28,499 nt of DNA from a virus: the IMG/VR virus record IMGVR_UViG_3300009130_000105, positions 1 through 28,499 of that record; one strand, written 5' to 3'. The notes under the pieces were generated by a model. It worked only from the letters and a program-made list of their open reading frames with translations, searched no databases and was not told where the DNA came from. A program made the translations under genes and the position numbers. Below are positions 1 through 28,499 of this stretch, one piece after another (position 1 is the stretch's first letter; every line of letters starts with the position of its first letter).

Positions 1-1
1 G

Positions 2-100
2 GGTAAAAGCACTAAGCCAAAAGAGGGTAATAAAACTTGTTGGAAGTGTGGAAACTATGTGAAAAGAGATTATAGTGACAGAGCCTTGAAGAAACGGTAG
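2..100 (+). CDS. C-terminal fragment with a CxxC zinc-knuckle-like motif (5' partial)
   Basis: The frame is open from the left edge and ends at TAG 98-100, giving the last 32 residues of a protein whose start lies outside the window. A Cys-Trp-Lys-Cys-Gly motif (residues 19-23 of the fragment) looks like half of a zinc ribbon or knuckle, followed by a basic tail ending KKR. The upstream half that would hold a second metal-binding pair is not visible. The family is not recognisable from this fragment. It ends 19 bases before an attC-like hairpin, so it may belong to the same kind of compact unit as the genes at 1523-2665. Confidence 0.5.
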   Translation, partial: GKSTKPKEGNKTCWKCGNYVKRDYSDRALKKR

Positions 101-119
101 TATTTTTATTATTTATATA

Positions 120-165
120 GCTTGTTGTATGGCGAAGCGTACCGTTTCAATGGCATATAACAAGC
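120..165. repeat. attC-like imperfect hairpin 1
   Basis: Outer arms GCTTGTT (120-126) and AACAAGC (159-165) are perfect complements. Inner arms GTATG (127-131) and CATAT (154-158) nearly pair, and a 22-base loop lies between. There is no T-run, so it is not a standard terminator. Its core (TGTATGGCGAAGC...) resembles the core of the hairpin at 1880-1946 (TGTATGGTGCGTA...), so the two seem related. This nested-arm layout is that of integron attC sites, but the outer box does not match the attC consensus GTTRRRY. Confidence 0.45.
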
Positions 166-193
166 AAATAAAACACACTAACCGATTTAGTAA
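158..193 (+). repeat. 36-base direct repeat, copy 1
   Basis: This 36-base segment recurs at 2663-2698 with only two differences. It starts at the right arm of hairpin 1 and ends in CGATTTAGTAA, just upstream of a promoter. The second copy also lies just upstream of a related promoter. The two copies bracket the recombination genes and the cassette-like array. Confidence 0.75.
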
Positions 194-225
194 TTAAAAA
201 TAAGAAGATTTTAACCCTTTTATTA

Positions 226-255
226 TTGTTATTCTAAATAATATAATTATATTTG
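226..255 (+). promoter_or_regulatory. Promoter for the recombination genes, shared-box type
   Basis: The -33 element TTG is at 226-228 and the -7 element TATATTTG at 248-255, with 19 bases between. This is a full match to the Bacteroidota vegetative promoter pattern. The -33 side carries the box TTGTTATTCTAAATAAT (226-242), found with small changes at four other promoters here. Inside it, TTATT-CTA-AATAA is a dyad, so a repressor or activator could bind. Confidence 0.75.
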
Positions 256-274
256 ATACAAATAAAAATAAATT

Positions 275-820
275 ATGGAAACAAAAAAAACACACTGGAA
301 AAAAAACAACGATTCGCGATATATTAGCGGAGAAGATTTAAAACATGGCGAGTCAATCGGTAAAGGTTTACGTCCTGAAATGGTTGTATCTATTGTATCA
401 TTCGAAGACTCTGAGACTTTCGACCAAAACAATCAAATCAAAGTATTAAAAACAGGCTTTAAACTTGTTAATGTTGAAACTGGTGAAATGCTATATAAAC
501 CAGTTATACTAAATAATATAAACGGAGATTTTTGTGTAAAAGAATTTAAAAGCGAATTTTTAGAGGATTGGATAAATAAACCTTTTGTGCTTTTCGCTAA
601 ACCTGATCGCCGTCATGGATTTGTAGCAAGGTTTAAAAAATACTATCCAAAAGCCAATGTTTCAGATATTAACGCTTTAAAGGTTTTGAATGAATCAACA
701 ACAATTGAAGAACTTCAAAGTAACTGGTCTAAACTTACTCAGTCAGAACAAAAACTCCCAACGGTTAAAGCCTTAAAGGATAAGTTAAAAGTTGAATTAA
801 AAGTTGCTGATAATGTTTAA
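275..820 (+). CDS. Phage HWKK-type protein, recombination partner of YqaJ exonuclease
   Basis: A 181-residue protein with an N-terminal HWKK motif (residues 7-10), a middle part with KPVILNNIN and EDWINKP segments, and a C-terminal helical part (about 130-178, IEELQSNWSKL...ALKDKL). This order matches a widespread but functionally undescribed phage family usually encoded beside YqaJ exonucleases, as here. By position it may act as a DNA-binding or annealing partner of the exonuclease; that is inference. The ATG is preceded by an A-rich leader and the promoter at 226-255. Its stop overlaps the ATG of the exonuclease gene, so the two are probably co-translated. Confidence 0.7.
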   Translation: METKKTHWKKNNDSRYISGEDLKHGESIGKGLRPEMVVSIVSFEDSETFDQNNQIKVLKTGFKLVNVETGEMLYKPVILNNINGDFCVKEFKSEFLEDWINKPFVLFAKPDRRHGFVARFKKYYPKANVSDINALKVLNESTTIEELQSNWSKLTQSEQKLPTVKALKDKLKVELKVADNV

Positions 821-1466
821 CAGAACCGACATAATACAACAAACTATTGAATGGCATGAAGTTAAACACGCCAAAATTGGTGGGACACTTTCGAAAGGAC
901 TATTCACAAAAGGCGACGATCTTTTTTTTAAAATACTCAGCCAAAGAATTGAACCTTTTGACCCTGACGAAATAGAAGATTTTTTTGAAAATAAAGCAAT
1001 GCAACGCGGAAACGATTTAGAACCTTTAGGACTTGAATATTTAGAAGAATATACTGGTCTTAAATTTAATAGTACCGGATGGCTTCAGAGTGAAGAAAAT
1101 GAATTGATAGGAATTTCGCCCGATGGAATAACCGAAGATTTAAAAATTTCAGCCGAAATAAAATGTCCTGGAGCTAAAAAACACACCGAAACAATATACA
1201 ATAATTGTATTCCAAATGATAACTTGAATCAAGTTCTACATTCTTTTATAGTGAATAAAAATCAAGAAAAGCATTATTTCATATCATTTAGACCAGAATC
1301 TCCAAAACATTTTATAAAAGAAACAACCCTTGATTCAATAATAAATCTAGGGACAAAAGCAAGACCAGACTTAAAAACAGTCAAAGAGTGGCGAGATATT
1401 GGAATCAATAAAGCCGATGAACTACTCAAAAGAATAAAAGAAGCTGAAAAAAATATTGAATTTTAA
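813..1466 (+). CDS. YqaJ-family viral recombinase exonuclease
   Basis: A 217-residue protein of the lambda-exonuclease/YqaJ type, which degrades one strand of double-stranded ends to feed phage recombination. Visible active-site parts are QRGNDLEP (64-71), SPDG (102-105, metal-binding Asp104) and AEIKCP (114-119, catalytic Glu115 and Lys117), followed by a conserved-looking Gln in NLNQVLH. The length fits the family. I chose ATG 813, which overlaps the stop of the upstream gene, over a TTG at 804. The gene ends six bases before a GTTAGCA box that seems to mark the left edge of inserted cassette-like DNA. Confidence 0.9.
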   Translation: MFNRTDIIQQTIEWHEVKHAKIGGTLSKGLFTKGDDLFFKILSQRIEPFDPDEIEDFFENKAMQRGNDLEPLGLEYLEEYTGLKFNSTGWLQSEENELIGISPDGITEDLKISAEIKCPGAKKHTETIYNNCIPNDNLNQVLHSFIVNKNQEKHYFISFRPESPKHFIKETTLDSIINLGTKARPDLKTVKEWRDIGINKADELLKRIKEAEKNIEF

Positions 1467-1522
1467 ACCTTGTTAGCAAACGTTATGAAATACAGTAAAA
1501 ACTTTTAATTTAAACTTTAGAG

Positions 1523-1615
1523 ATGGCAAAAACACATTATAGGGATGGGAGCATTATAGCTGATGCACCACCACACGAAAAGGAAAAATGGCGTAAACGG
1601 TTTGGCTATGATTAG
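1523..1615 (+). CDS. Possible 30-aa protein in cassette-like unit 1
   Basis: A short ORF (start MAKTHYRDGS, end WRKRFGYD) between two GTTAGC boxes. The ATG follows an A/T-rich leader after the 1472 box. The product is charged, with a PPHEKEKWRKR stretch, and has no membrane segment. Nothing else codes in this 212-base gap, and its place at the same distance from a box as its neighbours supports it weakly. Function unknown; it may be chance. Confidence 0.35.
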   Translation: MAKTHYRDGSIIADAPPHEKEKWRKRFGYD

Positions 1616-1678
1616 TCATTTGAGGAACGAAAATTATTAATTCATAGGTGGTGTTAGCCATCTTTTAAAATTACAAAA

Positions 1679-1888
1679 ATGAGAAGAATAATTGAACAAC
1701 TAAAAGAACAACGAGAAAAAGCAAAGGATACGTTTATAGAAAATAGTTTTATAAAAAGGAATTGTAAGATAGATGCACCTTGCCCCGATACCGATGCTGA
1801 TTTAGATGCTATTGCAGAACTAAACCAAGCTATCAGTATTTTAGAAAACGCTACAATGGCAAAAGAGCAGCATGTTAATTGTGGCTAA
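1679..1888 (+). CDS. Small hypothetical protein, cassette-like unit 2
   Basis: A 69-residue, mostly helical, charged protein. Residues 1-24 (RRIIEQLKEQREKAKDTF) look like a coiled coil, a short Cys-containing link follows (CKIDAPCP), and a second helix covers about 40-60. No family recognised. The ATG is 19 bases after a GTTAGCC box. The C-terminus Cys-Gly-stop is encoded by TGTGGCTAA, the left arm of the hairpin at 1880-1946, so gene end and repeat are fused. Confidence 0.6.
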   Translation: MRRIIEQLKEQREKAKDTFIENSFIKRNCKIDAPCPDTDADLDAIAELNQAISILENATMAKEQHVNCG

Positions 1889-1946
1889 CGCATTGTGTAT
1901 GGTGCGTATGCCGATAGGCTATGCAATATACACGTTGTTAGCCACA
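1880..1946. repeat. attC-like nested hairpin 2
   Basis: Outer arms TGTGGCTAAC (1880-1889) and GTTAGCCACA (1937-1946) are perfect 10-base complements. Inner arms GTGTAT (1895-1900) and ATACAC (1928-1933) are also perfect. Spacers of 5 and 3 bases separate the arms, and the central part is further semi-palindromic. This matches the R''-L''-L'-R' layout of integron attC sites. The outer box GTTAGCC differs from GTTRRRY at one base. There is no T-run after it. Confidence 0.6.
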
Positions 1947-1978
1947 GTACTTTAACCACTAAATTTAAGGATAATATT

Positions 1979-2665
1979 ATGCAATACTTTGGAGGAAAAG
2001 CAAGAATAGCAAAAGACATAGTAAAGGTGTTGAATGAATACCGAAAACCAAACCAAACATTTATAGAGCCGTTTTGTGGGGGAATAAATATTACCTGCTT
2101 AATGGGCGATAATATAATTGCCAATGATAAGAATTGGGAACTTATAGAGATGTATAAAGCTATACAGAATGGTTGGTTGCCACCAGAAAATGTAAGTGAA
2201 GATGACTATGAAAAAGCAAAGACAACAGATGATGCAAAAATAAAAGCCTTTATCGCTATTGGATGCAGTTACTCTGGTAAATGGTTTGGTGGATATGCGA
2301 GAGGGCAAAAGGGAAGAAACTATGCTAAAAACGCAAAAAATAGCCTTGCTAAGAAATTTAAAACATTGGGAGATGTTAAGTTTATTAGTAAAAGTTATGA
2401 TGAGATTGAGTGCAAAAATGCCTTGATTTATTGCGACCCACCTTATAACGACACTACTAAATATAAATTTGGAAGTTTTGACAGTAATTCTTTTTGGCAA
2501 TGGTGTAGAGATATGAGCAAGAAAGGAAACACAGTAATAATTAGCGAATACAAAGCACCTGATGATTTTAATTGCATTTGGAGCAAAGAAACGAAAACAG
2601 ATATAAGAACTAAAGCCAACGGAAAAGAAAGTAGAACTGAGAAGCTGTTTCTGTATTGTGGCTAA
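1979..2665 (+). CDS. D12-class N6-adenine DNA methyltransferase (Dam-like)
   Basis: A 228-residue methyltransferase. N-terminal QYFGGKARIA (2-11) and FIEPFCGG (28-35) form the S-adenosylmethionine-binding start typical of D12 enzymes, and DPPY (153-156) is the catalytic motif. A target-recognition region lies between (about 60-140). The likely role is methylation of adenine in phage DNA, perhaps to evade host restriction; no partner nuclease is nearby, so it is an orphan. I chose ATG 1979 because the protein motif starts there; an upstream extension to 1895 would run through the hairpin. The gene ends in Cys-Gly-stop inside a TTGTGGCTAAC box, as does the ORF before it, which suggests acquisition as a cassette. 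Confidence 0.9.
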   Translation: MQYFGGKARIAKDIVKVLNEYRKPNQTFIEPFCGGINITCLMGDNIIANDKNWELIEMYKAIQNGWLPPENVSEDDYEKAKTTDDAKIKAFIAIGCSYSGKWFGGYARGQKGRNYAKNAKNSLAKKFKTLGDVKFISKSYDEIECKNALIYCDPPYNDTTKYKFGSFDSNSFWQWCRDMSKKGNTVIISEYKAPDDFNCIWSKETKTDIRTKANGKESRTEKLFLYCG

Positions 2666-2698
2666 CAAGCAAATAAACCACACTAAACGATTTAGTAA
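2663..2698 (+). repeat. 36-base direct repeat, copy 2
   Basis: Matches 158-193 at 34 of 36 positions. It begins at the stop codon of the methyltransferase gene and lies 36 bases before the promoter at 2735. The two copies may mark duplicated leader DNA, or sites where the intervening block was gained. Confidence 0.75.
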
Positions 2699-2734
2699 GT
2701 AGGTTTATCAAATAACCATCAAATAAAAATAGAA

Positions 2735-2764
2735 TTGTTAATTCAAATAAATTACGTAAATTCG
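2735..2764 (+). promoter_or_regulatory. Promoter for the HTH-led late operon, variant of the shared box
   Basis: TTG at 2735-2737 and TAAATTCG at 2757-2764 (two changes from TAnnTTTG) with 19 bases between. The box reads TTGTTAATTCAAATAA, a close variant of the other four. A palindrome TTACGTAA (2752-2759) overlaps the -7 element, and CGTAAAT occurs twice (2755-2761 and 2763-2769). A weak promoter with an operator over it would suit regulated expression of the long operon that follows, possibly by the HTH protein it encodes. Confidence 0.55.
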
Positions 2765-2769
2765 TAAAT

Positions 2770-3021
2770 ATGGAAAAAAAGAAAGTCAAAATAAGAACTA
2801 GAAGCAAAGCACCAATAACTCAATTCGATAAAGATTTCATTAAATTGGTTAACAAAACTCTAGTTAAAAAAGGCATGACAGTAAACGACTTGACTAGAGC
2901 TTGCAATTCGTACAATTACGATAACTTTAGAGACTATTTCAACGATCAGAAAGGAGAGTTTAGAAGCCGAACAATAGGCAAGGTTTGTAAAGTTCTTAAC
3001 TTAACAATCGTAGAAAAATGA
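2770..3021 (+). CDS. Small HTH-like DNA-binding protein
   Basis: An 83-residue basic protein. Residues 1-15 are very Lys/Arg rich. Residues 20-80 have the pattern of a small XRE-like helix-turn-helix (FIKLVNKTLVKKGMTVNDL, then an asparagine- and aromatic-rich turn, then TIGKVCKVLNL). No family is firmly recognised. It is the first gene of a unit that runs with overlaps into terminase and tail genes, so it may regulate late expression. The palindrome just upstream is a possible binding site. The ATG follows the promoter by 5 bases, so the transcript would have almost no leader. Confidence 0.55.
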   Translation: MEKKKVKIRTRSKAPITQFDKDFIKLVNKTLVKKGMTVNDLTRACNSYNYDNFRDYFNDQKGEFRSRTIGKVCKVLNLTIVEK

Positions 3022-3137
3022 AAAGTGTTTTATTAATGTGTTTAATCGGAGCTTTAACGGCTCTAGCCTTTTTTATAGGATTCGTTTTACTTGTTAAATA
3101 TTTACTACCAAAAGATCAAGATCATGAAGAAAATTGA
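3018..3137 (+). CDS. 39-aa single-helix membrane peptide
   Basis: ATG 3018 overlaps the TGA of the upstream gene in an ATGA junction, and the ORF overlaps the next start (3124) by 14 bases. Residues 4-26 (VLLMCLIGALTALAFFIGF) form one strong membrane helix; the rest is a short charged tail ending DQDHEEN. Tight coupling on both sides supports a real gene. Function unknown. Confidence 0.6.
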   Translation: MKSVLLMCLIGALTALAFFIGFVLLVKYLLPKDQDHEEN

Positions 3138-3369
3138 AGAAATTGAATATAAAGAATTAAAAGACACTGATTTTATTTTAACTAGTGTTAAAGAAGTTTA
3201 TCAGGATAAATTTCTAATTGGATTTGATGTTGTTTACGTAAATAAATACTTTGAAGACAAGGTGAAAACTGAAAAATGTTTTAGGGTAAAAGATATACAA
3301 ATATTAAAATTTGTAATGAGTCATGATGAGATACACGAATTATCATTGTTTTTTTTACATATTTTTTAA
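3124..3369 (+). CDS. Hypothetical 81-aa phage protein
   Basis: I chose ATG 3124 (MKKIEEIEYK) over an upstream TTG at 3091, because it has a good A-rich leader and overlaps the preceding gene only slightly. The product is acidic/basic mixed, with probable beta strands in the middle (FILTSVKEVYQDKFLIGFDVVYV) and a hydrophobic C-terminus. No family recognised. It ends two bases before the nuclease gene. Confidence 0.55.
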   Translation: MKKIEEIEYKELKDTDFILTSVKEVYQDKFLIGFDVVYVNKYFEDKVKTEKCFRVKDIQILKFVMSHDEIHELSLFFLHIF

Positions 3370-3371
3370 AC

Positions 3372-3752
3372 ATGAAAGGTCAACCTGAATACAATCTTCA
3401 AAAGCAAATATGCCAGTATTTAAAAAATCAATACCCAGAAGTGCTTTTCCTTTCTGACACCGTGGCAAGTGTTAAACTAACTTTTCCGCAACAACAAAGA
3501 AACAAAGCAATTCAAAAAAATCAGTTTGCTTGCCCTGATCTATTGATACTAGAACCAAAAAAACAATATCACGGGCTAATGATTGAACTGAAAGTTGAAA
3601 GCCCATTCAAAAAAAATGGTGAAATACTCAAGTCAGACCATTTAAAAAGACAGCAAAACACCATTAAAGAACTAAAACAAAAAGGATATAAAGCAGAATT
3701 TTCATGGGGGTTCGAAATGACAAAAGAAATTATTGATCAATACCTTAAATAA
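3372..3752 (+). CDS. VRR-NUC domain nuclease (PD-(D/E)XK fold)
   Basis: A 126-residue single-domain nuclease. It shows an N-terminal acidic helix (Glu6), CPDLLI with Asp56, IELK with Glu72 and Lys74, and a following QQNTIKELKQKGY helix, the order of VRR-NUC proteins. These cut branched or structured DNA. Lying directly before the terminase genes, it may resolve branches before packaging; this is inference from place. The TAA stop and the small-terminase ATG overlap (TAATG). Confidence 0.8.
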   Translation: MKGQPEYNLQKQICQYLKNQYPEVLFLSDTVASVKLTFPQQQRNKAIQKNQFACPDLLILEPKKQYHGLMIELKVESPFKKNGEILKSDHLKRQQNTIKELKQKGYKAEFSWGFEMTKEIIDQYLK

Positions 3753-4186
3753 TGAGCAAGAAACTAACCGATAAAGATAAACATCAAAAATGCATAGATG
3801 TTTTAGAGTTTATGATCGAAAATATGAAATCGCTTACTCACTCACTAAAAGTTAAAGGAGTTTCAAAAACGGTTTTTTATAATTGGAAGGATAGCTCAGA
3901 AGAAAATAAAAACCATTACGCGCGCACACGAGAAGAATTAATTGATTTAAAATTTGAAAGTATTCAAGAGGATTATTCGGAGGATCCACTTTTAGACCCC
4001 ACTACTGGAAAAATAGATAGCGGCTGGGTTCAGCTTCAAAGATTAAAGATTGATTCTAAAAAATGGGAATTATCAAAGCTTAAACCTAAAAAATATGGAG
4101 ACAGTACAACCTTGAAACACGAAGGGGGCGAAAATCCTATTGAAACAATTCAAGTTTTTAAACTACCTGATAATAAAAGAGATTGA
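3752..4186 (+). CDS. terS: Terminase small subunit
   Basis: A 144-residue protein. The N-terminal half has a helix-turn-helix (about 14-50, SLTHSLKVKGVSKTVFYNWK), which would bind the packaging start site. The C-terminal part has LKIDSKKWELSKLKPKKYGD (about 96-115), a hallmark sequence of phage small terminase proteins. It lies directly before the large subunit and its stop overlaps that gene's start. It should form a ring that presents DNA to the large subunit. Confidence 0.85.
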   Translation: MSKKLTDKDKHQKCIDVLEFMIENMKSLTHSLKVKGVSKTVFYNWKDSSEENKNHYARTREELIDLKFESIQEDYSEDPLLDPTTGKIDSGWVQLQRLKIDSKKWELSKLKPKKYGDSTTLKHEGGENPIETIQVFKLPDNKRD

Positions 4187-5682
4187 GTGAAACAAAAATA
4201 ATACAACCGCAAGATGGTTATCAAATGCAAGCACTTTCTTCTTCTGCCGATATTGTAATCGGTGGAGGTGCTGCTGGAGTTGGTAAAACGTTTACTTTAT
4301 TACTTGATCCGTTACGCCATATTCACATTAAAGATTTTGGAGGGGTTATATTCAGAAGAACAAGCCCACAAATTAAAGCGCAAGGGGGGTTGTGGGACAC
4401 TTCTTTAAGTTTATATTCGCTTATACCTGGAGCAGAACCAAAAGAAACAAATTCAAGTTGGAGCTTTTCAAATATTTCTAAATTAAAATTCAATCATTTA
4501 GAATACGAAAAAAATGTTTTTGACTGGCAAGGTTCACAAATTCCCTTTATTGGGTTTGATGAGTTAACGCACTTTTCTGAAAATATGTTTTTTTACTTGC
4601 TTTCTCGAAATAGGTCGGTTTGTGGTGTTCGTCCTTATGTACGCGCAACTTGTAATCCTGATCCTGATTCGTGGGTTGCTGATTTTATATCGTGGTGGAT
4701 TGATAAAGAAACTGGTTTTCCTATTCCAGAACGCTCTGGAGTTCTTCGATATTTTATAAAAGATAATGACTCCTATATTTGGGGAGATACAAAAGCAGAA
4801 TGTTTAAAAAATGCTGAATATCTAATCAAACCAATTTTAGAAAAAACCGATTCAATTGATCCTAACGACTTAATCAAAAGCGTTACTTTTATAAGTGGTG
4901 ACATTTATTCGAATAAAAAACTGCTTGAATCAAATCCCGAATATTTAGCAAATCTACTGTCACAGGACGACGAAACAAAGGCGCAATTATTAGACGGTAA
5001 CTGGAAAGTTAAAATTGATGAAGCTGACTTATATCATTATCATACTTTTACTGATGTTTTTACAAACTCGCAAGTTCCACAGGGGACAAAAAGAATCAGC
5101 GCGGATATTGCATTAAAAGGTTCTGATAAATTTATTGTGATTGTTTGGTCAGGTTTTGTAATTATAGATATTTCTGTAATTGGAAAATCCGACGGGAAAG
5201 AAGTTATCGACGAAATAAACCGACTAAAAAAAATGCACGGTGTTTCAAATTCAAATATTACTTTCGATAATGATGGAGCTGGTGGATTCGTTGACGGTTT
5301 TATAAAAGGCTCTATTGAATTTAAAAACGGATCAGCAGCAATAAACAAAGAAAACTACAAAAACCTAAAAACCCAATGTTATTATAAAAGTTCGGATAGG
5401 TTTAATTCTGGAGGTGTTTATATTCCTGAAGAAATTGCTTCAAGAATGTATGATGACAAAATGACAATCAAACAAAGATTAATGTTTGAACGTAAAGCAA
5501 TAAAAAGATTTAAGAAGGATCATGACGGCAAATTACAAATAAACCCGAAGGATGAAATGAAAAGAAAAATTAAAGGACAATCTCCAGATTTATTTGATGC
5601 AATAATGATGGTAGAAATATTCGAACTAAAACCAAAGCGAACCGCCCCAAGATCAAACTCACCAATAAAACGACGTAGATAA
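4183..5682 (+). CDS. terL: Terminase large subunit (packaging ATPase/nuclease)
   Basis: A 499-residue motor. ATPase part: Walker A GGGAAGVGKT (27-36), Walker B IPFIGFDE (Asp126, Glu127), and a coupling-type ATCNPDP. Nuclease part: ISADIAL (Asp308), TFDNDGAGG (Asp362, Asp364) and PDLFDA (Asp469, Asp472), an RNase H-like set. The start appears to be TTG 4183, which overlaps the upstream stop as TTGA; the first ATG would be at residue 15 and would remove the start of the adenine-binding segment. Length is normal. The final residues are basic (IKRRR). Confidence 0.95.
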   Translation: MSETKIIQPQDGYQMQALSSSADIVIGGGAAGVGKTFTLLLDPLRHIHIKDFGGVIFRRTSPQIKAQGGLWDTSLSLYSLIPGAEPKETNSSWSFSNISKLKFNHLEYEKNVFDWQGSQIPFIGFDELTHFSENMFFYLLSRNRSVCGVRPYVRATCNPDPDSWVADFISWWIDKETGFPIPERSGVLRYFIKDNDSYIWGDTKAECLKNAEYLIKPILEKTDSIDPNDLIKSVTFISGDIYSNKKLLESNPEYLANLLSQDDETKAQLLDGNWKVKIDEADLYHYHTFTDVFTNSQVPQGTKRISADIALKGSDKFIVIVWSGFVIIDISVIGKSDGKEVIDEINRLKKMHGVSNSNITFDNDGAGGFVDGFIKGSIEFKNGSAAINKENYKNLKTQCYYKSSDRFNSGGVYIPEEIASRMYDDKMTIKQRLMFERKAIKRFKKDHDGKLQINPKDEMKRKIKGQSPDLFDAIMMVEIFELKPKRTAPRSNSPIKRRR

Positions 5683-6429
5683 ATGATACCTTTTAAGACT
5701 AAAGATTTTACTTTTTCTATACCTTCAAGTTTTGACGATTTGAAAATGAATGATCTCAAATTCATAAAAGAAAACCTAGAAGATAATGAAAAGATAATCG
5801 AAAGGTTAACTGGCTTAAAAATAAACACTCTTTTAAAAATCGATTTAGATAAGATAATTCAAACGTTAGATTTTATAAACGAACCTCTAAAAGAAATAGA
5901 AGAAAGTCAATTAATTACGATAGACGATAAATCGTATCTACTCCCTGAAGATATTACATTAAAGACATGGTATCAACAAATAGAAGCTTTCAAAGCGTAT
6001 AAAAATGGAGACTTGAATACTGTTGTAGCTGTTTATTTAGAACCTTTGATAAGAGGTAAGAAAAAACCAAAGCCAAAAAAAACAAAAGAGCTTTCAAAAA
6101 AGCTAGATAAATTAACTGTTCAAGAGTTTTTCGGGGCTTTTAATTATCTTGAAAAACAAATACTTTTACTTTCTGAGCGCATTAAAAACATGCCACAACC
6201 AAAGATAACACCCGAACAAATTGAGGCTGGAGCGGAATCCTTTAACTTTTTAGGAGACTTCAATACCATTGACGACATGGCGATAACATACGCCAAAACT
6301 CATGAAGAAATATTACTATGGCCTTATTCAATAATATTCAATAAATTGTATAGAAATAATCTAAATAGTATCTTTGAATCTAAGTATTCAAATATAATGA
6401 GAAACAAAAGCACTGGAAATGATTCATAA
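5683..6429 (+). CDS. Tail-assembly-chaperone-like protein
   Basis: A 248-residue protein starting directly after the terminase stop. The opening (FSIPSSFDDLKMNDLKFIKE), the region IERLTGLKINTLLKIDLD and the C-terminal TYAKTHEEILLWPYSIIFNKL resemble Bacteroidota phage proteins thought to be tail assembly chaperones. A lysine/proline linker (about 126-140) separates two helical halves. The ATG of the next gene overlaps the end by 11 bases in another frame. A chaperone encoded here rather than just before the tape measure would be unusual, so the label is tentative. Confidence 0.45.
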   Translation: MIPFKTKDFTFSIPSSFDDLKMNDLKFIKENLEDNEKIIERLTGLKINTLLKIDLDKIIQTLDFINEPLKEIEESQLITIDDKSYLLPEDITLKTWYQQIEAFKAYKNGDLNTVVAVYLEPLIRGKKKPKPKKTKELSKKLDKLTVQEFFGAFNYLEKQILLLSERIKNMPQPKITPEQIEAGAESFNFLGDFNTIDDMAITYAKTHEEILLWPYSIIFNKLYRNNLNSIFESKYSNIMRNKSTGNDS

Positions 6430-7792
6430 TTTAGTAAAAAGTATCGTTGATGTAATGAACGTAAATGGTAATACATTTACTTTCGGACACACTCAACAAT
6501 CAGTTCAAAATATAAATGCGGATCAAATACAATTACCAGTTGTGTTTTTGAATATGCCCGTTAAATATAATCCAAAAGTTGAACAAAGCGGATTTATAAA
6601 AACCGTTTTCACTTGCGAATTATTTTTTCTTTACAAATCTAATATTGACGATGGCGGCGGGATAAATGAGTCAGGAGAAACAATAGCCGAACAACAACAA
6701 ATTGAAATATTTGAACAGGCTTTCGCAGCTCATAGACAATTTTTAAACTTATTACCAAAATCGGTTGATGTAAAAGAATATAAATCTAATAATGCGATTC
6801 AAATACAGCATGTTTTTGACGCTGATTTATCTGGAGTTTACGCAACTATAGAAATTGAGCCTGTTGATCGAAGCGGTGTTTGTGAAAACTCTTTATTTCC
6901 AGTGCCTAATTGTCCTGAATCAGGTTATTTAATTGTAAATGAAAACGGAGAAGTAATAGTTCAAGGTTCTTTACAGGCTGGGCAAACATTAGACGTAACA
7001 ATATCAAATTCGAATATAAATGTTACGAATAGTTTAGATCAAAGTATCGGTTCTTCAGTTGTTCCAGCTCAAGAAAATCAAACTATACAAATTCCAGACG
7101 TTGAAAATATTGATTCAGATGGATCAATCGTACCCACTCCTGCGGGTGTTGCTTTCAATTGTTCTTCGGGTTCAACTCAATTATATCAAGGTGCAAAGGT
7201 TAACCAAACAGGACAAACAGTTTCTTATGTTACTGGAGACGATATAACAAGAGGGCGTTTAATTGACTTTTTCACACTTCCATATACTAACGAATGGGGG
7301 CATAACAATAGGTTTTGCGGCTCTACTGGTGGTTATGCTGATGGTTCAAATTATTTTGATGTAGATGGTAATAGCACTACTAGGATTTTAGCTTTTCCGA
7401 ATGATATTGTTTTTGATTTTAGTTGTAGAAATGTTGATTCTATTCTTAGCTATTACATAGGAGATATTTTTACAACTAGAACGTATTTAGTAGCTTGCCC
7501 GTTATATTTAAGTTCAAATTTTGGAGGCTTGACAGGTTGGAATTTATGGAATGATGTCGAGGTGAGAAATGTTATGTGTACACATTATATGAATACGGTT
7601 ACACATTGGATGAGCTACAAGCCTTTTGAGTTTGGAGGTGGTCAAAGGTATTTTATAACCTCTAGTCGTGTGGGTTCTCAGGTTATACGTACTGACTTAA
7701 GATCTATTAGTTATTTTGCGCCAACTACTGAAACAAATCCTTTATTTACGGTTTACGTAAGATATACAACTTTAACAGAACTAGGACTTTAA
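6419..7792 (+). CDS. Neck/tail-completion protein fused to a probable receptor-binding C-terminal domain
   Basis: A 457-residue protein in at least two parts. Residues 1-160 resemble a Bacteroidota tail-terminator/neck protein (IQLPVVFLNMPVKYNP, HVFDADLSGVYATIEIEP). A beta-rich linker follows with IQIPDVENIDSDGS, a phrase common in Bacteroidota phage fibre proteins. Residues about 270-457 (GQTVSYVTGDDITRGR, NEWGHNNRF, GLTGWNLWND) resemble DUF1566/lectin-like adhesion domains. Stand-alone forms of the first part end near residue 155, so this looks like a fusion that puts an adhesion domain on a structural base. No reverse transcriptase is nearby to suggest diversification. Confidence 0.55.
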   Translation: MIHNLVKSIVDVMNVNGNTFTFGHTQQSVQNINADQIQLPVVFLNMPVKYNPKVEQSGFIKTVFTCELFFLYKSNIDDGGGINESGETIAEQQQIEIFEQAFAAHRQFLNLLPKSVDVKEYKSNNAIQIQHVFDADLSGVYATIEIEPVDRSGVCENSLFPVPNCPESGYLIVNENGEVIVQGSLQAGQTLDVTISNSNINVTNSLDQSIGSSVVPAQENQTIQIPDVENIDSDGSIVPTPAGVAFNCSSGSTQLYQGAKVNQTGQTVSYVTGDDITRGRLIDFFTLPYTNEWGHNNRFCGSTGGYADGSNYFDVDGNSTTRILAFPNDIVFDFSCRNVDSILSYYIGDIFTTRTYLVACPLYLSSNFGGLTGWNLWNDVEVRNVMCTHYMNTVTHWMSYKPFEFGGGQRYFITSSRVGSQVIRTDLRSISYFAPTTETNPLFTVYVRYTTLTELGL

Positions 7793-7795
7793 AAT

Positions 7796-7999
7796 ATGGC
7801 ATTAACAAGGCAACAAAAAAGATTTACAGAAAGGCTTTTAAAAGACAAAGCAAAGATTGACTTTATAGCTGAAAAACAAAGTCAATACAGATTAAACGAA
7901 TGGGACAAAGAAAGAAGTTCTGAAATATCAAAACGCGCAGAGGTTTTTTTATGTTGTATTTTAATATTATTCACATACTCTTTTTTATTTCATGGCTAA
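7796..7999 (+). CDS. Small protein with a C-terminal membrane segment
   Basis: A 67-residue protein. The basic N-terminal half (TRQQKRFTERLLKDKAK) is helical, and residues 49-65 (VFLCCILILFTYSFLFH) form one membrane helix. It starts three bases after the upstream stop and overlaps the next gene by 8 bases, so it fits the operon. The family is not recognised. A membrane peptide among tail genes is odd; it could act early in infection or be a non-virion accessory. Confidence 0.5.
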   Translation: MALTRQQKRFTERLLKDKAKIDFIAEKQSQYRLNEWDKERSSEISKRAEVFLCCILILFTYSFLFHG

Positions 8000-8462
8000 A
8001 GGCGATAAAGAAATATTACAACAATTCGTTGATAAGTTAGTCCCAGAGGTTCAAGAGGTAACAAAAAGATTTGCGCCAACTATTTCAAGCGAGGTTACAG
8101 ATACAAGCGCGACAATATACGGATCAAAGTACATTCAAACTTTAATAGATGGACGCCCGCCGACAAGTTCTAACCCTGTTATTGGTGAAAGGTCGCTTCA
8201 AGAAATAATACTTGAATGGATCCAAACAAAGGGAATACAACCGACCCCAGGTGTAAACGGAAGAATACCAACGGTTGAACAATTATCTTATGCTATTTCT
8301 CAAAGCATACACCGAAAAGGGGACTTATTATATCAAAGGGGCGGCGGCAATAATATCTTCGAAAACATATTCACTAGCGAAAGAATTGAATCTTTGTTAA
8401 CTTTGTTTGGAAAGAATACGTTAAATGAGGTTGAATCAATAATTGATATAGAACAAAAATGA
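7992..8462 (+). CDS. Putative neck/tail-completion protein
   Basis: A 156-residue protein with SATIYGSKYIQTLIDGRPPTS, an EWIQTKGI segment, and a helix (LSYAISQSIHRKGDLLYQRGG) near 95-118. This combination is familiar from Bacteroidota phage structural operons, where it sits among neck and tail proteins. The end overlaps the next gene in an ATGA junction. No catalytic motif is visible. Precise role unknown. Confidence 0.5.
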   Translation: MAKGDKEILQQFVDKLVPEVQEVTKRFAPTISSEVTDTSATIYGSKYIQTLIDGRPPTSSNPVIGERSLQEIILEWIQTKGIQPTPGVNGRIPTVEQLSYAISQSIHRKGDLLYQRGGGNNIFENIFTSERIESLLTLFGKNTLNEVESIIDIEQK

Positions 8463-9511
8463 GCATTGCAGTAATAAAAACCCCAAACGTAGATTTAAAC
8501 GGATCGCTTTCTAAATGGCAAGCAGTACATGAGCCTATAAACTACACTTTAGAGCGTCAAGATCAACAGGTGCAAACCAAATATAAGCCAAATTTAGGAA
8601 CGGCAAGAGTTCAATTAATTGGCTCTTTACCTTTGGAGGTTGCAGTCGGTCAGCGTTTTTTATGGGTTAGCGGATCACTTTCCGAAGTTTTTACAATAAT
8701 CCAAATTCAAGGCAATATTTTGATTACTGACTCGCAAACTCCGGGTACTGTTTTGGGTGGGCATGTTGTTTTTTTAGATGGTTATAATAATTATTTTGTT
8801 GAAACTCAAGTTTTATATGTAGATACAAACGGCTATAATTTAATAGGAACATTTAAGAACAAAACAAATTTGAAAGGTCAAGTTAATTTGAACGTTTCAA
8901 GCGTATTAAAGACAGTTTGTGAATATGACAATAAATTTGATTACACAACCTTAAACAAAGCTATAAAAGGCGAAGGGGGTAAGTATAATTTAAAGTTTAG
9001 GGAGATTTACAACGGAATAGAACAACCTTTATCAAATCCGTTTGGAGCTGTTCAATATTTCTCAAATTCATCAAAGCAAATACTTGAGCAATACGGTTCT
9101 AATATGGCTGAATATGTTCCTACATTAGACGCGACCAGGGTAAATAAAGCTAAATTTTTAACCGTTTTCGATAAGCCGACAGCATTTAAAAATATGCCTT
9201 TTTCAATGTCGTTCATATATTCAGAAAACCTTTTGAATGAAGAAATAGAAATGATTCAAAACGGTTATAATATTAATGATATTGAATTTTGGAACGGTGA
9301 AGAGGTGCTTGACTATTTTCAACGCGCTCAAGTAAATAGGCTCATGTTAATAGACGGTCTTACCGACGATGTAAAAACTCTTGAAGTTTGGCTTCAAACA
9401 ACAGGAAACACAATTACAACACCACCACTTGACGGGGGTAATACTTTTGAAGCTGGATTTGCAGAACCTTATCAACCTGTTGACCCTACACCACCAAACC
9501 CAACATCATGA
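8459..9511 (+). CDS. Putative tail structural protein
   Basis: A 350-residue, beta-rich protein. It has a TPNVDLNGSLSKWQAVHEPINYTLERQD opening, alternating hydrophobic strands through about residue 150, a helical middle, and a proline/threonine-rich end (PVDPTPPNPTS). No membrane segment or catalytic motif. Bacteroidota phage tail operons commonly carry this type of protein before the tail-tip genes. Start and stop both overlap neighbours in ATGA junctions, so expression is coupled. Confidence 0.5.
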   Translation: MSIAVIKTPNVDLNGSLSKWQAVHEPINYTLERQDQQVQTKYKPNLGTARVQLIGSLPLEVAVGQRFLWVSGSLSEVFTIIQIQGNILITDSQTPGTVLGGHVVFLDGYNNYFVETQVLYVDTNGYNLIGTFKNKTNLKGQVNLNVSSVLKTVCEYDNKFDYTTLNKAIKGEGGKYNLKFREIYNGIEQPLSNPFGAVQYFSNSSKQILEQYGSNMAEYVPTLDATRVNKAKFLTVFDKPTAFKNMPFSMSFIYSENLLNEEIEMIQNGYNINDIEFWNGEEVLDYFQRAQVNRLMLIDGLTDDVKTLEVWLQTTGNTITTPPLDGGNTFEAGFAEPYQPVDPTPPNPTS

Positions 9512-9966
9512 TTGTAACAGAAGTAAAAAAATTAAAATACGATTCTAATTGTAAAAAGAATCCCGTTTTTATAACATGGCTCAACACTTTAACAGGCTGG
9601 GAACAATGGCTTTTTGATACTACATATATCGACGGGCTTACAACCGCTAGGAGCGAAACTTTCGAAGGTTACATAAACGACTTAATTACAGCAAATTCAA
9701 AAGTTCAAGACGTAAAAATAAACGCTCAAGCCTCTTTGACTGTTTTCGCGTTAATACCTAAAGAAGATATTACAGGAGTAAAGACTTTATTATATTCTTT
9801 ATCTTGCAAAATGCTATTAAACCCTATGACATGGCAAACTGAAGGGGTTAAATTCATAACGGTAAGACCTCAACCGGGAAGCTTTCAAATTTTAGATCAA
9901 AGGGAAACTGAAGTTCAAATTGAAATTGTTTTTGATTTGCCATACATTAACACTCAAAGACGTTAA
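9508..9966 (+). CDS. Putative tail protein
   Basis: A 152-residue protein with an aromatic-rich segment near 24-36 (TWLNTLTGWEQWLFDT) and a strand-rich second half ending FDLPYINTQRR. No known motif. It lies between two structural genes with coupled starts, three bases before the next. Most likely a virion or assembly component. Confidence 0.45.
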   Translation: MIVTEVKKLKYDSNCKKNPVFITWLNTLTGWEQWLFDTTYIDGLTTARSETFEGYINDLITANSKVQDVKINAQASLTVFALIPKEDITGVKTLLYSLSCKMLLNPMTWQTEGVKFITVRPQPGSFQILDQRETEVQIEIVFDLPYINTQRR

Positions 9967-9969
9967 AAA

Positions 9970-11973
9970 ATGGATAGTCAATTCTTTATTAATGGTGTTG
10001 AAATTATTTTAAGTCCAGATACAGTTATTGCCGTGACGTATCAATCAAATAATATTGGTGAGCTTCAAAAAAGACAAGGATCGTATACAAATACTTTTGA
10101 GGTACCTATGATCGATCAGAACGCGCAAGCTTTGGAACATTCAAACTTAATGACTTCGGCGACTTTATACCCTTATAAAATTTTAACAGGCACATTAATA
10201 CAGGACGGAATAGAAGTTTTTACGGATGGTCAGGTTAAAATAGTTTCAATTCAAAACAACATTGCAAAGATTAACATTGTAGCGGGTAACGTTGATTTAT
10301 CTAAAGCGATTGGAGATTTAATAGTCGGCGATCTTTTTACTAATGACATTGTATATCCTTGGACTTTGGAAAACGTCTATAATTCAAGAGATAAATCGAA
10401 GTACTATATTTATCCGGTTATTGATTGGCGAATTGATTTGAACACAATGTTTTCAAGTCCTTCAATTGATGTTCGTCAGTTGTTACCTTGCGCTTTAATG
10501 ACCGAGGTTTTTAATAGATTAGAAAATTATACTGGCTATACTTTTACAGGTGACTATATAGATAGTGAGGATCATAAGAATATGGTTTTAACACCTTCGG
10601 ATTTTTCAAGGAATCCAGACTATTATGAAGATGAAAAAACAGGACTTTCCGCAATTGGTAGTATTACTCCAGGGGTCGGAGGTTTACCACCTGACATTGA
10701 TTATGTTTGGACTCAAACCTTTGAAATAGCACAAGGAGCGGCAACAGAGCAACATGATGTAGACCCAGTATATGAAGACTATTATCTAGGTAATCAAGGC
10801 GGCTTCAATATTCCTTTAGGTTCTTATTTCCCACCGACTGACAATGTAGGGACTTTAAAATTTGCGGCAAGGCTTTATTTAGTTTGGAAGAAAAAAATCG
10901 GCGAGGATTACGGTATTGGTCAACAACCGCAAAGCCGAAATTATCAATATATTACTAGAATAAAAAAGGGCGGCACTACTGTTGCTGAAATATCAAGCGA
11001 CATTATTAACACGAGCTTTTTTGATCCTTTTGAAGTGGTTGTTGATATAGATACTGGCGAAATAGTTCTTGATTCAGGAAATCAATATTTTGTACAGATT
11101 GAATTTAGAATACAACAACATTCAAACATTCAAACTACTTTTGCGGTTTCTGGGTTTCAAAATTTATTCACTCATTTACCTACTGACTCGATAACCTACG
11201 AACAAGATATTCGTTTTCGTGATTTATTTAGAATGAAAGTAAAAGACGTTTTTTACGATATTTTGAATTTGCGCGGCTTAATCATTCAAACAAACTCATA
11301 TACTAAAGAGGTTCAATTTAATCAGTTTAACGATCTTATCAAAAACAAATCAATAGCTAAAGATTGGACTGAAAAAATTGATATTAACACAAATGTTTTG
11401 AGTTTTACTTTCGGGAAATACTCACAAAGAAACAATCTACTTTTTAAGGAAAATTCAGAAGTAACGCAAGGATTAGGAGATTTTTATTTTAACGTTAACG
11501 ATGAAAATTTAGAAGCTGAATCGAATGCAGTTCAAATAAAACACCCTGCAACCGAAGAGGCTGGGAGATATTTAGGTGAGAATATACCAACCATTGAAGG
11601 TATTAACGATTTGAATAAATGGCAAAAGCCTGAACATAGAATTTTACAGCTTAACAATCAATCAACTCAATACAACGTATCTTTTGAAGATGGATCAAGC
11701 ACTCTTAATTCAAATACAAATATTCCTTTTTGCGACTTTGTGGGATTTGAAGAACTTGTTCCGAATTATTACAACGCATTGACAAACATATTAGATAACA
11801 CCAAAGCTTTAGGACTTGTATTTAATTTAACTCCGGTAGATATTCAAGAGTTAGATTTTACTATCCCTATTTTTTTAAACGTTCCTGAAATGGACTTGAA
11901 CGGATATTTCTATATCAATAAAATTTCAAACTACTCAAAGGGGAAAACCTCTTGCGAATTAATTAGACTTTAA
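9970..11973 (+). CDS. Large tail-tip/tail-associated protein
   Basis: A 667-residue protein just upstream of the tape measure. The opening (residues about 20-75: NNIGELQKRQGSYTNTFEVP, then PYKILTGTLIQDGIEVFTDG) is typical of a Bacteroidota phage tail family. The middle holds a jelly-roll-like, aromatic-rich region. The last 100 residues (FCDFVGFEELVPNYY, YFINKI-like ending) suggest a hub or distal tail role. Direct evidence is sequence style and position only. The next gene begins 3 bases later. Confidence 0.55.
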   Translation: MDSQFFINGVEIILSPDTVIAVTYQSNNIGELQKRQGSYTNTFEVPMIDQNAQALEHSNLMTSATLYPYKILTGTLIQDGIEVFTDGQVKIVSIQNNIAKINIVAGNVDLSKAIGDLIVGDLFTNDIVYPWTLENVYNSRDKSKYYIYPVIDWRIDLNTMFSSPSIDVRQLLPCALMTEVFNRLENYTGYTFTGDYIDSEDHKNMVLTPSDFSRNPDYYEDEKTGLSAIGSITPGVGGLPPDIDYVWTQTFEIAQGAATEQHDVDPVYEDYYLGNQGGFNIPLGSYFPPTDNVGTLKFAARLYLVWKKKIGEDYGIGQQPQSRNYQYITRIKKGGTTVAEISSDIINTSFFDPFEVVVDIDTGEIVLDSGNQYFVQIEFRIQQHSNIQTTFAVSGFQNLFTHLPTDSITYEQDIRFRDLFRMKVKDVFYDILNLRGLIIQTNSYTKEVQFNQFNDLIKNKSIAKDWTEKIDINTNVLSFTFGKYSQRNNLLFKENSEVTQGLGDFYFNVNDENLEAESNAVQIKHPATEEAGRYLGENIPTIEGINDLNKWQKPEHRILQLNNQSTQYNVSFEDGSSTLNSNTNIPFCDFVGFEELVPNYYNALTNILDNTKALGLVFNLTPVDIQELDFTIPIFLNVPEMDLNGYFYINKISNYSKGKTSCELIRL

Positions 11974-11976
11974 AAC

Positions 11977-14958
11977 ATGGCAGACGATAAAACAATTTTA
12001 CTAAAGGTCGAATTAGACGTTTCGGAACTTCAAAAAGCTCAAAAGGTTGCAGCAACAACCGTTAAAGATTTAATAGCCAAAAAGAAAGAATTAAACGCGG
12101 CTGAAGACAAAGACACTATTGCAATTGCAAAAAATGCCGCTGAACTTAGAAAGGCAAACAAAACATTAAAAGATACGACAAACGCCTTACAGGTAAACGA
12201 AAGGCAAAACAAAAGTAATACAGGTTCACTTACTGAAATGCGAGAAGCTTTAGCGGCTGCCAAAACTGGCTACGCTTTACTTTCAGAAGAAAGCAGAAAA
12301 TCAGAAGCGGGGGTTAAAACCGCTGAAGATATGCTCAAGCTTAAAAACGCGATAAACGAAATCGAACAAAGCTTTGGAACTTTCACAGGTTCTGTTGGTA
12401 ATTACGAAGGGGCAAACAAAAAGCTAACTAAAACGCTTGAAGATGTAAAGAACGGATTAATACCTTTAGCAAAAGGCGCATCTATTCTTGACGATCAAAT
12501 GGAGGCTTTAAGAAAAGAGGGCAAAGAAAATACAAAAGAATTTAGAGAGCTAGAAAAGGCTCAAGAATCACTTGACGAAGAAACTAAGAAGCTTGCCGGA
12601 GATATGGAGTATCTAGGTAAAGATATTTTAGTCGAGGTTTCCGGGTCGATTTCAAAAATGGAAGACAGGCTTTATGAAATGGCTCTAGCTGGAGATACTA
12701 CTTCCAAAGAATTTATCGAGTTACAAGAACAAACCGCAAAATATAAAAAGGTTGTTATTGAGACAGATAAATCAATTGATGCAATGGCAGAATCTGGCAA
12801 AGGTCTTAGTTCTGCATTAGCTTTAAGTGAAACTGTTGTAGCTGGTTATCAAGCTTATACTGGCGTAACTGCTATACTAGGAGAGGAAAACGAAGCTTTG
12901 CTTGAAACAATTACAAAACTTCAAGCGGCTCAAGGTGTTTTAAATTCAATACAAATAATTCGTCAAAAGCTTCAAGAAAATTCAATAAGAATAACGCAAT
13001 TACAAGCGGGCGCACAAAGGTTATTGAATAAAGCAATTGGAGAGGGTTCGAAAGCTTCAAAAGTTTTTAGAGGTGCTTTACTTGCAACGGGTATCGGTCT
13101 TATTATTTTAGCGGTTACGGAATTGATAGCAAACTTCGACAAGTTAAAAGGAATGTTTGTCAGTGTAAACGATCAGCAAAAGCTCAATAATGAGACAATG
13201 CACGCCGCTACTGAAGCGATAGCCGACGAATTAAGCGCGGCAAATAAATTACAAAAGACTTTAAAAGATGAGACTTTAACTAGAGAGCAAAAACGAAAGG
13301 CTGTTATTGAGTTACAAAATCAATACCCTAGTTTATTAGGTAATATTGACGCTGAAAAAGATTCTTTAGAAGATGTCAACAAAGCTTTGTCTTTAAATGT
13401 GAAACTTGCTAGATTAAAAGCTCAGAGCGACGCAATAGCAGAATTAAGAGCCGAGAAATTTAAGAATATAATTAACGAACAAACCGACGCGATAACAGGC
13501 AACAACGTTGGTTTTTTAGATCAAGCTCAAGCGTATTTCAAAAACTTTGAAGCCGCAAATCTTTTTGGTGCAAAAATTACAGATGTAAACAAACAACAAA
13601 AAATAGCAAGCGACGCGAGAAACAAAGCGAATAAAGATTCGTTAGAAACTGTAAAAACAACACAAAGAGAGATTGACGCTTTAGATAACCTGGATAAATC
13701 GATTGATGAACAAATTAATTCTTTAATGCTTTTAGGTGCGAGCGATAAAGAATATCAAAAAGATCAAGATAAAAACACTAGAAAAACAGATAGGCAAACT
13801 GAATCTATCAAAAGACAAACTTTTGCAATTCTTGAACGCGTAAAGGTTAGCACTGAAAGCACGGCAAAATTATCGGCAAATTTAGACAAAGAATTTGAAG
13901 CGGATAAAAAACGACTTGAGGTTTTAGCCGCTATTGACGTCGCAGAAACTCAACTTTTTGGAACCAGAGAAGCGCAAACAGAAGCGAGAATAAGACAAAT
14001 TGAAGTTGAAAGGGATAACGAATTAAAAAACTTAGAATTAACAGAAGCGGAAAGGGTTAAGATTAAACTTGAATCGGAGCTTAAAATAAGAGCAATTCGA
14101 GAAGAATCCACTCAACACACCGCTGATCAAGCTGAAAAGGAATCACAAATATTAACAGATGCGCAAGCCAAAAACGCAACAATAGCACTTAATTTTGCTC
14201 AACAAACCGCTTCTGCATTAGTTCAGATAAAACAAAATCAAATTCAAGCTGAATTAAATCTGGATAAAGAGAAATATGACACTCAATCACAACTTTTAAC
14301 TGATCAACTTGAATCGGGGTTTATTACTCAAGCAGAGTTTGACGCTAAAAAATCAGACCTTGACGCCAAAGCTAAAGCAAAAGAAAAGAAATTAAAAGAA
14401 GAAGCTTTTAAAGCTGATAGAAACGCCAAATTAATAAGTGCGGGTATTAATATCGCTTTAGGTGTTACAAGTGCTTTAACAATACCGCCACCGGCTGGGG
14501 TTGTTTTGGCTGGTGTTACCGCTGCTTTAGGTGCTATTGAATTAGCTGCAATTGCAAGCGCACCAACTCCAAAATTCAAAAAAGGTGGTATTTTCGGCGG
14601 TAAGTCTCACGAAAACGGAGGTACTAAAGGTTATTTTGACGATGGAACTCAAATAGAAGTTGAAAAAGATGAGCATTTTGTAATAGTAAACAAAAACGCT
14701 AAAGGTTTAATGTCACAACTAGACTATATAAATCAATCAACTGGCGGCGTTCCTTTAATGTCTGGGGGCGGCGTAATGAAGTTTCAAGGGGGTGGTGTTG
14801 CTATTTCAGAAGCTTCGAAAAGTGGTAATAACGCATTTAACCAAAGTCAACAGTTAAACGCTGCTTTAATGAATATGCCGCCAATATATGTAGCCGTTCA
14901 AGATATAAACACGGGACAAGGTCAATATGCCGATGTTGTTCAAAGGTCAGATTTTTAA
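11977..14958 (+). CDS. Tail tape-measure protein
   Basis: A 993-residue protein, the longest in the window. Residues 1-280 are Ala/Lys/Glu-rich coiled coil. Residues about 364-387 (ALLATGIGLIILAVTELI) and about 815-865 are hydrophobic and glycine/alanine rich. Coiled coil returns between about 630 and 815. The end has GGK-HENGGTKG and VEKDEHFVIVNKNA, common in tape-measure C-termini. It sets tail length; at about 0.15 nm per residue the tail would be near 150 nm. The stop is followed within 3 bases by a separate promoter and a small-RNA candidate. Confidence 0.9.
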   Translation: MADDKTILLKVELDVSELQKAQKVAATTVKDLIAKKKELNAAEDKDTIAIAKNAAELRKANKTLKDTTNALQVNERQNKSNTGSLTEMREALAAAKTGYALLSEESRKSEAGVKTAEDMLKLKNAINEIEQSFGTFTGSVGNYEGANKKLTKTLEDVKNGLIPLAKGASILDDQMEALRKEGKENTKEFRELEKAQESLDEETKKLAGDMEYLGKDILVEVSGSISKMEDRLYEMALAGDTTSKEFIELQEQTAKYKKVVIETDKSIDAMAESGKGLSSALALSETVVAGYQAYTGVTAILGEENEALLETITKLQAAQGVLNSIQIIRQKLQENSIRITQLQAGAQRLLNKAIGEGSKASKVFRGALLATGIGLIILAVTELIANFDKLKGMFVSVNDQQKLNNETMHAATEAIADELSAANKLQKTLKDETLTREQKRKAVIELQNQYPSLLGNIDAEKDSLEDVNKALSLNVKLARLKAQSDAIAELRAEKFKNIINEQTDAITGNNVGFLDQAQAYFKNFEAANLFGAKITDVNKQQKIASDARNKANKDSLETVKTTQREIDALDNLDKSIDEQINSLMLLGASDKEYQKDQDKNTRKTDRQTESIKRQTFAILERVKVSTESTAKLSANLDKEFEADKKRLEVLAAIDVAETQLFGTREAQTEARIRQIEVERDNELKNLELTEAERVKIKLESELKIRAIREESTQHTADQAEKESQILTDAQAKNATIALNFAQQTASALVQIKQNQIQAELNLDKEKYDTQSQLLTDQLESGFITQAEFDAKKSDLDAKAKAKEKKLKEEAFKADRNAKLISAGINIALGVTSALTIPPPAGVVLAGVTAALGAIELAAIASAPTPKFKKGGIFGGKSHENGGTKGYFDDGTQIEVEKDEHFVIVNKNAKGLMSQLDYINQSTGGVPLMSGGGVMKFQGGGVAISEASKSGNNAFNQSQQLNAALMNMPPIYVAVQDINTGQGQYADVVQRSDF

Positions 14959-14961
14959 TAC

Positions 14962-14991
14962 TTGTTTAATTGTAAAACTTTTATAACTTTG
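14962..14991 (+). promoter_or_regulatory. Promoter for small-RNA candidate 1
   Basis: TTG 14962-14964, 19 bases, TAACTTTG 14984-14991: a full match to the Bacteroidota pattern. It lacks the TTAwTCTAAATAA box of the early-gene promoters. The sequence TAACTTTGTAGTAT nearly repeats at 27593 (TAACTTTATAGCAT). Confidence 0.7.
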
Positions 14992-14995
14992 TAGT

Positions 14996-15078
14996 ATCTC
15001 TTAAATACCATTCGTTATATAATCGAATGAAGAAAACTTTTAGAAAAACACCTTTGCGTCAACATTGGTGTTTTTTTT
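14996..15078 (+). ncRNA. Candidate small RNA 1
   Basis: A transcript from the promoter at 14962-14991 would start near 14996 and stop at the terminator ending at 15078, about 80 bases with no ORF of note. It has a first hairpin, CATTCG/CGAATG, around a loop of TTATATAAT (about 15009-15029), a single-stranded A-rich link, and the terminator hairpin. This is the layout of a regulatory small RNA. Targets are unknown. It could also be a decoy or attenuator between units. Confidence 0.5.
15044..15078 (+). terminator. Strong hairpin terminator
   Basis: Stem AAAAACACC (15044-15052) / GGTGTTTTT (15067-15075), loop 14 bases, T-run to 15078. It ends the small-RNA candidate and would also stop read-through from the tail operon. 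Confidence 0.8.
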
Positions 15079-15081
15079 ATG

Positions 15082-15103
15082 CCCTATTAATTTAGGGTTT
15101 TTT
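15082..15103 (+). terminator. Second terminator in tandem
   Basis: Stem CCCTA (15082-15086) / TAGGG (15093-15097), followed by six T. A short backup terminator directly after the first. Confidence 0.6.
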
Positions 15104-15124
15104 AGTTTTAAATAGATAATATTA

Positions 15125-15154
15125 TTGTTATTCTAAATAATAAATGTATATTTG
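15125..15154 (+). promoter_or_regulatory. Promoter for the small-ORF operon, shared-box type
   Basis: TTG 15125-15127, 19 bases, TATATTTG 15147-15154. The box TTGTTATTCTAAATAAT (15125-15141) is identical over 17 bases to the one at 226-242. Confidence 0.8.
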
Positions 15155-15158
15155 AAGA

Positions 15159-15178
15159 AAACAAATAAATATTATGGA
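15159..15178 (+). promoter_or_regulatory. Repeated translation leader, copy 1
   Basis: AAACAAATAAATATTATGGA spans the ATG at 15174. The same 20 bases occur at 15308-15327 and 15549-15568, each at a start codon. Such A-rich leaders serve in place of Shine-Dalgarno sites in Bacteroidota. Confidence 0.75.
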
Positions 15179-15317
15179 ATCAAACAAACTAATAGTTAAA
15201 GCTTTTGAAATGACTTTTTCAGTAAAGCCGAAAAGTATTAAATCAATTCAGGAATTAGAAGAGAATGAATTTTTAGATTTTATTGATAACCTTTTACATA
15301 TAGCAAAAAACAAATAA
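15174..15317 (+). CDS. 47-aa hypothetical protein
   Basis: First of three small ORFs in one unit. The product starts MESNKLIVKAFEMTF, is helical, and is acidic in its second half (ELEENEFLDFIDN). No family recognised. It has a full promoter, the shared leader and a stop codon that forms part of the next gene's leader, which together make it convincing despite its size. Confidence 0.65.
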   Translation: MESNKLIVKAFEMTFSVKPKSIKSIQELEENEFLDFIDNLLHIAKNK

Positions 15318-15327
15318 ATATTATGGA
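15308..15327 (+). promoter_or_regulatory. Repeated translation leader, copy 2
   Basis: Identical to copy 1. It includes the stop codon (TAA 15315-15317) of the upstream gene and the ATG at 15323, so the two genes are coupled. Confidence 0.75.
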
Positions 15328-15508
15328 AGGAATAAAAGTAAAACTAGTACCAAATCAAGAAACAGACTATCAAGCGTTTAGATTTGATGAATTAGGAATA
15401 ACTTGTTTTGAATGGTCAAAAATGAGTAATGATGATAAAAGAATTTTAGTATTAGAAAACATAATGGAGAATATATGCTCTTATGTTGAATCTATGGAAG
15501 AGTATTAA
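15323..15508 (+). CDS. 61-aa acidic hypothetical protein
   Basis: Second ORF of the small unit. Acidic, with strands in the first half (GIKVKLVPNQETDYQAFRFD) and an acidic helix at the end (ENIMENICSYVESMEEY). Small acidic proteins of this kind under early promoters are often host-takeover or anti-defence factors; for this one that is only a guess from size, charge and location. Confidence 0.65.
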   Translation: MEGIKVKLVPNQETDYQAFRFDELGITCFEWSKMSNDDKRILVLENIMENICSYVESMEEY

Positions 15509-15534
15509 TGCTTAAAACAACCAAACAAACCACA

Positions 15535-15552
15535 CTAAACAACAACCTAAAC
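15535..15552 (+). repeat. G-free 18-base repeat, copy 1
   Basis: CTAAACAACAACCTAAAC occurs here and at 15800-15817. The stretch AACCACACTAAAC just before it also occurs in the direct repeat near 2676. Both copies lie in intergenic leader DNA without G. Confidence 0.7.
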
Positions 15553-15568
15553 AAATAAATATTATGGA
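15549..15568 (+). promoter_or_regulatory. Repeated translation leader, copy 3
   Basis: Same 20 bases as copies 1 and 2, spanning ATG 15564. Confidence 0.75.
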
Positions 15569-15785
15569 TAAAGAAAGATTTGAAAAAGATTTTAAACATT
15601 ACAAATCAGGCTTGGAAAAGAAGCTAAATAAAGATGAAGTCAACTTAATGTTGCATGCATATTGCATAGGGTATTGCGAAATGATTAATCATGTAAATGA
15701 AGATGTTGACGGGATGTATTTGGTTAACCCAGTATTGGAAAAAATAACAGAATTAAATCCATTGATAAAGCACAAGTTTGATTAA
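15564..15785 (+). CDS. 73-aa hypothetical protein
   Basis: Third ORF of the small unit. Lysine-rich helical start (ERFEKDFKHYKSGLEKKLNKDEV), then an aromatic/Cys part (LHAYCIGYCEM), and an acidic middle. Family not recognised. It has the shared leader and is followed by a G-free repeat and a terminator that closes the unit. Confidence 0.65.
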   Translation: MDKERFEKDFKHYKSGLEKKLNKDEVNLMLHAYCIGYCEMINHVNEDVDGMYLVNPVLEKITELNPLIKHKFD

Positions 15786-15799
15786 TTAAATCTAATAAA

Positions 15800-15817
15800 C
15801 TAAACAACAACCTAAAC
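15800..15817 (+). repeat. G-free 18-base repeat, copy 2
   Basis: Identical to 15535-15552. It lies between the stop of the third small ORF and the terminator, not before a gene, so it is not simply a translation leader. Confidence 0.7.
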
Positions 15818-15819
15818 CG

Positions 15820-15853
15820 AAAAGCCTAGTTATTAAGTTAGCTAGGTTTTTTT
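15820..15853 (+). terminator. Terminator closing the small-ORF unit
   Basis: Stem core CCTAG (15825-15829) / CTAGG (15842-15846), extended by A-T pairs outside it, with a run of seven T. A promoter -7 box follows three bases later. Confidence 0.75.
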
Positions 15854-15855
15854 AT

Positions 15856-15863
15856 TATCTTTG
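15856..15863 (+). promoter_or_regulatory. -7 promoter box for a nearly leaderless transcript
   Basis: TATCTTTG matches TAnnTTTG. No TTG lies at the expected -33 place. The next ATG is only four bases downstream, so transcription would begin at or beside the start codon. Confidence 0.45.
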
Positions 15864-15867
15864 GTTT

Positions 15868-16095
15868 ATGGTTATAGATTTACTAGATAGGCTGCATAAT
15901 TCAGGAGATTTGAAAGTTTTATTTAATTCCGGAGTTGTTTCGGGTAGTGTTATCGAGTGGCGAAAAATATACCATACTTACAAAGGTCGAATTAATCAAG
16001 GTGTGAAGAAAACTATTGCAGTCGAAGAAACTAGTGAGGTTCATTCTTGCACAATCGATCACGTTTTTAAGACGATTAGAAAAATGGAATCGTAG
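15868..16095 (+). CDS. Small HTH-like protein
   Basis: A 75-residue protein. Residues 48-74 (KKTIAVEETSEVHSCTIDHVFKTIRKME) fit a helix-turn-helix of the kind seen in Bacteroidota phage proteins of similar size (pattern A-ET-E-S-TV-IK). The N-terminal half is a helix plus polar segment. It stands alone after a terminator and just before the fibre genes, so it might control them. Confidence in the fold is moderate, and in the role low. Confidence 0.55.
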   Translation: MVIDLLDRLHNSGDLKVLFNSGVVSGSVIEWRKIYHTYKGRINQGVKKTIAVEETSEVHSCTIDHVFKTIRKMES

Positions 16096-16171
16096 GTTTC
16101 GATCAATTACAAATTTACTTTTTTTAAAAAAAATCATTACGTTAGAGCTTTATAATTCAAAGCTTTAAAAT

Positions 16172-16906
16172 ATGAAAATTTACGTCGCGGGCGGCTTTTT
16201 AGCCGTTGACAAAGAAGACCAAACCAGGGTTAAGTATATACCTAGTCAAGATACAGATTTTGACGATTTAGGGAATGGAGATTATTTAGTTTTAAATAAA
16301 CAAAGACCAGCTGAAAAATATAAGTTCAATTTTTCTAACTTAAAAGATAAAGACGGAAATCTTATTGGAAACGAAGCCGATGTTCTTGAATACTTAATAA
16401 CAACTGTAAATTTTAAACCAGCTTCGGGAGGTAGCGAGGCGGGATTTATGGATTATAATGATACCACTGGCACAGTATTATTAGCTGCTAATACTTGGAC
16501 TGACATACCTAATAACGGTCTAGGGGCATTTACAAATAAAACATATAAACCAGAAGGTATCACTGAGTTAATGGACGTTTCAACAGGTTATATAGATACA
16601 ACCGAAACCGAATTAGGAGAGACTATACTTATAAGAAATGATTATAAAGTAAATCCAAACACTAATAATGCACTTTTAGAATTTAGATACGAGTTAGGAA
16701 ACGGGGGAGGAATTTACACTCTCGAGAAAATTGTAGGTCGTTTAGATTCTGGAAGCGGTCAAGATTATAGATTCAGTTTAGAGCCTGACCTTATATACAT
16801 GGGTGACACAAATACAAAAGACAGTCCTATAAAGCTACAATTAAAGCTTTCAACAAACGGAACATTAACAAACGCGGGTAGCGCAATAACATTAATTAAG
16901 CGATGA
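16172..16906 (+). CDS. Tail-fibre/virion appendage protein
   Basis: A 244-residue protein. N-terminal part (about 1-75) begins KIYVAGGFLAVDKEDQTRVKYIP and includes LGNGDYLVLNKQ, a sequence style of Bacteroidota phage fibre bases. The C-terminal part (about 95-244) is strand-rich with ANTWTDIPNNGLGAFTNKTY, like a jelly-roll head. No enzyme motif. An AGCTTT/AAAGCT inverted repeat lies just before its start. The end overlaps the next gene (ATGA), which encodes the LamG-like protein, so both probably build one appendage. Confidence 0.6.
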   Translation: MKIYVAGGFLAVDKEDQTRVKYIPSQDTDFDDLGNGDYLVLNKQRPAEKYKFNFSNLKDKDGNLIGNEADVLEYLITTVNFKPASGGSEAGFMDYNDTTGTVLLAANTWTDIPNNGLGAFTNKTYKPEGITELMDVSTGYIDTTETELGETILIRNDYKVNPNTNNALLEFRYELGNGGGIYTLEKIVGRLDSGSGQDYRFSLEPDLIYMGDTNTKDSPIKLQLKLSTNGTLTNAGSAITLIKR

Positions 16907-18189
16907 GTATAAAAATATACAAAGATACAGCGGCAAACTCTATATTTATTGAAGATGCAAACGGGGCGCAATTTTTAAACAGTTTACAAGCTACAGTGCC
17001 AGTAGATAAAGTTGACATAAGAGACTTAGCAAGGCAAATAGATATTGTTTCTAATGCAGACCATACAGACTTTGTAGACGAAAATGACAGCCCATATACA
17101 GGGACGGCTATTGATGTTTGCAACCAGTTAAACGCTATTTTCCAAAGTTCGGGAACACCTACAGGAGAAGTGCCAGAAATTACAAGCCCATTAACAATTA
17201 GCAGTGTTGAAGGGGCTACTATTAATTATGAATTGACTGCAAATTACGGTGTTGGTTATGAGTGGGATTTGTCTAATGTTTCAGGAATTACCACTGTAGA
17301 AGGAAACCCCCGAAAGTTGATAGGCGGTTCATCTTTAGCGACTGGTACTTATAATATACCAGTAAAAGCGATAAATTATAACGGTGAAGACAGTGAAACA
17401 ATAGTATTGACGGTATCAACACCACCATTTGCAAATACTAAAAGTATTAACTTTTCCAATCAGGACTATTTAGGAGCGAACGCCTCACTTTTAAGCAACA
17501 CACTAGGAAGAGTTAGCAATGGTTCAGGCTCTTCTGATGCGTGGTCTATTTCTTTTTGGTACAAAGCAAGTACGAATACTCAGGGGCAAACAATATTTTA
17601 TTTTGGGGATAATGACGCGAATAATGGAGGCTATATACAATTAATGCAATTAAACAACGGAGGGCAAAAATCTTTAAGACTTCGTTATGGATCAAACAAT
17701 AACCGATTAAATATACAAACTGTTTTTGGAAGTATTACGCCTAACACTTGGCAGCATATACTTGTAACTTATGATGGTGGGACTACTGGATCTTCGAGCG
17801 GTTCTATAAGTGACTATTATAGTAGGTTTAAGATTTTTATAGATGGCTCTGTACAAACAACGAATAATAGTAATAATAACTACGGGTGGACTTCTGGAAT
17901 TGATGCCGACAACTTCAGGATAGGTAGGTTTACAAGTGGTAACTATATGAGAGATTGCAGAGTTGATGAGTTAGCGATTTTTGATAGTGACCAAAGTTCT
18001 AATATTTCAAGTATTTACAATGGGGGGAGTCCTTTTGACTTGTCTACTTTAACAACAGAGCCTAATCACTGGTGGAGAATGGGTGACGGTGACACCTACC
18101 CGAACTTACAAGACAACGGAACTTCTGCAAATTGTGTATTTGTTATGTATAACATGACTGCTGCAGATATTGTAAATGATGTGCCATAA
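16903..18189 (+). CDS. LamG/concanavalin-like receptor-binding protein
   Basis: A 428-residue modular protein. Residues 1-90 look like a virion-attachment part (SIKIYKDTAANSIFIEDANG). Residues about 92-173 form an Ig/PKD-like domain with GYEWDLSNVSG and a TYNIPVKAINYNGEDSETI end. Residues about 178-420 form a LamG-like lectin domain (SINFSNQDYLG, AWSISFWYKAS, TPNTWQHILVTYDGG, FKIFIDGSV, VDELAIFDSDQSS, PNHWWRMGDGD). Such domains bind sugars on the host surface, so this is the best candidate for host recognition. A terminator follows. Confidence 0.75.
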   Translation: MSIKIYKDTAANSIFIEDANGAQFLNSLQATVPVDKVDIRDLARQIDIVSNADHTDFVDENDSPYTGTAIDVCNQLNAIFQSSGTPTGEVPEITSPLTISSVEGATINYELTANYGVGYEWDLSNVSGITTVEGNPRKLIGGSSLATGTYNIPVKAINYNGEDSETIVLTVSTPPFANTKSINFSNQDYLGANASLLSNTLGRVSNGSGSSDAWSISFWYKASTNTQGQTIFYFGDNDANNGGYIQLMQLNNGGQKSLRLRYGSNNNRLNIQTVFGSITPNTWQHILVTYDGGTTGSSSGSISDYYSRFKIFIDGSVQTTNNSNNNYGWTSGIDADNFRIGRFTSGNYMRDCRVDELAIFDSDQSSNISSIYNGGSPFDLSTLTTEPNHWWRMGDGDTYPNLQDNGTSANCVFVMYNMTAADIVNDVP

Positions 18190-18205
18190 ATGAAACAAAT
18201 AAACG

Positions 18206-18244
18206 CCCTAGTACATGTAATTTAAAATGTGCTAGGGTTGTTTT
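18206..18244 (+). terminator. Terminator after the fibre genes
   Basis: Arms CCCTAGTACAT (18206-18216) / ATGTGCTAGGG (18227-18237) pair over 11 bases with one G-T wobble; a T-rich tail follows. It separates fibre from capsid genes. Confidence 0.7.
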
Positions 18245-18289
18245 AATTAACTATACATTTTTGAATACTTATTTAATAACCAAAATCTA

Positions 18290-18297
18290 TAATTTTG
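18290..18297 (+). promoter_or_regulatory. -7 promoter box before the capsid unit
   Basis: TAATTTTG matches TAnnTTTG. The nearest TTG upstream (18260-18262) is 27 bases away, too far for a normal -33. The ATG at 18303 is five bases downstream, so the transcript would be nearly leaderless. Confidence 0.4.
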
Positions 18298-18302
18298 AAA
18301 AT

Positions 18303-19415
18303 ATGATAGTAAACATCTATATTAAAGGTCAAATCGGAAATACTTTAGACGATAACGGCGAAATAATTACAAGGGGCGTTACGTTGCTTGATGTTGTTGA
18401 GCAAGTATATGCACACCCTCAAGAATCAATTAAACGTTTTGTTATAGATTCTCCAGGTGGATATGTTACAATCGGTAACGATATAGCAAATTTTATTGCT
18501 GAACTTCCAAACGCTCAAACTCACGGTGTTAATCAAGTGGCTTCAATAGCTACCAGAATTTTTTTAGCCGTTCCTAAAGAAAACAGAACAATTGAATCAG
18601 GGACAGAATTCATGATTCATAATCCTTGGGTTAGTGGTGCAATTGGCGACGCCGAAGAACTTTCTAAAATTGTTGAAAGCTTAGAAAAAGATGAAGCTGA
18701 TCTTGAGAGTTTTTATTCTAAAGCAACAGGGCTAGACAAAACAACATTAAGTACTTTAATGAGAGCCGAAACAACATTGACTCCTGAACAATGCGTTAAA
18801 TTTGGATTTGCTCAAAGTATTACACAAAAAGAATTATCGCCGATATTGGCACTTAATTATAATCAAAAACAAGAAATGAAGAAAGAAGAAAAAAATCTAC
18901 TTCAAAAATTGATTGCTAAAATTTCGGGAGAACCTGAAGTTAAGCAAAATGAAGACGGGCGCAATATTGTTGCTATTTCCGTACCTACTGACAATGGAAC
19001 AATTGAAAACGATCTTGAAGATATTCAAGTAAATGACATTGTTACGGTTGATGGTCAAGAAAACGCTTCTGGCACTTACACAACCGAAGAGGGTGTTATT
19101 TATGAAATCGTTGACGGTGCAGTTATTACTATCACTGAGCCAAACGGAGAAGAGGACGAAATGGCAGCTTTAAGAGCTGAAAACGAAAAGTTGAAAGCTG
19201 AAAACGAAAGTTTGGTTGAGGCTCACAAAGTAGAACTAGAAGAGAGAGACAAAAACACCGCTGAAATTACGGCAAAAGTTGAAGCTTTAGCTTTATTAAA
19301 ATCAGAGGGTGAAGTTGTAGCTCACAAACAAACTTTCCCAAAGAAAAAAGAGCTAGAAGGTGAGCCAAAAAGAAAAACTATTGCAGACGCCAAAAAAGCA
19401 ATGGGCAAAAATTAA
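18303..19415 (+). CDS. ClpP-type prohead protease fused to scaffold-like C-terminus
   Basis: A 370-residue protein. Residues 1-190 are a ClpP/S14-like protease: IDSPGGYV (48-55), active Ser81 in QVASIAT and His106 in MIHNP are present. Residues about 192-285 hold a basic stretch and a small beta domain (NDIVTVDGQENASGTYTTEE). Residues 287-345 form a Glu/Lys coiled coil (ALRAENEKLKAENESL), typical of internal scaffold. In-frame ATGs at 18876 (residue 192) and 19161 (residue 287) could start a separate scaffold, as in lambda C/Nu3. I chose ATG 18303 over TTG 18261. The capsid gene follows. Confidence 0.8.
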   Translation: MIVNIYIKGQIGNTLDDNGEIITRGVTLLDVVEQVYAHPQESIKRFVIDSPGGYVTIGNDIANFIAELPNAQTHGVNQVASIATRIFLAVPKENRTIESGTEFMIHNPWVSGAIGDAEELSKIVESLEKDEADLESFYSKATGLDKTTLSTLMRAETTLTPEQCVKFGFAQSITQKELSPILALNYNQKQEMKKEEKNLLQKLIAKISGEPEVKQNEDGRNIVAISVPTDNGTIENDLEDIQVNDIVTVDGQENASGTYTTEEGVIYEIVDGAVITITEPNGEEDEMAALRAENEKLKAENESLVEAHKVELEERDKNTAEITAKVEALALLKSEGEVVAHKQTFPKKKELEGEPKRKTIADAKKAMGKN

Positions 19416-19442
19416 TTTATAACTAAAAAAAAACAAAAAAAA

Positions 19443-20522
19443 ATGGCAACAACATTCAATCCAAATACAGCGGACTTTTCAAAGGAATTAGTACGCGAAG
19501 CTTCAGAGGCAATTTTCACTGAAGCTTATAGAAATGCTGCGGTTGCAGACATTCACGAAATTTACGAAGATGTTAAAGTAAACAAACAAATTGTTTTTGT
19601 TGGTGGTTTAACTACAATGCTAGGTAAAGGCTCTAATGATTGTAACTCTGATGTTTCTAACAACGCTATCCCAATGAGCCAAAAAGTATGGGCACCAGCG
19701 GACATTTCAGATAGACTTTCTTTTTGTTGGAAAGCATTAGAAGACACTTTTTGGGCTTACATCTTAAAAACTGGAGTTGATAAAGCTGATGTTTCTGAGA
19801 CTGAATTTATGGTTTTCATCGGTGAGCGTATTGAAGAGGCTTTACTTGAAATGATTTATAGAATCGCTCACTTTAATAACACGGCTGCGGATAACATTTC
19901 TAATGGTGGTGTTATTACAAATGGTGTGGATTTAGATTTCTTTAACAAAATCGACGGGCTTTGGACTCAAATATATGCTGCTGTCGCTACTAACCCAGAC
20001 CGTTTAACTTCTGGTTTAGACGCTAGGAATGGAGGCGCGTCTTATGCTGCTCAAAAATTTGATGCTACCGACACAACGAACATGGTTGTAACTGAGACGC
20101 TTGATAATATGACTTATGAAGCTGACGAAAGGTTAATGGGAAGATCTAACGTAATTATTACGACAACAAAATCTGTTGGTGATCAATACAAACGAGAATT
20201 GAAAAAAGCAAACAGAGCGTTTACTACTGAAAGAATTGAAAACGGAATTGAACAATTGATCGTTGACGGTTTAGAAGTTAGAATCTTTTCTTTATGGGAT
20301 AGAATTATTAAGGCTAACATGAACGACGGTTCAAGCTTGTTTTTACCTCACAGAGCTTTAATGACTGTTAAAGAAAACATTCCTTTAGGTACGGCTGATT
20401 CAGGTTCGTTTAATGATTACGATGTGTTTTACGATAAAACTGACAAATTAACTTACGTTGATATTGCAACAACTTTAGATTGTAAGTTGCTAGAAGAACA
20501 CTTATTCCAAGTAGCGTACTAA
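19443..20522 (+). CDS. Major capsid protein
   Basis: A 359-residue protein with A-rich leader, directly after the protease/scaffold gene and followed by its own terminator, as expected for an abundant product. The N-terminus (TADFSKELVREASEAIFTEAYRNA) and the regions DISDRLSFCWKALEDTFWAYIL and TLDCKLLEEHLFQVAY at the end resemble Bacteroidota phage major capsid proteins of the HK97 fold. No obvious protease cut site can be placed by eye. Confidence 0.8.
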   Translation: MATTFNPNTADFSKELVREASEAIFTEAYRNAAVADIHEIYEDVKVNKQIVFVGGLTTMLGKGSNDCNSDVSNNAIPMSQKVWAPADISDRLSFCWKALEDTFWAYILKTGVDKADVSETEFMVFIGERIEEALLEMIYRIAHFNNTAADNISNGGVITNGVDLDFFNKIDGLWTQIYAAVATNPDRLTSGLDARNGGASYAAQKFDATDTTNMVVTETLDNMTYEADERLMGRSNVIITTTKSVGDQYKRELKKANRAFTTERIENGIEQLIVDGLEVRIFSLWDRIIKANMNDGSSLFLPHRALMTVKENIPLGTADSGSFNDYDVFYDKTDKLTYVDIATTLDCKLLEEHLFQVAY

Positions 20523-20530
20523 AAATATTT

Positions 20531-20559
20531 AGAGGCGTTGAAATACACGCCTCTTTTTT
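20531..20559 (+). terminator. Terminator after the capsid gene
   Basis: Perfect 8-base stem AGAGGCGT (20531-20538) / ACGCCTCT (20547-20554), 8-base loop and a run of T to 20559. Confidence 0.85.
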
Positions 20560-20582
20560 ACTAACATTTAAAAACAAAAAAC

Positions 20583-21161
20583 ATGAGTTTATGCGGTGGC
20601 ATTAGTGCCGACAACCTTTCGAATTGTGATAATCCATTACAAGCGGGTACTGAAGATGAAATGCTCGTAATTAACAGAGAAGACATTGCCTCTATTACTG
20701 TTAATTCTACTGATAACGTTACTGTTGAGGATATAACATTAAAAACAGGAACAAAGGCTTTTATCATTGATGGTAAAAGAAATTCAATTGCGCCTAGTTT
20801 TGCAATGGTTCAAACTGGAGTCTTTAAAATGTTCGATCACATTGTTAATGCTAAAGGTTTTGATATTTCAGCCGATGCAAAGGCAGAAATGAACAACGTT
20901 AAAGAGGGTCGATATGTAATTTTAACCAAAAACTTTTATAGCGGTACTGATGGAAATTCAAAATTTGAGATTTACGGTATCACTACTGGATTAGAAGTTA
21001 CAGCGTTAACACGTAACCCTAACGACGATACTCAAGGTGCGTTTGATATTACTTTCGGTACTGATCTAAATAAGGAGCCAAAAGTTCCTGCGGCTTTGTT
21101 TATTACTGACGAGGCAACTACTAACGCGGTATGGGAGTCTCTGAAAGTTCCAGCGACTTAA
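20583..21161 (+). CDS. Probable major tail tube protein
   Basis: A 192-residue protein with SLCGGISADNLSNCDNPLQAG at its start (Cys4, Cys15), a strand-rich body (DIASITVNSTDNVTVEDITL), a helix near 75-98, then GRYVILTKNF and ITTGLEVTAL. This order resembles Bacteroidota phage tail tube proteins. It is flanked on both sides by terminators (20531 and 21186), so it may be expressed separately at a high level; no promoter is obvious. It could also be a capsid decoration protein. Confidence 0.5.
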   Translation: MSLCGGISADNLSNCDNPLQAGTEDEMLVINREDIASITVNSTDNVTVEDITLKTGTKAFIIDGKRNSIAPSFAMVQTGVFKMFDHIVNAKGFDISADAKAEMNNVKEGRYVILTKNFYSGTDGNSKFEIYGITTGLEVTALTRNPNDDTQGAFDITFGTDLNKEPKVPAALFITDEATTNAVWESLKVPAT

Positions 21162-21185
21162 TATTGAAAAATATTTTGTAATTTT

Positions 21186-21214
21186 AAAGGGTGTAAATAG
21201 TTGCACCCTTTTTT
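21186..21214 (+). terminator. Terminator after the tube gene
   Basis: Stem AAAGGGTG (21186-21193) / CACCCTTT (21204-21211), 10-base loop, T-run to 21214. The next ATG is only three bases on. Confidence 0.85.
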
Positions 21215-21217
21215 ATT

Positions 21218-21793
21218 ATGATAGATTTAAAAAACAAAGTATTATCTTTTGAATCGACAAAGGATATTTGGCGCAAAGATCACAATTCTAACGAATGGAA
21301 AGAAGCAAGTAAATTAAATTTATTTTTGTTTGGTATTCATTTAAACAATAAACCAAAATGCGAATGTTTAGAGGATTTATTTATATTAATAAAGTCGAAA
21401 AATATAAACGAAAAAATTAAGCTAAAAATGTCAAAAGAATTTATTTTAAAACCAAAAAAAGTACTTCAAACATCTATGTTCGGGGTTATTACTGAAGCTT
21501 CAAGCGATGAGGTTTGTATGAGATTATTAAACGCTTATCCGGTAAACTCAAAACATTTTAAAACTTTACCTGAAAATTGGGAAAAAAAATGTTCTGAATT
21601 TGTAGACGGTAAAAGAAAAAAATCAGAGAAAAAACAAGAAAATGAAAACATTGAGACTTTAGAAGCTGAAAATGATTCTGTTGATTTGGATTCAATGAAA
21701 CTTTCTCAATTAAAAAAATACATTGCTTCAAAAGAAGTTGCAATTCCTGAAGGTAACAAAGCGGCTCTTTTAGAATTTGCTAAAACTCTTTAA
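21218..21793 (+). CDS. Hypothetical head protein with a SAP/HeH-like C-terminus
   Basis: A 191-residue protein. Residues 1-125 have no known motif. A charged linker (about 128-150, Lys then Glu rich) leads to residues 155-190 (DSMKLSQLKKYIASKEVAIPEGNKAALLEFAKTL), a helix-extension-helix typical of SAP/HeH domains that bind nucleic acid or act as phage assembly modules. Lying just before the portal, it may be a neck or packaging-related protein. The start follows the terminator by three bases, so its transcript start is unclear. Confidence 0.5.
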   Translation: MIDLKNKVLSFESTKDIWRKDHNSNEWKEASKLNLFLFGIHLNNKPKCECLEDLFILIKSKNINEKIKLKMSKEFILKPKKVLQTSMFGVITEASSDEVCMRLLNAYPVNSKHFKTLPENWEKKCSEFVDGKRKKSEKKQENENIETLEAENDSVDLDSMKLSQLKKYIASKEVAIPEGNKAALLEFAKTL

Positions 21794-21797
21794 TTAA

Positions 21798-23096
21798 ATG
21801 GCTAAATCGGAATTAAAAACAGCGGACAATAGAATAAAAAACGTTGATGTAAAAAAATACAATGTTTTAGGGGCTGACTCGGACAATAATTATTTTGGTA
21901 GGATGGAAAATATACTCCATTCTTCAAACACTGGTATGTCATGCTATAATACATTTGTCCGTTTTGTAGTTGGTGAAGGTTTAGTCGATAAAGATTTTGG
22001 TAAATCTATAATAAATAGAAAAGGATTAACAGTTAATAAGCTTGTTAGAGCTATTGCAAAAAGTATCGGAAAAACTAACGGAATAGCTATACACGTTAAT
22101 TATAACGGTCTAGGTGAGAGTATTAATTTTACTCCGGTAAAATTTGGTTATTGCCGTTTAGGGATTAATGAAATGGCTGGAAAAATTGCTATTTACGACA
22201 ATTGGGACTATTCAAAGGCGAATAAAATAAATCCTAAAGATATAGTCTACTATGATCGTTATTCACCTCACTCAGTATTAAAGCAAGTTGATTCTATTGA
22301 ATTAGAAGAAGAAGAGCTAAAAACTTTAACCGAAGAACAACAAGAGGTTCGAAAGTGGAAAAAATACAACGGGCAAATTTTGTGGATTTCTCCAGACGGT
22401 TCTTATCCTTTAGCCCCTTTTGATGTAGTTGCCGAAGACATGCAAACTGAAGGGAACGTTTCAAGAACAAAAAGAACGGCTTCAGCTTCAAACTTTATGC
22501 CATCTCAAATAATGGTTGTTCCTAAATTTGAAGACAGTGACGAAGGAGATGAAGAAAGGGAAAACTTTTATGAAAATGTTGAGGAGTTCCAAGGTGACGA
22601 TGGTATAGGTTCTATTTTTGTTTTGGAAAGCGATTCTCCAGAATTAGAAATGAAGCTTGAAAAAGTAGACGTTCAAAATTATGATGGTATTCAAAAGTTT
22701 ACAGAAGAAACGGTTAAAGAAAACATTCGCGAAAATAGAATGGTTCCGGCTGCTTTACTTACGGATAAATCAAACAGTTTTAGCGGCGAACAGGTAAGGG
22801 TAGCAAAAGAATACTATAACGACATAACAACCGACGATAGAAATCAAATTTCTGAGGTTTTAGAGTTAATATTTAAAAACTACTATAAAAACATTAATGT
22901 TTCTAATGATTACACAATCGAGCCGTTAAAAACGTTTAATCCTTTAATTGAATATGCTAAAGAAATAAGAGAGGTTATTTCGGATCAATCACTTTCATTA
23001 TCTCAAAAACAATATGTTTTAATTAACTTGTATCACGTACCTGAAAAAATGGTTGATGAATTAATTGAAGCACCTTCAAATGATTTAATACAATGA
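21798..23096 (+). CDS. Portal protein
   Basis: A 432-residue protein. N-terminal helix and YFGRMENILHSSNTGMSCYNTFVRFVVGEG, then KLVRAIAKSIGKTNGIAIHVNY, and the C-terminal half GSIFVLESDSPELEMKLEKV, KFTEETVKENIRENRMVPAAL and SFSGEQVRVAKEYY fit phage portals (portal turn, stem and crown helices). It forms the 12-part ring through which terminase pumps DNA. Position after the capsid and about 16 kb from terL is unusual. The end overlaps the connector gene (ATGA). Confidence 0.8.
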   Translation: MAKSELKTADNRIKNVDVKKYNVLGADSDNNYFGRMENILHSSNTGMSCYNTFVRFVVGEGLVDKDFGKSIINRKGLTVNKLVRAIAKSIGKTNGIAIHVNYNGLGESINFTPVKFGYCRLGINEMAGKIAIYDNWDYSKANKINPKDIVYYDRYSPHSVLKQVDSIELEEEELKTLTEEQQEVRKWKKYNGQILWISPDGSYPLAPFDVVAEDMQTEGNVSRTKRTASASNFMPSQIMVVPKFEDSDEGDEERENFYENVEEFQGDDGIGSIFVLESDSPELEMKLEKVDVQNYDGIQKFTEETVKENIRENRMVPAALLTDKSNSFSGEQVRVAKEYYNDITTDDRNQISEVLELIFKNYYKNINVSNDYTIEPLKTFNPLIEYAKEIREVISDQSLSLSQKQYVLINLYHVPEKMVDELIEAPSNDLIQ

Positions 23097-23620
23097 CAAA
23101 ACTAATAACAGCCTCAGAAATCAGAGCTAGAAAAGGGTTATCAAATAATTTAAACGTTGACAAAGAATTGAATCCGCATATTAACGAGGCTCAAGATTTT
23201 GATTTAAAGCCGTGGATTGGGGTTTCTTTTTACTTAGATTTAATCGATAAGTTTGAATCAAGTTCAACCGATGCGGATTTTTTAGCATTAATGAACGGGG
23301 GCGTTTATACTTATGACGGCGATAAGTACGAAAACCCAGGCATTAAAAATGTTTTGATTTACTTATCATACGCTAGATATTCAGCTTTATCAAACGCCCA
23401 GAACACGCCGACTGGATTTGTACAAAAAACAAATCAATATAGTGAACCTATTTCCAACGCTCAATTAACTCGTATAATTAAACAAAATCAAAGCGGTGCA
23501 AACACATTGCAACAAAGGGTTGAGGATTTTCTAAATAGAAACGAGTCTAAATATCCACTTTGGAAAAATTGCAATAAAGGGAATAGAAAAAAATCAGTTA
23601 GAATCAAAAAAATAGGTTAA
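23093..23620 (+). CDS. Head-tail connector (DUF6712-like)
   Basis: A 175-residue, mainly helical protein with LITASEIRARKGLS at its start, INEAQDFDLKPWIGVSFYLDLID near 30-52, and VLIYLSYARYSAL near 87-99. This resembles the gp6-like adaptor family of Bacteroidota phages (DUF6712 as I recall it). It would sit beneath the portal. Basic C-terminal tail (KGNRKKSVRIKKIG). Confidence 0.65.
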   Translation: MTKLITASEIRARKGLSNNLNVDKELNPHINEAQDFDLKPWIGVSFYLDLIDKFESSSTDADFLALMNGGVYTYDGDKYENPGIKNVLIYLSYARYSALSNAQNTPTGFVQKTNQYSEPISNAQLTRIIKQNQSGANTLQQRVEDFLNRNESKYPLWKNCNKGNRKKSVRIKKIG

Positions 23621-23623
23621 GAA

Positions 23624-24526
23624 ATGGCTTTAAACTCAGCAAGTAATGTACTAAGGGAAACTAATAACCCGCCTTTAACTAATAATGGAGCGCCTATTTC
23701 CAACGCTCAATACGATCAAAACATCATTAATTTTTATAATGATTTGGTTGCATTGAACACGGGCGGCGATGTTGATGCGTATGATCCTTTAAAAGAGTAT
23801 GACAGCGTAACAAATAAATTCGTTTCTTACAGCGGTTTAGTTTGGCTTTATATAAACGCCGCGCCGTCAACAGGTACGACACCAACGGAAGGGGCTTTTT
23901 GGACTCAAGTCCCGCCCTCAGTAATAGCGCACGTTAGAAATAAGGATTCATATTTAGATTATGGAGGCGCAAATCAAGTTAGTGCCTCTGAATTAAAAAC
24001 ATTAGTTGATAATCAAGATGAATATCTTTATAATAAAGTAGTTAACGATATTGTAACAAGCGCGACCGGATCAATGGAGACTTTCGATCTAGGTACTACC
24101 GTTTCAGTTCCTACAATGTCAGAGGGTGACAAGTTGCAAGTTGAAATGAATTTTAATAATGCGGTCGCCCCAACTTCGGGTGGATTTGGTTTATATTTTC
24201 TTTGGGACAATATACAATATACGCCTATATCGGCATCGACTCCAACTTACGGGAATAGCCCTCTTCAATTACCTTATACAAGTTACTCAACTTCAATTCG
24301 TATAACTGTAACGCAATTATCCGGAACTGATATGTACGTTCAATACGATCAGAAAATTAACGACATTTTACCAACTCCAGGGGATACATATACAAACGGT
24401 GCTTGCTGGCATTATTTATTAAGCTTTGATGCTTCACTTGCAACACATTTTGAAGTTCAATCGTTTGTTTCGGCTGGCGGCTCTATACAATTAGAATATT
24501 TATCAATCAAACATATAAAATCATAA
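23624..24526 (+). CDS. Virion appendage protein with carbohydrate-binding-like module
   Basis: A 300-residue protein. The first 60 residues resemble a virion-docking helix region (NAQYDQNIINFYNDLVAL). Residues about 53-98 (YDPLKEYDSVTNKFVSYSGLVWLYIN...FWTQV) look like a small chitin-binding-type (CBM5/12) fold with aromatic surface residues. Residues about 145-300 are strand-rich, like a fibre head (jelly roll). No catalytic residues stand out. It is probably a head or neck fibre, given its place between connector and lysis genes. Confidence 0.5.
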   Translation: MALNSASNVLRETNNPPLTNNGAPISNAQYDQNIINFYNDLVALNTGGDVDAYDPLKEYDSVTNKFVSYSGLVWLYINAAPSTGTTPTEGAFWTQVPPSVIAHVRNKDSYLDYGGANQVSASELKTLVDNQDEYLYNKVVNDIVTSATGSMETFDLGTTVSVPTMSEGDKLQVEMNFNNAVAPTSGGFGLYFLWDNIQYTPISASTPTYGNSPLQLPYTSYSTSIRITVTQLSGTDMYVQYDQKINDILPTPGDTYTNGACWHYLLSFDASLATHFEVQSFVSAGGSIQLEYLSIKHIKS

Positions 24527-24531
24527 AAAAA

Positions 24532-24705
24532 ATGGCAACAGAAACATTAACAGCGACTTTACCAGCTACCGACTCAGAAGGAAATCCAATAACTTTATCG
24601 GCTTCGGTTGAGGTTCACATGGATAGTAACCAAGTAATTAAATTAGAATATGTACCTTTATCTCAGGGTGGGCCAATTTTAAGACCTGCAAACCCTAGAT
24701 TATAA
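24532..24705 (+). CDS. 57-aa structural-type protein
   Basis: Starts MATETLTATLPATDSEG and ends ILRPANPRL. It is strand-forming and has no membrane helix or motif. The ATG follows an A-run five bases after the upstream stop, and the next gene begins 11 bases later, so it fits the operon. A small virion component or fibre accessory is likely. Confidence 0.55.
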   Translation: MATETLTATLPATDSEGNPITLSASVEVHMDSNQVIKLEYVPLSQGGPILRPANPRL

Positions 24706-24716
24706 ACACATTCACA

Positions 24717-25094
24717 ATGGGAAAACTTGCCACCATAATAGTACTGATGATGACATCAATCGCAATTGTACCGCCAATTGCATACGTTTTAGACTTTTCC
24801 GGTAGTGAGTTTTTCCCTAAAGTTTTTAATATAATATTTTTCTTAACATTTACATTAATTGGTATATTAATGCCTTATTCATTTGATAAGATGCCAAAAG
24901 AAGTTGGTATAATTTCTTTATTTATGGCGGGATGGTTTTTGTGTATGTTTTTTTACGAAATATCAAACTTTAATGTTTCGGAAAAAAAACTGGCGTCACC
25001 ATCTGATTTGTATCTTTGGATAAAATGGACATTATGTTTCTTTTTAGGTGTTACGTTGATTATTATTAAAGAAGTAGTAAAAAAATGGAATTAA
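24717..25094 (+). CDS. Four-helix membrane protein (holin candidate)
   Basis: A 125-residue protein with membrane helices at about 4-25, 33-54, 62-82 and 98-118, joined by short loops and ending in basic KKWN. Size, helix count and place at the head of the lysis block suit a holin or a holin modulator. No family recognised. It overlaps the next gene by 10 bases. Confidence 0.55.
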   Translation: MGKLATIIVLMMTSIAIVPPIAYVLDFSGSEFFPKVFNIIFFLTFTLIGILMPYSFDKMPKEVGIISLFMAGWFLCMFFYEISNFNVSEKKLASPSDLYLWIKWTLCFFLGVTLIIIKEVVKKWN

Positions 25095-25357
25095 CAGAAA
25101 ACGTCAAAGAGTTACTAGACGCTTATGAAGCTGCTCAAAATGGATACATGTTGCCTTTGGGAGTTCTTGGAGCTGCATGGATTGTAATTGTATCGTTATT
25201 AATAAGCATATACAAAAGAGATCGAAAAGAAAGCGAAGAAAGACATAGAGAGACTAGAGAAATCATAAAGGTCTTAACTGAGAATTGTAAAGAATTAACA
25301 ACAACGGTCACAATAAATAAAACTGAAGTTGAAAATTTGAAAAATAAAGTAGCATAA
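25085..25357 (+). CDS. One-helix membrane protein with coiled coil (XhlA-like lysis accessory)
   Basis: A 90-residue protein: short helix, membrane segment about 21-42 (MLPLGVLGAAWIVIVSLLISIY), then a charged coiled coil (RKESEERHRETREIIKVL...VENLKNKVA) to the end. Phage proteins of this build lie beside holins and endolysins. It overlaps the next start by one base. Role inferred from build and neighbours. Confidence 0.5.
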   Translation: MELTENVKELLDAYEAAQNGYMLPLGVLGAAWIVIVSLLISIYKRDRKESEERHRETREIIKVLTENCKELTTTVTINKTEVENLKNKVA

Positions 25358-25584
25358 TGATTAAATTCATTTCAAATATTATTAAGAGCAAAACTCCAGA
25401 AAGTTCAAAGCGGCTTTTAGCTTTATTAACTTTTTTATTGATCGCTTTTATTACAATTGCCTATACTTCAAAAAATAATATAATTCAAGTGCTTACGATT
25501 TTAACCAGCTTCGTTTTGGCTTTGTTAGCCGTTGCAACATACGAAAAAATTAAAACTCAAAAGGATGAAACTAACAGTAATTAG
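25357..25584 (+). CDS. Two-helix holin candidate
   Basis: A 75-residue protein with membrane helices at about 20-37 (RLLALLTFLLIAFITIAY) and 43-62 (IQVLTILTSFVLALLAVATY), a short polar turn, and a charged tail. This is the classic class II holin layout. The following DUF5675 gene overlaps its end, as lysis genes often do. Confidence 0.6.
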   Translation: MIKFISNIIKSKTPESSKRLLALLTFLLIAFITIAYTSKNNIIQVLTILTSFVLALLAVATYEKIKTQKDETNSN

Positions 25585-26011
25585 GCATAATTTACAAGAT
25601 GATTACACTTCTGGAATTTTATTGATAGATGGTGTTTTTGAGTGTTACACTTTAGAGGATGAGCAAAGAGAAGTGAAAGTTTGGGGGGAAACTTGCGTCC
25701 CTGACGGCGAATATGAAATAACATTAAGAAAAACAGGAGGTTTTCATAATAGATATTCAAGGAAATTCGAAACTTTACATAAAGGCATGCTTTGGGTTCG
25801 TGACGTTCCAAACTTTGAATACATATTAATACATATCGGAAACGACGACGAAGACACGGCGGGTTGCTTGTTAGTTGGTCAAGTGGCTTATTCTAATAAA
25901 AACTATATTGCTTCAAGTACATTAGCCTACAAAGCTATGTATCGAAAGGTAATAAAAGCTTTTGATCGTGGCGAAAGTGTAAGCATTGAATATAAAACTA
26001 TCAATGAATGA
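25565..26011 (+). CDS. DUF5675 family protein, endolysin-position candidate
   Basis: A 148-residue protein of the DUF5675 type. It has GILLIDGVFECYTLED (18-33), ETCVPDGEYEITLR with GEYEI, VWVRD-like LWVRDVPNFEYILIHIGNDDEDTAGCLLVG. The His-Ile-Gly...Thr-Ala-Gly-Cys arrangement recalls the His/Cys centre of L,D-transpeptidase/carboxypeptidase enzymes. It directly follows the holin candidates and precedes the spanin-like pair, and no other lysozyme or amidase is in the window, so it may be the wall-cutting enzyme; this is inference. I chose ATG 25565 over an upstream start at 25532. Confidence 0.7.
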   Translation: MKLTVIRHNLQDDYTSGILLIDGVFECYTLEDEQREVKVWGETCVPDGEYEITLRKTGGFHNRYSRKFETLHKGMLWVRDVPNFEYILIHIGNDDEDTAGCLLVGQVAYSNKNYIASSTLAYKAMYRKVIKAFDRGESVSIEYKTINE

Positions 26012-26250
26012 AAATAACCACAAATCAAATTATTTTTATTTTAGCTTTTATTTGGCTTGTAACGTATTCAGAACGATTTTTGAACGAATACCAACAAAAC
26101 AATATAAACATCAAGCACAAGCAAAGAAAAGATAGTTTTCAGCATAAAATCAAACAATATGAGGATGAAATTTTTATCGATAGCGTTGTTATTACTAATA
26201 TGCCATTATCAAAACGGGATTCTTTACGCTCAATCTATAACCCAGGTTGA
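26008..26250 (+). CDS. Inner-membrane spanin-like protein
   Basis: An 80-residue protein with one N-terminal membrane helix (about 6-21, NQIIFILAFIWLVTYS) and a charged, helical remainder (RKDSFQHKIKQYEDEIF) that would lie in the periplasm. That is the build of an Rz-type i-spanin. The start overlaps the DUF5675 stop (ATGA), and the last 86 bases overlap the next gene in another frame, as with Rz/Rz1. Confidence 0.5.
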   Translation: MKITTNQIIFILAFIWLVTYSERFLNEYQQNNINIKHKQRKDSFQHKIKQYEDEIFIDSVVITNMPLSKRDSLRSIYNPG

Positions 26251-26503
26251 TACTTCTGGAGTTTGGTATACACATAATCAAGATATTCGCTGTTTAATTT
26301 GTTTGGTTAACGAGCAAAAAAAAGATTCTATTATTTTGGAACAGGATAATTTTATAAAGTTTCAAGATTCTACAATAGTAAAATTGAATAGTTTAAATGA
26401 TTCTGAATCGATTAAAAACAAACGTAAAACAAAAATTATTGCTGCCGGATCGGGTGTAATTGGTTTTTTATTTGGTTGGTTTGTTTGTGTTTTATCAAAA
26501 TAG
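26165..26503 (+). CDS. Exported spanin-like protein with C-terminal membrane helix
   Basis: A 112-residue protein from ATG 26165 (an ATG at 26159 adds two residues). Residues 1-22 (MKFLSIALLLLICHYQNGIL) form a signal peptide. Cys13 follows LLI, a poor lipobox, and LYA-Q (22/23) is a plausible signal peptidase site. The polar middle is followed by a membrane helix near 91-110 (IIAAGSGVIGFLFGWFVCVL). A signal sequence plus C-terminal helix is the u-spanin layout, while the overlap with the upstream gene is the Rz/Rz1 layout. Either way it should help break the outer membrane. Confidence 0.5.
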   Translation: MKFLSIALLLLICHYQNGILYAQSITQVDTSGVWYTHNQDIRCLICLVNEQKKDSIILEQDNFIKFQDSTIVKLNSLNDSESIKNKRKTKIIAAGSGVIGFLFGWFVCVLSK

Positions 26504-26586
26504 TATTAAATTAGTAATCAACTTTCCGTGTTAATAGTTCTTGGTAGGAATTATAATCCATAATAGCACATCTTTTATTTTCTTGA

Positions 26587-26620
26587 AGACGCCCTTCGAT
26601 TTATTTCTTAGGGCGTTTTT
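26587..26620 (+). terminator. Terminator after the lysis block
   Basis: Stem ACGCCCT (26589-26595) / AGGGCGT (26610-26616), T-run to 26620. About 85 bases between the last stop and this hairpin hold no ORF; unlike the other two intergenic loci, no clear promoter is seen in them. Confidence 0.8.
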
Positions 26621-26651
26621 AGTTTAATTACAATAAAAAGCATTATTATAT

Positions 26652-26681
26652 TTGTTAATCTAAATAATATACTTAGATTTG
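26652..26681 (+). promoter_or_regulatory. Promoter, shared-box type
   Basis: TTG 26652-26654, 19 bases, TAGATTTG 26674-26681. The box is TTGTTAATCTAAATAAT (26652-26668). Confidence 0.8.
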
Positions 26682-26695
26682 AATAAAAAAAAGTT

Positions 26696-27052
26696 ATGGA
26701 ATTTGAAAAAGGAAAGGAAGTAAGAATTATTGCGAATACAAATGATCACTTTTATAAAATAGGCTCTATTATCACTATGGATGAGTTATTTAACGATAAC
26801 TCGTTTAAAGCAAAAGAAGGTAAATGGGTTGTTAGATTCTCAGACTGCGAAGAGATAGAAGAAAAAGTTATGGAATTTAAAGAAGGAAAAGAAGTAAGAA
26901 TTATTGCGGATAGTATTGGTCACGGGTTTAAAATAGGTTCTATTATCACTATGGGTGAGTTATTTAACGATAACTCGTTTGAAGCGAAAGAGCTAGTCAA
27001 TGGTCGTTTGTACTTTGTTCCTTTCTCAGACTGCGAAGAGATAGAAAAAAAG
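26696..27052 (+). repeat. In-frame tandem duplication inside the 226-aa gene
   Basis: Unit 1 is 26696-26869 (58 codons) and unit 2 is 26870-27052. Each unit begins GTTATGGAATTT from three bases before its ATG, so unit 2 still carries a possible start codon and A-rich leader. Confidence 0.85.
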
Positions 27053-27376
27053 CCATTTGGTAAACAAGATTTAAAAACAGGAATGTTAGTACAGTTTAGA
27101 GACGGAGATGTTTATATGTTTATTAACGATACTTTTGTGAGTGATGAAGGATGGCTCTCATTAGATGGTTTTGACAAAGACTTGAATTACGCGTATGATG
27201 ATGAATATGACATAATGAAAGTTTCAAAAGTTTTTGAGGGTTATTTGTTAATGCCTAAAAACTGGAATGAAAAAACCCTAAATAATAACCTACTTTGGGA
27301 GCGTGAAGAAACTAAAAAAATGACAGTTTCAGAAATACAAAAAGAGCTAGGGTATAAAATAGAAATAATTGAGTAG
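26696..27376 (+). CDS. 226-aa protein with tandem-duplicated N-terminal domain
   Basis: Residues 1-58 and 59-119 are two copies of one unit (MEF--GKEVRIIA---H--KIGSIITM-ELFNDNSF-AKE, then FSDCEEIE). Thirty of the first 40 positions are identical, so the duplication is recent. Each unit looks like a small SH3-like beta barrel. The remainder (120-226) begins FGKQDLKTGMLVQFRDGDVYMFI, a similar but more distant barrel start, and ends in a charged helix. No known function. Its own early-type promoter lies 15 bases before the ATG. Confidence 0.75.
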   Translation: MEFEKGKEVRIIANTNDHFYKIGSIITMDELFNDNSFKAKEGKWVVRFSDCEEIEEKVMEFKEGKEVRIIADSIGHGFKIGSIITMGELFNDNSFEAKELVNGRLYFVPFSDCEEIEKKPFGKQDLKTGMLVQFRDGDVYMFINDTFVSDEGWLSLDGFDKDLNYAYDDEYDIMKVSKVFEGYLLMPKNWNEKTLNNNLLWEREETKKMTVSEIQKELGYKIEIIE

Positions 27377-27378
27377 TT

Positions 27379-27558
27379 ATGACACCAACGAGAAAAAAAG
27401 AGATTGTACATAAGTTGATATTTTTAGCTATAAGTTTAATGTTAATTTATGGGCTTATACTATACGCTTTAAATATAGACGTTAATAGGGTTAATGTTGA
27501 AAAAAAGAGGATTGAACAGAGCGTTAAAATACATAATTATCCAGATCAGATTGATTAA
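27379..27558 (+). CDS. 59-aa single-helix membrane protein
   Basis: ATG 27379 comes two bases after the upstream stop. A basic start (TPTRKKEIVHK) precedes a membrane helix (about 13-32, LIFLAISLMLIYGLILYAL) and a charged helical tail. Positive-inside orientation would put the tail outside the membrane. Function unknown; early membrane peptides of phages often block superinfection, but nothing here proves that. Confidence 0.6.
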   Translation: MTPTRKKEIVHKLIFLAISLMLIYGLILYALNIDVNRVNVEKKRIEQSVKIHNYPDQID

Positions 27559-27570
27559 CTAAATAAATAA

Positions 27571-27600
27571 TTGTTTTTGATTAAAAAAATAATAACTTTA
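27571..27600 (+). promoter_or_regulatory. Promoter for small-RNA candidate 2
   Basis: TTG 27571-27573, 19 bases, TAACTTTA 27593-27600 (one change from TAnnTTTG). It shares TAACTTT-TAG-AT with the promoter at 14984. Confidence 0.55.
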
Positions 27601-27603
27601 TAG

Positions 27604-27675
27604 CATAGTTATTTTCATCAAAATAGTGATTTAGAAGTTAGGTTAAGCCGTTTGTTAATTCGAACGGCTTTTTTT
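27604..27675 (+). ncRNA. Candidate small RNA 2
   Basis: From a start near 27604 to the terminator at 27675 is about 70 bases without an ORF. A small hairpin ATTTT/AAAAT around CATC (27611-27624) precedes the terminator stem. Same layout as candidate 1: promoter of the same type, short hairpin, strong terminator, then a shared-box promoter and an early-type gene. Confidence 0.45.
27645..27675 (+). terminator. Strong hairpin terminator
   Basis: Perfect 8-base stem AAGCCGTT (27645-27652) / AACGGCTT (27663-27670), 10-base loop and T-run to 27675. Confidence 0.85.
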
Positions 27676-27712
27676 GTTTAGTATAAAAAATATAAATTCA
27701 TCAATTAAATGT

Positions 27713-27742
27713 TTGTTAATCTAAATAAAATCATTATACTTG
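27713..27742 (+). promoter_or_regulatory. Promoter before the DnaA-like gene, shared-box type
   Basis: TTG 27713-27715, 19 bases, TATACTTG 27735-27742 (one change). The box is TTGTTAATCTAAATAAA (27713-27729). Confidence 0.7.
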
Positions 27743-27761
27743 TCAAAGAAAATTAAAAGAT

Positions 27762-28088
27762 ATGAATTACAAAGAATTTAAAGAATCAATGGAAAACTCA
27801 TTTATTCGATCAGTAGAAGAAATTATTGAAGTAGAAAAATTATCAGGCGCTAAACGTGTTAGGCACATAGTTCACCAAAGATTTTATTTAATGTGGTTTC
27901 TTAGAAAGAATACAGAATTAAGCCTTTCGGAAATAGGTGAACTTTTTGACCGAGATCATGCTACTGTTATGCACGGAGTCAAGTATCATAATGATGCTAT
28001 TGAGATAAATGATAAAGTATATCTAAAAAACACCTATTTAATTAAAAGGTATTTAGATAAAAAAATAAAAGAAAGTCAAAACGATTAA
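27762..28088 (+). CDS. Stand-alone DnaA domain IV-like DNA-binding protein
   Basis: A 108-residue protein matching the C-terminal DNA-binding domain of the replication initiator DnaA: basic helix (AKRVRHIVHQRFYLMWFLR, 30-48), LSLSEIGELF (53-62) and RDHATVMHG (64-72), the DnaA-box reading signature. The AAA+ ATPase part is absent, and the start is a clean ATG after its own promoter, so it is not a truncated edge. It may direct phage replication, or compete for host DnaA boxes. It heads the last unit of the window. Confidence 0.85.
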   Translation: MNYKEFKESMENSFIRSVEEIIEVEKLSGAKRVRHIVHQRFYLMWFLRKNTELSLSEIGELFDRDHATVMHGVKYHNDAIEINDKVYLKNTYLIKRYLDKKIKESQND

Positions 28089-28098
28089 ACACTTATTT

Positions 28099-28332
28099 AT
28101 GAAACAACTAGATTTAACATGTAAATACAATTTTTCACAACCAACGATTAAAATTTTAGAAATTTCACTTCTTTTAAGTCGAAAGGATATTTTAAACGTT
28201 TTAAACTATGAATCAATTTTAATTAACGGTGAATTTTTTCAAGTTCCTACGGATCAGCTATGTGATAATTTAAAAAATGGAAAATATAACAAACCAATAA
28301 CTTACAAACTTATATTAAATGAAAAACTCTAA
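28099..28332 (+). CDS. Hypothetical 77-aa protein
   Basis: Starts MKQLDLTCKYNFSQPTIKIL. A hydrophobic helix near 18-35 (IKILEISLLLSRKDILNVL) is followed by strand-like ILINGEFFQVP. No family recognised. It sits 10 bases after the DnaA-like gene, and its end overlaps the next start, so it belongs to that operon. Confidence 0.5.
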   Translation: MKQLDLTCKYNFSQPTIKILEISLLLSRKDILNVLNYESILINGEFFQVPTDQLCDNLKNGKYNKPITYKLILNEKL

Positions 28333-28499
28333 CGAAAAAATTAAAGCGGCTTTTGCTTTTAATAGTTCTATGCCGGAAAAGGAAAATGTTTATAAACCTG
28401 TGACGAGCAAAACAACAGAATTAAGAAATAAAGTAGAGACTATTACGGGTTTTGGAGCTTCAAACAATATGATTAGTAGATATTTATTTGAAGCTTGTA
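28319..28499 (+). CDS. N-terminal part of an unknown protein (3' partial)
   Basis: ATG 28319 overlaps the upstream stop by 14 bases and the frame stays open to the right edge (60 codons). It starts MKNSNEKIKAAFAFNSSMPE, with a polar Lys/Glu region and then a helix (NNMISRYLFEAC). Too little is visible to name a family; a replication role is possible from its place after the DnaA-like gene. Confidence 0.5.
   Translation, partial: MKNSNEKIKAAFAFNSSMPEKENVYKPVTSKTTELRNKVETITGFGASNNMISRYLFEAC

What the first reader, a model, noticed from the sequence alone, without database searches (positions are those of the whole stretch)
101..2700. attC-like cassette array with a methyltransferase inside a phage genome
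Seen: a nested hairpin at 1880-1946 with perfect outer (10-base) and inner (6-base) arms, a related hairpin at 120-165, and three GTTAGC(A/C) boxes each 19-44 bases before an ORF. Known: integron attC sites have this double-arm form and lie at the end of each cassette ORF. Inferred: phage DNA has captured three small cassettes, one a D12 adenine methyltransferase that could guard against restriction. The box departs from GTTRRRY at one base and no integrase is present, so it may be a separate Bacteroidota cassette or repeat family.
Basis: partly seen in the sequence, partly recalled or inferred. Interest (0 to 1): 0.8.

Follow-up and report, generated by a model that had tools for sequence, protein, structure and literature searches.

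The report
Phage gene cassettes of a Bacteroidota integron
A marine phage fragment carries swappable gene cassettes, one encoding a DNA methylase, of an integron-like system that standard integron models miss; some related phages carry the recombinase too, and sibling phages differ by blocks gained or lost exactly at its docking site.

Summary
The hairpins and boxes are real. Window 1598-2666 holds two cassettes of an integron-like system of Bacteroidota and their phages. Each cassette has its own inverted ends (GTTRN5...N5YAAC; 38 seen in related loci, 1 expected in shuffles) and an attC-like folded site. The core of hairpin 1880-1946 recurs unchanged in over a dozen unrelated viral contigs with different flanks, and at 91% in a cyanophage. 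The methyltransferase cassette recurs at 92.7% DNA identity in an unrelated 102-kb virus, edges exactly at the sites.

The likely enzyme is a tyrosine recombinase lacking the IntI-specific insert; none lies in this fragment. In Flavobacteriaceae chromosomes, 35 of 49 recombinase loci have cassettes straight after the gene. In phages (Freya, Leef, Ingeline, metagenomic viruses) the array ends directly before the recombinase gene. Isolates Freya_1, _2 and _6 differ by 842, then 1374 nt, nested and exactly at that site.

Qi et al. 2023 reported integrase-less attC clusters in phages, including Polaribacter phage P12002L, so the window itself is a new member of that kind. The recombinase-bearing phage lineage, reversed ORF polarity and nested arrays were not found in the papers searchable here. 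The third proposed cassette is unsupported. No activity was tested.

The parts
124..161 (+). ORF-less mini-element GTTGTATGG...CATATAAC (hairpin), related to one in virus L048
   Evidence: Fold z -4.0; 34 nt at 97% in L048
159..196 (+). First copy of the possible landing (attI-like) sequence AAC|AAGCAAATAAAACACACTAACCGATTTAGTAA
   Evidence: 92% repeat of 2663-2701; same place after an end box as attI in other phages; function inferred, weak
813..1466 (+). YqaJ-like phage exonuclease (core phage gene before the array)
   Evidence: PF09588
1471..1595 (+). Box GTTAGCA and a 30-aa ORF (1523-1612); not supported as a cassette, possibly a decayed one
   Evidence: No inverse end box for GTTAGCAAA; the DNA before AAC 1596-1598 reads GGCGTAAAC
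1598..1888 (+). Cassette 2: weak site hairpin (1596-1659), box GTTAGCC at 1653, ORF of 69 aa, end box GTGGCTAA|C
   Evidence: Ends match 8 of 9; 84% DNA match over 1596-1674 in L010
1679..1888 (+). 69-aa ORF of unknown function in cassette 2; its stop codon lies in the end box
   Evidence: no Pfam match
1887..1946 (+). attC-like site before the methyltransferase: AACGCATTGTGTATGG...CAATATACACGTTGTTAGCCACA
   Evidence: z -5.3; core unchanged in many viral contigs with unrelated flanks
1889..2665 (+). Cassette 3: site hairpin plus methyltransferase plus end box, the exchangeable unit
   Evidence: 92.7% identical in virus L048 with edges at 1887 and 2666
1979..2665 (+). D12 class N6-adenine DNA methyltransferase, 228 aa; its stop codon lies in the end box
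   Evidence: PF02086 E 4e-17
2658..2666 (+). End box GTGGCTAAC, exact inverse of GTTAGCCAC 1937-1945
   Evidence: I7
2664..2701 (+). Second copy of the possible landing sequence AAC|AAGCAAATAAACCACACTAAACGATTTAGTAA, directly after the last cassette
   Evidence: position as attI in phages with a recombinase; function inferred, weak

Best explanation
The region is a small cassette array of an integron-like system of Bacteroidota and their phages, without its recombinase in this fragment. Shown by sequence: cassettes with cassette-specific complementary ends; attC-like sites with a consistent strand bias in folding; whole units shared between unrelated phages; the same kind of site next to a tyrosine recombinase and a landing site in chromosomes and in other phages; nested presence or absence of blocks exactly at that landing site in sibling phage isolates. 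Inferred: a tyrosine recombinase supplied in trans (host, co-infecting phage, or the missing part of this genome) acts on the folded single-stranded site and cuts at AA|C (G|TT on the other strand), excising or inserting units; the array is read together with the co-directional phage genes; the methyltransferase modifies phage DNA and so blunts host restriction.
For: Cassette rule 38 against 1.0 in shuffles. Core shared by unrelated viral contigs and by cyanophage S-CBS2. Methyltransferase unit at 92.7% in L048 with edges at the sites. Viruses L006 and L067 share one cassette at 92.9% but have both end boxes changed together. 35 of 49 flavobacterial recombinase loci followed by a cassette, shuffles 15 of 360. 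Phage recombinases with the array ending at a similar sequence directly before the gene. Freya_1, _2, _6: 0 mismatches, then 842 and 1374 nt more, exactly at AAC|ACCCC. Folding strand bias 107 of 113 chromosomal and 13 of 14 viral sites. A site of the related phage P12002L was recombined by IntI1 in the laboratory (PMC9892861).
Against: No recombinase in the 28.5-kb fragment and most array-bearing viral records searched have none, though many are fragments. The box GTTAGCC departs from GTTRRRY. Cassette 1 does not fit. The landing sequence of the window resembles those of other phages only weakly. P12002S and P12002L differ by a joint inside hairpin arms, not at the cut point, so exchange need not always be site-specific. 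Part of the loci were chosen because they carry related sites. No activity was measured for this recombinase family.
Confidence: 0.87

Rival explanations
1. An ordinary integron fragment: attC cassettes captured from a bacterium with a canonical IntI, as in the phage CALINs of Qi et al. 2023, with no separate system.
For: Same logic of cassette, site and attI; IntI1 can recombine a P12002L site; some boxes fit GTTRRRY.
Against: No canonical IntI over the cut-off in 299 Flavobacteriaceae genomes, while the same kind of sites stands behind a recombinase lacking the IntI insert. Variable boxes are longer (5 bases after GTTR).
Confidence: 0.12
2. Cassettes move between phages by homologous or short-homology recombination at the shared hairpins, using phage enzymes such as the YqaJ exonuclease; the hairpins are only linkers.
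For: A core of 44 or more identical bases is shared by unrelated phages; a YqaJ exonuclease lies next to the array; the P12002S/L joint lies inside hairpin arms.
Against: Does not explain complementary ends 700 nt apart or their joint change, exact joints at the landing site, or the arrays behind recombinase genes. It may act in addition.
Confidence: 0.08
3. Transposon-like elements (MITE type) with terminal inverted repeats.
For: Units have inverted ends.
Against: Ends differ from unit to unit yet match within a unit; head-to-tail arrays; insertion at one fixed place; no target duplication seen in the Freya, L048 or S-CBS2 joints.
Confidence: 0.02
4. The hairpins are transcription terminators or RNA elements between phage genes, not recombination sites.
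For: They lie between co-directional genes and fold well.
Against: No Rfam match. A terminator explains pairing across one hairpin, not pairing between the two ends of a gene, nor exact insertion joints.
Confidence: 0.03

Closest known systems
Clusters of attC sites lacking an integrase (CALIN) in phages: Qi et al. 2023, PMC9892861, including Polaribacter phage P12002L
   Same: Cassette array with methyltransferases and no integrase; P12002L sites belong to the same family as the window's; divergent attC directions were noted there.
   Different: That paper treats them as pieces of ordinary integrons; it names neither the insert-less recombinase, the phages that carry it, nor the shared cores.
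Canonical integron (IntI, attI, attC; class 1 and Vibrio type)
   Same: Recombinase, adjacent landing site, tandem cassettes with one hairpin site each, strand bias of folding, change of the array at attI.
   Different: Recombinase lacks about 42-47 residues of IntI between KDR and HxLRH; chromosomal landing site lies 3' of the gene; boxes GTTRN5 rather than GTTRRRY; ORFs turned round in phage cassettes.
XerA/XerC/XerD-like tyrosine recombinases (NF040815 and relatives)
   Same: The chromosomal recombinases score above the NF040815 cut-off (233.9 and 228.3 against 220); same core without the IntI insert.
   Different: The 375-aa forms carry about 100 extra N-terminal residues; the family stands next to cassette arrays, whereas Xer-like proteins of 277-279 aa in the same family of bacteria do not (L137, L153, L154).

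Membership tests
Canonical integron | IntI with its specific insert, over the TIGR02249 cut-off | tested here: not met
   None in the window; relatives score 101.7-218.6 against 265 and split into two stretches; 53-58 residues instead of 99-100 between KDR and HxLRH
Canonical integron | R boxes RYYYAAC/GTTRRRY | tested here: not met
   GTTAGCC and GTGGCTAAC depart at one base; relatives vary freely after GTTR
Canonical integron | attC hairpin with R and L arms, unpaired spacer and variable end | tested here: met
   Window 1880-1946
Canonical integron | One strand of the site folds better (bottom strand relative to attI) | tested here: met
   107 of 113 chromosomal sites, 13 of 14 viral sites in the same sense relative to attI
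Canonical integron | attI next to the integrase gene, cassettes joined there | tested here: inconclusive
   Met in relatives; in the window only an attI-like repeat, no recombinase
Canonical integron | Site-specific recombination by the integrase | not testable with these tools
   Only comparative evidence; IntI1 recombined one site of P12002L in published work
Bacteroidota/phage cassette family described here | Exact inverted ends GTTRN5...N5YAAC with ATT before the end box | tested here: met
   Window cassette 3: GTTAGCCAC...ATTGTGGCTAAC; cassette 2 at 8 of 9
Bacteroidota/phage cassette family described here | Same site core beside unrelated genes elsewhere | tested here: met
   19 viral contigs hold the 21-mer
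CALIN (attC cluster without integrase) | At least two attC sites by HattCI/IntegronFinder, no integrase | not tested
   Those models were not available; two sites and no recombinase by my own criteria

The most novel reading that the evidence does not exclude
Bacteroidota phages have their own lineage of integrons: a phage recombinase distinct from IntI, a landing site directly before its gene, and cassettes whose ORFs point towards that site so that the whole array is co-directional with the recombinase and the genes after it. Phages use it to gain and lose accessory genes such as methyltransferases, and the cassettes cross between phages of different host phyla. Several 'integrases' taken as signs of a temperate lifestyle (Freya, Leef, Ingeline) would then be cassette integrases.
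Probability: 0.6. Interest if true: 0.92.

Novelty: new variant of a known kind. Interest (0 to 1): 0.84.

Why it matters
Integrons are held to be rare in Bacteroidota: IntegronFinder 2.0 reports one complete integron in the phylum proper, in Salinibacter (PMC9024848). The data here suggest a common integron-like system there that standard models do not name, shared with phages that can move cassettes between hosts, even to a cyanophage. The Freya isolates offer a cultured phage-host pair in which gain and loss of cassettes by a phage could be watched directly, and many small phage ORFs of unknown role could be asked cassette by cassette. It also warns that a tyrosine 'integrase' in a flavophage need not mean lysogeny.

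Tried and rejected
Rfam scan: nothing. First viral pattern with GTTGTGTATGG and ACACGTTGTTAG: no match, because the window core reads ATTGTG there. A count of all 10-nt inverted repeats by first three bases: GTT only 3-fold enriched, so the specific rule was used instead. Searching IntI by TIGR02249: no genome over the cut-off, which led to the sub-threshold recombinases. L042's 387-aa recombinase (Arm-DNA-bind_5, SAM_5) is of another integrase type and was set aside; phi18:3 gp037 was not classified. Relatives of the YqaJ exonuclease (L072-L087) gave no clean empty site. The landing sequence AAGCAAATAAANCACACTAA is found outside the window only in L034, 99.9% identical to the window. Paper searches for Bacteroidota integrons or integron-like cassettes found no prior description; subscription papers and preprints were not searchable. 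The core pattern was in only 5 loci of the 84,980-genome collection, all Bacteroidota; the collections differ in make-up, so I do not turn this into a rate. No covariance model was built and no structure was predicted: the end-pairing and joint evidence was more direct.
Full report
WHAT WAS CHECKED. The window is the whole of a 28,499-base virus record. It folds far better than shuffles (z -5.3), and better on the + strand than on the - strand (-19.3 against -15.3 kcal/mol). The hairpin at 124-161 is also better than chance (z -4.0, stretch 117-166). The three GTTAGC(A/C) boxes are where stated.

CASSETTE ENDS. The key feature is not the hairpin alone. The methyltransferase unit starts GTTAGCCACAGTAC (1937) and ends GTATTGTGGCTAAC (2653-2666), inverse of each other some 700 nt apart. 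In cyanophage S-CBS2 a cytosine methylase unit starts GTTACCTGC and ends GCAGGTAAC; in Cellulophaga phage phi18:3 three units have the ends GTTAGCAAC/GTTGCTAAC, GTTAGCGAG/CTCGCTAAC and GTTAGGCAC/GTGCCTAAC. So the ends differ between units and match within a unit. Over some 80 loci, a start GTT[AG]N5 with an exact inverse end that is preceded by ATT and followed by G was seen 38 times against 1.0 in shuffles (part of the loci were fetched because they carry related sites). Viruses L006 and L067 share one methyltransferase cassette at 92.9% DNA identity but have different boxes (GTTATGCA and GTTACCTA), changed at both ends together.

SPREAD. The 21-mer ATTGTGTATGGTGCGTATGCC is in 19 viral contigs; a few are near-copies of each other. 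In nearly all, 44 or more bases are identical and both flanks are unrelated. One is S-CBS2, a phage of Synechococcus (91% over 66 nt); its cassette has 33% G+C between flanks with 44-47%. The window unit 1887-2666 recurs at 92.7% in a 102-kb virus (L048, record G021), starting at AAC|GC and ending at TAAC, with unrelated DNA outside. In a collection of 84,980 bacterial and archaeal genomes a pattern for this core gave five loci, all Bacteroidota, two of them with phage genes around.

THE RECOMBINASE IN CHROMOSOMES. No canonical IntI passes its cut-off in 299 Flavobacteriaceae genomes. Sub-threshold tyrosine recombinases, mostly of 370-400 aa, were then read with their flanks. Behind most of their stop codons stands a palindrome or short AT-rich stretch, then GTTRN5, a small ORF, the inverse box and further units, up to ten in a row. 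A first cassette with exact 9-nt ends within 260 nt of the stop codon was found in 35 of 49 loci and in 15 of 360 shuffles; several failures are cut by contig ends, and Xer-like proteins of 277-279 aa (L137, L153, L154) have none. A phylum-wide sample gave the recombinase (E up to 1e-40) in 70 of 198 genomes, and a cassette within the 1.5-kb flank in 18 of 30 loci read. These recombinases have the SAM-like and catalytic domains but lack the IntI insert: 58 residues between KDR and HxLRH in nearly all, against 99-100 in IntI1 and a Shewanella IntI. The chromosomal site read on the other strand has the same conserved parts as the phage site.

THE RECOMBINASE IN PHAGES. G021 and G022, both with arrays, encode 268- and 264-aa recombinases without the extra N-terminal part. 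A search found more. In four of these viruses (L158, L159, L160, L163) an end box stops at AAC|TAYYRYATAWCAAYMA directly before the start codon. The isolates Freya and Leef (Polaribacter) and Ingeline (Cellulophaga) have an end box at the same place. Eight of nine phage recombinases form one branch (98/96); Leef has a long branch and is unplaced. These isolates were described with their integrase as a sign of a possible temperate lifestyle; integrons are not mentioned (PMC8776804).

NATURAL EXPERIMENT. Freya_1, _2 and _6 come from one host strain. Over 1300 nt up to the landing site Freya_1 is identical to the others. Freya_2 then has 842 more nt, starting with a site hairpin and ending GTTTACAAC, before ACCCCTATAACAACAATAAG. 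Freya_6 has the same 842 nt without a mismatch and 1374 more, ending CTACCAAC, before the same sequence. Freya_10 has yet another unit there. Whether these are gains or losses cannot be told, but the joint is exact each time and the blocks are nested towards attI, as integron-type insertion or excision at attI predicts.

POLARITY. In chromosomes ORFs mostly run away from attI (123 against 20). In viruses they mostly run the other way relative to the site (28 against 3), that is, towards attI where it is known. The type of box next to attI and the better-folding strand are the same relative to attI in both (107 of 113 and 13 of 14). So the recombination polarity is shared and the ORFs are turned in the phage cassettes. 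This fits co-directional reading with the phage recombinase and the genes after it. How cassettes with turned ORFs arise is not explained.

THE WINDOW. Cassette 3 (1889-2665) is certain. Cassette 2 (1598-1888, ORF of 69 aa) is well supported by matching ends (8 of 9) and by a relative in L010. The piece before it is not supported as a cassette. In both cassettes the stop codon TAA lies in the end box. After the array, and after the mini-element 124-161, stands a 39-nt repeat that may be the phage's landing site; no recombinase is in this fragment. I therefore call the window a recombinase-less array of this system.

MECHANISM AND CONFIDENCE. Shown: structure, exchange of units, linkage to a recombinase and landing site in relatives, exact variation at that site. 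Inferred: cutting at AA|C on a folded strand by a recombinase supplied in trans; restriction evasion by the methyltransferase (a D12 domain is present; its target and effect are unknown). The P12002S/L pair, with no recombinase found, differs by a joint inside hairpin arms, so homologous or illegitimate exchange also happens.

PRIOR KNOWLEDGE. Qi et al. 2023 found integrase-less attC clusters in phages, among them P12002L with two methyltransferases, noted divergent attC directions there, and showed that IntI1 can use one of its sites. IntegronFinder 2.0 lists one complete integron in Bacteroidetes proper, in Salinibacter. I found no description of this recombinase family with its arrays, or of complete phage versions, but preprints and many journals were out of reach.

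VERDICT. Observation confirmed; interpretation partly supported. The window is a new member of a known kind (phage cassette clusters), and the system it leads to is a new variant of the integron.

Noticed in passing
L201-L206 and L196 (Polaribacter phages Freya_1, _2, _6, _10), region before the integrase gene: Sibling isolates differ by nested blocks of 842 and 1374 nt exactly at AAC|ACCCCTATAACAACAATAAG, which may account for part of their genome-size spread (44.0-48.9 kb).
   Followed up: partly
L003 (4020-5140) and L005 (4017-4045), Polaribacter phages P12002S and P12002L: The two phages differ by a stretch with three small ORFs whose joint lies inside the hairpin arm (TTGTGTAT), not at the box; looks like short-homology deletion or insertion.
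   Followed up: partly
viral cassettes against chromosomal cassettes: ORFs in viral cassettes point the opposite way, relative to the site, from those in chromosomal cassettes; how such turned cassettes are made is unexplained.
   Followed up: partly
L002 3996-4966 (Synechococcus phage S-CBS2): An AT-rich cytosine methylase cassette of the Bacteroidota type sits in a cyanophage, directly after the TATAAC at the end of gene gp006: transfer across host phyla.
   Followed up: partly
window 124-161; L094 1111-1142; L048 5424-5464: ORF-less mini-elements with matching or nearly matching boxes and a short loop containing CGTTTYAATG; in L094 and the window they stand directly before the (possible) landing site. 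Role unknown.
   Followed up: no
window 1886-1888 and 2663-2665: The stop codon TAA of both cassette ORFs is part of the end box YTAAC.
   Followed up: no
L115, L119, L147 (Flavobacteriaceae chromosomes): Duplicated cassettes in tandem within chromosomal arrays (for example two units of 1469 and 730 nt repeated in L147).
   Followed up: no
L042 2410-2788 (Aureispira): A short tandem repeat array (VCLYMQLCIYGSY units) lies near an attC-like site in this contig.
   Followed up: no
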